Positions 1 through 64,000 of a DNA stretch of 64,000 nt are shown here, one piece after another; positions within the stretch are counted from its first letter, which is position 1, and each line of letters starts with the position of its first letter. The stretch is from Vicinamibacteria bacterium (GTDB taxonomy: Bacteria; Acidobacteriota; Vicinamibacteria; Fen-336): the NCBI GenBank assembly GCA_035570235.1, contig DATMML010000015.1, forward strand, positions 62,001 through 126,000, written 5' to 3'. The notes under the pieces were generated by a model, which had not been told where the DNA came from, ran no database searches, and saw nothing but the letters and a program-made list of their open reading frames with translations. A program made the translations under genes and the position numbers.

Positions 1-601
1 GCACGGCCCCCTACGGGTCATGTTTCCCTTCGCGGGCGGCCCCGCCGACCTCCGGCTCGCCCTCGACACTCTGGAGGAAGCGCGCGCGGAGCTCCGTCGC
101 GAGGGTCTGTCCTTCTGCGAGGACGTGTGCGTGGGTCTGAACCTGGAAGTCCCGAGCGCGGCCCTGACCGCCGACCTCCTGGCCCCTGACGTGGAGTTCT
201 TCAGCGTGGGCACCAACGACCTCATCCAATACTTGCTGGCCGTGGACCGGGCGGACCCCCGGGTGGCCGCCCTTTACCAGCCGCTCCATCCGGCCGTGCT
301 GCGCATCATCCACCAGGTCGTGCAGGCGGCGGACGCCCAGGGGGTACCCGTCTCCCTCTGCGGGGAGATGGCCGCCGATCCCCTGGCCGCTCTCCTCCTC
401 CTCGGTCTGGGGGTGCGCGAGCTCTCCATGACCCCGGCCGCCATTCCCCGGGTCAAGGCCGCCCTGCGCGAGGTCCGCGCGGACCGGGCCCGGGAAGTCG
501 CCCTCTACTGCCTGTCCATCCGCACCGCGGAGGAGATCGAGGACACGCTTCGACGCGAGCTGGCGGGGGCCCTGCTCCCCGCCGAACTACCAAAGGAGTG
601 A
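1..601 (+). CDS. ptsI: Phosphoenolpyruvate-protein phosphotransferase (PTS enzyme I), C-terminal part
   Basis: Only the last ~199 residues are present; the frame is open to the left edge. They match the PEP-binding barrel of enzyme I, which transfers phosphate from PEP to HPr at the head of the phosphotransferase system in the cytoplasm. Seen: the RVMFPF start of a barrel strand, the FFSVGTNDLIQY strand, and SLCGEMA with the conserved active-site cysteine. The paralogous PEP synthase/PPDK barrel is the alternative, but VEFFSVGTNDLIQYLLAVDR and the length of the tail fit enzyme I better. It is followed four bases later by a cupin gene whose ribosome site lies inside this reading frame, so the two are probably co-transcribed. 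Confidence 0.9.
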   Translation, partial: HGPLRVMFPFAGGPADLRLALDTLEEARAELRREGLSFCEDVCVGLNLEVPSAALTADLLAPDVEFFSVGTNDLIQYLLAVDRADPRVAALYQPLHPAVLRIIHQVVQAADAQGVPVSLCGEMAADPLAALLLLGLGVRELSMTPAAIPRVKAALREVRADRAREVALYCLSIRTAEEIEDTLRRELAGALLPAELPKE

Positions 602-605
602 CAAG

Positions 606-980
606 GTGTCGGAGATTCCAAAGAGGGTAGAGAAGCCGTGGGGCCACGAGATTTGGTGGGCCCTCACGGACCGCTACGTCGGCAAGATCCTCCACGTCAA
701 GAAGGGGGAGAGCCTCTCCCTCCAGTACCACGAGGTCAAGGAGGAGACGATCCGGGTGCAATCGGGACGGCTTCTACTGGAGACCCGGCCCCCCGGCCAG
801 GAGGGCGAGCTACGGCGGATCGAGATGGAACCGGGCGATGTCTTCCACATCGCGCCCGGCGTCCTCCACCGCATGACGGGCCTGGAGGACTGCGACATTT
901 TCGAGGTCTCCACCCCCGAGCTGCAGGACGTGGTGCGGCTGGAGGACCGCTACGGTCGGGCGGGAACGAGCAAGCCCTGA
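606..980 (+). CDS. Cupin-domain protein (mannose-6-phosphate isomerase type II-like)
   Basis: A 124-residue single cupin. The GTG start is set by AAAGGAG at 592-598, eight bases upstream and inside the end of ptsI. The N-terminus VEKPWGHEIWW and the PGDVFHIAPGVLHRM motif resemble the C-terminal cupin of mannose-1-phosphate guanylyltransferase/mannose-6-phosphate isomerase. QYHEVKEETIRVQSG carries the metal-binding His and Glu, and the second motif carries PGxxHR. Family members isomerise or bind phosphorylated sugars. Here the domain stands alone, so a sugar-phosphate isomerase role is inference. Sitting behind enzyme I suggests a link to sugar uptake or nucleotide-sugar supply. Confidence 0.75.
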   Translation: MSEIPKRVEKPWGHEIWWALTDRYVGKILHVKKGESLSLQYHEVKEETIRVQSGRLLLETRPPGQEGELRRIEMEPGDVFHIAPGVLHRMTGLEDCDIFEVSTPELQDVVRLEDRYGRAGTSKP

Positions 981-1042
981 CCGGCGGCCGCGAGCGGCTC
1001 GGGGGTCCGCTGCTTCCTGCTCTCCCGGGAGTCGTGCGGAGG

Positions 1043-3151
1043 CTAGTAACGCTTTAGGTCCCGGATCGCCGCCGCGATCGTCGAGACCTGGGGCAGGATG
1101 GCGTCCTCCAGCACCGGGTTGTAGCCGACAAAAGTATCGAGGGCCCCGATGCGTCGAACGGGGGCATCCAGGTTCTCGAACAGCTCGTCCGCGATGCGGG
1201 ACGCGATCTCCGCTCCGTAGCCCCAGGATCGCGCGTCCTCGTGGGCCACGATGACCTTGCCCGTCTTGCGCACGCTCCGGGCCACGCTCTCCCAGTCGTA
1301 GGGTGAGAGCGAGCGCAGGTCCAGGATCTCGGTCTGGATCCCCTCCGCCTCCAGCTGCCGGGCGGCCACCAGCGAACGCTGGACCAAGGCCCCGAAGGTC
1401 ACGACCGTCACGTCCGATCCCGTGCGCTTCACCGCCGCCTGGCCGAAGGGGATCCTGTATTCGGGGCCCGGATACTGGCCCTTGTTGTAGGTCTGGCGGT
1501 AGAGGTGCTTGTGCTCGAGGAATAGGACGGGGTCGTCGCAGCGGATGGCGGTGCGGAGAAGGCCGTTCGCATCCTGGGCGTTGGAAGGTATGACCACGCG
1601 CAGGCCGGGAATGTGGGTGAACAAGACCTCCCCGCACTGACTGTGGTAGATGGCGCCCCCCTGCAGGTAACCCCCGTAGGTGACGCGGATGACGACCGGG
1701 CACTTCCAAGCCCCCGCCGAGCGCCAGCGGATGAGGGCGAGCTCGTTACGGATCTGCTGGAAGGCGGGCCAGATGTAGTCGATGAACTGGATCTCCACCA
1801 CGGGCTTCAGCCCCCGGGTGGCCATGCCGATGGCCCGGCCCACGATGTTGGCCTCTGCGAGCGGAGAGTTGAAGACGCGCTCGGAGCCGAACTTGCGCTG
1901 CAGGTTGTAGGTGACCTTGAAGACGCCGCCCTTGCCCTTCACCAGGGGGAGATTTTCCTCGCGGCTGCAGTCGGCCACGTCCTCCCCGAAGACAACGATG
2001 CGGCGGTCACGGCCGAGCTCGTCGTGGAGGCAGGCGTTCAGAAGGTCCACCATCGTCTTGGGATCCCCGGTGGGGGCGGGCTCCGTGGCGAAGGCATCGG
2101 AGGTGGGATCCACATCAGGCGAATAGACGTGGAGGGTCACGCTCTCCGCCTCGGGGGAGGGCGCGGCGAGGGCGGCGTCGGCGGCCGCCGCCACCTCGCG
2201 GTCGGCGTCCTCGCGGAGGGCGGCCAGCTCCTCGGCGGTGGCCACGCCCTCCGCCAGGAGGCGCTGGGGGTAGGAGACGAGGGGGTCGCGGCGGGCGGCC
2301 TCCTCCCGCTCCGCGGGAGGCCGGTAGAGGGTCTCGTCGTCGGAGAGGGAATGAGAGTAGGGCCGGATCACATGGGCGTGGACGAGGGCCGGGCCCTGGC
2401 GCGCCCGGCACCAGGCCACCGCCTCCTGGAGGACGGTCAGGCTGGCCAGGGGATCGCAGCCGTTCACCTCCCGCACGAGCAGGTTGGGAAAGGAAGCCAG
2501 GAGGCGCGAGACGCTACCCCCCGCCGTCTGCACCTCCACCGGGACCGAGATGGCGTACCCGTTGTCCTCCACCAGGTAGAGGACGGGCAGACGGCGATTG
2601 CAGGTGGTGTTCAGGCTCTCCCAGAACTCGCCCTCCGAGGTGGTGCCGTCGCCGGCCGAGCAGTAGACGACCTCGTCGCTCGCGAAGGCCAGGGGCGGGG
2701 CAAGCGCCCCCGCCTCCCGGGCCAGATAGAGGCCCGCCTCCGCGCAACCCGTGGCCTGGAGGAACTGGGTGCCGGTGGGAGAGGACTTGGTCACCACGTG
2801 CAGTCGGGAATGACCCCAGTGGGACGGCATCTGGCGCCCTCCCGAGGTGGGGTCGTCCTTGGCCCCCACCGCCGCCAGCATCATTTCCGTGGGCGTCATC
2901 CCGAGCTGGAGCATGAGGGCCCGGTCCCGGTAGTAGGCGTAGAACCAGTCGTGCCCGGGCTTCAAAGCCAGGCCCGCGGCCACCAGCACCGCCTCGTGCC
3001 CGGCCCCGCTGATCTGGAAGAAGATCTTGTTCTGGCGCTTGAGCTGGATTTCCCGGTCGTCCAGCCTCCGGGAGAGATACATAGTCCGGTAGATTCCGAG
3101 AAGGCGTTTGCGGTCGAGCACTAGGTCTTTGTCGAGAGACTGGATGGCCAA
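1043..3151 (-). CDS. Fused alpha/beta E1 component of a 2-oxoacid (branched-chain type) dehydrogenase
   Basis: A 702-residue fusion of the two usually separate E1 subunits, the thiamine-diphosphate decarboxylase of branched-chain 2-oxoacid or pyruvate dehydrogenase complexes. Residues ~1-330 are the alpha half: [15 protein letters not shown] followed by VEDNGYAIS is the ThDP motif. Residues ~365-702 are the beta half: [39 protein letters not shown] and the C-terminal transketolase domain. The start is TTG, supported by GGGAGGG five bases upstream. No E2 or E3 gene lies nearby, so it must use partners encoded elsewhere. Such fusions are known in Acidobacteria and Bacteroidetes/Chlorobi. Substrate choice between branched-chain and pyruvate cannot be read from sequence. 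Confidence 0.88.
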
Positions 3152-3329
3152 GGCATCCCTCCCCGAGAGCGGCCGCGCGAGCGTCCGATCCGGGCGCGAA
3201 ACCGGCCAGAGCCCATATCTTACCGCAGGGCCCCCGAATTGGTACCCTCGGCCGCCCCCGGCCTATTCCTCCCGCAACTGCTGCCCGCGAGCAACGTGAC
3301 CCCAGGTCACGACGCCGACCGGGAGCGCC

Positions 3330-4514
3330 TCAGCCGAGCAGCAACTCGCGGAGGAATCCGGGGCCCAGGGCCGTCCGGGCCGGCACGAAATCACCCGCGA
3401 TGCCCACCAGCCGGTCCGCGAGGTCCGGCTTCCGGGTGAGGCGGCGGGCCACCGCGTTCCCCAAGGCGGGCCAGGTCACGACAAACTGGATCAAGTGGTT
3501 GAACCGGAACTTGTCCCGCGTCGCCTCCCGCCGAAGCCGGTCATACTCCGTGAGGTCCCGCGTGCGGCCCCCCTTGAGGGCCCGGTCCGCCACCTCCGCC
3601 GCGAGCTCAGCGCTCCGCAGGGCGAGAGTCACGCCCTCTCCGGTGAAAGGATCGAAGAACCCGGCGGCGTCGCCGACGAGGAGGGCCCCGGGGGCGGAGA
3701 CCTGGCGGGCCTCCAGAGCCAGGGGGCCGATCGCGCGGGGGGAGGCGAGGAGGCGGGCCTGGGCGAGCCGCTCCGCCAGACGCGGCCAACGGAGAAGCGT
3801 CTTTCGATAAAACGCCTCCAGGTCGCCCGCGGCCGCCGCCATCCCGCCGCGGTCCAGGACGAAGGCCACGTTGGCGCAGGTCGGGGAGAGGGGGGCCACC
3901 CCGCAATAGCCGCCGCCGCCCACGTGCATCTCGCCATGGTCGGTGAGACCCTCCATTCCTTCCCAGTGGCCCCGCACCGCGAACTTATGCCCGCGGGGAG
4001 ACTCGCGGAGCAGGCCCAGGTCCCGCGCCACGCGACTGCGGCGGCCGTCCGCCCCCACCACCAGCCGCGCCTCCGAGCTCTTCGGGCCGTGGCCGTTCTC
4101 CCAGGCCACGCCTACCACCGATCCCCGGTCCCGGAGCAGGCCGGTGACCCGGCTCCCTTCCTTCACCTCCACCCCCGCGGCTCGCGCCCGCCCCAGGAGG
4201 GCGAGGTCGAGGGCGTCGCGGCGCACCGCAAAGCCGGGCTCCCGACCGTCCCCGTAGTGGCCGGCGAAGGTCGTGCCGTCTGAAGAGGTGAGGGTCATGC
4301 CCCGCAGGGCATGCGGACGAAGGGCCCGCACGGCGCCGTCCGCGTCCAACGCCCTGAGCAGACGCCAAGCCTCGGGCGAGACGCCCTCCCCGCAGACCTT
4401 GTCCCGGGGGAACCGTGCGGCATCCATGAGCAGGACGTCGTGGCCGCGCTGGCGCAGCAGGAGGGCCATGGCGGAGCCGGCGGGGCCCCCGCCCACCACG
4501 ATCGCGTCTCTCAT
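3330..4514 (-). CDS. FAD-dependent oxidoreductase, geranylgeranyl reductase-like family
   Basis: 394 residues. The ATG start overlaps the stop of the upstream methyltransferase as ATGA, so translation is coupled; a longer in-frame extension only overlaps that gene and is rejected. Seen: VVGGGPAGSAMALLL Rossmann FAD motif at the N-terminus, DKVCGEGVSP, a VVGADGRRSRVAR motif mid-protein and GDAAGFFDPFTGEGV, typical of the flavin monooxygenase and geranylgeranyl reductase group. It is the last gene of the type III PKS, methyltransferase and flavoprotein set, so it probably hydroxylates or oxidises a polyketide-derived ring. It could instead reduce isoprenoid chains. The exact reaction is inference. 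Confidence 0.82.
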   Translation of the reverse strand: MRDAIVVGGGPAGSAMALLLRQRGHDVLLMDAARFPRDKVCGEGVSPEAWRLLRALDADGAVRALRPHALRGMTLTSSDGTTFAGHYGDGREPGFAVRRDALDLALLGRARAAGVEVKEGSRVTGLLRDRGSVVGVAWENGHGPKSSEARLVVGADGRRSRVARDLGLLRESPRGHKFAVRGHWEGMEGLTDHGEMHVGGGGYCGVAPLSPTCANVAFVLDRGGMAAAAGDLEAFYRKTLLRWPRLAERLAQARLLASPRAIGPLALEARQVSAPGALLVGDAAGFFDPFTGEGVTLALRSAELAAEVADRALKGGRTRDLTEYDRLRREATRDKFRFNHLIQFVVTWPALGNAVARRLTRKPDLADRLVGIAGDFVPARTALGPGFLRELLLG

Positions 4515-5197
4515 GGCTCGGGCCCGCCATTGCCCCCGCGCTCCGCGACCGCCACCAGCCGGTAGGGAAAGCGGCGCCAAATCCGGACTCGGCGGAGGTC
4601 GGCGGCGGCGAAGGCCTCCTCGAGTTCGTGGGGGCGGAAGCCCCGTTGCACGGACACCAGCCCGTCGGCCACGCTGACCGGGCTCCGGAAGAGGAACGGG
4701 AAGACGGCCTGGCCGAAGAGCAGGGGCACGCGGGCCCGCCGGAGGTCGTTCACCACCAGGGCGCGGCGGGCGAGGGAGAAGAGCGCGCGCAGCACCCCCC
4801 CGACCTCGGGTTCGTCGAAGTGATGGAGGAAGAGGGAAACCGTGACCACGTCGAATGAGAGGGGGGCGAAGGGCAGTCTGCGCACGTCCGCCACTACCCG
4901 GTGGACGCCCGGGGGCGCCTGCCGCAGGTGGAGCAGCTTGAGGTCCACGCCCACGACCATGATCCGCGAGGGAGTCGTCCGTAGCAGCCAGGCCGGAAGG
5001 TCGGCGGAGCCACAGCCCACGTCCAGGACCCGCGCTCCCTCCTGGAGGAAGGGCCGCACCGCGCGCAGCAGGCTCCGCCGGCCGCCTAGCCACCGGTTCA
5101 CGAGTCTTAGGTCGCCTAGGCTCCGCAGCGCCTCCTCCTCCGCGACCCCGACGTCGAGGCGCTCCGCCTCCCGCGAGCGCTGGCGGAGGTCGATCAC
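4511..5197 (-). CDS. Class I SAM-dependent methyltransferase
   Basis: 228 residues starting at a GTG whose G is the last base of the PKS stop codon (TAGTG). The cofactor-binding signature VLDVGCGSADLPAW, an acidic residue at the end of strand 2 (VVGVDLK), and the FDVVTVSLFLHHF post-motif are all visible. UbiE-like and polyketide O- or C-methyltransferases share this layout. It lies between a type III PKS and a flavoprotein with overlapping ends on both sides, so it most likely methylates the PKS product. The open frame runs 66 codons further upstream inside the PKS gene, but that part has no methyltransferase character and was left out. Confidence 0.8.
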   Translation of the reverse strand: MIDLRQRSREAERLDVGVAEEEALRSLGDLRLVNRWLGGRRSLLRAVRPFLQEGARVLDVGCGSADLPAWLLRTTPSRIMVVGVDLKLLHLRQAPPGVHRVVADVRRLPFAPLSFDVVTVSLFLHHFDEPEVGGVLRALFSLARRALVVNDLRRARVPLLFGQAVFPFLFRSPVSVADGLVSVQRGFRPHELEEAFAAADLRRVRIWRRFPYRLVAVAERGGNGGPEP

Positions 5198-6267
5198 TAC
5201 CGGAACTCCATGAGGGCGAACTCCGCGCCGAAGCCGGGCCCGAAGGCGCCCAGGACTCCCCGGGCCCCTGGGGGCGGGCGATGGGCGCGGAAGATCTCGT
5301 GGAGGACGAAGAAGACCGTCACCGAGCTCATGTTCCCATGCTCGGAAAGCACGGCTTCGGTGGGGGCGAGATCGGTGGGGCCGAGGCCGAGGCACTCGCT
5401 CATGAGCTCGATGATGCGCCGTCCCCCCGGGTGCAGGATCCAGCGAGCGATGTCCTCCCGGCGTAGCCCCCGCGGCTTCAGGAAGGACTCCACCGCGCCC
5501 ACTACGTGCCGTCGCAGGAAGGGGGTCAGGCCCTTATCAAGGACGATTTGGAGACCCTGGTTCCGCAGGCGAAAGCCCATGAGATGGGTCGTACCGGGGA
5601 AGAAGAAGCTCTCCGTGTCGAGAATCTGGCCGAGCGCGGGGCCGCGGGCGAGCGGATGCTCCCGACCCACGAGGACGGCGGCTGCCCCCCCGTCTCCGAA
5701 GATCGCGGAGGAGACGACGTTGGTGGGGGAGCGGTCCCAGCGCTGGAAGGTGAGGCTGGAGAACTCCATGGCCAAGACAAGGGCGGTCCGGGAGGGGTGG
5801 GCGGCCAGGTAGTCGGCGGCGCGGGCCAAGCCCACGACGCCGCCCGCGCAGCCGCTCTCCGTGATGGGGAGCCTCACCAGCCGCGGGCCCATGCCCAGCT
5901 CGTTGGCCACATACGCTTCCAGGGCCGGGATCATGAAGCCCGTGCAGGAAACGCTCACCACCAGGTCCACGTCCTTAGCGGCCAGGCCCGCGGCCGCCAA
6001 GGCCCGCCGGGCCATGTCGACCCCCGCGGAACGGGCGATGGCGCAGTAGCGGTCGTTCTGGGCCTCGAAGTCGCCGGGGGCAAAGGCCTCCGAGATGGGA
6101 ACCACGCTGGCCCGCCGCTTGACCCCCGCCGAGGCGTACACGGAGAGGAGGCGGGAGGCGTCTCCGTTGCCGCTCTCCTCCAGCCAGGAGCGCACCCACC
6201 GGGTGACGACCTCCTGGTCGTAGCGGTACGGCGGAAGGAACCGCTCCACGGCGAGGAGGGTGGGCAT
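5197..6267 (-). CDS. Type III polyketide synthase (chalcone/stilbene synthase family)
   Basis: 356 residues of thiolase fold, the usual length for a type III PKS. The catalytic triad is visible: Cys140 in ITESGCAGG, His279 in WILHPGGR and Asn312 in SEHGNMSS. The GFGPGFGAE loop near the C-terminus is also conserved in the family. These homodimeric enzymes extend a starter acyl-CoA with malonyl-CoA and cyclise it to a resorcinol, pyrone or phloroglucinol. Followed by overlapping methyltransferase and flavoprotein genes, it resembles the alkylresorcinol/phenolic lipid operons (srsABC type) of Streptomyces. A phenolic lipid or alkylquinone product is therefore the favoured inference. The gene lies 59 bases downstream of ssb on the same strand. 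Confidence 0.9.
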   Translation of the reverse strand: MPTLLAVERFLPPYRYDQEVVTRWVRSWLEESGNGDASRLLSVYASAGVKRRASVVPISEAFAPGDFEAQNDRYCAIARSAGVDMARRALAAAGLAAKDVDLVVSVSCTGFMIPALEAYVANELGMGPRLVRLPITESGCAGGVVGLARAADYLAAHPSRTALVLAMEFSSLTFQRWDRSPTNVVSSAIFGDGGAAAVLVGREHPLARGPALGQILDTESFFFPGTTHLMGFRLRNQGLQIVLDKGLTPFLRRHVVGAVESFLKPRGLRREDIARWILHPGGRRIIELMSECLGLGPTDLAPTEAVLSEHGNMSSVTVFFVLHEIFRAHRPPPGARGVLGAFGPGFGAEFALMEFR

Positions 6268-6326
6268 GTACGGGACGCTTCTCTCGGGTTTCCGGGACGC
6301 TCTGGGCTAGGAACCGCCTGGCCGGC

Positions 6327-6773
6327 TCAGAAGGGCACGTCGTCGTCGGAGGCCTGGAAGTCGCTGGCGGGGGGACTGCCCGCCACCTCCGGCGGGGGCG
6401 CCGGCCCCCCGCCGCGGGGGCCGCCCTCGCCACGGGAGCCCAGGAGCACGAGCTTCGAGTTGGGGCCGCTGATCCGAATCTTGGTCGTGTTGCGCTTGTT
6501 GCCGTCCTTGTCCGTCCACTCGTCGTAGCGGATGCTGCCCTCGAGGTAGACCTGGCGACCCTTGGTCAGGTAGTCACGCACAACCTGGGCCGGCTTGCCG
6601 AAGACCTCGACCCGGTGCCACTCCGTGCGCTCCTGCTTCTGCCCGCTCTTGTCCGTCCAGGCCTCGTTGGTGGCCAGGGAGAAGTTGGCGATGGGCTCTC
6701 CCCCCTGGGTGTAGCGGATCTCCGGATCCTTGCCCAGGTTGCCGATCAAGATGACCTTGTTCACGCTGGCCAT
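6327..6773 (-). CDS. ssb: Single-stranded DNA-binding protein
   Basis: 148 residues. An N-terminal OB fold (NKVILIGNLGKDPEIRYT, with WHRVEVFGKPAQVVRDYLTKGRQVYLEG) is followed by a glycine- and proline-rich linker and the acidic tip DDDVPF, through which SSB recruits replication and repair proteins. The ATG is supported by AAGGGA eight bases upstream. It lies 39 bases after cpoB in the same direction and before the type III PKS, an unusual place for ssb, which is more often beside rpsF/rpsR or uvrA. Confidence 0.95.
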   Translation of the reverse strand: MASVNKVILIGNLGKDPEIRYTQGGEPIANFSLATNEAWTDKSGQKQERTEWHRVEVFGKPAQVVRDYLTKGRQVYLEGSIRYDEWTDKDGNKRNTTKIRISGPNSKLVLLGSRGEGGPRGGGPAPPPEVAGSPPASDFQASDDDVPF

Positions 6774-6812
6774 GAAAACCGTCCCTTCTCGAGCCTCGCT
6801 GCCCTCGGCACG

Positions 6813-7592
6813 CTAGCGAGGGGTCAGCTTTTCCCGGGCCTTTTGGGCGGCGGGGGTGTTGGGGAAACGATCCACCACGTAACGCCATTCCACCATGGCC
6901 TGGCTTCGTCGTCCAAGCTTCTCCAGGGCCACTCCCTTCTTGTAGCGGGCGTCCGGCAGCTTCTCACTGGACGGATAGTCCCGGAAGAAACTGTTCCAGG
7001 CCTCGACCGCTTCCGCGTACTTTTGCTTGCCGTAAAGGCATTCGCCCACCCAGTACTGAGCGTTCCCGGCCAGGCTCTCCGTGGGGTAGAGCCGTATGAC
7101 GTCCTGGAACTCTTGGGTGGCCAAGTCGTAATTGCCCCGCGCGTAGTCCGCGTAGGCTTGGCTGTAAAGCTCGCGGGGGGCGGGGGGGCTGGCGGCGGGA
7201 GGGGTTCCGGGCGCGGCGGGCCCACCCGCGCCCCCGCTGACACCCGGCGGGGTCTCCGCGCCCCCCACCACCGCGGGGGCGGCCTTCAGCGCGCGCACGC
7301 GCTCGCCTATCTCGGCCACGCGGTCCGTGAGGTCCTTCATGGTGGCGGCGGTGGCCTCGGATTGGATCCGCTGATCTTGGAGGCTCTTCTTGAGGGAGAC
7401 GTTCAGCTCAGCCAGCGCTTCGTTGAGGCGCCGGAGCTCGCGCTGGCTGTCTTCGAACGCGCGTTGCAAGTCCAGGAGCTGGCCCTGGAGGCCACTCATC
7501 TGGGTCTGGAGGCGGTCGACCTCTTTGCTCGCGGCCCGGGCGGGGCCGGACAAGATCAAGAGCGCCGCCACAAAGGCGAATCGACGGATCAC
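6813..7592 (-). CDS. cpoB: Cell division coordinator CpoB/YbgF, Tol-Pal system TPR protein
   Basis: 259 residues from a GTG start chosen because GGGAGG lies six bases upstream; an in-frame ATG at 7628 has no ribosome site. A signal peptide (IRRFAFVAALLILSGPARA) is followed by a coiled coil (~25-95), a proline/glycine linker and three TPR-like repeats (ELYSQAYADYARGNYDLA, AQYWVGECLYGKQKYAEAVE, PDARYKKGVALEKLG). CpoB is periplasmic and links peptidoglycan synthesis to outer-membrane constriction with TolA. It is the last gene of the Tol-Pal operon, its standard position. Confidence 0.88.
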   Translation of the reverse strand: MIRRFAFVAALLILSGPARAASKEVDRLQTQMSGLQGQLLDLQRAFEDSQRELRRLNEALAELNVSLKKSLQDQRIQSEATAATMKDLTDRVAEIGERVRALKAAPAVVGGAETPPGVSGGAGGPAAPGTPPAASPPAPRELYSQAYADYARGNYDLATQEFQDVIRLYPTESLAGNAQYWVGECLYGKQKYAEAVEAWNSFFRDYPSSEKLPDARYKKGVALEKLGRRSQAMVEWRYVVDRFPNTPAAQKAREKLTPR

Positions 7593-7684
7593 AGCTATCC
7601 TCCCAAAGCCTGTTTCCACGACCGACATCCGATCATATCAGAGGGCCGGACGGTGGAGCTCGACGTTCCGGACGCGGCCGGCCT

Positions 7685-8245
7685 TCAGCGAGCGACCGCG
7701 AAGTGGTCTCGGCGGTTCCGGGCCCAGGCCGCATCGTTGTTGCCGGGATCGAGAGGCCTTTCCTTGCCATAGGAGACGGTCGAGAGGCGATCGGCCGCCA
7801 CCCCCAGGCTGGCCAGGTAGTCCCGGGCCGCGCGCGCCCGTTGCTCGCCCAGGGCCAGGTTGTAGTCCACCGTTCCTCGCTCGTCGCAGTGACCCTCCAC
7901 TCGCACCCGGACCTCCCGGTGGCTCTGCAGCCAAAGCGCGTGCTTCTCGAGGATGCCCCGCGCGGCGTCGGACAGCGTGGCCCGATCGTACTCAAACTGG
8001 ATGTCGGCCAGCGGCCCACCCTCGCCCGAGGCGTCCGCGGCGCTGAAGTCCTGGCCGCGGGGCCCCTCGTCGCCCGCCGGCTGCACATCGGGGCCGGAGT
8101 CCACACGTTGGGTGGGCGGACGCGTCGCGGAGCCTGTCTGGCCGGGCTGAGCGGTGCTGAGAACGGGCGGCCGCTTCCCGCCACAACCCCCGAGGAGCAG
8201 TGAGGCGGCCACGGCCAAGAGCAGTAGCGATCGATGGCGGTTCAT
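7685..8245 (-). CDS. pal: Peptidoglycan-associated lipoprotein Pal
   Basis: 186 residues. The signal peptide ends in lipobox LLGGC. A proline-rich tether is followed by an OmpA-like domain: IQFEYDRATLSDAAR, HCDERGTVDYNLALGEQRA and RLSTVSYGKERP, the peptidoglycan-binding signature. The ATG has GGGAGGG upstream; longer open sequence upstream overlaps the tolB end out of frame and is not used. Pal anchors the outer membrane to peptidoglycan and cycles with TolB during division. It lies 57 bases after tolB and before cpoB. Confidence 0.94.
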   Translation of the reverse strand: MNRHRSLLLLAVAASLLLGGCGGKRPPVLSTAQPGQTGSATRPPTQRVDSGPDVQPAGDEGPRGQDFSAADASGEGGPLADIQFEYDRATLSDAARGILEKHALWLQSHREVRVRVEGHCDERGTVDYNLALGEQRARAARDYLASLGVAADRLSTVSYGKERPLDPGNNDAAWARNRRDHFAVAR

Positions 8246-8301
8246 GAGCCCTCCCCTTGGAAGAAACCTCGCGCCCCCCACGGTGCCATCCGTGACGCGC
8301 A

Positions 8302-9669
8302 TCAGGGCCCCCAGTCGGGTTGCGCGTTGTTGCCGGGTCCGGTCGACAGGGTCTGCAGGCTCCGGCCATCGCGGTCGGCCACCGTGATCTGCCAGGTCCC
8401 GCCCCGATTGCAGGCGAACACCAAATGCCGGCCGTTGGGGGCCCAGGCGGGGTATTCGCAGCTGCCGCGCCCCTGTGTGATCTGGCGGACTTGGCGGCTG
8501 GCCAGGTCCACGACCGCGATGTCGAAGCCGCCGCTCTCCAGGCGCGAGGTATAAGCGATCTCGGCGTACTGCTTCGAGGGGTTCCAAGCGGCGGCGTCGT
8601 TCCAGTTTCCGACCGTGGTGAGGCGGCGCACGTTCAGCCCCTCGCTGTCCATGAGAAAAATTTGGGGCGTGCCCCCCCGGTTGGAGGTGAAAGCGATCTC
8701 CTGGCCGGTGGGGCTCCAGCAGGGTGCGGTGTCGGAGGCGCTTGTGCTGGTAAGGCGGTGGGCCCCACCCCCGTCCGTGTTGACAACCCAGATGTTCATG
8801 CTTCCGCCACGGTTGCTGGCGAAGGCAATGCGCTTCCCGTCCGGGCTAAAGGCAGGGGCGAAGGCCATGCTGTCCCCCTTCTCGCCGCTCACGTTGGGCG
8901 TGCTCTTCCCCTCGAAGATGGAGGCCAGGAAGATGCGCGGGCTGCCCTGGCGGTAGGAGACGTAGGCGATGGAGCGGCCGTCGGGGCTCCAAGCGGGGAG
9001 GATGTTGAGGGAGCTGTTCACGGTCACGCGCCGCGGGTTGAACCCGTCGTAGTCCACGATGTAAAGCTCCTTCGACCGCCTTTCCTTGCCGGCGTCCCGA
9101 TCGGAGGTGAAGGCGATGCGCGTCCGGGCCACCCCCCGGTACTGGGTGAGGGCCGTGATGTCATCGGAGGCCTGGTGGGCAAAGACCCGCGGATTGTCGG
9201 GGCGGCCGGAGTAGCGCTTGGCGAGCATGCTCTGGCCGGAGTCCACGAAATAGACCCGCAACTCCAAGGTGAGCTCGCCCGAAACCACCTCCGCCCGGGT
9301 CACAACCAGGAGCTTCGCCCCGATGCCCTTCCAGTCCTCGAACTTGACCGCGTCGGGGTTCAAGGCGGGGATGGCGCCAAAGAGGCTCTCGGGCACGAAC
9401 TGGAACAGCTCCTCAAACTTGAGGTCGCTCCTGAGGACCTGACTGATCGTGCGACAGGCCTCGGTCGTGGCTTCGTCGGGCTTGCGGGGGATGCAGTCGG
9501 GCACCGCGAGCCGCGGGGCCCCGGGGCCGCCGATCACGATCCTGGCGTCGGGCGGCGGTGCCTGGGCCGCAGTCAGCCCGAGCAGTGAGGCCGCAAGCGT
9601 GAGGCCGACCATGGCCGACCTACGAAGTCGGCTTGAAAAGCGCCTGAATAGTCTTTCGGTTCGTTCCAT
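8302..9669 (-). CDS. tolB: Tol-Pal system protein TolB
   Basis: Up to 455 residues. An N-terminal TolB domain (IVIGGPGAPRLAVPDC and the DLKFEELFQFVPES region) is followed by a WD40/PD40-type propeller with repeated blades such as WSPDGRSIAYVS, FSPDGKRIAFASNRGG, WSPTGQEIAFTSNRGG and WAPNGRHLVFACNRGG. TolB is periplasmic and binds Pal. The first ATG (9669) overlaps the tolA-like gene by 50 bases; a second ATG at 9612 begins directly at the hydrophobic signal (VGLTLAASLLGLTAAQA) just after that gene ends and is an equally good start. Confidence 0.93.
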   Translation of the reverse strand: MERTERLFRRFSSRLRRSAMVGLTLAASLLGLTAAQAPPPDARIVIGGPGAPRLAVPDCIPRKPDEATTEACRTISQVLRSDLKFEELFQFVPESLFGAIPALNPDAVKFEDWKGIGAKLLVVTRAEVVSGELTLELRVYFVDSGQSMLAKRYSGRPDNPRVFAHQASDDITALTQYRGVARTRIAFTSDRDAGKERRSKELYIVDYDGFNPRRVTVNSSLNILPAWSPDGRSIAYVSYRQGSPRIFLASIFEGKSTPNVSGEKGDSMAFAPAFSPDGKRIAFASNRGGSMNIWVVNTDGGGAHRLTSTSASDTAPCWSPTGQEIAFTSNRGGTPQIFLMDSEGLNVRRLTTVGNWNDAAAWNPSKQYAEIAYTSRLESGGFDIAVVDLASRQVRQITQGRGSCEYPAWAPNGRHLVFACNRGGTWQITVADRDGRSLQTLSTGPGNNAQPDWGP

Positions 9670-10372
9670 AGTCCTTGGGGAGCGGGCCGAACGGGGCCGC
9701 AGAGTAGATGGCTCGCAGGGCAGCGTTGTCCAGCAGGGTCGCGCCGCTCGGCTGTGTTACATGGACCTCGGCGACTTGCCCGTCCGCGAGGATGGTGAAG
9801 GTCACGCCGATGGGTTGGGTGAAGCCGACCTTGATCTCCTGCGTCCAGATCATCCAGATCTTCTGCTGGACCGTGGCCAGGTACCAGTCGCCCCCGGAAT
9901 CGGTGCCTTCGGGCACGCCCGGGCCGGGCGGCCCGATCGCCAGCCCGGGCGTCTGGCTGGGAGCCCCCGTGCCCGGGGCGGCGGCGGCCGGGCGCATGGG
10001 AGCCTTCTCCAGCTTCCGTCCCTTCTTCGCGTCGAGCTCGGGGAGTCCCTTCGTGTGCCGCGGCTCCTCCTTGGTAGGAGGCTTCAGGACCTTCGGCGGG
10101 GGCTCCGCGGCCGGGGGATTTGGGTTATCCACGGGCGGCGCGGGAGCGCCGGCGGGTGCCGGCAGCTCCAAGGGCGCCCCGCCTCCGCGGGGGAGGGGCA
10201 CCGCGAACCCGTCGGCCACCCGGAGCAGGGGCTCGTGGGGCAAGAGATAGGGCGCCGCCACTGCGCCCCCCACGATCAGGAGGTGCACGACGAGCGAGAG
10301 CCCGAGGCTGCCCGGGAAACCCGCGTCCATCGCCTCCCGCTGGAGGATGACCCGATCGACGGCGTCGTTCAC
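9620..10372 (-). CDS. TolA-like/TonB C-terminal domain protein of the Tol-Pal system
   Basis: 250 residues. A short cytoplasmic N-terminus is followed by one membrane helix (~22-45, LGLSLVVHLLIVGGAVAAPYLL), a long proline/alanine-rich periplasmic stretch and a TonB/TolA C-terminal domain (~165-250, with GVTFTILADGQVAEVHVTQPSG and DNAALRAIYSAAPFGPLP). The GTG start overlaps the tolR stop as GTGA. In this slot it should be the TolA equivalent, carrying TolQR energy across the periplasm to TolB-Pal. TonB proper is the alternative, but no TonB-dependent receptor or iron gene is near. Confidence 0.85.
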   Translation of the reverse strand: MNDAVDRVILQREAMDAGFPGSLGLSLVVHLLIVGGAVAAPYLLPHEPLLRVADGFAVPLPRGGGAPLELPAPAGAPAPPVDNPNPPAAEPPPKVLKPPTKEEPRHTKGLPELDAKKGRKLEKAPMRPAAAAPGTGAPSQTPGLAIGPPGPGVPEGTDSGGDWYLATVQQKIWMIWTQEIKVGFTQPIGVTFTILADGQVAEVHVTQPSGATLLDNAALRAIYSAAPFGPLPKDYGTNRKTIQALFKPTS

Positions 10373-10839
10373 GGCCTCTCCTTGGGCAACGCGTATACAA
10401 AGCCGATCTGATCCACGCCCGCCTTCTTGATCTTGTCCACCACCTCGATGACCTTGCCGTAGCGCAGGGCCTCGTCGGCGCGAAGATAGACGACGGTTTT
10501 CGCCCGCCCCGTCATCAGGGAGCGGATCTGGTCCTCTAGGAGGACGATGTTCACCGGGCGGTCCCCGACGTAGATCCGGCCGTCGGCCTTGATCGACACC
10601 GTCACGCGATCCTCTTCCGGGATCTGGGGCTGGTTGGCCACGGGGAGGGCGACGTCGATGCCTCGGCTCATCATGGGCGCGGTCACCATGAAGACGAGGA
10701 GCAAGACCAGGACGACGTCGACCAGGGGCGTGACGTTGATCTCGCCGAGAACGGGCGCGCTCTGGCGCCCGCGGAAGCCACGGTAGATGGATCCTGCGCG
10801 TCCTCCGCCTTCACCGCCGCCTCCGCCTCCCCCCATCAT
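10369..10839 (-). CDS. tolR: TolR/ExbD-type biopolymer transport protein
   Basis: 156 residues. A glycine-rich cytoplasmic start is followed by EINVTPLVDVVLVLLLVFMVTAP, the single membrane helix with the proton-conducting aspartate of ExbD/TolR, then the periplasmic domain ending IGFVYALP. Together with TolQ it forms the proton-driven motor. Two ATGs lie in tandem at 10839 and 10836. The gene follows tolQ by one base and overlaps the tolA-like gene by four. Confidence 0.92.
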   Translation of the reverse strand: MMGGGGGGGEGGGRAGSIYRGFRGRQSAPVLGEINVTPLVDVVLVLLLVFMVTAPMMSRGIDVALPVANQPQIPEEDRVTVSIKADGRIYVGDRPVNIVLLEDQIRSLMTGRAKTVVYLRADEALRYGKVIEVVDKIKKAGVDQIGFVYALPKERP

Positions 10840-10840
10840 G

Positions 10841-11566
10841 CTAGGTAAAGTTACGCTCGACGATGTTCAGGAATTCCAGGGCGAAGTCGTCCATCATCGC
10901 CGTCAGCACCTTGATACGACTGCTGTAGAAATTGAAGAACACCGCGGCGGGGATGGCCGCGGCCAGGCCCATGGCGGTGGTGATCAGGGCCTCCGAGATG
11001 CCGGGAGCCACCACGGCCAGGTTCGCGGAGCCCATGCGCCCGATGTCCGCAAACGCGGTCATGATCCCCCAGACCGTGCCGAAGAGGCCCACAAACGGGG
11101 TGACGCTGGCCGTGGTGGCGAGAAAGCTGACCCGCCGCTCGATCCGCGTCACCTCGACCCCGGCCGCGCGCACCAGCGACCTTGAGAGGGCTTCCAGGCT
11201 CTTCACGGTGGGGCGGGCGGCGGGGGTGGCGCTGGCACCCGATCCGCCCCGCACCTGCTGGTTCACCTCTATATACCCGGCCTGAAAGACCCCGACCAGC
11301 GGGCTCGCCTTGAGCTGGAGACAGACGGAGTTCACCTCCGAGAACTTGCTGCTCTTCCTGAAGATCTGGAGGAAGGTCTGGGACTGTGTATGAGCCCGGT
11401 GCAAAACGATTCCCTTGTAGATGATGATCGCCCAGGAGACCAACGAGAAAATGAGCAGGATGACGAGGACGACCCGGGCGACGGTCCCACTCTGGGCGAT
11501 TAGGCTGCCGGGTCCCCCTGAGAACGCGGTGGCCTGGGCTAGGATCGGGAGGGGGGACAGGAGCAC
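10841..11566 (-). CDS. tolQ: TolQ/ExbB-type proton channel protein
   Basis: About 241 residues with three membrane helices, around VARVVLVILLIFSLVSWAII, ASVTPFVGLFGTVWGIM and ITTAMGLAAAIPAAVFFNFY, the ExbB/TolQ pattern. It is the first gene of the Tol-Pal operon. The start is placed at GTG 11566, with GAGAGG five bases upstream. An in-frame ATG at 11608 lies inside a palindrome in the intergenic region and has no ribosome site, so it is less likely. Confidence 0.9.
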   Translation of the reverse strand: MLLSPLPILAQATAFSGGPGSLIAQSGTVARVVLVILLIFSLVSWAIIIYKGIVLHRAHTQSQTFLQIFRKSSKFSEVNSVCLQLKASPLVGVFQAGYIEVNQQVRGGSGASATPAARPTVKSLEALSRSLVRAAGVEVTRIERRVSFLATTASVTPFVGLFGTVWGIMTAFADIGRMGSANLAVVAPGISEALITTAMGLAAAIPAAVFFNFYSSRIKVLTAMMDDFALEFLNIVERNFT

Positions 11567-11601
11567 GCACACCTCTCTAAATAGCGCTGTCGGTTGAGGA
11601 T

Positions 11602-11619
11602 GCCACAATAGCTTGTGGC
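11602..11619. promoter_or_regulatory. 18-bp inverted repeat between divergent tolQ and recN
   Basis: Perfect 7-bp arms GCCACAA / TTGTGGC around TAGC, in the gap between the two divergent transcription units. A TTGACA hexamer for the leftward direction (11620-11625) abuts it. The symmetry and position suggest a protein-binding operator, but no regulator is known. Confidence 0.4.
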
Positions 11620-11696
11620 TGTCAATGCTCTTCCCCTCTAGTCCGGAAACTCCTCCCGACCGGCCCCAACCTGACCTCCCCTCGATGCATCATGCA

Positions 11697-11725
11697 TTTA
11701 CAGCCCCCGGGCACTGTGCTATTCT
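11697..11725 (+). promoter_or_regulatory. Predicted sigma70-type promoter of recN
   Basis: TTTACA (11697-11702) and TATTCT (11720-11725) with an exact 17-base spacer. Transcription would begin about 10-14 bases before the recN ATG at 11745, giving a very short leader. I saw no recognisable LexA box. Confidence 0.6.
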
Positions 11726-11744
11726 CCGCGGGGACTCGTGCGAA

Positions 11745-13430
11745 ATGCTTAAGTTGCTTAGAATCAATAACATCGCCCTGATCGCCTCGCTTGAGCTGGA
11801 GCTCGGGCCCGGCCTCACCTCCCTCACAGGCGAAACGGGAGCGGGGAAGTCCATACTGATAGACGCCATGAGCCTCCTGCTGGGCGAACGAGCCTCCGCC
11901 GACCTCATCCGGACGGGTGAGGAGAAAGCGACGGTCGAGGGGGTCCTAGAGTCGGCCGAAGCGCGCGCGTCCCTCGAGGTCCACGGCCTGCCCGTCGATG
12001 GGAACGAGATCGTGGTGCGGCGGGAGCTCCAGGCCACGGGCAAGGGTCGGGCGACGATCAACGGCGCCCTCGTGCCCCTCTCCGTGCTCAAGGAGTTGGC
12101 CCCCCTCCTCGCCGCGATTCACGGACAGAACGAACCGCAGGGGCTGCTCGATCCCGAAACGCACGTCGACCTCCTCGACCATCATGCTCGCCTCACGGGC
12201 GGCGAGGCCGTGGGCGAGGCCTACCGGCGACTGCGGCAGGTCGAGGGGGCGCTCGAGGCCCTGCGGCGCGACCGACGCGAGGTCGAGCGCCGCCGGGAGA
12301 TGCTCGAGTACCAGGCCGGCGAGATCGATAAGGCCGGTCTCGCCGGCGGGGAGGAAGAGGGGCTCCGCCGGGAGAAGGTCCTCCAGGCCAACGCCGGCCG
12401 GCTCGCCACCCTCTCCGGCGAGGCCTACGCCCTCCTGTACGAGGCCGAGGATGCGGTCGTCACCCGGCTCGCCCAGGTGTATCGCAGAGTGGAAGAGCTG
12501 GCCAGCATCGACCCTGCGTTCGCCCCCCACATGGAGGCCCGGTCGGCGGTTGGGGCCCAGATCGAGGACTTGGCCCTCTTCCTGCGCGACTACCAAGAAG
12601 GCCTGAGCGTCAGCCCCGGCCGTCTGGACGAGATCGAGTCGCGCCTGGCCCAGATCGACCGCCTCAAGCGCAAGTACGGGGCCACCCTGGAGGAAGTACT
12701 GGCCTTTTCCGAGCGCTGTCGGCGCGAGCTACAAGAAATGGGAGCGCCGGAGGAGCGGGAGCGGGCGCTCGAGAGCGAGAGCTCCGCCCTGGCCACCCGC
12801 TACTTCGACCTCGCCCGGGAGCTGTCTCGCCAGCGGCGAGCCGCCGCCGCCGACTTGGAGCGCAAGGTTCAGGCTGAACTCGCCCTCCTGGCCATGGAGA
12901 AGACTCGCTTCAAGGTGCTCTTCCGGCCGGAGACGTCCCCTCCAGATGCCGGGGAACGCTCGACTTGGACGGAGCGGGGACTGGAGGCGGTGGAGTTCCT
13001 GCTCTCCCCAAACCCGGGGGAAGAGCTCCGGCCCCTGGCCCGGATTGCGTCCGGCGGGGAGCTGTCCCGGATCCTGCTCGCCCTCAAGTCGGTAGCCAGC
13101 CTGGACACCATCGGCAAGACCCTAATCTTCGATGAGGTGGATGCCGGCATCGGCGGACGCGTGGCGGAGGTCGTGGGCCGGAAGCTGCGGGCCATGGCTT
13201 CCCGGCACCAGGTCCTCTGTGTGACCCACCTTCCCCAGATAGCGTCCCTGGCGGATCGTCATTGGGCGGTGCGGAAGCGCGTGGAGCGCGGGCGGACCCT
13301 AACGGAGGTGAGAGCTCTGTCCAAGGACGACCGGGTGGAGGAGATTGCGCGCATGCTGGGTGGTGCGACCATCACGGAAACGGCCCGGGACCATGCTCGG
13401 GAAATGGTGAACCAAAACCTCAAGCGCTGA
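11745..13430 (+). CDS. recN: DNA repair protein RecN (SMC-like ATPase)
   Basis: 561 residues, normal for RecN. Walker A GETGAGKSILIDAM lies near residue 35, followed by a long coiled-coil centre, the ABC signature ASGGELSRILLALK and Walker B TLIFDEVDAGIGG. RecN is a cohesin-like ATPase that holds broken DNA ends together for recombination. The start is ATG 11745 (MLKLLRINNIALI); upstream in-frame sequence lies before the predicted promoter and is not coding. It is followed ten bases later by miaB. Confidence 0.96.
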   Translation: MLKLLRINNIALIASLELELGPGLTSLTGETGAGKSILIDAMSLLLGERASADLIRTGEEKATVEGVLESAEARASLEVHGLPVDGNEIVVRRELQATGKGRATINGALVPLSVLKELAPLLAAIHGQNEPQGLLDPETHVDLLDHHARLTGGEAVGEAYRRLRQVEGALEALRRDRREVERRREMLEYQAGEIDKAGLAGGEEEGLRREKVLQANAGRLATLSGEAYALLYEAEDAVVTRLAQVYRRVEELASIDPAFAPHMEARSAVGAQIEDLALFLRDYQEGLSVSPGRLDEIESRLAQIDRLKRKYGATLEEVLAFSERCRRELQEMGAPEERERALESESSALATRYFDLARELSRQRRAAAADLERKVQAELALLAMEKTRFKVLFRPETSPPDAGERSTWTERGLEAVEFLLSPNPGEELRPLARIASGGELSRILLALKSVASLDTIGKTLIFDEVDAGIGGRVAEVVGRKLRAMASRHQVLCVTHLPQIASLADRHWAVRKRVERGRTLTEVRALSKDDRVEEIARMLGGATITETARDHAREMVNQNLKR

Positions 13431-13440
13431 GGGCGACCTT

Positions 13441-14823
13441 TTGATCAACAAAAGAGAAAATACGTTCTTCATCGAAACCTTCGGCTGTCAGATGAACGTC
13501 AACGACTCTGAGAAGGTGGCCGGGTTGCTCCAGGCTGAGGGCTATGCCTCGGTGGGGGAGCCGGCCCGGGCCGACGTGGTTTTCATCAACACCTGCGCCG
13601 TGCGGGAGGGGGCGGCCGAGAAGCTCTACCATTCCCTCGGCCGTCTACGGCAGCTGAAGACCCAGAACCCCCAACTCGTCATTGGCGTGGGCGGGTGCGT
13701 CGCCCAACTCCAGGGCCAGAGGGTCCTGAAGAGAGCGCCCCACGTCGATGTCCTGGTCGGCACCCACAACTTCAGTCGGGTACCGGAGCTCATTCGACAG
13801 GCCCGAGTAGGACAGATTCCGAGCGTAGACCTTGATCGGGGAGCCGACGCCTTCACCGTCCCCTCGGGCGCCATCGCCCACACGAGCACCGTCCGCGCCT
13901 ACGTCACGGCCATGGAGGGCTGCAACCACGTCTGCAGCTTCTGCGTCGTTCCCAAAACGCGCGGGCCGGAGGTGAATCGGCCTTCCGAGCAGATAATGGC
14001 CGAGGTCAGGTCGCTCGTCGCACGGGGCTTTTCGGAGGTCATGCTCCTCGGACAGACCGTCAACGCCTACCAGGACGGCGACGTGGACTTTGCCGAGCTC
14101 CTAGCCCGGGTGGACGGTGTGGGCGGCCTCCGGCGGATCCGTTTCACGACCTCCCACCCGGGGCATATCACCCCGCGCCTGGCCGACGCCCTGCGCGACC
14201 TGCCCAGGGTGTGCCCCTACCTCCACCTACCCGTCCAGTCCGGCTCGGATCGGGTCCTGACCCATATGCGGCGGGGCTACACGCGCCAGAGGTACCTCGA
14301 CACGGTGCGACTCCTGCGGGATCGGGTTCCGGGCCTCGCGTTCTCCAGCGACATCATCGTGGGGTATCCCGGCGAAAGCGAGAGGGACTTCGAACAGACC
14401 CTGGATCTGGTAGAGGCCGTTGGCTTCGACGGAGTGTTCGTATTCGGCTATTCCGCCCGGCCGGGCACGTCGGCGTTTCGCGTCCCCGACGACGTGCCGG
14501 AGGCGGAGAAGCGGCGGCGGGTGACGCTCCTCAACGACCGCCAGCAAGAGACCCAGGCGCGGCGAAACCGGGAATGGGTTGGGAGTCGGGTCGAGGTCCT
14601 TGTCGACACCATCCGGGAGGGGGGAAGCGTCTCAGGTCGGACGCCACACTTCCGGATCGTGCATCTGGAGGGCTCGGCCGCCTTGCTCGGCCAGTTCGTG
14701 GAGGTCCAGGTTACCGGGGCCGGGGCCAACTCGCTGAGTGGACGGCCGTGCGGGCGGCTCTCGTCCGCCCCAACTCACGCAAACAATTCATTGACAGCAA
14801 GTTCCGGCAATCCTATATTGTGA
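13441..14823 (+). CDS. miaB: tRNA-2-methylthio-N6-dimethylallyladenosine synthase MiaB
   Basis: 460 residues starting at TTG. N-terminal UPF0004 domain with the three cysteines for the auxiliary iron-sulfur cluster (TFGCQMNVNDSE, FINTCAVREGA, GVGGCVAQ), then the radical SAM motif CNHVCSFC (CxxxCxxC), and a C-terminal TRAM domain (~370-435). MiaB adds a methylthio group to i6A37 of tRNA. The last ~20 residues lie beyond the TRAM domain and their codons contain the promoter of the next gene, so this tail is probably of no functional weight. Confidence 0.94.
   Translation: MINKRENTFFIETFGCQMNVNDSEKVAGLLQAEGYASVGEPARADVVFINTCAVREGAAEKLYHSLGRLRQLKTQNPQLVIGVGGCVAQLQGQRVLKRAPHVDVLVGTHNFSRVPELIRQARVGQIPSVDLDRGADAFTVPSGAIAHTSTVRAYVTAMEGCNHVCSFCVVPKTRGPEVNRPSEQIMAEVRSLVARGFSEVMLLGQTVNAYQDGDVDFAELLARVDGVGGLRRIRFTTSHPGHITPRLADALRDLPRVCPYLHLPVQSGSDRVLTHMRRGYTRQRYLDTVRLLRDRVPGLAFSSDIIVGYPGESERDFEQTLDLVEAVGFDGVFVFGYSARPGTSAFRVPDDVPEAEKRRRVTLLNDRQQETQARRNREWVGSRVEVLVDTIREGGSVSGRTPHFRIVHLEGSAALLGQFVEVQVTGAGANSLSGRPCGRLSSAPTHANNSLTASSGNPIL
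14791..14819 (+). promoter_or_regulatory. Strong predicted promoter inside the 3' end of miaB
   Basis: Perfect TTGACA (14791-14796), 17-base spacer and TATATT (14814-14819), the best sigma70 consensus match I found in the window. It would start transcription just after the miaB stop and drive the DUF151 gene at 14847. Confidence 0.75.
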
Positions 14824-14846
14824 GCCGCGGGCCCGTTGGAGGCGGC

Positions 14847-15332
14847 ATGGAAATCGAGATGACCATAAAGGGGCTCATGATTGACCCCATCACCAACATG
14901 CCCATCATCGTCCTCCGCGACCGAGAGGGTCAGCGGATCCTGCCGATCTGGGTGGGCGTGTTTGAGGCGAACGCCATCGCCCTGCAAATCGAGAACGTAC
15001 AGACCCCCCGCCCCATGACGCACGACCTGCTGAAGAACGTGATCGACGACTTAGCAGGACAAGTCGAGCGAATCGTGGTCTGTGAACTCAAGGAAAACAC
15101 GTTCTACGCAGCCATCCACATCCGAGCTGGCAGTGGCCTGGTGACCGTCGACGCCCGCCCTTCGGACGCGATCGCCCTGGCTCTGCGCACCCACTCCAAG
15201 ATCTTCGTGGAGGAGTCGGTCATCCAGAGCGCGCGCAGCGTGGAGATGAGCAAGGAGTCGATGGACGTCGGCCGCCTGCAAAAGTGGCTTGAGAACCTGT
15301 CCGAGGACGAGCTCGGCAAGTACAAGATGTAG
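14847..15332 (+). CDS. Bifunctional nuclease family protein (DUF151)
   Basis: 161 residues, full length for the family. Seen: LMIDPITNMPIIVLRD, LPIWVGVFEANAIALQIE, PRPMTHDLL and VDARPSDAIALALR, the conserved DUF151 core. Related plant and Thermotoga proteins show DNase/RNase activity, but the physiological role is uncertain. ATG is preceded by GGAGG at the right spacing and by a strong promoter. The region upstream of the ATG stays open out of frame with miaB and is not part of the gene. Confidence 0.88.
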   Translation: MEIEMTIKGLMIDPITNMPIIVLRDREGQRILPIWVGVFEANAIALQIENVQTPRPMTHDLLKNVIDDLAGQVERIVVCELKENTFYAAIHIRAGSGLVTVDARPSDAIALALRTHSKIFVEESVIQSARSVEMSKESMDVGRLQKWLENLSEDELGKYKM

Positions 15333-15372
15333 GCCCGGGCCACCGCCCACCCCCAATAGCTTGTTTTTGTCC

Positions 15373-15402
15373 TTGACCGCTTGTTGCGGTTTTCTCTAAG
15401 AT
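15373..15402 (+). promoter_or_regulatory. Predicted promoter of parA-parB
   Basis: TTGACC (15373-15378), 18-base spacer and TAAGAT (15397-15402). The implied start near 15409 lies downstream of the first in-frame start codons and so supports GTG 15444 as the parA start. Confidence 0.6.
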
Positions 15403-15443
15403 GCCCCTGTCTGCCGTTTCCCCTCGTGACAGGGAGGGCCTTC

Positions 15444-16199
15444 GTGATCGTCATAGCGATTGCAAACCAGAAGGGCGGCGTCGGAAAGACCACGACCGCC
15501 ATCAACTTGGCCGCGGCCCTGGCCATGCGGGGTCGGCGCACGCTTCTTGTCGATCTCGATCCCCAAGCCAACTCTTCGATCACGTACCTGGACGTGCGAA
15601 CGCTTGAACGGTCGATGTACGAGGTGCTCGCCAACGTCAGCACGCTGGCGGAAGTGATCGTCCCCTCGCCGGTGCCGAACCTCGACATCGCTCCTTCGCG
15701 GATAGCCCTCGCCAAGCTCGAAGCGCAGCTCGTGGGTGAGCTCGACGCGCACTTCCGCCTGAAGGATCGACTGGAGACGGTGCGCGAAGTCTACGAGTTC
15801 GTCATCATCGATACGCCTCCCGCACTCGGCTTCATAACGGTCAACGCTCTGGTAGCCGCCACCCATCTCTTGATTCCCGTTCAGTCGAGTTACTTCGCTC
15901 TTGAGGGGACCGACGACCTGCTGGAGACGGTGGAGAAGATCCGCTCGCGGCCCAATCCGGCGCTCAAGCTGCTGGGAGCCGTGATCACACTCCACGATCG
16001 CCGGACCACGCTCTCCCGCGACGTTCAGAAGGCCGTGACCCAAGCCTTCGGCGGGAGGGTCTTCGACACCACGATCACCAAGAGCATCCGCTTGGAGGAG
16101 AGCCCCGCCCACAAGGAGTCGATCTTCAGTTTCGCACCACAGTCGAGTGGCGCCTACGAGTACTACCGCCTCTGCGAGGAGGTTATCGAACGTGTCTAG
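15444..16199 (+). CDS. parA: Chromosome partitioning ATPase ParA/Soj
   Basis: 251 residues from a GTG with GGGAGGG five bases upstream. The deviant Walker A NQKGGVGKTTTAINLAAAL sits at the N-terminus; then LLVDLDPQANSSI and FVIIDTPPALG. The short N-terminus with no helix-turn-helix marks a chromosomal Soj-type ParA. It binds DNA in the ATP form and moves ParB-parS complexes. parB overlaps its end by eight bases. No gidA/gidB or replication gene is nearby, unlike the usual chromosomal setting. Confidence 0.92.
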   Translation: MIVIAIANQKGGVGKTTTAINLAAALAMRGRRTLLVDLDPQANSSITYLDVRTLERSMYEVLANVSTLAEVIVPSPVPNLDIAPSRIALAKLEAQLVGELDAHFRLKDRLETVREVYEFVIIDTPPALGFITVNALVAATHLLIPVQSSYFALEGTDDLLETVEKIRSRPNPALKLLGAVITLHDRRTTLSRDVQKAVTQAFGGRVFDTTITKSIRLEESPAHKESIFSFAPQSSGAYEYYRLCEEVIERV

Positions 16200-17034
16200 C
16201 CCGCGGCGTGTTGGACTGCCCGAGTCGCTCCGCATGCGCCATGACCCTCACTTCGTAGACCAGCTGGGAAGGCCGGGAGGCGTGGCCATTGGGCGCCTCA
16301 TCCCAATCGAGGATATCGAGCCCAATCCGCGACAACCCCGGCAGAACCTAGGGGATCTTTCCGAGCTCACGGCCTCGATCCGCGAGAAAGGCGTCCTTGA
16401 GCCGATCCTCGTCCGGCAAAACGGAGCGCGCTATCAGATCATCGCCGGGGAGCGGCGCTACCGGGCTGCCTTGGAGGCCGGGCTGGCGGAGATGCCTTGC
16501 ATCGTGCGGGACAGCACGGACGCCGAGACGATGGAACTGGCGCTCGTCGAGAACCTCCAGCGGAAGGACCTGACGGCCTTTGAAGAGGCGGAGGGACTGA
16601 AGGCTCTGGCCGAGATGTACGACTACACCCACGAGAGGATGGCTGCGAAGCTGGGGAAGAGCCGCACGTCGATTACGGAGAGCCTGTCCCTGACCGCAAT
16701 GCCAGAGCAGGTGCGGGAGGCTTGTCGGCTGGCCGACATTGCCTCTAAGTCAGTGCTTCTACAGGTAGTTAGGCAAGCAGATCCGGCGAGAATGATTGCG
16801 CTCGTTGAGCGACTGCAGAAAGAGGGCTCGACTCGACAAGAGGCGCGGCGCATCACGCGCGAAGTCAAGCCGGGGACAGGGAAGGGGCGAGCGAAGCCCT
16901 TCGTCTATCGATATCAGCCCCCAGAGAAGACCTTTAGCTTGGCCCTCCAATTTAGGAAAGCGCAAGTGGCGCGGGACGAGATCGTCCGCGTCCTCCTGGC
17001 CATCATCGAGGACCTCAAGCGAGAAGGCTCCTGA
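16192..17034 (+). CDS. parB: ParB/Spo0J family partition protein
   Basis: 280 residues from GTG 16192, preceded by AGGAGG and overlapping the parA stop. Seen: IEDIEPNPRQPRQ, GVLEPILVRQN, the CTP-binding motif IIAGERRYRAAL, ENLQRKDLTAFEEAEGLKAL and the helix-turn-helix around AKLGKSRTSITESLSL. The C-terminal part lacks an obvious classical dimerisation motif but ends at a normal length. ParB loads on parS and spreads as a CTP clamp. I found no canonical parS site in this window. Confidence 0.92.
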   Translation: MSSPRRVGLPESLRMRHDPHFVDQLGRPGGVAIGRLIPIEDIEPNPRQPRQNLGDLSELTASIREKGVLEPILVRQNGARYQIIAGERRYRAALEAGLAEMPCIVRDSTDAETMELALVENLQRKDLTAFEEAEGLKALAEMYDYTHERMAAKLGKSRTSITESLSLTAMPEQVREACRLADIASKSVLLQVVRQADPARMIALVERLQKEGSTRQEARRITREVKPGTGKGRAKPFVYRYQPPEKTFSLALQFRKAQVARDEIVRVLLAIIEDLKREGS

Positions 17035-17079
17035 GACCGCCCGCTCAATAAGTTCTTTAGTATCAATAAATAACAGGAG

Positions 17080-18186
17080 CTACTCGAACGACAAGGCCTG
17101 GATGGGGTCCATCCGAGCGGCCTTGAGGGCGGGATAGATCGAGCCGAGCAGACCTCCCGTGAGTCCGAGGCACGCCGCGATCAGAGCCCAGTCGCGCGTC
17201 AGCGTTACCGACAGCGTTGGGAAGACGTGGGGCAGGAACCAGCGGCCGCCCACGGCGAGGAGCATCCCCACGACCACGCCCGCCACGCAGATCAGAGCGC
17301 TCTCCGCCACCACCAGGCGCACCACTGTCCGCTGGCTCGCCCCAATGGCGCGCAGAATCCCGATCTCGCGCGTGCGCTCGATGATCGTCGTGTACATGGC
17401 CAGCAGCACGACGAGGAAGGAGATGATCACGGCCATGCCCGTCAGGGCCTCCTTGAACTGCTTGAGGCCGACCGCGTTGTCCTGCATGGCCTTCGAAACC
17501 TGCCCGATGGGCGTGATCTTGTACCCCTTGAACTTCTCCTCCAGAGCCCGGGCGAGGTCCTCGCCCTTCTCTTTGGAGGCGGCCTTGACCAGAAAGAAGG
17601 AGGCCTTGCCGGGCGTGCCGATCGCCTCCTGCACGTCCTCGATCCTCGCGTACAGCCGCCCGCCCGCGCCGGCGCGACAGATCCCCGCGATGTGGAAGTC
17701 GCGGTTCAGCATGTGCAGCATGTCTCCGGTCTTCATGCCCGTCGCCCGGGCCAGCACCGTGTCCATGACTAGCTCGTTGGGCTCGGCGAGCGGGCGGCCT
17801 TCCACCATGTCGAAGCCCCCTGAGATCGCCGCGTAAGTGGGGTAGTCGATCGCCCACAGGTTCACGGCTCGCGATTCACCCCCGATCTGCGAGACGAGCC
17901 AGTTGAGGACGGGCGTCACCTCTTTTACGCCCGGCACCTGTTTCATGATTTCCATGTACTTCAGGGGCATGACGGCACTGGTGGCTCCCAGGATGAGCGA
18001 AGCGTCGGGAGGCTGGAAGAGCACATCCGCACCGACGTTCTGCAGGCGGTCGACGATGTCGCTCAGGGTTCCGTTGGCCATGCCCACCAGGAGCATGACC
18101 ATCGCCACTTCCATGGCCACGGCCAGCACCGACACCGCGGTCCGGGTCTTGCGGTGCATCACGTTCGCGGCCGGAAGATTCGCCAT
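17080..18186 (-). CDS. ABC transporter permease, FtsX/MacB type
   Basis: 368 residues. N-terminal helix (~16-38, AVSVLAVAMEVAMVMLLVGMA), a large periplasmic MacB-like domain (~40-235), then three helices (MAVIISFLVVLLAMYTTII, LICVAGVVVGMLLAV, LIAACLGLTGGLLGSIYPAL), with the cytoplasmic loop ERTREIGILRAIGAS and the final PIQALS that mark this family. The partner ATPase gene is not adjacent on either side, so it is encoded elsewhere. Such permeases work in lipoprotein or lipid export and mechanotransmission. A promoter-like pair lies just upstream. Confidence 0.9.
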   Translation of the reverse strand: MANLPAANVMHRKTRTAVSVLAVAMEVAMVMLLVGMANGTLSDIVDRLQNVGADVLFQPPDASLILGATSAVMPLKYMEIMKQVPGVKEVTPVLNWLVSQIGGESRAVNLWAIDYPTYAAISGGFDMVEGRPLAEPNELVMDTVLARATGMKTGDMLHMLNRDFHIAGICRAGAGGRLYARIEDVQEAIGTPGKASFFLVKAASKEKGEDLARALEEKFKGYKITPIGQVSKAMQDNAVGLKQFKEALTGMAVIISFLVVLLAMYTTIIERTREIGILRAIGASQRTVVRLVVAESALICVAGVVVGMLLAVGGRWFLPHVFPTLSVTLTRDWALIAACLGLTGGLLGSIYPALKAARMDPIQALSFE

Positions 18187-18210
18187 GGCTGAAGAGTCTT
18201 GGAACCACGA

Positions 18211-18239
18211 ACGATAACCGCGCCCCGATCCGAGGTCAA
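18211..18239 (-). promoter_or_regulatory. Predicted promoter of the ABC permease gene
   Basis: Read on the minus strand: TTGACC (18239-18234), 17-base spacer, TATCGT (18216-18211), 25 bases before the permease ATG. Confidence 0.5.
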
Positions 18240-18367
18240 GAATCGGCGTCCCCGTCCTTTAACGTACTTAACAAGCCAGCCAAGGCGGCCATCGGCCTGG
18301 GGCGTGCCCCGGCGGTCGGCCGAGCCATGCCGTTCGAGGAGAGCGGGTCACGGCTCTTGCAACTTCT

Positions 18368-18375
18368 GGTATCAT
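18368..18375 (+). promoter_or_regulatory. Possible extended -10 promoter of the lipid cluster
   Basis: TGG followed by TATCAT (18370-18375) forms an extended -10 element 33 bases before the radical SAM start codon. No good -35 hexamer is visible. Confidence 0.3.
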
Positions 18376-18407
18376 CCCCGCGCCCAAAAGCGCGAGGCAG
18401 CCCCGAC

Positions 18408-19442
18408 ATGCGACTGAGAACGCGACTCCACCAGACCGCCCGCATAGTCGCCAAGCTCTTCCTGGGTCTCATCGATCGTGATCGTCCGCTCCTCGTCCAC
18501 ATCATCCCCATGCGGCGTTGCAATCTGTCCTGCTCCTACTGCAACGAGTACGACGCCGTGTCCTCCCCGGTGCCGATCGAGGTCATGCTCCGAAGGATCG
18601 ACCTTCTGGCCGACCTGGGCACAGGCACCATCACCGTCAGCGGCGGGGAGCCGCTCATGCACCCCGAACTCGAGGCCATCGTCGCCCACATCCGCAAGCG
18701 GGGCATGATCGCGACCCTGATCACCAACGGTTATTACCTCTCCCGGGAGCGCATCGAGCGGCTGAATCGCGCGGGCCTCGACCACCTGCAGATCAGCGTC
18801 GACAACGTGGAGCCGGATGAGGTGTCGAAGAAGAGCCTGCGGCTCCTGGAGCCGAAGCTCCAATGGCTGGCCGCCCACGCCCGGTTCACGGTGGCGATCA
18901 ACTCCGTGATCGGAAGCAGCATCCGCAATCCCGAAGATGCCCTGGTCGTGGCGCGGCGCGCCCAGGAGCTGGGCTTCGCCAACTCCCTCGGCATCGTGCA
19001 CGACGGCGCGGGCCAGCTCCGGCCGCTGGGGGAGCGCGAGATGGACGTGTACCGCCAGCTCCGCAAGATGGCCTCGCGTTGGAGCCCCGTCCGCTTCAAC
19101 GCCTCGTTCCAGGACAAGCTGGCGCGGGGGCTTCCCAACGACTGGAGCTGCCGGGCGGGATCGCGCTACCTGTATGTCGACGAGGCGGGCACCGTTTCGT
19201 ACTGCTCGCAACAGAGGGGCACCCCGGGCATCCCTCTCGAGGCCTACACCCGCGACCGCCTCCGCCTCGAGTTCAACACCCGCAAGCCTTGCGCCCCCTA
19301 TTGCACCGTGAATTGCGTGCAGCAGGTGGCCTTCCTGGACCGATGGCGGTCGCGGCAGCGGGAAGTGGCCCTGCCTGTCGTGCCACCCGCCGCCACCCCC
19401 GCACCCGCGGCCACGCCCGGGGACGGAGCCCTCGCCGGTTGA
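18408..19442 (+). CDS. Radical SAM protein with SPASM-like C-terminus
   Basis: 344 residues. The 4Fe-4S/SAM motif is Cys38-x3-Cys42-x2-Cys45 in CNLSCSYC, followed by ITVSGGEPLMHPEL and the later barrel strands. The C-terminus has further cysteines (SCRAG, VSYCSQQ, KPCAPYCTVNCVQQ) that could hold an auxiliary cluster. The substrate is unknown. The start is ATG 18408 (MRLRTRLHQTARI), with GAGG upstream. Its stop overlaps the TTG start of the reductase, so it belongs to the lipid-like cluster. A role in modifying a lipid chain or head group is inference; peptide-modifying SPASM enzymes are the other possibility, but no precursor peptide was seen. Confidence 0.82.
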   Translation: MRLRTRLHQTARIVAKLFLGLIDRDRPLLVHIIPMRRCNLSCSYCNEYDAVSSPVPIEVMLRRIDLLADLGTGTITVSGGEPLMHPELEAIVAHIRKRGMIATLITNGYYLSRERIERLNRAGLDHLQISVDNVEPDEVSKKSLRLLEPKLQWLAAHARFTVAINSVIGSSIRNPEDALVVARRAQELGFANSLGIVHDGAGQLRPLGEREMDVYRQLRKMASRWSPVRFNASFQDKLARGLPNDWSCRAGSRYLYVDEAGTVSYCSQQRGTPGIPLEAYTRDRLRLEFNTRKPCAPYCTVNCVQQVAFLDRWRSRQREVALPVVPPAATPAPAATPGDGALAG

Positions 19443-20251
19443 GCAGGCCGGACGGCCCCGAGGCCGGTTTCCGCGCCCTCGTTACGGGGGCCTCCAGCGG
19501 GATCGGCGTGGCCTTCGCGCGCGCCCTGCGGGCAAAGGGCGAGAAGCTCGTTCTCGTGGCCCGACGTCGTGATCGGCTTCAAGAGCTCTCCCGCGAGCTC
19601 GGGGGAGAAGACACCGCCGCCGTCCTGGCCGCGGACCTCACCGAGCCGGGGGCGATCGATCGGCTGGCGGAGGAGATCCGGGCCAGCGGGTTCGTGGTCG
19701 ACCTCTTGGTCAACAACGCGGGAGCGGGCCACACCGCGCGTTTCCACGAGGAGCCCCGGGAGACCGTCCTCGGCATGATTGACCTGAACGTGCGTGCATT
19801 GGTCGCCCTTACCCACGCGTTCCTGCCCGGCATGATCGAGCGCGGGCGAGGGCGGATCATCAATGTGGCTTCGAACGCCGCCTTCCAACCCGTGCCTTTC
19901 CTCACCGTTTATGCCGCCACCAAGGCCTTCGTGCTCTCCTTCACCGAGGGCCTGGCCTCCGAACTCGAGGGAACAGGGGTCAGGGTGCAGGCCCTCTGCC
20001 CGGGCCTCACCGCCACCGAGTTCCTGGAAGTGGCGGAAACGGGGCCCGGCCTGCTCATCAACCGAATGCCGGCCATGTCCGCTCAGGACGTGGTGGCCTG
20101 CTCGCTGCGCGGTCTGGAGCGGGGACGCCTGCGGGTCGTGGCCGGCCTCACCAACCGCTTGATGGCCGGTGTGCAACGCTTGGTGCCGAGGTCGATCGTG
20201 CGCGGGGTCGCGGCCCAGCTCTACCGGCCGCGCTCCGGTGGCTCCTCTTGA
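19439..20251 (+). CDS. Short-chain dehydrogenase/reductase
   Basis: 270 residues from a TTG start coupled to the upstream stop (TTGA). Classical SDR: TGASSGIG (16-23) binds NAD(P); NNAG (92-95); catalytic Ser145, Tyr158 and Lys162 in VASNAAF and YAATK. Basic residues ARRR after strand 2 favour NADPH. It lies directly before an alpha-oxoamine synthase, so the natural guess is a 3-ketosphinganine-type reductase acting on that enzyme's 3-keto product. A 3-oxoacyl reductase role is the alternative. Fusion-like open sequence upstream is out-of-frame overlap with the radical SAM gene. Confidence 0.85.
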   Translation: MSRPDGPEAGFRALVTGASSGIGVAFARALRAKGEKLVLVARRRDRLQELSRELGGEDTAAVLAADLTEPGAIDRLAEEIRASGFVVDLLVNNAGAGHTARFHEEPRETVLGMIDLNVRALVALTHAFLPGMIERGRGRIINVASNAAFQPVPFLTVYAATKAFVLSFTEGLASELEGTGVRVQALCPGLTATEFLEVAETGPGLLINRMPAMSAQDVVACSLRGLERGRLRVVAGLTNRLMAGVQRLVPRSIVRGVAAQLYRPRSGGSS

Positions 20252-20377
20252 GGGCACGGCTTTCTTAACCGGGGGGCTTCCCTGGGGCCGGTTCCGCTGG
20301 TAGAATGTCGGGTCACTTCGTGAGACCGACCGGCGCTCGGGGGTCAAGAGCGCACTTCAGACGAGAGAGGATCATTT

Positions 20378-21670
20378 ATGGAGGCGGCCCCGAAGAAGGA
20401 AGCCGGCAAGACGGCGTTCACGGACTACGACTACAGCAATTTCTACTACGGGGCCGGCGACGACCCCCTGAACCTGCTCGCCCCCTTCAACGACTGGTAC
20501 CAGGAAGCCCTCCCCAACGGCTACTACCTGTACTCGGAGCCCTTGTCCACCGCGCCCTCCACCCGCGTCACCGTGCGCAGCCGGAAGACCGGCGAGATCC
20601 ACGAACTCATCAACATGGCTTCCTACAACTACCTCGGTATCTCCTACCGCGAGGAAGTGAAGGAGGCAGCCATCGAAGCAACCCGCAAGTACGGTCTGGG
20701 GGCTTCGGGTTCGCCCATCCTCTCCGGCACCTTCGAAATCCACAACGAGTTGGCCGCGGAGGTGGCCGCGTTCAAGGACAAGGAAGCGGCCATCTTGTTC
20801 CCGACCGGCTACAGCGCCAACGTGGGCTTCATCTCCAGCGTCATGCGGGCGGGCGACACCATCCTCCTCGACCAGTACTCCCACGCCTCCATCGTGGACG
20901 GGGCCATCCTGGCCAAGTCCAAGACCGTCTTCTTCCGCCACAACAATCCACTGGACCTCGAGCGCAAGCTCACGGGGGTGAAGGGCAAGAAGCTGGTCGT
21001 GGTGGAGGGTGTCTACTCCATGGACGGGGACGTGTGCCTTCTCCCCGAAATCGTGGAGGTCGCGAAGCGCCATGGGGCCCGTATCCTCATCGATGAGGCC
21101 CACTCCACGTTCCTCTTCGGGGCCAACGGCCGCGGGGTGGCCGAGCACTTCGGCCTGGACAAGGAGGTGGACTTCCACCTGGGCACGTTCTCCAAGAGCC
21201 TGGGCGGGCAGGGCGGCTTCGTGTGCGGGACCCGCGCCCTCATCGACTACGTCAACGCCTTCGGTCGCTCGCGGTTCTTCTCCTGCAACCTGGCTCCCAA
21301 CATCGCGGCCGGCCTACTGGCTGGGCTGCACATCGTGGAGCGGGAGCCCCAGCTCCGGGCCCGGCTCTGGAGCAACGTGGCCTTCCTGCGTCGGCGCTTC
21401 GCGGAGGAGGGGATCGACATCGGCAAGTCCACCTCCCAGGTCATGCCCGTGATGGTCAACAACGACGCCAAGGTCTTCGCCATCGCGGAGAGAGTCCAGG
21501 AGCGCGGCCTCTTCCTGAACCCCGTGACGTACCCCGCCGTGCCCAAGCACAAGTCTCGCCTCCGCATCTCCGTCTCCGCCGCCCACAGCGAGCAGGAGCT
21601 GGAGACGGCGGTCCAGGTCATCGCGGGCGTGCTGCGGGAGGCAGGCATCATCCGGGCCGAGGGGGCATGA
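20378..21670 (+). CDS. Alpha-oxoamine synthase (serine palmitoyltransferase/AONS/KBL family)
   Basis: 430 residues of fold-type I PLP enzyme. The PLP lysine is Lys273 in GTFSKSLGGQGG; DEAHS at 239-243 binds the cofactor; MASYNYLGIS near 80-89 and YGLGASGSPILSGT near 105-118 are family hallmarks. Family members condense an amino acid with an acyl-CoA or acyl-ACP, releasing CO2. The long N-terminal lead with an NGYYLYSEPL stretch resembles serine palmitoyltransferases more than the short AONS/KBL forms, so a long-chain base product is favoured by context (reductase, lipid kinase and CDP-alcohol transferase alongside). AGAGAGG lies upstream of ATG. The 126-base gap before it is the only real gap in the cluster and holds a TAGAAT hexamer at 20301. 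Confidence 0.88.
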   Translation: MEAAPKKEAGKTAFTDYDYSNFYYGAGDDPLNLLAPFNDWYQEALPNGYYLYSEPLSTAPSTRVTVRSRKTGEIHELINMASYNYLGISYREEVKEAAIEATRKYGLGASGSPILSGTFEIHNELAAEVAAFKDKEAAILFPTGYSANVGFISSVMRAGDTILLDQYSHASIVDGAILAKSKTVFFRHNNPLDLERKLTGVKGKKLVVVEGVYSMDGDVCLLPEIVEVAKRHGARILIDEAHSTFLFGANGRGVAEHFGLDKEVDFHLGTFSKSLGGQGGFVCGTRALIDYVNAFGRSRFFSCNLAPNIAAGLLAGLHIVEREPQLRARLWSNVAFLRRRFAEEGIDIGKSTSQVMPVMVNNDAKVFAIAERVQERGLFLNPVTYPAVPKHKSRLRISVSAAHSEQELETAVQVIAGVLREAGIIRAEGA

Positions 21671-22338
21671 CCCTGACCCGTTACGGGTACCGCAACGCCA
21701 TCAGCGGGTTTTTCGAGTTCCCAACCGAGAACGCCCGCCGGATCCTCCCTCGCCACCTGGAGCCGGCGGAACTGCACCATGGCAGCAGCATCTTCTCCTT
21801 GACCGCCTTCGACTTCACGGAGAGCGAGGTGGGAGCGTACGGGGAAGTGGTCATGTCGGTGATCGTGGCGCCCCTCATCAAGCCGGGGGAGAAGCTGCCC
21901 AAGTCCGCGTTCTACCCCTACCTGGTCGCCACCACCACCAAGGCCGCGCGCGACCACGCCATCGAGCGCTGGCACCTGCCGCACTGGATGGAGGACGTGG
22001 GGGTGGTCTTCCAGCCCCAGGGTCGCACCATCACGGCCCGCGTGGCGGCAGACGGAGCCCCGGTGGCCGAGCTGACCATTACCGACTACTCCTGGCAAAA
22101 GGTCTCCCACCTCTATCAGTCCTTCATGAAAGACGACGAGGGGGCGTACCTGGCCAACATCACCATGGAGGGGAGCCAGAGCGAGCACGAGGAGGAGACG
22201 GGGCGCCTCAAGCTCCACGAGCACCCGTTCAACAAGGATCTGGCCATCTCCGAGATCTACGAGAACCCCTTCCGCGAGCTCTGGATGCGCGACGGCGGCC
22301 AGACCTTCGAGCCCCTGATCCAGCTCCAGACCGCCTGA
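21667..22338 (+). CDS. Acetoacetate decarboxylase-fold protein lacking the expected catalytic lysines
   Basis: 223 residues. The start ATG overlaps the alpha-oxoamine synthase stop (ATGA). The ADC superfamily pattern is seen in YPYLVATTTKAARDHAIERW followed by LPHW, VFQPQGRTITARVAADG and the late TLxxY-like strands. In true acetoacetate decarboxylases the equivalent loop reads GYPKK, whose lysine forms the Schiff base. Here it reads HLPHW, so by eye the nucleophile is missing. It may therefore be a binding or chaperone-like protein, or an enzyme using other chemistry on a beta-keto lipid intermediate. Functional assignment is open. Confidence 0.7.
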   Translation: MTLTRYGYRNAISGFFEFPTENARRILPRHLEPAELHHGSSIFSLTAFDFTESEVGAYGEVVMSVIVAPLIKPGEKLPKSAFYPYLVATTTKAARDHAIERWHLPHWMEDVGVVFQPQGRTITARVAADGAPVAELTITDYSWQKVSHLYQSFMKDDEGAYLANITMEGSQSEHEEETGRLKLHEHPFNKDLAISEIYENPFRELWMRDGGQTFEPLIQLQTA

Positions 22339-22358
22339 GCGCAAACGACGCCATCTTC

Positions 22359-23237
22359 GTGGTCTTCAACCCCCACTCGGGCAAAGGGCGGGGAGCGCGG
22401 TTCGTGGAGCCCGTCCTGGCCGCGCTCGCCCCCGCCCCCGCCCTCGAGCACGCCCTGACCACCGCCCCGGGGGACGAAGCCCGGCTCACGGAGTTGGCCT
22501 TGGCCCGTGGCTTCCGGAAGATCGTGGCCGTGGGGGGGGACGGCACCTGGAGCAATGTGGGCAACGCCATCCTCCGCTCCGGCCTCCCGGCCAGCCTGGG
22601 CCTGGTGCCCGGGGGCACGGGATGTGACCTCGCCAAGTCGCTCGGCATTCCCGGCCGCGACGTCCCCGCCTGCGCGCGCATCATCCTCGGCGGCCACACC
22701 CGGGCCATCGACGTGGGTCGCATCGAGGACCGCTACTTCCTCAACATCGCCGGCTTCGGCTACGACGTGGCCGTCATCGAGGACTCCTGGAGCGTCGGGT
22801 ATCTCGAGGGAGAGCCCCTCTATCTCTACTGCGCGCTGCGCCAGATCGGGTCCTTCGAGGGATTCCCGGTCGACCTCGAAGCGGACGGTGCTGCTCTGGG
22901 CCGACAGGACCTGCTCATGCTGATCCTGGCCAACGCCCGCGTCTTCGGGGGGGGATTCCAGATAGCCCCCCGGGCCGAGCTCGAGGACGGGCAGCTCGAC
23001 GCCATGGCCTTCCGCAATATGGGACTCTTCGCGCGCCTCGGCATCATGGCCCGGCTGCTCCGAGGCACGCACGAGGGGTCGGGGAGGGTCACCGCGACCC
23101 GCGCCCGGAGCTTCCGCCTCCGGTTCGACCGCCCGCCCACCTACGAGACGGACGGGGAATGGAACCGCGCCAAGGGGACGGACCTCCGCGTGGATACTGT
23201 TTCTCGGGCCCTGCCGATCCTCGTCCCCCGGCCGTGA
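22359..23237 (+). CDS. Diacylglycerol/long-chain-base kinase family protein
   Basis: About 292 residues. The kinase signature VAVGGDGTWSNVGNA (GGDGT at 59-63) and PGGTGCDLA (the usual PGGTxND with Cys for Asn) are seen, with NIAGFGYDVAVIE and the C-terminal beta-sandwich. It phosphorylates a lipid hydroxyl with ATP at the membrane. The first clean start is GTG 22359. However, the frame is open back to a CTG at 22335 that overlaps the previous stop (CTGA) and would restore the first strand, so the true start may be there. Its place suggests ceramide- or sphingoid-type lipid phosphorylation; diacylglycerol kinase is the alternative. Confidence 0.85.
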   Translation: MVFNPHSGKGRGARFVEPVLAALAPAPALEHALTTAPGDEARLTELALARGFRKIVAVGGDGTWSNVGNAILRSGLPASLGLVPGGTGCDLAKSLGIPGRDVPACARIILGGHTRAIDVGRIEDRYFLNIAGFGYDVAVIEDSWSVGYLEGEPLYLYCALRQIGSFEGFPVDLEADGAALGRQDLLMLILANARVFGGGFQIAPRAELEDGQLDAMAFRNMGLFARLGIMARLLRGTHEGSGRVTATRARSFRLRFDRPPTYETDGEWNRAKGTDLRVDTVSRALPILVPRP

Positions 23238-24235
23238 GCTCGCCCCCCGTCGCCCTCCGCGAGGCCATTCGGGCCCGGACCCGGCCCGCGGTGGCGCGGG
23301 CGGCGGCGGCGGCGGCCGCGCAGGTGCTGGCCCAGGCCGCGGGGGCCGAGCTACGGGGTGTCGTCTTCTTCGGCTCGCGCCGCACCGAGGCCGGGGCCGA
23401 CCCCTGGAGCGCCTACGATTTCTTCGTTCTCACCCGCGCCTATCGGGGCTTCTACTCCGCCCTCCGGAAGGCAGGGAAGGTGAAGCGGAGCCCGGCCGTC
23501 CTCGCCCTCCTCAACGCCCTCCTGCCCCCGAGCCAGGTCTCGCTCTGGCTCGGCACCCCCGACGCCCCCCTGCATGCCAAGTGCTCCGTGCTCTCCTTCA
23601 CCGCCTTCCTCCGGGAGACGTCGAGGCGGCGGCACGACCACTTCTGCATCGGGCGGCTCTTCCAGCCTAGCGAGATCGTGCACGCGGCCGACGAAGCCAC
23701 CGCCGAGCGTATCCTGGACGGACTGGTGAGCGCGCATGAGGAGACCTACCGGTGGGTGCGCCCCTGGCTGCCGGCACAGTTCGACGCCGAGGCCTACGGG
23801 CGCACATTGCTGCGGGTCTCGATGGCACGGGAGATCCGACCCGAGCCTCCCGGTCGGGCGGACGCCCTCTGGGAGGTCCAACGCCGCGAGCAGGGCCCCG
23901 TCTACGCCCTGCTTCTGGAGACGCTGGCGGCCGGGGGCGAGCTCCGACCCTCGGGGGAGGCACCCGGCACTTACCAGCTGGTCCGGCCGGTCTCCGCGGC
24001 GGAGCGACTGGGTATCCAGGCCTACTTCGCTTGGTCCCTCCTCCGCGCTACCGCCCGCTGGGGCAAGCACGTCTTCACCTTCGAGGGCTGGCTCGATTAC
24101 ATCCTGCGCAAGGCGCGCCGGCACGTGGGGGAGGAGATCGTCCTCAGCCCCCGCGAGCGCCGCTGGCCCCTGCTCTTCCTCTGGCCCCGGTTCTTCCGAT
24201 ACCTCCGCCGCCGGGGCCGCGGAGGGCCGCCGTGA
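23234..24235 (+). CDS. Tam41-like nucleotidyltransferase (putative CTP:lipid-phosphate cytidylyltransferase)
   Basis: 333 residues; GTG start overlapping the kinase stop (GTGA). After an alanine-rich helix comes a nucleotidyltransferase-type signature, FFGSRRTEAGADPWSAYDFFVL (Gly47-Ser48, with acidic Asp56 and Asp62). By eye the order of segments recalls mitochondrial Tam41/Mmp37, the CDP-diacylglycerol synthase: the YGSG...DF motif, a later KCSVLSFTAFL strand, an FCIGRLFQPSEIV segment like the Tam41 AGRLHKP motif, a WLPAQFDAEAYGRTLLRVS segment, and a helical tail. If right, it would make a CDP-activated lipid from the product of the upstream kinase for the CDP-alcohol transferase that follows. 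This is inference from motif order and context. Confidence 0.6.
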   Translation: MSSPPVALREAIRARTRPAVARAAAAAAAQVLAQAAGAELRGVVFFGSRRTEAGADPWSAYDFFVLTRAYRGFYSALRKAGKVKRSPAVLALLNALLPPSQVSLWLGTPDAPLHAKCSVLSFTAFLRETSRRRHDHFCIGRLFQPSEIVHAADEATAERILDGLVSAHEETYRWVRPWLPAQFDAEAYGRTLLRVSMAREIRPEPPGRADALWEVQRREQGPVYALLLETLAAGGELRPSGEAPGTYQLVRPVSAAERLGIQAYFAWSLLRATARWGKHVFTFEGWLDYILRKARRHVGEEIVLSPRERRWPLLFLWPRFFRYLRRRGRGGPP

Positions 24236-24978
24236 CCGCGGCCTTCCCGGTCTTCGCCGTGGTCCTGGCCGCCGCTCTCCTCTCCATCGCGGTATACGGG
24301 CTCTTGCCTCGGAGGGACGCCGATGCCGACCGCAGGGGCTCCCGGTTCCTGCTCGGGCTCGGCGATTTTCTCCTGCACTGGTTCCTGTGGGCGATCGGCC
24401 CCGCCGAGAGGGCCGCCCTCCGCCTCGGCCTCACCCCGAGTGGCCTGAACGCGACGGGCCTCGGCCTCGGGATTCTGGGCGGTCTTTTCATCGGTTTCGG
24501 GGGCCTGGAGTTGGGGGGGTGGGCCATCGTGCTCTCCGGGGTCTGCGACGTGCTGGATGGTCGGATCGCACGAGCCCGCAGCCTCACTTCCGCTTACGGG
24601 AAGTTCATGGACAGCACCCTCGACCGCTTCGTGGAGGCCTTCACCTTCCTGGGCTTCGCGGCCTACCTCCGCCACCGGCCCTGGGGATCGTTCATGGCGA
24701 CGGCTGCCCTCGCCGGATCCCTGCTCGTGAGCTACGCCCAGTCCCGGGGCGAGACCGTGGGAGTGACGGGCGCGGGCGGCCTCATGCAGCGCGGGGAGCG
24801 CCTGTTACTCATCTGCTTGGCCTGCCTCGTCGACCCCACCCTCACCCTCTGGCGTGCGCAACCTGAGGGAACGATCGTGGTCTGGGTGCTGGCTTTCATA
24901 GCCGTCGCCACCTTTGGCACCGCCATCTATCGGACGGCCTGGATCGCAGGTCGGCTTCGGGGACACGGGGATCCCTGA
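24232..24978 (+). CDS. CDP-alcohol phosphatidyltransferase
   Basis: 248 residues with about six membrane helices. The full family signature is present: Asp106-x2-Asp109-Gly-x2-Ala-Arg ... Gly123-x3-Asp127-x3-Asp131, in CDVLDGRIARARS and AYGKFMDSTLDR. These integral enzymes displace CMP from a CDP-activated substrate with an alcohol or polyol. An extra N-terminal helix (VFAVVLAAALLSIAVYGLL) precedes the core. GTG start overlaps the preceding gene (GTGA). Being last in the cluster, it most likely attaches the head group to the CDP-lipid; the alcohol (inositol, glycerol or other) cannot be read. Confidence 0.9.
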   Translation: MTAAFPVFAVVLAAALLSIAVYGLLPRRDADADRRGSRFLLGLGDFLLHWFLWAIGPAERAALRLGLTPSGLNATGLGLGILGGLFIGFGGLELGGWAIVLSGVCDVLDGRIARARSLTSAYGKFMDSTLDRFVEAFTFLGFAAYLRHRPWGSFMATAALAGSLLVSYAQSRGETVGVTGAGGLMQRGERLLLICLACLVDPTLTLWRAQPEGTIVVWVLAFIAVATFGTAIYRTAWIAGRLRGHGDP

Positions 24979-25063
24979 GGGCCTTCTCCTCGCCGCCGTG
25001 AGGAGCGAGCCTTCCGCGACCGTGTTTGACGGCCCCCCGGGCCCGGCGTAACGTGGGCCCGTC

Positions 25064-26530
25064 ATGGGTCGGACACTGGAACCCGAGTTCGTAGGCCGGA
25101 CCTACGATGATTTCCTCTTCCGGCCCCAGGCCGGACGCGCCGCCTCGCGGCGGGAGATCCGCCTGACCAGCCGTCTCTCCCGCGGCCTCTCCGTTGAGCT
25201 GCCCGTCTGCTCCGCCAACATGGACAGCGTGACCGAGGCCGGCATGGCCAAGACCATGGCCCTGGAGGGCGGCCTCGGCTTCATCCACCGCGCCATGCCC
25301 GTGGCCGCCCAGGCCCAGAGCGTGGCCCGCGTGAAGCGCAGCTACGGCCACTTGGTGGAGCGGCCGCTCTGCCTTCCCCGCGAGGCCAGCATCCGGGAGG
25401 CTCGGGATTTCACCCAGAAGCACAACATCACCGGCATCCTCATCGAGGAGACGCGGGGCAGCAACCTCCTGGCGGGTCTCCTCTCCAACCGGGACATGCC
25501 GTGGGGGCCGATCAACGAGGGCCGGCGGGTGGACGAGTTCATGACCCCGCTCGCCAAGCTCGTGACCGGGCCCCCGGAGATCGGGGTGGAGGATGCGGAG
25601 CGGCGGATGTTCGAGCGCCGCATCGAGAAGCTGCCCCTCCTCGACGACCACGGCCAGATCCGGGGTCTCATCACGAAGAGGGACATCATCCTCGCCCGCC
25701 AGCGGCCCTACTCCACCAAGGACGGCAAGGGACGGCTCCGGGTGGGGGCGGCCATCGGGGCGCGGGGGGACTTCTTGGAGCGGGCGGCGGAGCTGGTCAA
25801 GGCGGGCGCAGACGTCCTCGTCATCGACATCGCCCACGCCCACTCGGAGGTCATGCGGCAGGCAGTGGAGCGCTTCCGGGCCCGGTTCCCGGACGTCGAG
25901 CTCGTGTGCGGAAACGTAGGGACCGCGGCCGGGGCCGAGTTCCTCAAGAACCTGGGGGTGGACGGCATCAAGGTCGGGATCGGGCCCGGCCGGGGATGCC
26001 GGACCCGCCTCGAGACCGCGGCCGGCGTCCCCCAGCTCCAGGCCATCCGCGAGGCCTGGTGTGCGGTGGGGGAGTCGGTCCCCATCATCGCGGACGGCGG
26101 GATCAAGGAGGACAAGGACATCTTCCTGGCCCTGGCTTGCGGGGCGTCCTCGGTGATGCTCGGGAGCATGATCTCCGGCACCGACGAGGCCCCCGGCCAC
26201 ATGATCGAAGACCCTGGCACGGGGGAGAAGCGCAAGATCTACCGGGGCATGACCTCGCCCCAAGCCGTCTTCGAGGCTCTCTACGACGACGAGAGCGCGG
26301 AGGCGGTGACGGCTGCCCTGGACGTACCGGCCGAAGGGCAGGAGATCCAGATCCCCTACAAGGGGACGGTGGTGGATATCCTGCGCCGGATCCGTGGTCA
26401 CCTCCGCTCGGCGGTGAGCTACGGGGGCGCGGAGGAGTTGGCCGAGGTGCGGGCCCAGGTCACGCCCGACCCCCTCAAGTACCTGATTCCCCTCTCGGAG
26501 GCCGCGCGGCACGAATCCTACGACCGCTGA
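25064..26530 (+). CDS. IMP dehydrogenase/GMP reductase family protein with divergent active-site loop
   Basis: 488 residues: an IMPDH barrel (NMDSVTEAGMA near 52-62; GIKVGIGPG; IIADGGIKEDKDIFLAL; GASSVMLGSM) split by a CBS pair (~95-215). The catalytic loop reads GRGCRTR (Cys312) where standard enzymes have GSICTTR. The mobile flap after YRGM lacks a recognisable Arg-Tyr dyad that activates water in IMPDH. The family assignment is secure but the reaction (IMP oxidation, GMP reduction or something else) is not. It starts 85 bases after the lipid cluster and is convergent with the FTCD gene. Confidence 0.85.
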   Translation: MGRTLEPEFVGRTYDDFLFRPQAGRAASRREIRLTSRLSRGLSVELPVCSANMDSVTEAGMAKTMALEGGLGFIHRAMPVAAQAQSVARVKRSYGHLVERPLCLPREASIREARDFTQKHNITGILIEETRGSNLLAGLLSNRDMPWGPINEGRRVDEFMTPLAKLVTGPPEIGVEDAERRMFERRIEKLPLLDDHGQIRGLITKRDIILARQRPYSTKDGKGRLRVGAAIGARGDFLERAAELVKAGADVLVIDIAHAHSEVMRQAVERFRARFPDVELVCGNVGTAAGAEFLKNLGVDGIKVGIGPGRGCRTRLETAAGVPQLQAIREAWCAVGESVPIIADGGIKEDKDIFLALACGASSVMLGSMISGTDEAPGHMIEDPGTGEKRKIYRGMTSPQAVFEALYDDESAEAVTAALDVPAEGQEIQIPYKGTVVDILRRIRGHLRSAVSYGGAEELAEVRAQVTPDPLKYLIPLSEAARHESYDR

Positions 26531-26543
26531 GGCCCCGACCCCA

Positions 26544-26563
26544 CCCGCCCTCGCCCGGGCGGG
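26544..26563. terminator. GC-rich hairpin between convergent genes
   Basis: Perfect 7-bp stem CCCGCCC / GGGCGGG with a six-base loop fills the 34-base gap between two converging stop codons. No U-tract follows, so it would be an atypical, possibly bidirectional terminator. Confidence 0.4.
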
Positions 26564-26564
26564 C

Positions 26565-28181
26565 TCAGCGACGGGCCAGGATGGCGAGCACCTCGTCGCG
26601 ACGGGTCTTCGCCCGCTCGAGGAGGGACTCGACCTCGGCCGCCGTCGCCTTCCGGAAGGCCTCGTCCTCGAGGCCGGGCAGGTTCGTGCTCACGTTCCTC
26701 GCCGCCCCCCAGACGCCGGCTTCCAAGGACTTGGCGCCCACCTCGAGGTCGGACCGCGAGGCCAGGTTGCCGTGCGCGGCCATCTCCACCATGGCCTCCC
26801 AGCAGGCGTCGGCGACGCGCATGGTCCGCAACGGGACCTCCACCGTCTTCCTCAGCCCTTCCTGCAGGCGCTGGTGACGCCGGGCCGCCTGCTCCGGCGT
26901 ATCCTTCGGCAGCCCCAAGGCGGCCATGTACTCGTTGAAGGCCGCGGTGTCGGCGTCGATCATGGGGATGAGATCGGTCATGGCTTGATGAAGGGTAGGG
27001 ATGATCCGTCGCATCACGGCGTCTTCGTTCTCGAACTTCCTCTTTCCGTAAGTCGTCCAACCCACCATGGCGCCGAGGGCGGCGCCCATGGCCGCGCTCA
27101 GGGCCGCGGCCGAGCCGCCCCCGGGGGCGGGGGCCCGGGAGCCCAGAAGCTCCACGAAGGTTCGGACCGACCCGCCGGCGAGCGGCTCCTCGGCCTTGTC
27201 CGCGATCATGTGCTCGATGATGCGCTTCTCCGCCCGGAAAGGCGAGACCGAGCTCAACCCCAGGCGCTCTACGGCTAGGCGAATCTTCTGGCTCTCGTCC
27301 AGTATGAAGAGGTCCTCCCGGGAAATGTAGTAGTCGGCCGCGGCTAGCAGGGCCTGGAGGGGGATCAGCCCCACCAATTCCGACCCCGCCACCGCCACCT
27401 TGAGCTTCCGCGCCTCCTCCACGCAGGCCTCGAAGGCGACGTGGGGGGGAGTGACGGTGTAGTCGTCGAGGTTCATGGATACCTGGGCCATGCCGTATTC
27501 CTCCACGTACCACCCAATTCCCTTCACCGCCTTGAGCTTCCCGGGCGCGTCCGGGCCGCGGCCCTGCTCGCGCACGCTCAAGGCGATGCGATGGGCTTGC
27601 TCCTTGGTACCGAGGATGTTCACGTTGTAGGCGATCAGGAAGAAGCGCGCCCCCGCGGCGGTGGCCCCCCAAGCGGGGAGGAAAGCGGAGGGGCCAAAAT
27701 CGGGCCGCCATTCCGGCCGCACGATCTTTTCCGCCAGGCCCTCGTACTCTCCGGCCCGGATCTGCTTGAGGCTCTTTCGGTGGGCTTCGGTGGCGGCCGC
27801 CTCGTAGAGGTAGATGGGGATGCCCAACTCCTCGGCCACGCGCTGCCCGAACGACTTCGCGCAGGCCACGCAGTCGGCCAGGCTCACCCCCGAGACGGGC
27901 ACGAAAGGGCAGACATCCAGGGCCCCCATCCGCGGGTGGGCTCCCTGGTGGCGCCGCATGTCGATCCGTTCCTTGGCCGCACGGGCGGAGTTCAAGGCGC
28001 CCTCTACCACCGCTTCCGGGTAGCCCACAAACGTGTACACCGTACGATTGGTGGACTGACCGGGATCCACGTCCAGCAAGGTGCAGCCCGGGGTCTGGCG
28101 GATGCTCTCGGCGATGGCGTCGATGATGGCGCGGTCACGCCCTTCAGAGAAGTTAGGCACGCACTCGACCAACCTTCTCAA
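26565..28181 (-). CDS. Bifunctional glutamate formiminotransferase/formimidoyl-THF cyclodeaminase
   Basis: 538 residues in the two-domain order of FTCD. Transferase domain ~1-330: LVECVPNFSEGRD, GQSTNRTVYTFVG, RRHQGAHPRMGALDVCPFVPV. Cyclodeaminase domain ~340-538: LLGSRAPAPGGGSAAALSAAMGAAL and DADTAAFNEYMAALGLPK. The enzyme moves the formimino group of histidine breakdown onto tetrahydrofolate and then releases ammonia. No other hut gene is nearby. The start is TTG 28181 with GAGG upstream, which brings VECVPNFSEG to its normal position; another in-frame TTG lies at 28208. Confidence 0.93.
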   Translation of the reverse strand: MRRLVECVPNFSEGRDRAIIDAIAESIRQTPGCTLLDVDPGQSTNRTVYTFVGYPEAVVEGALNSARAAKERIDMRRHQGAHPRMGALDVCPFVPVSGVSLADCVACAKSFGQRVAEELGIPIYLYEAAATEAHRKSLKQIRAGEYEGLAEKIVRPEWRPDFGPSAFLPAWGATAAGARFFLIAYNVNILGTKEQAHRIALSVREQGRGPDAPGKLKAVKGIGWYVEEYGMAQVSMNLDDYTVTPPHVAFEACVEEARKLKVAVAGSELVGLIPLQALLAAADYYISREDLFILDESQKIRLAVERLGLSSVSPFRAEKRIIEHMIADKAEEPLAGGSVRTFVELLGSRAPAPGGGSAAALSAAMGAALGAMVGWTTYGKRKFENEDAVMRRIIPTLHQAMTDLIPMIDADTAAFNEYMAALGLPKDTPEQAARRHQRLQEGLRKTVEVPLRTMRVADACWEAMVEMAAHGNLASRSDLEVGAKSLEAGVWGAARNVSTNLPGLEDEAFRKATAAEVESLLERAKTRRDEVLAILARR

Positions 28182-28425
28182 GCCCGACCTCGCTCTCGCG
28201 GCGAGCAACCGGAGGAAGCGGGGGGGGCGTCGAGCAAGAGGCGCCGCCGAGGGTGCTTCACGCCGTGGCTCCGGGCGGCCCGCGCGCGCGATGCCCCTGC
28301 AGTTCCCCTAACCCTCATTACCGCCATGCTAGCAGGGTCCCTCGCCGGGGGGTCGGTTTGACCGCAAGAATTGGGCTTTGTGCGGCCCTCCCGCCGCTCT
28401 ATCCTGGAACCGGAGGCAAGAAGCC

Positions 28426-29151
28426 ATGAGCAAGGCGGACGGGCCCACCATCTCGGCCCGCCTGGCCCAGCTGCCCTGGACGGAGATCGAGGCCGTGCTC
28501 TGGGAGCGCGGCTACGCCCGGACCCACGCTCTGCTGACCGCGGAGGAGTGCCGCCACCTGGCCGCCCTCTACCCGGCCGATGCGCTCTTCCGCAGCCGCA
28601 TCGACATGGCCCGCCACCGCTTTGGCTTCGGTGAGTACAAGTACTTCGCGAGGCCGCTGCCTTCCCTCGTCGAGGGGCTGCGCACTTACGCCTATCCTCA
28701 CCTCGCGCGTATCGCAAATCGCTGGATGGAGGCCCTTGGTTCCCCCGCGCGGTACCCGCCGCGCCACAAAGCACTCCTGCGGCTCTGCGCCGAGCACGGC
28801 CAGACCCGGCCCACCCCACTTCTGCTGCGCTACGAGGCGGGCGGCTACAACTGCCTGCACCAGGACCTCTACGGCACCCTCCAGTTCCCCCTGCAGATCA
28901 CCGCCTTCCTGAGCCGGCCCGGGCTGGACTACACGGGGGGGGAGTTCCTGCTCGTGGAGCAGCGTCCCCGCGCACAGTCGAGGGGGGAGGCCTTGCTCCC
29001 CGGCCAGGGCGAGCTGCTGATCTTTACCACCGCCCACCGGCCGGCCCGAGGGGCCCGCGGCTATCACCGGGTGAATGTCCGCCACGGACTGAGCCGCGTG
29101 CGCAGCGGGCGACGGTACGCGCTGGGCATTATTTTTCACGATGCGCGCTGA
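28426..29151 (+). CDS. 2-oxoglutarate-Fe(II) oxygenase
   Basis: 241 residues from ATG 28426 (GGAGG nine bases upstream). The jelly-roll iron site is seen as CLHQDLYG (HxD) and the distal His in YHRVNVRHGLSRV, with an Arg following that would bind 2-oxoglutarate. LRYEAGGYNCLHQD, PLQITAFLSRPGLDYTGGEFLLVE and LLIFTTAHRPARG follow the prolyl-hydroxylase-like pattern. Substrate unknown: it could be a protein or small molecule. It is divergent from FTCD across a 244-base gap in which I see no firm promoter. Confidence 0.85.
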   Translation: MSKADGPTISARLAQLPWTEIEAVLWERGYARTHALLTAEECRHLAALYPADALFRSRIDMARHRFGFGEYKYFARPLPSLVEGLRTYAYPHLARIANRWMEALGSPARYPPRHKALLRLCAEHGQTRPTPLLLRYEAGGYNCLHQDLYGTLQFPLQITAFLSRPGLDYTGGEFLLVEQRPRAQSRGEALLPGQGELLIFTTAHRPARGARGYHRVNVRHGLSRVRSGRRYALGIIFHDAR

Positions 29152-29207
29152 CCCGCCGGAAGGCGCGGAGTGTCGTACCATGCGGGGCGGGGAGAGGAGG
29201 AGGAGCG

Positions 29208-29513
29208 GTGAAGGGGCCGGCCACGGACGCATTCGCGCAGGTCGAAGAGGAGCTTCTCCGGGAGCGGGCCGCCGCTCTCAAACGCATTGCGGAGACGCTC
29301 GAGGAGTTGCTTTCGGGGCTCGGCGCCCTCCGCGCCCTCCTGGACCGGCTCTCGGGCCCCGAGCGCGCCGCCCAGGCCAGAGCATACCGCGCGCTAGGGG
29401 AGCAGGCTCGGCTCTACCGCTGGTATCTAGAGGTTCAAAGAGAGGCCCTCGGCCTCCGCGGGCACGACGTGCTCGACGAAATCTATCCGCGGCCGGCCCC
29501 GATCCTCGATTGA
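29208..29513 (+). CDS. Small predicted coiled-coil protein of unknown function
   Basis: 101 residues, GTG start preceded by a GGAGGAGGAG purine run. Residues ~8-50 are heptad-rich (VEEELLRERAAALKRIAETLEELL), then a helical Arg/Tyr-rich part ending EIYPRPAPILD. No family recognised. It fits between the oxygenase and bpt on the same strand with short spacing, which supports it being real. Confidence 0.55.
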   Translation: MKGPATDAFAQVEEELLRERAAALKRIAETLEELLSGLGALRALLDRLSGPERAAQARAYRALGEQARLYRWYLEVQREALGLRGHDVLDEIYPRPAPILD

Positions 29514-29547
29514 GCCCGGGGCCGACCCTGACCACAAGCCTCGACTC

Positions 29548-30318
29548 ATGAACGGGGAAATGACCCACGAAGGCAGGACGCGCCGGCTCGCGCAGGCCAT
29601 CGCGCGGGAGGGCCCCGCACCCGGGGAGCCCTTCCCTTGCCCCTACCTGCCCGGCCGGATGGCCCGCCAAGTCACTCTTCTGCCCACCCCCCTCGCCGCG
29701 GGGGTGTACCACTCCCTCATGGATCTGAACTTTCGGCGGCTCGGCCTTGTCTTTTATCGCCCCGACTGCGAGGGCTGCGGGGAATGCCGGATGATACGCG
29801 TGCCCGTGAGCGCGTTCCGGCCCTCCCGGAGCCAGCGGCGATGCTGGGCCCGCAATGCCGACCTGACGGTTGAGGTCGGCCGCCCCGTACCCACCGAGGC
29901 CAAGCGCCGCCTGTATAAGCGCTACCTGGATCATCGGCATGACGGGCAGATGGACGGCTCGCCCGCCGAGTTCCGTTTGTTCCTCTACACCTCCAGCGTT
30001 CGGACGGTCGAGATCGCCTACCTGTGCCGGGGCCGCGTCCTGGGCGTGGGACTCGCCGACCTTGAGCCCCAGGCCATGAGCGCGGTCTATTGCTACTTCG
30101 AGCCCGACGCCGAATCGCGCTCCCTAGGTGTCTTCAATGTGCTCCGCATGATCGAGGAATGCCGGCGGCGGGGGCTGCCTCACCTCTACCTCGGGTACTA
30201 CGTGAGGGAGTGCGGACGGATGAGCTACAAGGCTGCCTACCGTCCCTGTGAGATACTGGATCCGACCGGACGCTGGGTTCGTGACGGGTCCGGAAATGAG
30301 ACAGTGAGCGGCCGCTAA
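29548..30318 (+). CDS. bpt: Aspartate/glutamate leucyl-tRNA-protein transferase Bpt (ATE family)
   Basis: 256 residues. ATE-type N-terminus with CPYLPGRMARQ (Cys31), then YRPDCEGCGECRMIRVPV (Cys74, Cys77, Cys80) and SRSQRRCWARNADL, followed by the GNAT-like C-terminus (VGLADLEPQAMSAVYCYFEPD, RSLGVFNVLRMIEECRRRGLPHLYLGYYV). Bacterial Bpt adds leucine to proteins starting with Asp or Glu so that ClpS-ClpAP can degrade them. aat, clpS and clpA all lie within 6.5 kb. The C-terminal GR-rich tail is short. A second ATG 12 bases in is an alternative start. Confidence 0.9.
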   Translation: MNGEMTHEGRTRRLAQAIAREGPAPGEPFPCPYLPGRMARQVTLLPTPLAAGVYHSLMDLNFRRLGLVFYRPDCEGCGECRMIRVPVSAFRPSRSQRRCWARNADLTVEVGRPVPTEAKRRLYKRYLDHRHDGQMDGSPAEFRLFLYTSSVRTVEIAYLCRGRVLGVGLADLEPQAMSAVYCYFEPDAESRSLGVFNVLRMIEECRRRGLPHLYLGYYVRECGRMSYKAAYRPCEILDPTGRWVRDGSGNETVSGR

Positions 30319-30376
30319 GGACTGGAAACACAGGACTTCCTGGGAAGCACACTGCAGTCGCTACCGGGTGTGAAAC

Positions 30377-30398
30377 TTGCATCCACCTTAGGATGCAA
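30377..30398 (+). promoter_or_regulatory. Hairpin over the ribosome site and start codon of the FHA-EAL gene
   Basis: Perfect 8-bp inverted repeat TTGCATCC / GGATGCAA with a six-base loop. The right arm contains the AGGA-like ribosome site and its last base is the A of the ATG. As RNA it would mask initiation; as DNA it could be an operator. Confidence 0.5.
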
Positions 30399-31690
30399 TG
30401 CCTTCGCGAAAACGAGCAGGGTCCGAGCCGCCTGGCCATTGTGACGAAGGTGATCCGCTGACGAGCGAATCCGACCGCACCGCGCCCATCAGCGCGACCG
30501 CCGCAGGAGCGGAAAAAACGCCCGCCATCGAATGGCCTTGCGTTCCCGGACCCGTGGCCTCCACGGAAGGACGGACGGGTCCCGGCCCCCCGCCGCCGCG
30601 CTGGGTCCTCGAGAGTCGGGCCGAGACCGGAAGTCAGTTGCGGCGGGTGCCCATCCACCCCCTGCCCTTCCGCATCGGACGCCGCCCGGGTCTCGACCTT
30701 ACCCTCCCCTCCCTGGCCGTGTCCAAAACCCACGCGGAGATTTACGCGGCGGGCGACCTCCTCCGCTTGCGGGACCTGGGCAGCACCAACGGCACGTTCC
30801 TCAACCACGAGTTGATCACCGACCGGCCGGTCAGCGACGGCGACATCCTCCACTTCGCGGATTTCGAGTTCCGCTTGGGTCGACAGGAGGGGGGAGGAAA
30901 GGCCGCCCCCGTGCGCTCGGATTCGGATACCACGATCACGATGCACCGAGGGGACCTCTCCCGGCAGTTCGCGGAGGGGACTCGCGAGCTCACGGAGCTG
31001 ATCCGGGACGGGGCCGTTACCATCGCCTTCCAGGCCATCGTCGAGATCCCGAGCGGCGCGGTCGCCGCCTACGAGGCCCTCGGCCGCGGGCGCCATCCGC
31101 GCCTCCCCGAGAGCCCGAGCGAGCTGTTTCGCATCGCAGAGAGCCTGGGGGCGGAGGCGGAGCTGAGCCGGCTCTTTCGCCGCCGGGCGGTGGAGCTGGT
31201 TCGGGATCGCCCGCATCTGCCCACCCTCTTCCTCAACACTCATCCCACCGAGTTGCGGCAGCCCGGCCTGGTGGAGTCGCTGGAGGAGCTTCGGGGTGTG
31301 GCCCCCCATCTGGACCTCGCCCTGGAGATCCACGAGAGCGCCCTCGCCGCACCCGCCGTCATCGGCGCGCTGCGGGAGCGACTGGCGGAGATGAACGTGG
31401 GCCTGGCCTACGACGACTTCGGCGCCGGCCAGGCGCGCCTCCTCGAGCTAGCGGAGGCCCCCCCCCACTACCTGAAGTTCGACCGGCGCTTCGTGACCGG
31501 CATAGATCAAGCGCCGGCCTCGCGACGGAGGGTCCTCACCTCCCTGGTGACGGTAGCCCGTGAGCTCTTGGTCAGGACGGTGGCGGAGGGCATCGAGACC
31601 GCGGCCGAGTACGAGGTTTGCGCCAGCGTCGGTTTCACGCACGGCCAGGGATTCCACCTGGCCCGGCCCGTCCCGGCCGAAGACCTGTAA
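30398..31690 (+). CDS. FHA-EAL domain protein (putative c-di-GMP phosphodiesterase)
   Basis: 430 residues. A disordered start (~1-75) precedes an FHA domain (~80-165; RIGRRPGLDLTLPSLAVSKTHAEI, LRDLGSTNGTFLN), which reads phosphothreonine. After a linker comes an EAL domain (~195-430). The motifs for c-di-GMP hydrolysis are all recognisable: YEALGRGR, LNTHPTEL, LEIHES, YDDFGAGQ, LKFDRRF, VAEGIETA and GQGFHLARP. It would couple Ser/Thr phosphorylation to second-messenger breakdown. A Ser/Thr kinase gene lies 15 kb away. It sits alone on + between bpt and aat, with a hairpin over its start. Confidence 0.87.
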   Translation: MPSRKRAGSEPPGHCDEGDPLTSESDRTAPISATAAGAEKTPAIEWPCVPGPVASTEGRTGPGPPPPRWVLESRAETGSQLRRVPIHPLPFRIGRRPGLDLTLPSLAVSKTHAEIYAAGDLLRLRDLGSTNGTFLNHELITDRPVSDGDILHFADFEFRLGRQEGGGKAAPVRSDSDTTITMHRGDLSRQFAEGTRELTELIRDGAVTIAFQAIVEIPSGAVAAYEALGRGRHPRLPESPSELFRIAESLGAEAELSRLFRRRAVELVRDRPHLPTLFLNTHPTELRQPGLVESLEELRGVAPHLDLALEIHESALAAPAVIGALRERLAEMNVGLAYDDFGAGQARLLELAEAPPHYLKFDRRFVTGIDQAPASRRRVLTSLVTVARELLVRTVAEGIETAAEYEVCASVGFTHGQGFHLARPVPAEDL

Positions 31691-31861
31691 GTGACCTTCC
31701 GCAGGTCCCCCTCGGCCGGAGGGCTCCTGGTCGAGGCCCGGAAGAAAAGGCTCCACGCGTCGCGGCCCCAACCTGGACCACCCGATGGGGGAGACGGCGG
31801 GCGTAGTCGCGGCCCACGATGGACCACCGCGCGGTGGACAGAACCGGCCGGGAGCCTTGCC

Positions 31862-32575
31862 TCAGCGTCCGGGGGCGACCCCCGCAATGTTCCCGTCGAA
31901 CCGCCAGGAGCCCGTCCGGCTGGGGTGGGTGAGGGCCTGCTGCAGGGCGGCCAAGTAGCGGGCGCGCGGCCACTCCTCGGCTCCGAAACGGGCCAAATGC
32001 GAGGTGTAAACCTGGCAGTCGATGAGCTCGATGCCCCAGCGGGCCAGTTGCTCCACGAGGGTGACGAAGGCCGCCTTGGATGCGTCCGGGGCGCGCGCGA
32101 ACATCGATTCCCCGAAGAAGGCCGCCCCCAGCGACACCCCGTAGACGCCCCCGGCCAAGGTCCCGTCGCGCCACGCCTCGACCGAGTGGGCGAACCCCCG
32201 CCGGTGCAGCTCGGTGTAGGCCTCGATCATGGCGCCGGTGATCCAGGTGCCGGGCTGGTCGGGACGCGGCGCGCTCGCGCAAGCCTCGATCACGGCCGGG
32301 AAGGCGGTGTCCAGGGTGAACCGATAGAGCCCCTTGCGCAGAGTCTTGCGCAGGCTCCGCGAGACGCGGAGCTTTGGGACCCGGAGCACCGTTCGTGGAT
32401 CCGGGGAGTGCCACAGGATCGGCTGTCCGTTCGAGTACCAAGGGAAGATGCCGGAGGAGTAGGCGAGGATGAGGCGCTCGGGGCGGAGGTCGCCCCCCGC
32501 GGCCAGAAGGCCGTCGTCCTCGGAGTACTCCACCGATGGGAACAGCAGCCGCCGGTCGAGACGGAAGACAGGCAC
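31862..32575 (-). CDS. aat: Leucyl/phenylalanyl-tRNA-protein transferase
   Basis: 237 residues, GTG start. Family hallmarks: FPSVEYSEDDGLLAAGGDLRPERLILAYSSGIFPWYS, LWHSPDPRTVL, HSVEAWRDGTLAGGVYGVSLGAAFFGESMF and IDCQVYTSHLARFGA. Aat adds Leu or Phe to N-terminal Lys/Arg (and Met in some cases), creating primary degrons for ClpS. A TACAAT hexamer (minus strand, 32599-32594) about 20 bases before the start may be its -10 element. It is flanked by oppositely oriented genes, with clpA-clpS on the same strand just beyond. Confidence 0.95.
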   Translation of the reverse strand: MPVFRLDRRLLFPSVEYSEDDGLLAAGGDLRPERLILAYSSGIFPWYSNGQPILWHSPDPRTVLRVPKLRVSRSLRKTLRKGLYRFTLDTAFPAVIEACASAPRPDQPGTWITGAMIEAYTELHRRGFAHSVEAWRDGTLAGGVYGVSLGAAFFGESMFARAPDASKAAFVTLVEQLARWGIELIDCQVYTSHLARFGAEEWPRARYLAALQQALTHPSRTGSWRFDGNIAGVAPGR

Positions 32576-32640
32576 CGGAGATCCCCTCCCTTATTGTACG
32601 TTCGACGGCGGGGGGCAAATCCCCCAGCGTGCACCTCGAG

Positions 32641-33438
32641 GTGAACGTGGACTTCAGACCTCCGCTCGCGCTATCCCTTTTACTCGCCCTCCTCCCGGCC
32701 GCGCACGCCGCGGACCTGCCCGCCATCCGGGAGCGGGGCCACCTCCGCGTGCTCACCGTGCTCACCAGCCAGCAGAGCGACTTTTTCTCCGCCCAACCCG
32801 GCAAGGGCTTCGACCGGGAGCTGCTGGAGGGCTTCGCGACCCTCGTGCGGGTCAACCTCGAAACCGTCGCCCAGTCCAGCTGGGACGCCCTTGTCCCCGC
32901 CCTCCTGGCGGGGAAGGCGGACCTCATCGCCGGCCGTTTCACGGTGACGGAGGGCCGCCGCAAGCTCATCGCCTTCACCAGCGAGGTCTTTCCCACCCGC
33001 AACGTCGTCCTGACCCGCAAGCCCCACCGCGTGGTGACGACCCTGGAGGAGCTTCGGGCGGAGAAAGTCGGGACGGTAAAGGGTACGAGCATGGCGGAGG
33101 CGGTACAGGCGGCGGGGATCCCCGGGGGAAACGTCGATGAGACGATCCCCACCGGCACTCTCCCCGCCGCCCTCAAGGCGGGAAGGGTCACCGCCGTCGT
33201 CCTCGGGGTCGAGAACGCGATCGACGCTCAGCGCCAGGATCCCGACCTCCAGCTTGGCCTCTTCCTCGGCCCGCCCCGCTCTCTCGCCTACGGCGTGCGA
33301 AAGGAGGACACCGAGCTTCGCCAGGCCCTGAGCGACTACATCGACAACCTGCGGCGGACGCCCACCTGGAGCCGGCTCGTGGTCAAGTACTTCGGGGAGG
33401 CGGCCCCCGACATCCTCAGGAAGGCGCGCCAGGAGTGA
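32641..33438 (+). CDS. Extracellular solute-binding protein, family 3
   Basis: About 265 residues. Signal peptide (FRPPLALSLLLALLPAAHA), then a periplasmic binding fold: IRERGHLRVLTVLTSQ, GKGFDRELLEGFATLV, ALVPALLAGKADLIAGRFTVTEGRRKLIAFT and TPTWSRLVVKYFGE. It resembles amino-acid binding proteins and the N-terminal half of MltF, but has no lytic domain. No transporter genes are adjacent, so it may be a sensor or stand-alone binder. Two GTG codons (32641, 32647) are possible starts. It is divergent from aat and converges on clpA with a ten-base gap. Confidence 0.82.
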   Translation: MNVDFRPPLALSLLLALLPAAHAADLPAIRERGHLRVLTVLTSQQSDFFSAQPGKGFDRELLEGFATLVRVNLETVAQSSWDALVPALLAGKADLIAGRFTVTEGRRKLIAFTSEVFPTRNVVLTRKPHRVVTTLEELRAEKVGTVKGTSMAEAVQAAGIPGGNVDETIPTGTLPAALKAGRVTAVVLGVENAIDAQRQDPDLQLGLFLGPPRSLAYGVRKEDTELRQALSDYIDNLRRTPTWSRLVVKYFGEAAPDILRKARQE

Positions 33439-33448
33439 GATCGTGCGC

Positions 33449-35722
<2,274 letters not shown>

Positions 35723-35732
35723 GCGGGGCTTC

Positions 35733-36047
35733 TCACTCCTCTTCTAGGCTCGCCCGCAGGGGATACCCGTGCTCGCGGGCAAGGTCGTGAACCAGCGCCA
35801 CCTTGGTCTCGGCCACCTCGTGGGGGTAGGCCCCGCAGACCCCGAAGCCCCGGGTGTGGACCTGCATCATGATGCGATGGGCTTCGGCGGGGGACTTGTG
35901 GAAGACGGACTCCAGGACCTCGACCACGAACTGCATGGTGGTGTAGTCGTCGTTGTGAAGGATCACTTTGTAGAGCTGCGGCCGCTTGATCTTGGGTCGG
36001 GTCTTCTCCTGCACCTCCCCGTCGGTGCGTCGCTCTTCGCCGGCCAT
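35733..36047 (-). CDS. clpS: ClpS, N-degron adaptor of ClpAP
   Basis: 104 residues from ATG 36047. The core LYKVILHNDDYTTMQFVVEVL contains the substrate-pocket Asn-Asp-Asp, then HRIMMQVHTRGFGVCGAYPHEVAETK, the standard ClpS fold. The N-terminal ~20 residues are the flexible tail that enters ClpA. It recognises N-terminal Leu, Phe, Tyr and Trp, the residues added by Aat and Bpt, which are encoded nearby. Further open sequence upstream lacks ClpS character. Confidence 0.95.
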   Translation of the reverse strand: MAGEERRTDGEVQEKTRPKIKRPQLYKVILHNDDYTTMQFVVEVLESVFHKSPAEAHRIMMQVHTRGFGVCGAYPHEVAETKVALVHDLAREHGYPLRASLEEE

Positions 36048-36160
36048 ACCCCATTTTACGCCGGGCTCGTGCGCGGGCGCGAGGCGGGGACCCGCGGGGA
36101 GGCCAGCGGTGGTAGGCTTGCCCCACCAAGCCTTCCCGGCACCTGCGAAAGGGGATCTCA

Positions 36161-37015
36161 TTGAGCGCCTGCGGCCGCCGTTTCCCCGCTTGGCTGGCCC
36201 TTGCCTTCCTGGCCGCCAGCCAAGCTCCGCGGGCCCACGCCGCCCAGGTTCCCCTGCCCCCCCGGCCGGCCCAGTACGCTACCGATCGCGCCCAGGTGTT
36301 CCCACCCGCCCGGCTCGCCGCCCTCAACGCAAGACTCGCCGACTTCGAGCGTGTGACCTCGAATCAGGTCCTGGTCTACGTGGACCGGTCCCTCCCACCG
36401 GGCACGAGCCTGGAAGAAATGGGGGCCACGGCCATCCGGCAGTGGGGGGTCGGCCAGAAAGGCAAGTCCAACGGCGTCATCATCTTCGTCTTCACCGACG
36501 ATCGCGCCCTGCGGTTGGAAGTGGGCTACGGCCTCGAAGGCGTTCTGCCCGACGCCCGCGCCCGTCAGATTACGTCCGATGTCATCAAACCCTTCCTGAA
36601 GAGGGGCGACACGGCGGGTGGGATTGAAGCTGGCGTGGAGGCCGTCTTCGCCGCCGTCCGGGGCGAGGGCTTCCAGGGAACGGGACGCACCGCGGCCGAG
36701 GGCCTCCGAGGGAGGGCGTCGGGCGGATACTCCTTCGCGCTGGTGGTGTTCCTGGTGGCGGGAGTCTTCATCATCCTGGTCGTTGCCCTCATCATCTGGG
36801 CCGTGAAGCAGGCCTCCGGGGAGGGGAGAACTTCGTCCCCGTCCGACCCGTCGTCGGCTTCATCTTCGTCCTCGGACTCGTCCTCGTCCTCGTCCTCCGC
36901 CTCCTCGTCCTCCTCGGACTCCTCGGACTCCTCGGACTCCTCGAGCTCATCGAGCTCGGACTTCTCGGGCGGGGGAGGGGACGGTGGTGGCGGGGGATCT
37001 AGCGACAGCTGGTGA
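36161..37015 (+). CDS. TPM-domain (YgcG-like) protein with poly-serine tail
   Basis: 284 residues, TTG start. Signal peptide to about residue 28 (AHA-A), TPM domain ~38-170 (RPAQYATDRAQVFP, TSNQVLVYVDRSLPPG, NGVIIFVFTDDRALRLEVGYGLEGVLPDARARQI), one membrane helix (~190-212, FALVVFLVAGVFIILVVALII), then a 44-residue nearly pure Ser/Asp stretch and the family-type end SGGGGDGGGGGSSDSW. TPM proteins are phosphatase-like or photosystem-repair proteins of uncertain role at the envelope. The Ser/Asp tract replaces the usual short linker and is unusual. Confidence 0.85.
   Translation: MSACGRRFPAWLALAFLAASQAPRAHAAQVPLPPRPAQYATDRAQVFPPARLAALNARLADFERVTSNQVLVYVDRSLPPGTSLEEMGATAIRQWGVGQKGKSNGVIIFVFTDDRALRLEVGYGLEGVLPDARARQITSDVIKPFLKRGDTAGGIEAGVEAVFAAVRGEGFQGTGRTAAEGLRGRASGGYSFALVVFLVAGVFIILVVALIIWAVKQASGEGRTSSPSDPSSASSSSSDSSSSSSSASSSSSDSSDSSDSSSSSSSDFSGGGGDGGGGGSSDSW
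36830..36961 (+). repeat. Coding Ser/Asp simple repeat
   Basis: TCC/TCG/TCA/AGC serine codons interrupted by GAC, with in-frame units such as TCG-GAC-TCC repeated three times near 36915-36940. It encodes residues 224-267 of the TPM protein. Such tracts can change length by slippage in steps of three. Confidence 0.75.
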
Positions 37016-37324
37016 GGCACGAAAGAGCGGCTTCGGTAACCGAGAGCAGCTTGAACAAGGTCCGCCTCGCCGGTCGCCCGGAAGCGAAGCCCGCCCAGGG
37101 GCCGTGGACCCGACCGGCCTCCGTTCGTGGTAGCGTGGGGCACCCTGATTCACGGGCATGACAAGCTCTACGGCCCGGCGGGCGCCGGACGCGAGAGAAC
37201 AGAGAGCCTCGAGGCCTCGTCGAGGTCTTGGCAGAGGGGGCGGAAGTCGGCAAGGTCTCGTCGCGGACGCCGACTCTGAGTTGTCCAGTCTCGGGCCGAC
37301 GAAGCGCGCAAGGAGGTTGTGATC
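37016..37324. other. 309-base non-coding gap
   Basis: Lies between the TPM gene and the lipoprotein run. No open frame with protein character, no tRNA-like or terminator-like structure and no convincing promoter pair was seen. The last 15 bases hold the AGGAGG ribosome site of the next gene. Confidence 0.5.
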
Positions 37325-37918
37325 ATGCGTAGAGAGCTCACGTGGGTGGCGGCCCTCGTCGCCGGCTCCCTGGCCCTGGCCTGCGGGAAGGCCCCCGCCC
37401 AAGTCGCCCTCAAGGCGGCCGACGCGGCCATCGAGGCCGCCCGCCCCGAGGTCGAGAGATTCGCTCCCCAGGAGTTCAAGTCCCTGGCCGATTCCTCGCG
37501 GGCCGCCCACGACCGATTCAACCAGGGAGACTACAAAGGCGCCCTCACCGAGGCCGAGGCCCTCCCCGCCCGGGTCAAGGCCGCCTTGGCCGCCGCCCAG
37601 GCTAAGAAGGGAGAACTGGCCCGGGCCTGGGCCGATCTCCAGGCCAACCTGCCCGCGACGTTGGCCACGGCCACCACCCGGCTCGCCGAGCTCTCGACCA
37701 AGCGGAGGCTCCCCGCCGGCCTGGACAAGGCCAAGCTCACCCAAGCCAAGAGCGATTTGGACGCCATCACCCAGACATGGACCGAGACCACCGCTTCCTT
37801 CCAAAAAGGCGACGTGCCGGAGGCGGTGGCGAAGGCCAGGACCGTCAAGGCCCGGCTGGATGGGCTCATGACCGGTCTCGGGATCACCGCCCCCGCGTCT
37901 CCAGCCCCTGCGCCCTGA
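37325..37918 (+). CDS. Lipoprotein, alanine-rich helical, unknown function
   Basis: 197 residues from ATG 37325, eight bases after AGGAGG; a GTG at 37319 is too close to that site. Lipobox LALAC near residue 18. The rest is predicted all-helical and Ala/Lys/Glu-rich, with TPR-like spacing (FKSLADSSRAAHDRFNQGDYKGALTEAEAL and later TETTASFQKGDVPEAVAKARTVKARL). No family recognised. First of three consecutive lipoprotein genes. Confidence 0.8.
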   Translation: MRRELTWVAALVAGSLALACGKAPAQVALKAADAAIEAARPEVERFAPQEFKSLADSSRAAHDRFNQGDYKGALTEAEALPARVKAALAAAQAKKGELARAWADLQANLPATLATATTRLAELSTKRRLPAGLDKAKLTQAKSDLDAITQTWTETTASFQKGDVPEAVAKARTVKARLDGLMTGLGITAPASPAPAP

Positions 37919-37957
37919 CCCCGGCCCTCCGGTCGAGCCCCCCCGGCCATTTCCCAC

Positions 37958-38710
37958 ATGAGGGCGGGGAGACGGATGACGCCCGCCGGTGTCCTTGTCT
38001 GCCTGGCCACCCTTCTGCCCCCAGGCTGCCGCGCCCGGCCGGAGGCGCGGACCGTGGAGGAGACCATCCTGGACCGGCGGAGCGAGGGCCTGGAAGCCCT
38101 GACCGAGGGCGCCCGCAAGAATAGCGGCCGCCTCCTCGCGCCCGAAGACATCCTGATCGTGGTGGGGCAGGGCCTCGTCCAGCAAGTGCTCGACGGCGCG
38201 GTGCCCTTCGAGCGGACGATCGGCAATCGCTTCCGCGTCCGCGTGGCCCACTGCACCGTGCACTTGGAAGACGGGCTCGCCTTGGTCCAGTTGGAGGGGC
38301 GGGCCAGCCTGGCCGGGGGAGAAGAGGTGGGCGCGGAGCTCACGGTTTACGGCGGGCTGGACGTGGTGGACTTGGACCCGCAGTCGGGGGTGCTCCGGGC
38401 AGGGGTCCACGTCTTCGCGGTCGAGGCTAAGAGAGGGGGCCTGCTCGGCCTGCCCACTCCGACGGAGAGGCTGGCGGAGGAAATCGGCCGGGAGAAGCTG
38501 GAGAGCTTCTCCCTCCTGCTCTCCTCGGTCGAGATCCCCGTCCGGCTGGAGCGCGCCGTCACGCTTCCTGCCATCGGCACGGAGAGCGGGGTGTCGATCG
38601 CGGCCGCCCACCTACCCTTGAACCTCTCCGTGGTCGAGGTCCTCTCCTTCCAGCGCCGGCTATGGGTGACGATCCGAGCTTCGCCCACGGGCCCTCCGGG
38701 GACGCGATGA
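37958..38710 (+). CDS. Predicted lipoprotein of unknown function (first of a coupled pair)
   Basis: 250 residues. N-terminal signal with LLPPGCRA as a probable lipobox. The body alternates beta-strand stretches (FRVRVAHCTVHLEDGLALVQLEGRASL, GVLRAGVHVFAVEAKRG) and ends in a short helix-strand segment. It looks like a beta-rich lipid- or envelope-associated domain, but no family was recognised. Its stop overlaps the next start as ATGA, so both are made together. Confidence 0.72.
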   Translation: MRAGRRMTPAGVLVCLATLLPPGCRARPEARTVEETILDRRSEGLEALTEGARKNSGRLLAPEDILIVVGQGLVQQVLDGAVPFERTIGNRFRVRVAHCTVHLEDGLALVQLEGRASLAGGEEVGAELTVYGGLDVVDLDPQSGVLRAGVHVFAVEAKRGGLLGLPTPTERLAEEIGREKLESFSLLLSSVEIPVRLERAVTLPAIGTESGVSIAAAHLPLNLSVVEVLSFQRRLWVTIRASPTGPPGTR

Positions 38711-39720
38711 GAGCGGGAATCGGTACGGTCCTCGCCCTCCTGCCCCTCTTCGTGGCCTTGGGATGCGACCAGGGGCCGGGGCGCGCGGCCAAGGAGCGCC
38801 TAGCCCGGAAGCGTGCCCGCCAGGAGAGGCTCGGAAGGCGCTTCCCGGAGGTGGCAACCCAGGATCCCATGGTGAGGCAGGTCCAGGCGGATGAAGGGCA
38901 GGTCCTCCTGGCCCTCCGGGCCTCGTTTCTCCAGCGGGCGATCGAGGACGTCGCCCAAACCTACCTCGATCGCGTCAATCTCGACCTGCGCTTGAATGCA
39001 AAGGTCGATGCCGAGGGCGAGGCGAGGCTGGACAGTAAGCTGCTGGGCGAATTCACGGCCGGGGCCTGGAGAGTGCACGTCGAGATCCCCCGGGTGCGGG
39101 CCGTCCTCCGTGCGGGAAAGCCCGTGCTCCGGCTGCCCGCAGCCGACCGGATCGCGCTCGAGATGCCCGTCACGCTCATCAACGGCGAGGGCTCCGCCAC
39201 CATTCACTTCGAATGGAGTGCCCGCGGGTTGGCGGGGCTCGCGTGCCACGACTTCGAGCTGACGCGGGTATTGCGGGGGATCGCAATTCCCGAGACCTAC
39301 GCCCTCTCGGGGGCCCTCGTCCTCGCCGTCGAAGACAACGCCGTCCTGGCCCGCCCTGACTTCCCGGACGCCAGGGTCCGCCTCCGGGTGGGCCTGCCGC
39401 CCGAGGCCTGGAAGGAGGTCCGGGACGCTCTCGACGAGCAGAAGGCGTTCTCCAAGTGCGGGCTCGCCCTCAAGTTCGTGAACACCGCGACCATTCTGGA
39501 GAAGCTGGAGGCGGTCATGCGGCGGGGCTTTGAGGTGAGAATCCCCCAGAGGTTGCTTCGGGCATTCCGGCTTCCCGTCCGGGTGGAGCCGTCGGTGACG
39601 ATCGAGGGCCGCCGCCTCGCCTTGAGGGTCAAGCCGCACGAGGTACGCACGGCCGAGGACGCTCTCTGGCTCGCCGCCGAGGTGGAAGCCCGCGCCGAAC
39701 CCGCCTCGCCGCCGCCCTGA
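38707..39720 (+). CDS. Predicted lipoprotein of unknown function (second of a coupled pair)
   Basis: 337 residues from ATG 38707. Lipobox VALGC near residue 20, then a basic helix (RAAKERLARKRARQERLGRR) and a beta-rich body that partly mirrors the preceding protein: a helix with a YLDRVNLDLRLNAKVDAEGEARL-type strand series and ALSGALVLAVEDNAVLARPD. The two may be distant paralogues acting as a pair at the outer membrane. Function unknown. Confidence 0.75.
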   Translation: MRAGIGTVLALLPLFVALGCDQGPGRAAKERLARKRARQERLGRRFPEVATQDPMVRQVQADEGQVLLALRASFLQRAIEDVAQTYLDRVNLDLRLNAKVDAEGEARLDSKLLGEFTAGAWRVHVEIPRVRAVLRAGKPVLRLPAADRIALEMPVTLINGEGSATIHFEWSARGLAGLACHDFELTRVLRGIAIPETYALSGALVLAVEDNAVLARPDFPDARVRLRVGLPPEAWKEVRDALDEQKAFSKCGLALKFVNTATILEKLEAVMRRGFEVRIPQRLLRAFRLPVRVEPSVTIEGRRLALRVKPHEVRTAEDALWLAAEVEARAEPASPPP

Positions 39721-39790
39721 ACCGGGGCGGCACGCCCCTTCCGTCCGGAGCGCAGAGCGGGCGCCCGGGTTCGCCGGTTGCGCGGGAAGC

Positions 39791-40702
39791 CTAGGCGCGG
39801 GCCAGCGCTTCCGCGAGCGCTCCCGCCACCCGGGCGTTGTGGCGCAGGAGAGCCCGGTTGGAGAAGACGCTTCTGCCCTCGGTCAGCTCGCGCAGCCGCT
39901 CGAGGAGGAACGGCGTGACGCCGCGACCCCGAAGGCGGGCGCGGGCGGCGTCGGCCAAGGCCTGGGCCAGGGCTCTGTCGTAGAGCGGGCCCGGCATCTC
40001 CTCCTCCGGGGGAATGGGGTTGGCCACCACCACCCCGGTGCCGAACCCGAGGGACCAGTGGGCCCGCACCGCCCTCGCCAGTTCCTCCAGGGCGTCGAAG
40101 CGCCGGTCCACAGGCAGATCGCTTTCCCGCCGGTAGAAGGCGGGGAATCTGTCCGTGCCCAGGCCATAGGTGGGCACGCCCAGGGTCTCCAGCGCCTCCA
40201 CCGTCTTGCCGAGATCGAGCACCGCCTTGGCCCCCGCGCAGACCACCGCCACCGGGAAGCGGGCAAGGGCGCTCAGGTCGGAGGACACGTCCCCGCTCTC
40301 GGCCGCGTCGCGGTGGACGCCCCCGATCCCGCCCGTGGCGAGCACCTTGATGCCGACCCGGTGGGCGAGGAAGAGAGTGGCGGCCACGGTGGTGGACCCC
40401 GCCCGGCCGCTCGCAAGCTGGGCCGCCAGGTTGCTGAGGTTGAGCTTGGCCACCTCCTTTGACATGGCCAACCGCTCGAGTTCGCCCGCATCGAGACCCA
40501 CGTGAGCCCGGCCGTCCAGGACGCCGATGGTGGCCGGCACCGCCCCCGTCGCGCGCACCTCGGCTTCCAGCTCCGCGGCCGCGCTCACGCCCTCCGGGTG
40601 GGGCAGCCCATGGGTGACAAGCGTGGTCTCGAGAGCCACCACCGGGCGCCCGGCGGCGAGGGCCTCCGCCACGTGGGGAGCGACGGTCCAGAGGTCGCTC
40701 AC
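39791..40702 (-). CDS. psuG: Pseudouridine-5'-phosphate glycosidase
   Basis: 303 residues; GTG start overlapping the kinase stop (GTGA). Seen: PVVALETTLVTHGLPHPEG, ATIGVLDGRAHVGL, TVAATLFLAHRVGIKVLATGGIGGVHR, DLSALARFPVAVVCAGAKAVLDLGKTVEALETLGVPTYG and GVVVANPIP, all PsuG hallmarks, including the catalytic Lys in AGAKAVLDLGKT. It breaks the C-glycosidic bond of pseudouridine 5'-phosphate to uracil and ribose 5-phosphate. The adjacent PfkB gene is the expected kinase partner. Confidence 0.95.
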   Translation of the reverse strand: MSDLWTVAPHVAEALAAGRPVVALETTLVTHGLPHPEGVSAAAELEAEVRATGAVPATIGVLDGRAHVGLDAGELERLAMSKEVAKLNLSNLAAQLASGRAGSTTVAATLFLAHRVGIKVLATGGIGGVHRDAAESGDVSSDLSALARFPVAVVCAGAKAVLDLGKTVEALETLGVPTYGLGTDRFPAFYRRESDLPVDRRFDALEELARAVRAHWSLGFGTGVVVANPIPPEEEMPGPLYDRALAQALADAARARLRGRGVTPFLLERLRELTEGRSVFSNRALLRHNARVAGALAEALARA

Positions 40703-41598
40703 GGTGGGGACCACTCTCCCAGCCGGATCCGGGCCCGCTCCGGCGTGGCTCCCAGCAATCCTGTCGGACCCCAGTCCGCGATGGCGAAGCTGGCGGCCAC
40801 GATGCCCCGCTGGAGCGCGCGCTCCAGGGGGTCGCCCTGGAGCCAACCGGCGAGCAGACCTCCCGCGAAAGCGTCCCCCGCCCCCGTGGGGTCCACGGCT
40901 TCTCCCCGGGCCGCCCATTCCACGAAACGGTCCCCGCGGACGTCGAGGAGCAGCCCTCCCCGGAGCCCACGCTTGAAGACCACGTAGCGCAGCCGTCCCC
41001 CCGTCAAGGAGCGGAGGGCGGGTCGGGGATCTTCCCGGGCGCCCTCGAGCTCCATCTCGTCCTCGCTCAGGAAGAAGGCATCCACCCGCGCCAGCACTTC
41101 CCGGAAGAGGGGAAGCGTCTCCCGGCGGAGCAGGAGGAAGGGATCGAGAGAGAGAAACGCTCCTTCGCGCGAGGAGAGCGAGTCCACGAGCGCCTTCTGG
41201 ACGGCGAACGGCATGGGGGCCAAATGGAAGGCGCGCGCCTCCCTCCAAGCGGCGGGAATGCGATCGGCGGTGGGGGAGACCTCGGCATGGGAGGGACGGT
41301 CCAGACGGTGCACGATCTGGCGCCGGGTCCCCTCGTAGAGGAGCCAGGTGCGGGCGCCCGGGCGGCCGAGGTCGTGCACGCCTTCAAGCTCGACTCCGCG
41401 GGTGGCCACCGCTTCCAGGGCCCAAGCGGGGTAGTCGCGGCCGCGCCAGCTCACCAGGCCGGTAGGGAGCCCCCAGAGGGCCGCCCCCAGGGCCGCGTAA
41501 AGGATCGCCCCCCCGGGCTCGCTCATGCGCGTGCGCCCGTCCGGGAAGACCAGATCGTCCACGAGCAGGTTGCCAAGCACGACCAGGTCCGGGCCCAC
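40699..41598 (-). CDS. PfkB-family carbohydrate kinase (putative pseudouridine kinase)
   Basis: 299 residues from GTG 41598, shortly after a GGG-rich ribosome site; upstream open sequence overlaps btpA out of frame. PfkB signature DPTGAGDAFAGGLLAG near the C-terminus with the catalytic Asp, and an N-terminal VLGNLLVDDLVFPDG. As the neighbour of psuG it probably phosphorylates pseudouridine. PsuK itself belongs to this family, but ribokinase-like specificity cannot be excluded from sequence. Confidence 0.85.
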   Translation of the reverse strand: MGPDLVVLGNLLVDDLVFPDGRTRMSEPGGAILYAALGAALWGLPTGLVSWRGRDYPAWALEAVATRGVELEGVHDLGRPGARTWLLYEGTRRQIVHRLDRPSHAEVSPTADRIPAAWREARAFHLAPMPFAVQKALVDSLSSREGAFLSLDPFLLLRRETLPLFREVLARVDAFFLSEDEMELEGAREDPRPALRSLTGGRLRYVVFKRGLRGGLLLDVRGDRFVEWAARGEAVDPTGAGDAFAGGLLAGWLQGDPLERALQRGIVAASFAIADWGPTGLLGATPERARIRLGEWSPP

Positions 41599-41605
41599 CG
41601 CGGCC

Positions 41606-42430
41606 CTAGCCCTGTACCGTGGGCAGCTTCGCGAAGGCGCGGACCAGGGCCTGGGCCCGGGCGGGGTCAAGAGGGTTGGACCAGAGCCCGCCCTCCTTGA
41701 GGGAGGAGCCGACGATGAAGGCATCCGCGGCTGCGTAGTCCCGGATATTCTCCGCGCTCACCCCCGAACCCACGAGGGTGGGCACTCCCGCCGCCGCGCT
41801 CACCCTCCGCACTTCCTCGGGGTCGGCGGGACGGCCGGTGGCCGGCCCGGTGACGATGACGGCGTCGGCCAGGAAGAACTCCGCCGCGTGCGCGGTCTCC
41901 TCGAGGTCCACGTCCGCGGTGATGGCGTGGGCGGCGTGCTTCTTCTTTATGTCCGCGAAGACGCGGACCCCCTCTGCGCCGATGGCCCGCCGGTAGCGCA
42001 GCACGTCCCCCGCACTGGATTCGATCAGGCCTTCGTCGGCCACGTGGGCGAAGACGAAGCCCTCCCCCCGCACGAAGGACGCCCCGCAGGCGTGGGCCAC
42101 GGCCAGAGCCTCGCGGTTCGCCCCCGCCAGCACCTGCACCCCGAGGGGCAGGGGCACCGCCCGGCGGACCTCGCGGCCCGCCACCGCCATGGCGGCCACC
42201 ACCTCCGGCCCCACCGCTCCTTTGAGGTACGGTCGGTCATGCATGTTCTCGATCATCAGGCCCTGGAAGCCGGCCGCGGCATAGATCCGGGCTTCCCCCA
42301 CCGCTTTCTCCGCGATGGCCTCGACGCCCTTGGCGGCAGCGGGCGTCCCCGGCAGCGCGTCAAGGTGGATCACGCCGATGAGGACGCGGGGAGCGCCGAA
42401 GAGAGAGGCCACGAGGCGGCGGGGATCCAT
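41606..42430 (-). CDS. BtpA/SgcQ family TIM-barrel protein
   Basis: 274 residues. VLIGVIHLDALPGTP, YAAAGFQGLMIENMHDRPYLKG, PLPLGVQVLAGANREALAVAHACGASFVRGEGFVFAHVADEG, RVFADIKKKHAAHAI and PTLVGSGVSAENIRDY are the BtpA pattern. The family includes a photosystem I biogenesis factor and SgcQ of a sugar operon, and is generally thought to bind a (phospho)sugar or nucleoside. It lies seven bases upstream of the PfkB kinase, so it should act in the same nucleoside or pentose route. Confidence 0.88.
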   Translation of the reverse strand: MDPRRLVASLFGAPRVLIGVIHLDALPGTPAAAKGVEAIAEKAVGEARIYAAAGFQGLMIENMHDRPYLKGAVGPEVVAAMAVAGREVRRAVPLPLGVQVLAGANREALAVAHACGASFVRGEGFVFAHVADEGLIESSAGDVLRYRRAIGAEGVRVFADIKKKHAAHAITADVDLEETAHAAEFFLADAVIVTGPATGRPADPEEVRRVSAAAGVPTLVGSGVSAENIRDYAAADAFIVGSSLKEGGLWSNPLDPARAQALVRAFAKLPTVQG

Positions 42431-42461
42431 TCGCGTCTCGATGATAACCCCAGACGGGTTG

Positions 42462-43337
42462 TCACCGTCCGGGGGGCGGCGGGGGAAGCCTGGTGTCCGG
42501 GACGTCGAGGGCCCGCGCGAGCTCTCTGAGTTTTGCCTGGACCTTCTTCATGTTGCGGGGACCGATGCGAAGGAACTGCTTCTGGGCCGGGGTCAAGGCC
42601 TCCAGCTTCCCCTCCGCGAACTCGTAGGTCGTGGCATGTCGGACCACGGGCACGTCGCCCGCCAGTACCGGGGTCTGGAGGAGGGCGACGAACGCACGTT
42701 CCAGGGTGGCGGGGAAGCCGCCCTCCGGATGGCCCAGCTCCTTGTGCGCGGCCTCCAAGAGGGGGGCGAGGACACGGAGCGCCCGCGCACACCCCGGGGC
42801 GTCCACGGAGTCCACGGCGTCGGCGAAGGCATCGTATTCCTCGTAGCTCTTGGGGTCTACGAGGAGCCGACCGCGCTCGGAGCGCGTGCGGAAACCGGCT
42901 TTGGGAGCCAGGAAGCCCAAATGGGGCCGGGGCGTCTCGCCGTCGGCCACGTTCTCGACCACGGCCACTGCGGTCCTAATGAGTCCGCGGGTTGCGAGCC
43001 AGGCCACGAAGGAGGGGCTCGAGGACAGACCCCGAGCGAGCTCACGCACGAGCGCGTCGCTAGCGTCCAAGGCAGGGAGCGGAATCGATTCCGGCGAGGG
43101 AGCGCCGGGAGAGGGGGAGGCGGCAGTGGGGGTGGGCGGGGGAGCGGGGGAGGGGGCGTGGGGCCGGGGGAGGAAGAAGTAGAGCAGCGCAGAGATCCCT
43201 GCGATGAGAAGACCGAGTCCCGCCACCCAGGCCGTGAGGGGCAGGGCCGGCCGGGGCCCGCCCCAAGGCTCCGGGGGCGGGGGCGCCCCCGCGTCCTTAG
43301 CTGTCCGGTCGAGATCGAAGTCGTCCAGATCAGGCAT
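42462..43337 (-). CDS. DUF3014-type membrane-anchored protein
   Basis: 291 residues. A short cytoplasmic start ([10 protein letters not shown]) is followed by one membrane helix (~34-55, [23 protein letters not shown]), a Pro/Ala/Ser spacer, and a globular domain (~95-285) with [57 protein letters not shown] and the closing [19 protein letters not shown], which I associate with DUF3014. Function unknown. It starts 12 bases after iorB. Confidence 0.75.
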
Positions 43338-43349
43338 GGGCGCGGGCCG

Positions 43350-45551
43350 TCAAGCCAAGTCGGCGGGCTGGATGGGCAGACGCCGAATCCGCTTGCCGGT
43401 AGCGGCGAAGATCGCGTTCCCGACTGCGGCCGCGATCGGAGGCAGCCCCGGCTCCCCGGCTCCGGTCGGGGCTTCGCGGCTGGGCACGATATGCACCTCC
43501 ACCACGGGCATCTCGTTGATGCGCAGCACCTCAAAGTCGTAGAAGTTGTTTTGCTGCACGCGGCCTTCGGCGATGGTGATACCGCCCTTGAGGGCGGCGC
43601 TGAGCCCGTAAACGATCGCGCTCTCCATCTGCGCCCGTACCCCGTCCGGGTTCACCGCCCGCCCGCAGTCCACCGCGCAGACCACGCGGTGGACGCGCAC
43701 GCCGCCGTCCTGGTCCACCGACACCTCCGCCACCTCGGCCACGTAGGTGTCGAATGAGAAGTGGCACGCGAGGCCGCGGCCCCGCCCCGGGGGAAGGGGC
43801 TGGGTCCAGCCCGCGCGCGCGGCCGCCAGCTCCACCACCGCCTTGAGCCGGGAGGTGTTGAGGACGGACTCGTTGTCCGGGGGGAGCCGGATCTGGCGTG
43901 GCTCGGCCAGCAGGCGCCGCCGCAGCTCCAGGGGGTCCACCTTGGCCGCGGCCGCCACCTCGTCCAGGAAGCTCTCGGTGACGAAGCCGTTGATCGAGTG
44001 CTCCACCGACCGCCACCAGGCCACGGGCACTCCGGTGGGCGCGGGTGAGAACTCCACCCGCACACTCGGAAACGCGTAGGGCAGGTTGACGGCGCCCCCG
44101 ATCTCGCTCTCCTCGGGCCGGGCCTGGTCGGGATGCCAAAAGTCACTGATGGAGGTCGAGACCAGCCGGTGCATCCAGGCACGGGGCCGGCCCTCCCCGT
44201 CGAGGGCCGCGCTCAGCCGATGGTAGGCCGCGGGCCGGTAGAAATCGTGCTGGATGTCGTCTTCCCGCGTCCAGACCAGGTGGATGGGGGCGCCCACGGC
44301 CTTCGACACCTGGGCGGCCTCGACCACGAAGTCGGCCTGATACCGCCGGCCGAATCCGCCTCCCATGAGCGTGGTGTGGACGGTGACGGCTTCGGGCTTG
44401 AGCTCGCCGATCTTCGCGATCACGTCCAGCGCCCATTGCGGGCCCTGCGAGGGAACCCAAGCCTCCGCCCGGTCGGCGCGAATGTCCACCGTGCAGTTCA
44501 TAGGCTCCATGGTGGCGTGGGCCTGGAAGGGGAGCTGGTAGACGGCCTCCAGCTTGCGGCCCGCGCCGGCGAGCGCGGCCAAGGCGTCGCCGTCGTTGCG
44601 GACGATCTTGCCGGGCAGCTGCGACAGCTCCTCACACTTCTTGAGCAGCGCGGAGCTGCTCTCAGCGGCGTGGGGTCCCAGGTTCCACTCGATCTTCAAG
44701 GCCTCGCGCCCCTGCATGGCGGCCCAGGTGTTGTCCGCCACCACCGCCACACCACCCGCGCTGTGGGCCCCCTGCGCCACGGGCGGGATCTCCACCACCC
44801 GGCGCACGCCCGGCACGGCCAGGGCGCGGGCGGGGTCGAACTTGGCGGGCCGCCCTCCGAAGACGGGGCAGCGGGCCACGACCGCGAAGAGCATGCCCGG
44901 CACCCGCACGTCGAGGCCATAGCGGGCGCTGCCATCCACCTTGGAGGGGATGTCGGTGCGGGCGAGCGACTCCCCGACGACCACGAACTCGGCGGGGTTC
45001 TTGAGGCTCACCGTCTTGAGATCGGGGACGGGCAGACGGGAAGCGGCGGCCACCAGATCCCGGTAGGGGAGCCGCTTCAGCCGCGGGCCGTGGACCACGG
45101 TCCCCTTCTCCGTCCTGCAGGTGTTGGCGTTCACCTGCCAAGCCGCGGCCGCGGCTTGGACGAGCATGGCCCGGGCCGCCGCCCCCGCCTGGCGCAGGGG
45201 CAGCCAGGAGGTGCGGACGCTGCCGCTGCCCCCGGTCCCGTGGTCGTAGACGGTGGGCTGGGTGGGGGCCTGCTCGACGCGAACGCTTGGCCACTCGACG
45301 TCCAGCTCTTCGGCCAAGATCATGGCCATCGACGTCAGGACGCCTTGGCCCATCTCGGACTTGGCCACGATCAGGGTGACCTCGCCTTCCTTGTCCATCC
45401 GGATCCAGGCGTCGAACGGGTTGGGGGCCTTCCTCTCCTGCGGCCCTTGGGCCCCCAAATCTGCGGAGAAGCGGAAGCCGATGACCAGGGCCGCACCCCC
45501 GCTCACCCCCGCCCTCAAGAAAGTGCGCCGCGACAGACCGGCGGGGGTCAT
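43350..45551 (-). CDS. Molybdopterin-binding subunit of an IorB-type xanthine oxidase family hydroxylase
   Basis: 733 residues. Tat signal SRRTFLRAG at the N-terminus, so the folded enzyme is exported. Then the isoquinoline 1-oxidoreductase beta-type layout: [34 protein letters not shown], a [29 protein letters not shown] domain, [19 protein letters not shown] and [17 protein letters not shown], where the active-site Glu lies. Such enzymes hydroxylate N-heterocycles or oxidise aldehydes. The ATG overlaps the iron-sulfur subunit stop (ATGA). No FAD subunit is present, typical of the two-subunit class. Confidence 0.92.
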
Positions 45552-46018
45552 CGCGCGACTCCCTTGCCCTCCGCGGCCCGGTGGACGGCGCGCCGGATGC
45601 GCTGATAGGTCCCGCAGCGGCAGATGTGCCCGCCCAAGGCGGCGTCGATGTCCTCGTCGGTGGGTTTGGGCTTTCGCGCCAGGAGTTCGGCCGCGGTCAT
45701 CAGCATGCCGGACTGGCAGTAGCCGCACTGCGGCACCTGTTCCGCGATCCAGGCCTGTTGGAGGGGGTGGCTGCGGTCCGGGGATAGACCTTCGATGGTC
45801 GTGATCTTGTGGTCGCCCACGGTTTCTATGGCGGCCATGCACGAGCGTATGGCCTCGCCGTCGACGTGCACGGTGCAGGCCCCGCATTGGGCGACCCCGC
45901 ACCCGAACTTGGTGCCCGTGAGGCTGAGCCCGTCGCGCAGTACCCAGAGCAGGGGCGTGCCCGGCTCCGCCTCCACGCGCCGGCTCTGGCCGTTGACGAT
46001 GAGGGTGTAAGCGGCCAT
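45548..46018 (-). CDS. [2Fe-2S] subunit of an IorA-type hydroxylase
   Basis: 156 residues. Plant-type ferredoxin cluster motif [21 protein letters not shown], then the second cluster domain with [12 protein letters not shown] and CRCGTYQRI. It passes electrons from the molybdenum centre to a cytochrome or other acceptor. It lacks its own signal and would be carried out with the Tat-bearing large subunit. The start is ATG 46018, five bases after GGAGG. Confidence 0.94.
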
Positions 46019-46021
46019 GCG

Positions 46022-46035
46022 CACCTCCGGAGGTG
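46022..46035. promoter_or_regulatory. 14-bp palindrome over the iorA ribosome site
   Basis: CACCTCC followed directly by GGAGGTG, perfectly symmetric, containing the GGAGG of the iorA gene. It may be a chance symmetric Shine-Dalgarno or an operator. Confidence 0.3.
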
Positions 46036-46087
46036 AGAAGCGAGCCTAGCATGGCCGGCGGCGGGCGCGAACCGCCCCCCGGCCGGC

Positions 46088-48451
46088 TCAGCCCTGACCG
46101 ACGAGCTCCCGAAACCGGGCCTCGCCGCGCAGGCCCCCCAGCGCGGGCTCGATCCGGGCGCGGGTGATCGTGAAGCGGCGACGCATGGCGGCCGCCTTCT
46201 CCAGGCAATCCAAGGCCTCCCCGGTCTCCCCGCGGAGAGCGTGAATGCAAGCAGCGTAGTAGCGGGTGAAGGGGTCGTCGGCGCCCAGGCGGATCCGCTG
46301 CTCGAAACCCTCGAGGGCGGTCGCGAAGGCCGCGCCCGCCTCCTCCCTCCTCCCCTCGCCCAAAAGGGCAGCGCCCAGCCGCATGTGCAGCTCGATGGAG
46401 GTTCGATTTCGGAGGGCGTGATCGACGCGTTGCATGAAGGCCAGCTCCCGCTGGAAGTGTTGGATGGCCTCGCCGTGTCGGCCCTGGAGAGAGGCCAGGT
46501 GCCCCAGCCGCATGTAGGCGCCCACGATGAGAATCCCCTCCTGACCCGAGAGGAAAGCCTCCTGCAGCTCCACCGCGCGTTGGGCCACGGCCTCCCCCCG
46601 CGCGAACTCGCCGAGCAGGGCCAGGCAGTGCGAGAGCTGGAGGGCCGACCAGCCCGCCTGGGGGTTCCGGACGAGCGCTTTCTCGTAGTACGCCGTCGCC
46701 TCCCGGAAGCGGGCCAGGCCCACGAAGTGGGCCCGGCCCATTGCCCCCAAGGCGCCGGCGTCCTCGGGGTCCAGCTCCAGCGCCCGGCGGATGGCCTGGA
46801 CCCCCTCGTCCTCGCGGCAGAGGGAGACGAGGACGGCGCCCAGCTCGCGCCAGCCGCGGACGAGGCCGGGACGCAGCGCGAGAGCCTTGCGAAAGCTGGC
46901 CAGGGCCCGCTCGTGGAGGGCGGGGATGGCCAAATAGTCGGCTTTGTTGGCGTAGGCCGAGCCCAACTCGAGGTGGGCCCGCGCGTAGGCGGGGTCGAGC
47001 TCCACCGCCCGCTCGAAGAGGAACACCGCCCGGTCCAGCGACTCAAAAGTCTCCACCTGCAGGTTGATGACGCCCTTGGCGAAGGCCTCGTAGGCTTCGA
47101 TGACGCGGGTTTCGTCGGGGCCACGCTCGGCGGGGGCAGGCGTCAGACGCAGGGCGGAAGACAGCTCCCGTGCAATCCGGTCCTGGAGCTCGAAGATCTC
47201 CGAGAGGCGTCCATCGATCTTGACCGTGTGCACGACCAGGCCCGTCTGGACCTCCGTCAGGCGGGCCGTCACCCGCACGGTCTCCCCCGCGCGCTGGAAA
47301 CCGCCCAGCAGGACCCAACGGGCCCCGAGCTCACGCCCCGCGCGCAGGGCCACGCCCTCATCCGCTTCTCCCCCTCCCGCGCCCAGCTTGCGCAGCATCT
47401 CGTGGATGCGCCCGCGGGCCACGACGGTCAAGCCTTCCGCGCTCCTCAGGTCCGCCGTCACCGTCTCCGCGATGCCCGTTCCGAGCCAGTCATCCTCATG
47501 GTTCCTCGTGATGTTGATGAAGCTCATGACGGCCACTGCGGGGGCGCCGGGGGGCAGGGGAGCGGGGGCCGGGAGCGGGCTCCCGTTCCTCACCGCCGAG
47601 AGCTCCGTGCAGACCTCGCGCATGTCCGCCTGCCGCTGGTCCCGGTCCTTGGCCAGCATCCGTAGGAGGATGGCCTCGACCCCGGGCAGCCGAGGATCGG
47701 TCAGGCGGGGGACCAGCGCGGGTGGGTCCCGGCGCAGGATTCCGTCCAGGATCTGGACCGCGTTGGCACCGACGAAGGGCGGATGTCCGGACAGAAGCTC
47801 GTACAGGACGACGCCCAGGGAAAAGATGTCGGCGCGGCCGTCGGTCTCCTGTCCCAGGGCTTGCTCCGGTGCCATGTAGGCCACCGTCCCCGCCAGCTCG
47901 CCCGCCGCCGAGCGGCGGGCGGGATCGCGGCTCCATGTCGACTCGATATCGCCGGCCAGGACCTGCCGGTGGGCGAGGCCGAAATCCAGCACCTTGACCC
48001 GGCCGCTCTCCGTCACCATCACGTTGGACGGCTTCACGTCCCGGTGCACCACCCCCCGGGCGTGGGCTTCGGCCAGGGCCTCCGCTACCTGGCCCACGGT
48101 GTCGAGGATGGCGTCCAAGTCCAGGTCGGGCCGACGGGAGAGCTCGGCCAAGGTGCGGCCGGCCACGTACTCCATGGCGATGAAGGGGACGGGGCCCTCC
48201 CCGCGGTCCAGCTCGTCGACCTCGTAAATGACGGCGATGTTGGGGTGGTTCAGGGCGGAGGCGGCGCGGGCCTCCCGCAACAAGCGGGCGCGCGCCTCCT
48301 CGTCGCGGTGGGCCTCCGGGCGGAGCATCTTCAGAGCCACCGGCCGGCGCAGCCGCAGGTCCTCCGCTCGGTACACTTCGCCCATCCCGCCCTCCCCCAG
48401 GCGCTCCAGCAAGCGGTAGTGGGACGCGATCTCGCCAAGCACAGGGATCAT
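46088..48451 (-). CDS. Ser/Thr protein kinase with TolB-like and TPR domains
   Basis: 787 residues. Hanks kinase domain (~12-290): glycine loop LGEGGMGEVYRAED, VALKML, HRDVKPSNVMV, DFGLAH and MAPEQ. After a proline-rich linker comes a FlgO/TolB-like nucleotide-sensing style domain (~305-440; VAVMSFINITRNHEDDWLGTGIAETVTADL) and then about eight TPR repeats (~455-780). No membrane helix is obvious, so it is cytoplasmic. This architecture is common in Acidobacteriota and Myxococcota. Possible partners include FHA proteins such as the FHA-EAL protein in this window. Confidence 0.92.
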   Translation of the reverse strand: MIPVLGEIASHYRLLERLGEGGMGEVYRAEDLRLRRPVALKMLRPEAHRDEEARARLLREARAASALNHPNIAVIYEVDELDRGEGPVPFIAMEYVAGRTLAELSRRPDLDLDAILDTVGQVAEALAEAHARGVVHRDVKPSNVMVTESGRVKVLDFGLAHRQVLAGDIESTWSRDPARRSAAGELAGTVAYMAPEQALGQETDGRADIFSLGVVLYELLSGHPPFVGANAVQILDGILRRDPPALVPRLTDPRLPGVEAILLRMLAKDRDQRQADMREVCTELSAVRNGSPLPAPAPLPPGAPAVAVMSFINITRNHEDDWLGTGIAETVTADLRSAEGLTVVARGRIHEMLRKLGAGGGEADEGVALRAGRELGARWVLLGGFQRAGETVRVTARLTEVQTGLVVHTVKIDGRLSEIFELQDRIARELSSALRLTPAPAERGPDETRVIEAYEAFAKGVINLQVETFESLDRAVFLFERAVELDPAYARAHLELGSAYANKADYLAIPALHERALASFRKALALRPGLVRGWRELGAVLVSLCREDEGVQAIRRALELDPEDAGALGAMGRAHFVGLARFREATAYYEKALVRNPQAGWSALQLSHCLALLGEFARGEAVAQRAVELQEAFLSGQEGILIVGAYMRLGHLASLQGRHGEAIQHFQRELAFMQRVDHALRNRTSIELHMRLGAALLGEGRREEAGAAFATALEGFEQRIRLGADDPFTRYYAACIHALRGETGEALDCLEKAAAMRRRFTITRARIEPALGGLRGEARFRELVGQG

Positions 48452-48608
48452 TATGGGCCCCGGGGAGCGGGAGCGGAAAGACGCGGCGCGGGGACGGGAA
48501 TCGGCCCGGACCCAGGAGCGGGCAGGCCCTTTTCAGTTTCTCCGGGCGATCGCGGGGGGTTCGGCTTCGATCGCCTTCCGCGGGGCTGCTAATATTCCGG
48601 GCCGCGCC

Positions 48609-49124
48609 ATGCCCTTCGCCTACTACGACCGCCTCTCCGCCCGCGCCCAGGACATCTACCGACGCAGTGACCGCGTCTCCGAGATCCGCCTGCCCCACCC
48701 GGAGGCGCTCCGCGACCTCGTGGCGGGCCTCCGCACGGCCTTGGAGAGCGGCGACGGCAAGGCGGTGGAGGTTGCGGCGGGCTTGCTCGGGCGGGGCCTG
48801 ACCGAGATGTTGGAGGTGCGGCCGGTCGCCGTGCAGGTCCTCCGCGTGCGGCCGAGCTCCAGCGGAGGCGAGCTGCAGGGCCTCTACACGCCCGACCCCC
48901 GTCGTACCCCGCAGATCCAGCTGTGGATGCGCACCGCCCATCACCGCCGGGTGGTGGCCTTCCGCACTTTCCTCCGCACGCTGCTCCACGAGATCGGCCA
49001 TCACCTGGACTACGAGTACCTGAAGCTGGCCGACTCCTTCCATACCGAGGGCTTTTTCCGCCGGGAGTCCAGCCTCTTCACGCAGCTGGTCCCCACCGCT
49101 CCGGCCGGCGGCGCCCCGGTGTAG
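48609..49124 (+). CDS. Putative zinc metalloprotease-like protein (HExxH)
   Basis: 171 residues from ATG 48609. The zinc motif HEIGHHLDYEY lies near residue 132 in FLRTLLHEIGHHLDYEYLKLADSFHTEGFFRRESSLFTQL; the downstream His/Glu could be the third ligand. The first half is helical (RLSARAQDIYRRSDRVSEIRLP). No signal peptide. A TAATAT hexamer sits just upstream. No specific family recognised; protease activity is inference from the motif. Confidence 0.7.
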   Translation: MPFAYYDRLSARAQDIYRRSDRVSEIRLPHPEALRDLVAGLRTALESGDGKAVEVAAGLLGRGLTEMLEVRPVAVQVLRVRPSSSGGELQGLYTPDPRRTPQIQLWMRTAHHRRVVAFRTFLRTLLHEIGHHLDYEYLKLADSFHTEGFFRRESSLFTQLVPTAPAGGAPV

Positions 49125-49146
49125 TCTAGGCTCCGAGGGAACCTGG

Positions 49147-50043
49147 ATGACCCGCCTTGTCGGCCTCGCCTGCGTCATCGTGTTCACCGCCTGCCGGGCA
49201 TCCTCTCCCGGAACGCCCCCGCCCCTGTTCGATTGCCGCGTGGCCGTCGAGCCGCTTTTGGTCAAGCTGAAGGCGAGCGGAGGAGACCCGGGCCGCATCC
49301 TCCGGCCCCGAAGCTCGGCGGACCTCCTGTCGCTAACGAGCGGGAAGCGGTACAAGTTCGCCAGCCTGCGGGACGGCCGGCTCGCGATCGCCCCCCTGCC
49401 GGCGGATGCGGAGGCGAACGAGTACGTCCACCCGGTGCTGGCCGGGGGCACCCCCGTGCGCACCGCGGGAGGACTCTGGGTCGAGCACGACGGCTCGAGC
49501 CTCCGCAAGGTGACGGTGGACCAGGACAGCCGGGCCTATTGCCCCACCGCCGCCAGCTTGTCCGCCGCTCTCGTCGAACTCGCGCGCGTGGGGGTGCCCG
49601 CGGAAATCCTGCGGGTCGAGAATCGGCCCCCCGCCTGTGGGGAGACACCGGCGCCGGAGAGCAGACCCCGCTACGGTGAGCTGATGACGGAGGTGGGCCG
49701 GCGTTTCGAGCTCGCGGGTCGCAGCGTACGCAGCGGGCGCCTGGCCCTGGCCGCATACGAGCTGGGGGAGCTGCAAGAGATCTTCGATGACGATCTCCCC
49801 AAAGCGGCGCCTCCCCGCCGGACCGGGGCTGCGGACCTGCCCGGGGTCGCGGCGGCCTTCCGGCAAACGAACCTGCCCGAGTTGCTGGCCGCGGTCCGCG
49901 CGCGCGACGCTCGCGCTTTCGCGGCCGCCTATGCGCGGGCCGCCGAGACCTGCAACGGCTGCCACCGCGCCAGCGGCCACGAGTTCATCGAGGTTCCGAC
50001 CCTGTCCGGGGCGCCCGTGCCGAGGCTCGATCCGCAGCGGTGA
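49147..50043 (+). CDS. Lipoprotein with a single haem c motif
   Basis: 298 residues. Signal ending in FTACRAS (lipobox-like). The final third is helical and carries one CNGCH haem-binding motif in AAETCNGCHRASGHEFIEVP, with a helix-rich cytochrome c'-like lead (RRFELAGRSVRSGRLALAAYELGELQEIF). The first half is beta-rich and unrecognised. It would be a periplasmic, membrane-tethered electron carrier or sensor. It follows the HExxH gene by 22 bases. Confidence 0.75.
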   Translation: MTRLVGLACVIVFTACRASSPGTPPPLFDCRVAVEPLLVKLKASGGDPGRILRPRSSADLLSLTSGKRYKFASLRDGRLAIAPLPADAEANEYVHPVLAGGTPVRTAGGLWVEHDGSSLRKVTVDQDSRAYCPTAASLSAALVELARVGVPAEILRVENRPPACGETPAPESRPRYGELMTEVGRRFELAGRSVRSGRLALAAYELGELQEIFDDDLPKAAPPRRTGAADLPGVAAAFRQTNLPELLAAVRARDARAFAAAYARAAETCNGCHRASGHEFIEVPTLSGAPVPRLDPQR

Positions 50044-50161
50044 GGATCGAGACCCCGGCGCTGCCCCGGCCCCGACCCCATCCCCAGGGCCGCCCAGGGC
50101 CGCGCGCTCAGGACGCCTCGCCAGGCGCTACAATCGGGCACCGCCAGCGGAGGAAACAGTC

Positions 50162-50485
50162 ATGGCCTACACGTACCACGAGCTGAAGAAGAAGACGATT
50201 GAGGAGCTGCGGGAGATCGCCCAGGGGATTACGCACGACGCTCTGAAGGGCTACACCCAGTTGAACAAGGAGCACCTGCTCCCGGCCCTCTGCACCGCTC
50301 TCGGTATCGATGCCCGTGAGCATCACACGGTCGTGGGCATCGACAAGAGCGCGATCAAGGGGAAGCTCCGTGAGCTCAAGGGCGAGCGCGACAAGGCCCT
50401 AGGTGCGCACGATCATAAGCTGCTCAAGCAGATCCGCCGCCAGATGCACCGCCTCAAGCGCCGGGTCCGCGCGGCCACCGTCTGA
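50162..50485 (+). CDS. Small basic protein with a Rho_N/SAP-like domain
   Basis: 107 residues; ATG preceded by GGAGGAAAC. Residues ~5-50 (HELKKKTIEELREIAQ, then LNKEHLLPALCTALGI) follow the Rho N-terminal helix-extended-helix pattern seen in nucleic-acid-binding proteins. The C-terminal half is strongly basic (KGKLRELKGERDKALGAHDHKLLKQIRRQMHRLKRRVR). Nucleic-acid or ribosome binding is inference. A TACAAT hexamer (50129-50134) lies about 28 bases upstream as a possible -10. Confidence 0.75.
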   Translation: MAYTYHELKKKTIEELREIAQGITHDALKGYTQLNKEHLLPALCTALGIDAREHHTVVGIDKSAIKGKLRELKGERDKALGAHDHKLLKQIRRQMHRLKRRVRAATV

Positions 50486-50583
50486 GGGCTCTCCCCCCCG
50501 CCGCCCGAGGCCAAACCCAGCGCGAGGACTCTGGGTAGGGCCCTCCTCTTGCCGGAGGGCTGGGGGCAAGGGATCATGCGCGC

Positions 50584-52140
50584 GTGGCCACACCTCGCCC
50601 GGACCCGACCTCGGAGGGAGTCCCCCTTGCCCGAGGCCTCCTGGCCGGCCTGAGCACGGCCAAGCTGCTCATCCACGTCCTCCTCGCCAATCGCTATGGC
50701 TACTTCCGCGACGAGCTCTACTTCCTGGATTGCGGCCGGCACCTAGACTGGGGCTACGTCGATCACGCTCCCCTCATCGGCCTCGTGGCCAGGCTCGCCC
50801 TCTTCCTTGGTGGCTCGCTGCCCGCGCTGCGGATCTTTCCCGCGGTGGCGGGGGCGGCGCTGGTGGCCCTGACGGGCTTGATCGCCTGGCGGCTGGGAGG
50901 CGGGCGCTTCGCTCAGGGCCTCGCCGGTCTGGCCGTCATCGTCATGCCCATCTACCTGGGCATCGACAGCATCCTCACCATGAACGCGTTCGAGCCCCTC
51001 TTCTGGATGGGGTGCGTGTATTTGCTGGTCCGCATCATTCAAACCGGGTCATCCCGCTTGTGGATTCCCTTCGGGGTCCTGGCCGGCCTCGGCCTCATGA
51101 ACAAGCATTCGACGGCCTTCTTCCTGCTCGCGGTGGCAATCGGCCTGCTCCTCAGCCCCGAGAGGCGCGAGCTGCGCAGACCGGGGCCTTGGCTGGCTTG
51201 CGCCGTCGCTCTCTTGATCTTCCTCCCCAACCTCTGGTGGCAGGTCCAGCACGGCTTCCCGACCCTCGAGGATCTCCGGAACGTAGCCCGTATCGGCAAG
51301 AACGTCGTGCTGGGGCCGGCGGCGTTTGTGGGCCAGCAGATCCTCATCATCCATCCCGTGCTCATGCCCGTCTGGCTCACCGGGCTGGGTTATCTGCTCC
51401 TCGCTCGGCGGGGCCGGTATCGCGCCCTGGGGGTCGCGTTCGTGGCCTTCTTTCTGATGCTCTTCGCGCTCAAGGGCAAGAACTACTACCTGGCCCCCAT
51501 CTACCCGATGCTTCTTGCCGCGGGGGCGGTGGCCATCGAGGACGGCCTCGCCCGCGGGCCACGCTGGCTCCGCGGCCTCTGGCCGAAGGTCCGCATCGTG
51601 GCCGTGATCCTGGTCGCGGGCGCGGTGACCGCCCCCTTGGTCCTGCCCCTGCTCCCGCCCGAGAAGTACGTCGCCTACCAGACGTGGCTCGGCGTCCGCC
51701 CGCCCCGGACCGAGGTTCACCATGACGGCCCGCTGCCCCAACTCTTCGGCGACCAGTTCGGTTGGGAGGAGCTGACCGTCGAGGTAGCGAGCATTTACGC
51801 CGCCCTTTCCCCGGAGGAGCGCGCGCGCGCAGGCGTCTTTGCGAACAACTACGGAGAGGCGGGCGCCATCGACCTCTTCGGCCCGCGCTACGGGCTACCC
51901 GCCGCCATCAGCGCGCACCAGACCTATTTCTTCTGGGGACCGCGGGGATTCCAGGGAGACGTGCTGATCGTGCTCCAGGATAACCGGCAGAGCCTGGAAA
52001 GGCTCTGCGCGTCCGTGGAGCAGGCGGGCGAGCACTATCACCCCTGGGGTATGGAGGAAGAGAATGGCCCCATCTTCGTCTGCCGCGGCTTGCGCACGCC
52101 GCTGGTCGAGCTCTGGCCCCGGCTCAAGAATTGGAATTAG
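50584..52140 (+). CDS. Glycosyltransferase family 39-like membrane protein
   Basis: 518 residues, GTG start, with about ten membrane helices. The N-terminal periplasmic loop YGYFRDELYFLDCGRHLDWGYVDHAPLIGL holds the acidic residues typical of ArnT/PMT enzymes (DE and the later D-H-P), then LAVIVMPIYLGIDSILTMNAFEPLFW. These enzymes move a sugar from a polyprenyl-phosphate donor to lipid or protein on the outer face of the inner membrane. Acceptor unknown. It converges with the CULT gene, overlapping by four bases at the stops. Confidence 0.87.
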   Translation: MATPRPDPTSEGVPLARGLLAGLSTAKLLIHVLLANRYGYFRDELYFLDCGRHLDWGYVDHAPLIGLVARLALFLGGSLPALRIFPAVAGAALVALTGLIAWRLGGGRFAQGLAGLAVIVMPIYLGIDSILTMNAFEPLFWMGCVYLLVRIIQTGSSRLWIPFGVLAGLGLMNKHSTAFFLLAVAIGLLLSPERRELRRPGPWLACAVALLIFLPNLWWQVQHGFPTLEDLRNVARIGKNVVLGPAAFVGQQILIIHPVLMPVWLTGLGYLLLARRGRYRALGVAFVAFFLMLFALKGKNYYLAPIYPMLLAAGAVAIEDGLARGPRWLRGLWPKVRIVAVILVAGAVTAPLVLPLLPPEKYVAYQTWLGVRPPRTEVHHDGPLPQLFGDQFGWEELTVEVASIYAALSPEERARAGVFANNYGEAGAIDLFGPRYGLPAAISAHQTYFFWGPRGFQGDVLIVLQDNRQSLERLCASVEQAGEHYHPWGMEEENGPIFVCRGLRTPLVELWPRLKNWN

Positions 52141-52478
52141 GGCCTCATCTCCTCCAGGCGGTCAAGGATGAGCCCGTGGAACTGGGAATCCGCTCTGCTG
52201 AAGAGCCAGCCCAGGTGTTCCTGGCAGCGCGGGCAGTGCTCGATCTGCCAACGGTAGGGGGGAAACCAGCTCCAGTACGGGCTCGGCTCTCCGACCGGGA
52301 TCAACCCCTCTGCCCGGGCGAAGCAACCGATGTGGTAGTGGATGCCGGCGGGGTTCACGAACCCGTGCTCGTGCCCGCCCGCCATCTCTATCCGCGCCGC
52401 GTGGGTGGTGACGGGAAACCGGCAGCGGGCGCAGGCCAGGATCCGATCCTCGTCCTTGGCCTCCCCACGACCGGGCAC
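52137..52478 (-). CDS. Cereblon-like CULT domain protein
   Basis: 113 residues as annotated. Zinc ligands are Cys16/Cys19 (CARC) and Cys82/Cys85 (CPRC). Between and after them come HEHGFVNPAGIHYHIGCF, GEPSPYWSWFPPYRW and HLGWLF, placing Trp71, Trp77 and Trp91 where the tri-tryptophan ligand cage of CULT domains lies, and the ending FHGLILDRLEE. This matches the C-terminal domain of cereblon and single-domain bacterial homologues such as the Magnetospirillum protein used as a thalidomide-binding model. The natural ligand in bacteria is not established. GTG 52478 is chosen as start; an earlier GTG at 52661 would add ~61 low-complexity residues. Confidence 0.8.
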   Translation of the reverse strand: MPGRGEAKDEDRILACARCRFPVTTHAARIEMAGGHEHGFVNPAGIHYHIGCFARAEGLIPVGEPSPYWSWFPPYRWQIEHCPRCQEHLGWLFSRADSQFHGLILDRLEEMRP

Positions 52479-52663
52479 CGGTGCGACAGTCTCCGCCCGC
52501 CGGTCGGCTCGCGCCCGAAGGCAAAGGCGCTCCCCAGAGACCGCACCCCGGTCCCACCATTTTGCGGCCGCCCGGCGCGGGTCGCGAAAGGCGGGGTCGA
52601 GTATTGCTTGCGGCGCGCCGGGGAGGGGATGCTGCCCCCTCCCTTCCGCGGCGGCGGCCACGC

Positions 52664-53107
52664 TCAGGGGCAACGGCAGGGAGGACAGCCGCTGTCGAGG
52701 ACGATCCTCCATTTTCCCTCCTCCTCCCGGCGCCAGACCGAGGTGAAGGTTCCGACGCGGTTCCCCCCTGGATCGCGCACCGGGCCGGTACTCAGGGCCA
52801 GGGTGCCGGAGTCGAGCACCTCGACCCGCTCCGGCTCCCAAGAGAAGGGGGCGTGGGGTTGCTCGTAAAGCGCCTTCCAGCCTTGGGCTACGGCCGGCTG
52901 GCCGCGCAAGGTGCCCTGGGCGGACAGGAAAACCGCCTCCACGGCGAGGAAGGACGCAAAAGCCTGGTGATCGCGATCGGCCATGGTCTTGGCGAAGGCC
53001 CGCTCCGTGTCCCAGACCTGGCGGGCGAGGTCAGCCCGCGACTCGGAGGACGTCTCGACGGGGACGACGGCGGCCAGGAGGGTCACCCCGGTCAACAGCC
53101 ATCTCAT
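52664..53107 (-). CDS. Secreted DUF4440/SnoaL-like protein
   Basis: 147 residues, ATG preceded by GGGAGGTG. Signal peptide MRWLLTGVTLLAAVVPVETS, then an NTF2-like fold (DTERAFAKTMADRDHQAFASFLAVEAVFLS, GWKALYEQPHAPFSWEPERVEVLDSGTLALSTGPV, WRREEEGKWRIVLDSG), ending CPPCRC. DUF4440 proteins bind small molecules or act as calcium/calmodulin kinase II-association-like domains; no catalytic residues can be named. Confidence 0.82.
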   Translation of the reverse strand: MRWLLTGVTLLAAVVPVETSSESRADLARQVWDTERAFAKTMADRDHQAFASFLAVEAVFLSAQGTLRGQPAVAQGWKALYEQPHAPFSWEPERVEVLDSGTLALSTGPVRDPGGNRVGTFTSVWRREEEGKWRIVLDSGCPPCRCP

Positions 53108-53133
53108 TTTTCACCTCCCGGGGGCGGGAAGCC

Positions 53134-55458
53134 TCAAAACAACGAGAGCTGGGAATCGTCGCCCACCACCCCGTTGAAGTCCAGACCCAGCAGGGCCAGC
53201 ACTGGGTCCGCGATCGGCTGCACCTGCTTCTGGACGTAATGCTCATAGTCGATCGGGCTCCGCCGCCCGTCCAGGGGCTCGGGCCCCGCCACCGTCATGA
53301 GATACGCGATGCGCCCGCGCGCCCTGCCGGGCATCTTGCGCGCCGCCGCCACATGCGGGGGGGTGGTGGCGGTATAGGCGGCGGGGTCCTTGCGCAGCGC
53401 CTTGCGGTACACCAGCTGGTCGTCGAGCCGGCCCGCGCGGAGGTCAGCCACGACCCGCCGGAGATAGTCCTCTACCGGGCGGTCCGAGAAGAGACGCGCG
53501 AAGAGCTCGCGCTGGGCCTCCTTGGCGAGTTCGGTCCAGTCCCCCCGCACGGCCTCCATGCCGGTGAAAACCACCCGCGCGCCGGCCGGGCCCTCGACGA
53601 GCCCCGCATAACGCTTGCGCGCGCCGATGGTGCCCCGGCGCACCGCGGGGAGATACAGGCGCGAATAGACCCTCTCGAACTGGAGCTCCAGGCCGCTGCG
53701 GACGTGCCAAGTACGTTCAATGTGGGCCGCGAGATCGCGGGTGAGGTCCGCGGCCAGGGTCTCTCCCAGCCTCTGGGCCGCCGCGGGGTCGGCCTCCCCG
53801 GACTCGAGGAACAGGCTGTCGGTGTCCCCGTAGAGCACACGCCGGCCGCCCGCCTCGATCCGCGCCTTGCCCCAGAGCAGGATCTCCCTCCCGAAGCTCG
53901 TGATGGCATTGGCCAGCCGCGGGTCGTGGAACCGACAGGCCGGGGTTCCCAGCACGCCATAGAAGGAGTTCATGAGGATCTTGATGGCGTGACTCTTGAC
54001 CTGTTCCCCCGCCCTTCGGGCCGCGTCGCGGAGGGGCAGGATCTCATCCAGGAGTTGCGTGAGGATGCCGGGCCGGCGCGCGAAGGCGGCGCCGTTCGGG
54101 GCCAGGATGGGATCCGGATCCTCCACCACCCCCGGTCGGAGCAGGTTCAAAGGATCGATCTGAAACGTCCGGATCAGGCTCGGGTAGAGGCTCTTGAAGT
54201 CCAAGACGACCACGTTCCGGTAGAGGCCAGGAAGAGGTTCGAGTACGTGGCCCCCGCCGGTCGGCTCGGTGGGCCCCTCCCCGGCCCCGACGCTGGGGGC
54301 GACCACGCCCCGCCGCCCCAGCTCGCTAAGGTAAAGGAAGTCGAAGGCCGCGATGGAAGAGGAGACGCGATCCGGGGGCAGGCCGGTCAGGCGGCTGCGC
54401 TCGACCGCTAGCTCCACCAGGCGGAGCTTCTCCAGGATCTCGAGGGCCAGGCGCGCGTCCGTGGCGTTGTAGTCCACGAAGCGTGGCCGGTCCTCCTTGA
54501 AAAGGCGCAGGATCTCCTCCGCCCGGCCGTGCCCAGAGATGCTCTTGCCCTCCCCCAACACCTCGCGGGCCACTCCGTCCAGGCTGTAGTCGCCCATGCG
54601 GACGAAGGCGCCCCGCAAGAGATGGATGCCGTCCAGGACCACGCGCCCCGGGACAATCGCCTCGTGCGTTCGCCCCCAGCCCCGGGCTCGGAGCCGCAAC
54701 CGCCCGGGGCCCCGGCCGAGCTCGGTCGACACGCCCAGGGCGCCGGCCAGGCGCGCCAACACGGCCAGGTCAAACTCCACGATGTTCCAGCCGGTGAGGA
54801 CATCGGGGTCGAGCTCCCGGATCCGCTGGCAGAATCCGATGAGGAGCTCGCGCTCGGTGGCAAAGGGAATCGCATGGGGAGGGGTCGACCAGCCGGGGGG
54901 CGTGAGGAGCAGGACCTCCGTGGCCCCGGCACCGTGGATCCCGATCGAGAGGAGCCGCCGAGCTCGGGGGTCAGTCTCGATGTCAAAGGACAAGACGGAG
55001 AGCCGGGGCGTCCAGTCGGCGGGACCAAGCGCAGGGTCTTCGAAGACTAGGCCCAGGCCGGGGACGGAACGCGCCTCGCCACGGATCCACAGCGACCCCC
55101 GGATCCCCCGGTCGATGAGGTACCGCACCGCGAAGCGAATGTCCGCCTCGTGGCAGCGTATCCCCGCCCGCCTCAAGCCTTCGCGTAGGGGGAGGGTGTC
55201 GGAGGGTGTTGTCACCTCGACCCGAGACACGGGTTTGCCCTCGAGCGAGACTTTGCCCGCGGGCGTGATCCGCCCCGCCCCCAGTTCACGGGCGCGCTCG
55301 GCGTCGTCCGTCTCCACGTAGAAGTGCGGGACCTCGCGGTGGTCGCGGACGAGAAACGCTCGCCCGTCCTCGAGCCGCCCGTAGAGGTGGATCACGGGCT
55401 GGCCCGACTCGATACGGTAGGTCGGCTGCAGAATGAATCCGCGAAGGGGAGCGGGCAT
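53134..55458 (-). CDS. polB: DNA polymerase II (family B)
   Basis: 774 residues, the length of E. coli Pol II. Exonuclease motifs LSFDIETDP, GWNIVEFDL and YNATDARLALE; polymerase motifs DFKSLYPSLI, KILMNSFYGVLG and YGDTDSLF. The C-terminus ends QLSLF, a sliding-clamp binding motif in the same place as the E. coli clamp peptide. It is a repair and restart polymerase able to bypass some lesions. The start ATG (MPAPLRGFILQPTYR) matches Pol II. It is divergent from the ferredoxin-MBL gene. Confidence 0.96.
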   Translation of the reverse strand: MPAPLRGFILQPTYRIESGQPVIHLYGRLEDGRAFLVRDHREVPHFYVETDDAERARELGAGRITPAGKVSLEGKPVSRVEVTTPSDTLPLREGLRRAGIRCHEADIRFAVRYLIDRGIRGSLWIRGEARSVPGLGLVFEDPALGPADWTPRLSVLSFDIETDPRARRLLSIGIHGAGATEVLLLTPPGWSTPPHAIPFATERELLIGFCQRIRELDPDVLTGWNIVEFDLAVLARLAGALGVSTELGRGPGRLRLRARGWGRTHEAIVPGRVVLDGIHLLRGAFVRMGDYSLDGVAREVLGEGKSISGHGRAEEILRLFKEDRPRFVDYNATDARLALEILEKLRLVELAVERSRLTGLPPDRVSSSIAAFDFLYLSELGRRGVVAPSVGAGEGPTEPTGGGHVLEPLPGLYRNVVVLDFKSLYPSLIRTFQIDPLNLLRPGVVEDPDPILAPNGAAFARRPGILTQLLDEILPLRDAARRAGEQVKSHAIKILMNSFYGVLGTPACRFHDPRLANAITSFGREILLWGKARIEAGGRRVLYGDTDSLFLESGEADPAAAQRLGETLAADLTRDLAAHIERTWHVRSGLELQFERVYSRLYLPAVRRGTIGARKRYAGLVEGPAGARVVFTGMEAVRGDWTELAKEAQRELFARLFSDRPVEDYLRRVVADLRAGRLDDQLVYRKALRKDPAAYTATTPPHVAAARKMPGRARGRIAYLMTVAGPEPLDGRRSPIDYEHYVQKQVQPIADPVLALLGLDFNGVVGDDSQLSLF

Positions 55459-55598
55459 GCCGGGGGCCAGGCAGTTGGAACCGCGGGAGTTGTATCACAT
55501 CCCCTGCCGCCGGGCCGTCCTCTTCGCTTGCCCCTCGCCGACCCGAGGGAGTGGGGAGGTCAAGGTTCCCGGCTGGGGCTAGAATCGGAATCAGGCTC

Positions 55599-56477
55599 GT
55601 GGCCAACCCCGCCCAGCGACATCCCGCCAACGCTCCTGGTCCCTGGTTCGTGGACCTCTCCTGCATCAATTGCGACGTGTCCCGTCAATGCGCGCCCGGA
55701 ATGTTCGGGGAGGCCGACGACCAGGCGGTGGTCGTTCGCCAGCCCGCCACCCCCGACGAGGTGCGGGACGCCACCCGGGCCATGCTCGCGTGCCCCACCG
55801 CCTCCATAGGCGTCACGGGAGAGAAGCCCCCGACCGAAGGCCTCTTTCCCCAGCGCCTCGAGGACGGCGTCTACTACTGCGGCTTCACTTCCCGCCGCTC
55901 GTTCGGGGCGAACCCGTACTTCGTCGAGCAGGAAGGGGGAAACCTGCTCGTGGACTCGCCCCGGTTCGTGCCCGCGCTCGTGGACGCCTTCGAGAGCGCG
56001 GGCGGCCTCGCCCACGTCCTCCTCACCCACGGCGACGACGTGGCCGAGGCGGAGCGCTACGCGCGGCACTTCCGCGCACGGGTCTGGATCCACGAAGGTG
56101 ACGGTGCGGCCGCCCCCTTCGCCACCGACGTCCTCCGGGGCCTGGACGCCGTGGCCCTCACGCCCGTTCTCACGGCCATTCCCGTGCCCGGCCACACCCG
56201 GGGCAGCGTCGTCTACCTGCTTGGGGGCCGCTTCCTCTTCAGCGGAGACTCGCTGTACTGGAGCCGCCGCCGCGGCCGGCTCTCTGCCTTCCGGGACGCC
56301 TGCTGGTACTCCTGGGCGGAGCAAGCCCGGTCCCTGGCCCGCCTGGAGGGGCACCCCTTCGAGTGGGTCCTGCCCGGCCACGGCAGTAGGGCCCACGGTC
56401 CCGCGCTACAGTGGCAGGCCGAGCTCCGGGACCTCGTGCGCTGGATGGCGGGTGCGGCCGGCCCCTCCGACTGGTGA
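55599..56477 (+). CDS. Ferredoxin-metallo-beta-lactamase fusion protein
   Basis: 292 residues from GTG 55599. Residues ~10-75 form a single-cluster ferredoxin (LSCINCDVSRQCAP and later ACPTASIG, four cysteines). Residues ~85-290 form a metallo-beta-lactamase fold: LLTHGDDVAEAERY, PVPGHTRGSVVYLLGG, FLFSGDSLYW and VLPGHGSRA. The first metal motif (HGDDVAE) departs from the HxHxDH pattern, so one metal site may be altered. A redox-linked hydrolase is the simplest reading. A TAGAAT hexamer lies upstream at about 55580. Confidence 0.82.
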   Translation: MANPAQRHPANAPGPWFVDLSCINCDVSRQCAPGMFGEADDQAVVVRQPATPDEVRDATRAMLACPTASIGVTGEKPPTEGLFPQRLEDGVYYCGFTSRRSFGANPYFVEQEGGNLLVDSPRFVPALVDAFESAGGLAHVLLTHGDDVAEAERYARHFRARVWIHEGDGAAAPFATDVLRGLDAVALTPVLTAIPVPGHTRGSVVYLLGGRFLFSGDSLYWSRRRGRLSAFRDACWYSWAEQARSLARLEGHPFEWVLPGHGSRAHGPALQWQAELRDLVRWMAGAAGPSDW

Positions 56478-56624
56478 ACGGGGCCTCGCCCCGCGAGCTC
56501 GAACACCCGCATCGAGCCCTCGGCGGGGGAGCTCCCGGGAAGTATCCAGTCCATTGAATCCCAACCTTGCGCTCGCCCGGCAGAAAGCGTATGAAGTGCG
56601 GGCCATCCTGCTTGAGGAGCCCAG

Positions 56625-59600
56625 ATGATCCCTCCCCGTGGCCTAGCCGCTGCCCTGTTCATTGCCGCTTTCGTGGCCATCCCGCCCGCCACGGCAGTCG
56701 CCGCTACGCGAGCCAAGGAGGCGCAGCCCGACGGCTTCTACCGCTATCCCACCATCGGCGGAGGGATGATCGTCTTCGCCGCCGAAGGGGACCTCTGGAG
56801 GGTCCCCGTGGGCGGCGGTGTCGCCGTGCGCCTGACCGCCCACGAGGGCGAGGAGCGCTTCCCTCGGATATCGCCCGACGGTCGGCTCCTCGCATTCACG
56901 GCCCAGTACGAAGGGAACGACGACGTCTACGTGATGCCCCTGGCGGGGGGGGAGCCCTCCCGTCTCACCTTCCATCCCGCGCCCGACCAGGCGATTGGCT
57001 GGACCGCCGACGGCAAGATCCTCTTCCGGAGCCGCCGCGATCATCCCCACGGGGACTACCGGGTCTACAGCGTCTCTCCGGAAGGAGGAATTCCGGACAT
57101 GATCCCCCTCGAGCCCGCGGCCTGGGTCAGCTTCGAGCCCGGGGGCTCACGACTGGCGCTGCAGAAGATGGGACTCGAGTTCCACAACTGGAAGCGCTAC
57201 AAGGGCGGCGAGGCGGAAGAGATCTACGTCGGCACCCTGGAGCCGCTCGCCTTCACCAAGGTCACGACCTACGACGGAAAGAACGCCTTTCCCATGTGGG
57301 CCCCCGACGGGCGGATCTACTTTGTGACCGACCGCTGGGGCCGACCGAACCTGGCCTCGATGAAGCCCGACGGGAGCGACGTCAAGAGGCTCACGCACTT
57401 CGAGGACTACGACGTGCGTTGGCCGGCGATGAGCGACGGCAAGATCGTCTATCAGCACAAGATGGACATCTGGCTCTTCGACCTCGCCTCTGCCAAGAAC
57501 GAGCAGGTCACAATCCAGCTGCCCAGCGACCGGCTGCAGGTGCGCGAGCGCTTTGTCGACCCCCGGCCGACCCTGCGGTCCTGGGGGCTCGCGAAGGACG
57601 GGGAGCGCATGGTCCTCGAGACGCGGGGCGACGTCTGGGTCGCGCGCACACGAAAGAAGGGCCTCATCCGCCGGATCACGCAGGATAGCGCGGCCCGGAC
57701 CAAGTCACCCGTCTTCGCCGCCGATGGCAAGACCATTGCGACCTGGACGGAGGTGAACGGGGAGGAGCAGCTGCTTCTCCACGCCGCCGACAACGGCGGC
57801 CCTCCCAAGCAGGTGGGTCTCCTTCCGCCCGGCTGGCACTCTGCGCCCGCCTTCTCGCCGGACGGAAGGAGGATCGCTTGGGGGGACGAGAAGTACCGGC
57901 TCCAGGTCTCGGACGTGACGAGCGGCAGCGCGTCGGTTCTGGACAAAGGGGAGTGGGAGATAACCCGCTACACCTGGTCTCCGGACAGCCGGTACCTGGC
58001 CTACGTCGTGACCCTCCAGAACCTCTATACCCAGGTGAAGGTCTGGGACGGGCAGTCGAACAAGACCCATGAGGTCAGTGATCCGATGTACAACTCCTTC
58101 TCTCCCGCCTGGGACGCGAAGGGAAAGTACCTCTACTTCCTCTCCGATCGTTACATCAACCCCTACCTCGACCGCAACGAGGCCCGATTCATCGTCAACG
58201 AGGCCACGGTGCCGTGCGTCCTGGCCCTCCAGGCCGACGGCACCCTGCCCTTCGCCCCCCGGGGCGACACCGACCCCATAACGCCGGAGGAGAAGAAGGA
58301 CCAAGGCAAGAGCGACGCCAAGAAGGACGAGAAGAAGGATGCGCCGGCCAAGGAGGAGAGGGTGGAGCCCATCCGGATCGACTTCGACGGGTTGGCCGAT
58401 CGCTTGGTTCAGGTGCCGGTGGCGCCGGGGAACTACGACGAGCTCCGCGCGGTGGAAGGGAAGCTCCACTGGCTGAAGGCGCCCAACCGCGGACTGATGC
58501 CGCCGGGCGATGAGACGGAGAGACCGGGAGCCGAGCTTCAGACCTACGAGATCGAGAAGGAGAAGGTCTCGACGGTCGTCCCCGGCGTGCTGGCCTACGA
58601 GGTCTCGCTAAACGGCAAGGTCCTCGTCTACCAGACCAAGGACGGGTTTGTTCGGCTGGAGGCGGGTGCCACCGCGGCCCCCAAGGACGAGGCCGCCCAA
58701 GAAGCCAGGATCGACCTCTCCGGCTGGTCGGTGGGCATCAACCCCCGGGAGGAATGGAAGCAGATGCTCCACGAAGCCTGGCGCCTGCAGCGTGATTTCT
58801 TCTACGACCCGAAGATGCACGGCGTCGACTGGGACGGCGTCTGGAAGCAGTACGGTCCCCTCGCCGATCGCATTTCCTCGCGCGACGACCTCGAGGACAT
58901 GCTGGGCGAGATGTTCGGCGAGCTGAACGTGGGGCACGCCTATCACTCAGGGGGGGACCTGCGCCGGGGCAAGCCGGTGGGGACGGGGCTCCTCGCCGCT
59001 GATCTCAAGTACGACCCGGCCAGCGGTTTCTGGCAGATTGAGAAGATCTACCGGGGGGATTTTCCGGATCCCCAGTGGAGCTCCCCCCTGGCCCGGCCCG
59101 ATCTTCGGGTCAAGCCGGGGCAGTGGCTGGTGGCCATCGACGGCAGGCCGCTGGCCAAAGGCGAGGACTACCTGAGACGGCTCGAGGGCCGCGCGGGGCA
59201 GGAAGTGGAGCTGTCGATCGGCAACGCCCCCCGGCTCGAAGGGGCGCGACGGGTAGTGGTCAAGACCGTCCCTGATGACCGGCGCATCCGCTACGCGACC
59301 TGGATTCGGGAGACCCGCGAGTACGTGGACAAGAAGAGCCATGGCCAGATCGGGTACCTGCACCTCTACGACATGGGGGGGCTCGGCCTGCAGCAGTTCT
59401 CCCGCGACTTCCCACCCCTGTGGAACAAACGCGGTCTGATCGTGGACGACCGCTGGAACCACGGCGGGTTCGTGGCCCCCATGATCCTGGCCCACCTGCA
59501 ACGGAAGGTGCTGGCGGTGGGGGGGACGCGCTACGGGGCCGTGGACACCGTCCCTTCGCACGCCTTCCACGGTCACCTTCTCGCTCTCATCAATCGTCAG

Positions 59601-59963
59601 GGAGGGAGCGACTGCGAGACCCTGGCTCTGGGCTTCAAGGAGTTCAAGCTGGGACCGGTCGTCGGCACCCGCACCTGGGGCGGCTGGGTGGGCATCCGGG
59701 GGGATAAGCCCTTGCGCGACGGAGGGATGGTCACCGAGCCCGAGTTCGGCGGCTGGGACCCCAAGGGTCATGAGTGGATCATCGAAGGGCACGGCGTCGA
59801 CCCTGACGTGGAGCTCGATCTCGGCCCCGATGGGCTGCTCCGCGGCCGGGACGTGCAGATCGACTACGCCGTCGACCAGCTGTTGGGTCAGATCGCGCAA
59901 GATCCCCAGGACCTGCCCCCGGCCCCGCCGATCCGGCCGCGACCCCTCCAGCCCGTGAAGTGA
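56625..59963 (+). CDS. Tricorn-type S41 family protease with beta-propellers
   Basis: 1112 residues. Signal peptide to ~26 (AATAVA-A). Two PD40/beta-propellers (~35-340 and ~345-660; blades such as ISPDGRLLAFTAQY, FSPDGRRIAWGD, WSPDSRYLAYVV) with a Lys-rich acidic insert near 565-590, then the tricorn core (~745-800, GELNVGHAYHSGG), a PDZ domain (~800-880) and the S41 catalytic region (SHGQIGYLHLYDMGGLG, LINRQGGSDCETLALGFKE with the Ser nucleophile, RTWGGWVG). It is a large periplasmic peptidase of oligopeptides; peptide transport genes are not adjacent. Confidence 0.93.
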   Translation: MIPPRGLAAALFIAAFVAIPPATAVAATRAKEAQPDGFYRYPTIGGGMIVFAAEGDLWRVPVGGGVAVRLTAHEGEERFPRISPDGRLLAFTAQYEGNDDVYVMPLAGGEPSRLTFHPAPDQAIGWTADGKILFRSRRDHPHGDYRVYSVSPEGGIPDMIPLEPAAWVSFEPGGSRLALQKMGLEFHNWKRYKGGEAEEIYVGTLEPLAFTKVTTYDGKNAFPMWAPDGRIYFVTDRWGRPNLASMKPDGSDVKRLTHFEDYDVRWPAMSDGKIVYQHKMDIWLFDLASAKNEQVTIQLPSDRLQVRERFVDPRPTLRSWGLAKDGERMVLETRGDVWVARTRKKGLIRRITQDSAARTKSPVFAADGKTIATWTEVNGEEQLLLHAADNGGPPKQVGLLPPGWHSAPAFSPDGRRIAWGDEKYRLQVSDVTSGSASVLDKGEWEITRYTWSPDSRYLAYVVTLQNLYTQVKVWDGQSNKTHEVSDPMYNSFSPAWDAKGKYLYFLSDRYINPYLDRNEARFIVNEATVPCVLALQADGTLPFAPRGDTDPITPEEKKDQGKSDAKKDEKKDAPAKEERVEPIRIDFDGLADRLVQVPVAPGNYDELRAVEGKLHWLKAPNRGLMPPGDETERPGAELQTYEIEKEKVSTVVPGVLAYEVSLNGKVLVYQTKDGFVRLEAGATAAPKDEAAQEARIDLSGWSVGINPREEWKQMLHEAWRLQRDFFYDPKMHGVDWDGVWKQYGPLADRISSRDDLEDMLGEMFGELNVGHAYHSGGDLRRGKPVGTGLLAADLKYDPASGFWQIEKIYRGDFPDPQWSSPLARPDLRVKPGQWLVAIDGRPLAKGEDYLRRLEGRAGQEVELSIGNAPRLEGARRVVVKTVPDDRRIRYATWIRETREYVDKKSHGQIGYLHLYDMGGLGLQQFSRDFPPLWNKRGLIVDDRWNHGGFVAPMILAHLQRKVLAVGGTRYGAVDTVPSHAFHGHLLALINRQGGSDCETLALGFKEFKLGPVVGTRTWGGWVGIRGDKPLRDGGMVTEPEFGGWDPKGHEWIIEGHGVDPDVELDLGPDGLLRGRDVQIDYAVDQLLGQIAQDPQDLPPAPPIRPRPLQPVK

Positions 59964-59979
59964 GCGCGGTCGCCCGCGC
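59964..59979. terminator. GC hairpin between convergent genes
   Basis: Perfect GCGCGG / CCGCGC stem with a four-base TCGC loop in the 23-base gap between two converging stops. No U-tract, similar to the hairpin at 26544. Confidence 0.35.
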
Positions 59980-59986
59980 GGCGGGG

Positions 59987-61048
59987 TCAGCGGAAGCGAA
60001 CGAGCGATACGAGGATCTCGCGCGTCTGGCCGTCCGCCGGGCGCCACTGGACGAGGATCGGGCTTTGGTACGTGCCGCGGACCAAACGGGCTTGCCCCTG
60101 TCCGGGGTGGTCGGAAGCCAGGAAGCTGACCCGCCGCGAGCGCAGGAAGCGGCGTGCGGGTACGGCCATGACTTTGGCGACAAGCCGCTCCACCGCCGAC
60201 TCGTCGAGCCGGAAGGCCTCCATGAGGGTGTTCAGGACCCGCACGAAGTCGTACTTCGCGTAGTTGATGGTCTTGCCCGGGATGGCGAGGGGATCCTCGA
60301 GCATGTGGCGGCTCTTGAGGGCCGCGAATTTCAAGGGGTTGCGCAGGATCTCCACCAGGTCGTGCTGCATCAGCAGCGTCTCGTACTCGTTCACGGTGAG
60401 CCCGGCGTGACGCTCGCCGGGGGGGAGGGCGATGTCGACACGCCCCTTTTCGAGGCCGGCGCGGCTCAGCCTCTCGTTGATGGCGTCAATGATGCCGAGG
60501 CGGGGATCGGCCAAGTTGATGGAATCGATGGGGTGGCGGGACACGGGAACCGTGAGACGTGTCCGGTCCACCACCTCTTCATCGTCGTAGGCGAGCACGC
60601 TGGTCGTCCGTTGCCGAGGCGTTCCCGTGTTGACCCCGTCCAAGTCTATGAAATAGACGGGGGTACCGGGCCGGTTACGATAGGTAACGCAGTTGCGCAT
60701 CCCGGAGCCGATGAATGTCAGGTGGGAGTCCCCGTTTCGCGGCTCTACCTCCTGCTGCTCCGGGGAGAGCTCCGCCCTTAGGTGGACCTGGTCATGTCGA
60801 TAGGCCCCATTGGGGGGAAAGAGGGTGCGGAAGGTCCGGAAAAAGAGGTCTAAGCGGTCGCTGCGGTGGTGCAATCGGGCGGAGAGGCTGTGCTGCAAGT
60901 ACCCGGCCGTGGTGTGGAGCGACGAGTAGAGGGCCCTCCGGTAGCGCGCCAGGAGGTCGCCGTCCTCGACCGCGATCTTGAGGGCGACATCGATGGCGTC
61001 GTAACGGCGCTCGGGTTCGAGGGTGAGTCGCAGCTCCCTAGGTGGCAA
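59987..61048 (-). CDS. UPF0047 (YjbQ)-like domain protein with an unknown C-terminal domain
   Basis: 353 residues, TTG start. Residues ~25-150 resemble the UPF0047/YjbQ fold: YSSLHTTAGYLQ, FRTLFPPNGAYRHDQ, RNGDSHLTFIGSGM and PVYFIDLDG, in the order HTTAG, LxPxxxYRHD, AHL and the final strand seen in YjbQ. Residues ~160-353 (HPIDSINLADPRLGIIDAINERL, EILRNPLKFAALKSRHMLEDPLAIPGKTINYAKYDFVRVLNTLMEAF) form an unrecognised domain. YjbQ proteins have reported thiamine-phosphate synthase-like activity in some hosts; the role here is unknown. No ribosome site is obvious. Confidence 0.65.
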   Translation of the reverse strand: MPPRELRLTLEPERRYDAIDVALKIAVEDGDLLARYRRALYSSLHTTAGYLQHSLSARLHHRSDRLDLFFRTFRTLFPPNGAYRHDQVHLRAELSPEQQEVEPRNGDSHLTFIGSGMRNCVTYRNRPGTPVYFIDLDGVNTGTPRQRTTSVLAYDDEEVVDRTRLTVPVSRHPIDSINLADPRLGIIDAINERLSRAGLEKGRVDIALPPGERHAGLTVNEYETLLMQHDLVEILRNPLKFAALKSRHMLEDPLAIPGKTINYAKYDFVRVLNTLMEAFRLDESAVERLVAKVMAVPARRFLRSRRVSFLASDHPGQGQARLVRGTYQSPILVQWRPADGQTREILVSLVRFR

Positions 61049-61136
61049 TGCCGTTACTATTACGCTATTACTGGCCTCCGGGCGATGTCAAGTTGAGGCC
61101 GGCGGGGGTTGGCCGTCCGGGCTAGAATTTCGGGGC

Positions 61137-62084
61137 ATGGCCGAAGTACCCGTCTTCGCGCGGCTTGTCGAAAACATCGGGCGGGTGGTGCTGGGCAAGC
61201 GGGGGGCGGTGGAGACGGTGGTGGCCGCCCTCCTCGCCCGGGGGCACGTGCTCCTCGAGGACGTACCAGGGGTGGGGAAGACCGTACTTGCCCGCGCCCT
61301 CGCCCGTTCCATCCGGGCCGATCTGCGGCGGGTCCAGTGCACACCGGATCTGCTACCCAGCGACGTAACGGGTGTGTCCCTCTATAACCCAAAGGAGCTC
61401 AGCTTCGAGTTCCGCCCCGGGCCCGTTTTCACCCATATCCTCCTCGCGGATGAAATCAATCGGGCGACACCACGCACCCAGTCGGCCTTCCTGGAAGCCA
61501 TGGAGGAGCGACAGGTCTCGGTGGACGGCGCCACCCACCCCCTTCCCAGCCCCTTTTTCCTGATCGCGACCCAGAATCCAATCGAGCTGGCGGGGACCTT
61601 TCCGCTGCCGGAAGCCCAGCTCGACCGCTTTCTGGTGCGCCTTTCTCTGGGCTACCCGGACGACGCCACCGAGGTCCAGGTCATGACCGCCCAGCGCACA
61701 AGCCATCCCCTGGAGAGCTTGGAGCCCGTGACCGACCTTGCCCCTTTGGTGGCCGCCCAGGAGGCGGTGACCCGGGTCTTCGTCCACGAGTCGATCGTGC
61801 GCTACATCCAGCGGCTGGTGGCGGAGACCCGCCGTCACACCCACGCCGCCTACGGCGCGAGCACCCGGGGAGCCACCGGGCTCGTGCGTGCCGCCCAAGC
61901 CCTGGCTGCGATCGGGGGCGACCGTTTCGTGACCCCCGAGCACGTGCAGAGGCTGGCGGAGAGCGTTCTCGCCCACCGATTGGTTGTGAAGCCACGCTCC
62001 CGCGTCCAGGGAGTGGATGGGCGGATGGTGGTGGCGGACGTGATGCAGAGGGTAGAGGTGCCGATCGACCTCGAGCCGGCCTGA
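61137..62084 (+). CDS. MoxR-family AAA+ ATPase
   Basis: 315 residues. Walker A LEDVPGVGKTVLARALA, Walker B ILLADEINRATPRTQSAFLEAM, sensor LIATQNPIE and the LPEAQLDRFLVRLS segment. MoxR ATPases are metal-insertion or envelope chaperones that work with a von Willebrand A/DUF58 protein. The DUF58 gene follows after two bases. TAGAAT at 61123-61128 lies only nine bases before the ATG, so transcription may start at or next to the start codon (leaderless). Confidence 0.92.
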   Translation: MAEVPVFARLVENIGRVVLGKRGAVETVVAALLARGHVLLEDVPGVGKTVLARALARSIRADLRRVQCTPDLLPSDVTGVSLYNPKELSFEFRPGPVFTHILLADEINRATPRTQSAFLEAMEERQVSVDGATHPLPSPFFLIATQNPIELAGTFPLPEAQLDRFLVRLSLGYPDDATEVQVMTAQRTSHPLESLEPVTDLAPLVAAQEAVTRVFVHESIVRYIQRLVAETRRHTHAAYGASTRGATGLVRAAQALAAIGGDRFVTPEHVQRLAESVLAHRLVVKPRSRVQGVDGRMVVADVMQRVEVPIDLEPA

Positions 62085-62086
62085 CC

Positions 62087-63367
62087 ATGGATGGAGGGTC
62101 GTCGCCCGCCTATCGCCACGTGCTGCTTGCCGCCTGTCCTCTGGCCGGCCTGCTCGGCCTGGCTCTGGGCCTACCCGCCCTGAGGGCCTTCGCCGCCGCC
62201 TCCTCCCTTCTTCTTCTCTTCGCTTACGCCCTCCCGCACCGGCGCCTGCGCGGGCTCGCCATCCGCCGCGAGCTCTACCCCAGCGCTTTCGAGGGCGAGG
62301 GGGTCGCGGTGTCCCTCGTTCTAGAAAACCACGGGGGAAGGACCGTCCATCTCGTGGAGATTGCGGATAGTTTCGGCCCGGGTCTGGCCCACCGGCAGCT
62401 CCTCCTCGAGCCCGGACCCCTGCACGGGCGGTGTAGCCGTCGCCTGACCTACCGAACCTTCTGCTCGCGCTCGTGGGGGATCTATTCCGTGGGGCCCCTC
62501 TCCCTCCGCACGGCTGATCCCATGGGGCTCTTCCCGACCCGGCGCTCCATCCTCCAGGTCGAGCCCTTCGCCGTCTACCCCCGGGTCTATCCGGTCGAGG
62601 GCATCGAGCGCCTGGGTGGGCGGGCAACCGCCACGCCCCAGCCCACGACCCGGGACCGGTCCGGCCAGAGCCTGGCCTACCTCGGGGTGCGGGACTACCA
62701 ACCCGGAGACGAACTGCGGCGGGTGCACTGGCCGGCCACCGCCCACCGGGGCCGCCCGGTCGTTAAGGTGCAGGAAGTCGACCTTGTGCCCTACCTGTCG
62801 TTGTTCCTCGATCTCGAGCGCGCCCACCGAGCGGGCACCGGCCTGAAGTCCACCCTCGACTACCTCGTGCGCTCGGCGGCCTCCTTGCTGGCCTCCGCCC
62901 TCCGCGTGGGCGACACCGTGCAAGTCTTCGCCGAGGGACGCTCGCCCCTCCTCCTGCCGCCGGGGCAGGGGGACGTCCACCTCGCCCATGGGCTGTGGGA
63001 GTTGATCCGGGCACGGCAGGAAGGGACGGCGTCGCTCTTCGAGCTGGTACTCCGTCACCGCCCGGCCCTTCCTGAGGGTTCCACGGCCGTGCTCCTCCTC
63101 GGGACCATCTCCTTTGCGGACGAGGATCTCGACGAGGTCCTGGAAGCCCTGGCCGCCCGGCGCATCCAGGCGTTCGTCCTGCTCGTGAACAATCACTCGT
63201 TTATCCCCATCGACCATCGGGTGCTGCCCCGAGAGCAGGCGGAGGAGCGGACGCGTGAGCTTCTGGCCCTCCTTCGCCACCGGGGCGTGGCGGGGACGGT
63301 GCTGAGCGCGGAGGATGACTTGGAGGAGGCCTTGGGACGAGTGGACAGCCTGGGGATGCCGGCGTGA
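62087..63367 (+). CDS. DUF58 domain protein
   Basis: 426 residues. Two N-terminal membrane helices (~8-48), a beta-rich domain with ALRxxxVxVLENHGG and YTFRSRxWGIYSVGPLSLRTADPMGLF-type strands, then the DUF58 signature GQSLAYLGVRDYQPGDELRRVHWPATAHRGRPVVKVQEVD and a vWA-like C-terminus. It is the partner of the MoxR ATPase at the inner membrane. The next gene overlaps its stop (GTGA). Confidence 0.9.
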   Translation: MDGGSSPAYRHVLLAACPLAGLLGLALGLPALRAFAAASSLLLLFAYALPHRRLRGLAIRRELYPSAFEGEGVAVSLVLENHGGRTVHLVEIADSFGPGLAHRQLLLEPGPLHGRCSRRLTYRTFCSRSWGIYSVGPLSLRTADPMGLFPTRRSILQVEPFAVYPRVYPVEGIERLGGRATATPQPTTRDRSGQSLAYLGVRDYQPGDELRRVHWPATAHRGRPVVKVQEVDLVPYLSLFLDLERAHRAGTGLKSTLDYLVRSAASLLASALRVGDTVQVFAEGRSPLLLPPGQGDVHLAHGLWELIRARQEGTASLFELVLRHRPALPEGSTAVLLLGTISFADEDLDEVLEALAARRIQAFVLLVNNHSFIPIDHRVLPREQAEERTRELLALLRHRGVAGTVLSAEDDLEEALGRVDSLGMPA

Positions 63368-64000
63368 GCGCGCCCCGCCCCCCGGCGGCGGGGGCTGCCT
63401 TGGCCTCCGCCCGCTCCCTGGCTCTCTACGGGCTTTCCCTGAGCGCGGGGGCGGGCGTGGCCCTCGCCTGGCCGGGGCACGGAGACCCAACCCTGGGGCT
63501 CGCGGGGGCGGCCCTGGGCCTGGCCGCAGCCCAGGTCCTGGGGGACGGACTCTCCCCGTGGCTGGAGGGAACTCTGGGGCCCCGCGCGCGCCTCAAGGCG
63601 CGCTCCTGGGCAGGCGTGCTGTACACCGGCATCGCCCTCCTCGGTCTGGCCGTCGTCGTCGTAGAGCCTAGACTGCTGCGTCCGGCAGGCACCCTTTTTC
63701 TTCTCTTGCAGGGGTTGTTCCTCCTCGGCGGGCCTCCCTTCGGGGGTTCGGTCCTGGCCGTGGCCAACGCCCTCGTGCTCGTGTTCCTGGTTTCCTTCCG
63801 CGGGGGGCTGGTCGCCGCCGCCTGCGTCACGGGTTCGCTGGGCCTGCTCGTCTTTTTCCTGACCCTCGACCACTACACACGCCAGCTCTCCTGGTATCCC
63901 CACCGGGATGTCTTCTTGACGGGGGCGGCCCTGCGCCAGGCCGCAGCCGTAGCCGCGCCCCTGGTGCTGGGCCTTTCCCTTTTCTTTGCCCTCTACCCAC
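63364..64000 (+). CDS. Polytopic membrane protein, N-terminal part (probable DUF3488/transglutaminase-type partner of MoxR-DUF58)
   Basis: GTG start overlapping the DUF58 stop; the frame is open to the right edge (212 codons seen). At least six hydrophobic helices are visible (ALYGLSLSAGAGVALAW, TLGLAGAALGLAAAQVL, TGIALLGLAVVVV, TLFLLLQGLFLLGG, VLAVANALVLVFLVSF, CVTGSLGLLVFFLTL). In MoxR-DUF58 operons the third gene is usually a DUF3488/TgpA-type membrane protein with a transglutaminase domain; that domain, if present, lies beyond the window. Confidence 0.7.
   Translation, partial: MSAPRPPAAGAALASARSLALYGLSLSAGAGVALAWPGHGDPTLGLAGAALGLAAAQVLGDGLSPWLEGTLGPRARLKARSWAGVLYTGIALLGLAVVVVEPRLLRPAGTLFLLLQGLFLLGGPPFGGSVLAVANALVLVFLVSFRGGLVAAACVTGSLGLLVFFLTLDHYTRQLSWYPHRDVFLTGAALRQAAAVAAPLVLGLSLFFALYP

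Follow-up and report, generated by a model that had tools for sequence, protein, structure and literature searches.

The closest described counterpart of the locus studied here lies in Caulobacter, where CC_1159-CC_1160-CC_1161-spt comprises cpgA (CC_1159), the ceramide kinase gene cpgB (CC_1160), cpgC (CC_1161) and spt (PMC11324152, PMC10331486, PMC12275187). CpgC has a CDP-DAG-synthase domain, and its loss stops the formation of ceramide phosphoglycerate; an NDP-activated ceramide has already been proposed in connection with CC_1161, and for the step that follows ceramide-1-phosphate, described there as unsettled, a missing enzyme is suspected (PMC11324152). On Roseomonas plasmids, we found a member of the Tam41-like nucleotidyltransferase family described below (F) between the kinase and serine palmitoyltransferase (SPT) genes, in the same order as the Caulobacter genes. 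From this gene order and the reported domain of CC_1161, we infer that CC_1161 is related to F. An earlier note on this DNA had named no known bacterial sphingolipid locus with a dedicated Tam41-like activator and a radical SAM gene; for the activator beside an SPT, the Caulobacter and Roseomonas loci are precedents.

The window (the whole 64,000-nucleotide stretch of DNA that was analysed) belongs to the genome of a Vicinamibacteria-type acidobacterium. ORF calls in it recovered all seven genes, on one strand and in the order first described:

A, 18408..19442, + strand: radical SAM protein, with CxxxCxxC at the N-terminus
B, 19439..20251, + strand: short-chain dehydrogenase/reductase (SDR); best NCBIfam match mycolate reductase, under the cut-off
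C, 20378..21670, + strand: alpha-oxoamine synthase, SPT side; Aminotran_1_2 match, SYNYLG and DEAHS motifs
D, 21667..22338, + strand: acetoacetate-decarboxylase (ADC)-fold protein, by a weak ADC match and its fold
E, 22335..23237, + strand: DAGK/YegS-family lipid kinase; DAGK_cat and YegS_C matches, GGDGT
F, 23234..24235, + strand: Tam41-fold nucleotidyltransferase, by family profile, predicted fold and key residues
G, 24232..24978, + strand: CDP-alcohol phosphotransferase of the PIP/archaetidylinositol-phosphate synthase kind; CDP-OH_P_transf match, motif residues

The start/stop overlaps TTGA (A/B), ATGA (C/D), GTGA (E/F) and GTGA (F/G) are present as listed before, together with a fifth, CTGA at D/E, that had not been listed, and a gap of 126 bp separates B and C. 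Translation of E probably starts at the CTG of the D/E overlap, because the next start (GTG, 22359) would remove the conserved first strand of the protein.

Linkage of the neighbours recurs in related genomes. C, D, E, F and G were found together in Acidobacteriota, Gemmatimonadota, Eisenbacteria, Krumholzibacteriota and Latescibacterota, and this linkage upholds the earlier proposal that the synthase, a dedicated Tam41-like activator and the CDP-alcohol transferase form one conserved unit. In the five phyla, C/D/E and H/F/G (H being a PlsC-like acyltransferase gene) occur as a single unit or as two divergent operons, with C-D-E as the tightest operon across all phyla. Counts were made in the 39 loci of relatives whose sequence extends 5.5 kb or more upstream of the nucleotidyltransferase gene: D was present in 39/39, E in 38/39, G in 37/39 and C in 35/39; H, which is not in the window's cluster, was present in 37/39. 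The SDR gene B was found in 11 of these loci and the radical SAM gene A in only 5, and because of this count A is peripheral and was dropped from the pathway core. The membership given in the earlier note, which had included the radical SAM gene in the pathway set, stands for C to G, does not for A, is sparse for B, and lacked the PlsC-like gene of the core. Instead of B, a zinc (MDR) dehydrogenase ends the C-D-E operon, outside the order seen in the window. Clustering of the flanking ORFs returned mostly antisense ORFs and unrelated genes, this dehydrogenase being its one useful result.

The association of these genes exceeds chance. In 193 genomes of the class, C orthologues were found in 21, F in 19 and both together in 18, a co-occurrence with a Fisher p of 2.6e-21, uncorrected for kinship. 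In G205, a genome of the same family that is 98% complete, C, D and G remain and F, H and any E orthologue are absent, so G can exist without F.

For F, Pfam, NCBIfam and single-sequence PDB searches yielded nothing useful: the protein has no Pfam match at all, including Tam41_Mmp37, and a search of its own genome with the Pfam Tam41 model (PF09139) found none. Family profile and fold alone were informative. The best PDB match of the profile was Tam41 (E 1.8e-4), and with the AF2 model (pLDDT 92.9) the top five Foldseek matches in the PDB were all Tam41, with TM scores (by target) of 0.54-0.60 and at most 0.37 for the other matches listed. F also shares with Tam41 the residues G47, S48, D62, K116, R141, E200, R202 and E204 (with D for E200). 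By its predicted structure, F has the Tam41 fold, as first suggested for the sixth ORF, and it is a candidate CTP:lipid-phosphate cytidylyltransferase. Canonical CdsA is encoded in all 19 carrier genomes, and a Tam41-like F is therefore not needed for CDP-DAG.

In the tree, C falls on the SPT side, apart from AONS, KBL and ALAS (split 100/97), and so does not group with AONS or KBL as the earlier note had allowed it might. The C sequences of the cluster form a separate 100/100 clade on a long stem branch; they have GSPILSGT where known SPTs have GSR-LNGT. Since C scores below the curated SPT cut-offs (366.5 bits vs 640 for the CFB model, 345.5 vs 500 for BetaP), we call it an SPT-side synthase and not a certified SPT. 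For one C relative that was scored, the bioF model came slightly above the SPT models, with every score below curated cut-offs. These results support a sphingolipid-type synthase, which would use serine and a long-chain acyl thioester.

The motif of G, D106xxD109G110xxA113R114..G123xxxD127xxxD131, is that of the CDP-AP family (DxxDGxxAR...GxxxDxxxD), and the best matches of its profile are PIP synthases (E about 1e-27). The scores of G with the curated PIP or archaetidylinositol-phosphate synthase models are below their cut-offs (87.2 vs 170; 112.7 vs 180). S167, R190 and R234 of G correspond to the inositol-phosphate site of MtPIPS, where S132, R155 and R195 were shown to matter for inositol phosphate (PMC4634129), and these positions are invariant in the alignment of the G family. 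The position of MtPIPS K135 is R in 27/30 G proteins and Q in 3/30, the window's protein among the latter. The inositol-1-phosphate synthase gene is not linked to the cluster, and its presence says little because it is found in 170/193 genomes of the class; as a co-occurrence marker it was uninformative and was rejected.

The remaining enzymes could be placed with varying precision. B is a candidate 3-keto reductase and E a candidate sphingoid or ceramide kinase, both from family assignment. D matches Pfam ADC weakly (26.6 bits, cut-off 29.8), and each of its 24 best PDB matches has the ADC fold; a Schiff-base lysine was not found, there being no invariant lysine in 33 sequences, and by sequence the family gave only chance lipoxygenase matches in the PDB. 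The PlsC-like enzyme of this genome is encoded outside the cluster (G000:C11:1461-2210), and the three genomes without H in the cluster retain unlinked PlsC-family members.

We propose that the cluster probably makes a phosphosphingolipid-type membrane lipid, probably inositol phosphosphingolipids, by applying the logic of glycerophospholipid synthesis to a sphingoid backbone. In the scheme that we infer from the computed families, folds, key residues, linkage and conservation, with every substrate, the step order and the head group conditional, C would form a 3-keto long-chain base by condensing an acyl thioester with an amino acid, serine being the likeliest, and B (elsewhere the MDR enzyme) would reduce the ketone. 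E would then phosphorylate the 1-hydroxyl, the PlsC-like enzyme would add a second acyl chain to the middle carbon much as PlsC acts on lysophosphatidate, and F would turn the lipid phosphate and CTP into a CDP-ceramide analogue, in which G would exchange CMP for a phospho-alcohol. The likeliest is inositol 1-phosphate, supplied by the inositol-1-phosphate synthase that the genome encodes. The first version of this scheme held up in its sphingolipid-type synthase, CTP activator and transferase, and lacked the second acyl chain and the PlsC-like acyltransferase of the relatives. Counting against our reading are the GSPILSGT of C, the Q at the K135 position of the window's G, the lack of a Pfam Tam41 match for F, the loss of E, F and H in G205, the core gene D, which has no place in the scheme, and the different N-acyltransferase (CC_1154) used for acylation in Caulobacter.

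The same genes could be read otherwise. Elsewhere, DAGK, PlsC, Tam41 and PIP synthase all belong to glycerolipid metabolism, and E, H, F and G might do no more than take diacylglycerol through phosphatidate and CDP-DAG to PIP in the usual way, merely sharing an operon with C, D and B, which would make an unrelated lipid; the C, D and G of G205, without E, F and H, fit this. We consider it rather improbable, as CdsA is present in 19/19 carriers, the genome has a further PIP-synthase-like gene (L004), the tightest operon joins the kinase to C and D, C and F are inherited together, the F member of Roseomonas is flanked by the kinase and SPT genes, and loss of CC_1161 abolishes ceramide phosphoglycerate formation (PMC11324152). 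It is still less probable, given the Tam41 (phosphatidate cytidylyltransferase) fold of F, unlike that of CpgD and IMPCT, that F activates the head group, for example as CDP-inositol, for G to join to a free lipid hydroxyl. CpgD is such a head-group cytidylyltransferase in the similar Caulobacter locus (PMC12275187), and the same has been suggested for an alternative inositol-lipid cluster of Bacteroides/Prevotella (PMC9246714), but a lipid kinase would then be pointless, and G retains the PIP-synthase site for a phosphorylated acceptor.

Closer to our proposal, and a variant of it that we judge unlikely though the least so of these alternatives, the chemistry would be unchanged and the amino acid or the head group would differ: C would make an atypical sphingoid base to which G adds glycerol phosphate, phosphoglycerate or another phospho-alcohol. 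The changed GSPILSGT motif and long stem branch, the unlinked inositol-1-phosphate synthase and the phosphoglycerate head group of Caulobacter favour it, while serine provides, at C1, the free hydroxyl that a kinase requires, and the nearest structures and the residues of G are those of inositol-phosphate enzymes. It seems very improbable that C belongs to the AONS/KBL type or makes a secondary metabolite and that the lipid reading is wrong: the bioF score of one relative and the scores, all below curated cut-offs, point that way, against the position in the tree, the SYNYLG and DEAHS motifs, a separate KBL-like gene elsewhere in the genome, and the lipid kinase and CDP-alcohol transferase that nearly always lie beside C.

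Beyond the proposed phosphosphingolipid, we put forward tentatively, and with less confidence, a CDP-ceramide/CDP-sphingoid pathway in which a dedicated Tam41-like cytidylyltransferase, a PIP-synthase-type enzyme that would give inositol phosphosphingolipid directly and PlsC-like acylation form an ancient parallel to the CDP-DAG pathway, common to Acidobacteriota, Gemmatimonadota and several candidate phyla. If true, it would account for the job of CpgC in Caulobacter. As the Tam41-like gene is regularly followed by the PIP-synthase-type transferase, activation and transfer lend themselves to joint testing. On this proposal, sphingolipids are to be expected in soil and aquatic phyla that are abundant and for the most part uncultured; our literature search found no relevant report of sphingolipids in Gemmatimonadota or Acidobacteria and, within the collection of papers covered, no use of the term CDP-ceramide.

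Compared with known systems, F resembles Tam41/Mmp37, the mitochondrial CDP-DAG synthase, in its fold and its GS, D, K, R, E/D, R and E residues, but has 10-14% identity to it, a different C-terminal part and no Pfam Tam41 match, and is encoded next to SPT-type genes in genomes with a CdsA of their own. The glycerophospholipid route (DAG kinase, PlsC, CdsA/Tam41, PIP synthase) uses the same four families in the same logical order, whereas here they are coupled to an SPT-type synthase and a reductase, with canonical CdsA kept apart. In Bacteroides thetaiotaomicron BT1522-BT1526, a PIP-synthase-type CDP-alcohol transferase and an inositol-1-phosphate synthase also serve inositol sphingolipids, but inositol phosphate is joined to CDP-DAG, an AUR1-like enzyme then transfers it to ceramide, and that cluster has no kinase or Tam41-like enzyme (PMC9246714, PMC8791184). 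The Caulobacter locus likewise links an SPT, a DAGK-family kinase, a CDP-DAG-synthase-like nucleotidyltransferase and a CDP-alcohol transferase. There, ceramide is made first, with the N-acyltransferase CC_1154, CerR, a dedicated ACP, LptF/G and CpgD, whereas the present cluster, which belongs to other phyla, combines a kinase of another subfamily and a G of PIP-synthase type with a PlsC-like enzyme and an ADC-fold protein. The Roseomonas locus has a ceramide N-acyltransferase (GNAT-type protein), AcpR and LptF/G, none of which is among the genes common to our relatives' loci, and its kinase and CDP-AP are matched weakly by the E and G profiles (16 and 22 bits). Part of the plan of this cluster is thus known from Caulobacter, and we read the cluster as a variation on it and not as a wholly new pathway.

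All seven ORFs described in the earlier note were found in the window, in the order it gave, and its family labels (radical SAM protein, SDR, alpha-oxoamine synthase, ADC-fold protein, lipid kinase, Tam41-like nucleotidyltransferase and CDP-alcohol phosphotransferase) agree with our assignments. Start/stop overlaps join radical SAM to SDR (TTGA), synthase to ADC-fold (ATGA), ADC-fold to kinase (CTGA), and kinase to nucleotidyltransferase and nucleotidyltransferase to phosphotransferase (both GTGA). The kinase most likely starts at the CTG inside its overlap, because no in-frame ATG, GTG or TTG occurs from that CTG up to GTG 22359, and a start at the latter would lose the conserved first strand.

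Relatives of the nucleotidyltransferase occur in 19 of the 193 genomes of the class and at 53 loci in a species-wide collection, from Acidobacteriota, Gemmatimonadota, Eisenbacteria, Krumholzibacteriota, Latescibacterota and Myxococcota, the two myxococcotal ones being weak and isolated from other cluster genes. Of the loci, 39 extend 5.5 kb or more upstream of this gene, and among them the linkage of neighbours that the earlier note wanted checked holds for the ADC-fold protein (39/39), kinase (38/39), phosphotransferase (37/39) and synthase (35/39), as it does for a PlsC-family acyltransferase (37/39); the radical SAM gene, which the note had counted as a member, is present at just 5. Where the window's order is kept all genes lie on one strand, and another layout has two divergent operons, synthase-ADC-fold-kinase and acyltransferase-nucleotidyltransferase-phosphotransferase. 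Synthase orthologues are found in 21 genomes of the class, 18 of them also among the 19 with the nucleotidyltransferase (Fisher p = 2.6e-21, kinship ignored). The loci are nearly all MAG contigs, and mis-binning is an unlikely cause of the linkage because many independent assemblies agree. Five Gemmatimonadota loci (L076, L077, L081, L082, L091) have the ADC-fold, kinase, acyltransferase, nucleotidyltransferase and mostly the phosphotransferase genes, with no adjacent synthase.

The best PDB match of the synthase is the Sphingobacterium SPT, and the family shares the SYNYLG and DEAHS motifs of SPTs but carries GSPILSGT where these have GSR-LNGT. In a 37-row tree, whose reference rows include long branches that call for caution, it forms one clade (100/100) on the SPT side, split from KBL, AONS and ALAS at 100/97, and not the AONS/KBL grouping that would have told against the earlier reading. 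As it scores under curated SPT cut-offs, we call it an SPT-side synthase. The ADC-fold protein is conserved to the same degree and adjoins the synthase wherever the latter occurs. Its fold is clear in the 24 best PDB matches; the family has no invariant lysine, so acetoacetate-decarboxylase chemistry via a Schiff base is unlikely. The SDR is present at 11/39 loci and a zinc-dependent MDR dehydrogenase (ADH_N, ADH_zinc_N) at 19/39; it follows the kinase in about 20 SDR-less loci (L057-L094), an apparent non-orthologous replacement of the reductase.

In the PDB, a profile of 47 nucleotidyltransferase relatives gave Tam41 as its best match (E 1.8e-4). With the AF2 model (pLDDT 92.9), the top five Foldseek matches were Tam41, one a CTP-Mg complex (TM by target 0.54-0.60), and the other listed matches reached at most 0.37. 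G47, S48, D62, K116, R141, R202 and E204 are common to both proteins, whereas E200 corresponds to an aspartate in Tam41. Canonical CdsA is encoded in 19/19 carrier genomes, and the nucleotidyltransferase is therefore unneeded for CDP-DAG.

The phosphotransferase profile matched PIP synthases first (E ~1e-27). The CDP-alcohol phosphotransferase motif is invariant, as are the positions of MtPIPS S132, R155 and R195, which serve in that enzyme to bind inositol phosphate or to act on it (PMC4634129); the K135 position is R in 27/30 proteins and Q in the window's. Within the genome, this residue set is also present in a PIP-synthase-like gene (L004) and a paralogue (L006), while the further CDP-alcohol enzymes L001, L002 and L003 lack it. 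Since the protein scores under curated PIP-synthase cut-offs, we name it PIP-synthase type and claim no membership. The paralogue (L006:1333-2085) lies directly 3' of a flippase-like membrane protein gene and is possibly part of another CDP-lipid system.

Three clusters, the window's and two sister ones, have no acyltransferase gene. All three genomes have a similar gene elsewhere, which a quick tree places inside the family and apart from three further PlsC genes that the window's 5.7-Mb genome encodes. That genome's unlinked copy (L106/L135, G000:C11:1461-2210) adjoins a glycerol kinase gene; it groups with acyltransferases of Gemmatimonadota and another acidobacterial genus, not its own family's, hinting at replacement through transfer.

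From the observed families, folds, residues and linkage, the most economical reading is a glycerophospholipid route copied onto a sphingoid base. We infer its substrates, step order and head group: condensation by the synthase would be followed by reduction by the SDR or MDR dehydrogenase, phosphorylation by the kinase, acylation by the PlsC-like enzyme, supplying a second acyl chain that the earlier scheme lacked, CTP activation by the nucleotidyltransferase, and phospho-alcohol transfer by the phosphotransferase. A genome of the same family, G205, has kept the synthase, ADC-fold protein and phosphotransferase and lost the kinase, nucleotidyltransferase and acyltransferase (G205:C120:26000-42000, L133). 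This joint natural loss supports the three as one module; it also counts against the proposed pathway, as the phosphotransferase is left without a donor.

Parts of such a route are known. In the Caulobacter phosphosphingolipid locus, CC_1160 is a ceramide kinase (PMC11324152; PMC10331486), and CC_1161, with a CDP-DAG-synthase domain, is required for ceramide phosphoglycerate; the authors already suggested an NDP-activated ceramide, in a pathway that their paper describes for Proteobacteria only (PMC11324152). Gene order and the reported domain suggest that our nucleotidyltransferase is akin to CC_1161. Roseomonas plasmids have the same gene content as the Caulobacter locus: CDP-alcohol phosphotransferase, kinase and a nucleotidyltransferase of our family directly convergent with SPT and ACP, alongside LptF/G, a GNAT protein, an NTP transferase and a phosphoesterase. 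The R. mucosa SPT exceeds a curated cut-off. Nucleotidyltransferases of this family also occur on Diaphorobacter pDCB2 (L143, predicted conjugative) and Pseudomonas pPNP1 (L144). Both plasmids also encode a lipid kinase, CDP-alcohol transferases and permeases resembling LptF/G, so that genes which sphingolipid loci use for head groups and export are here carried on mobile DNA. The cluster described here is thus a variant of a partly known pathway, differing in its phyla and in its enzymes of acylation, reduction and transfer.
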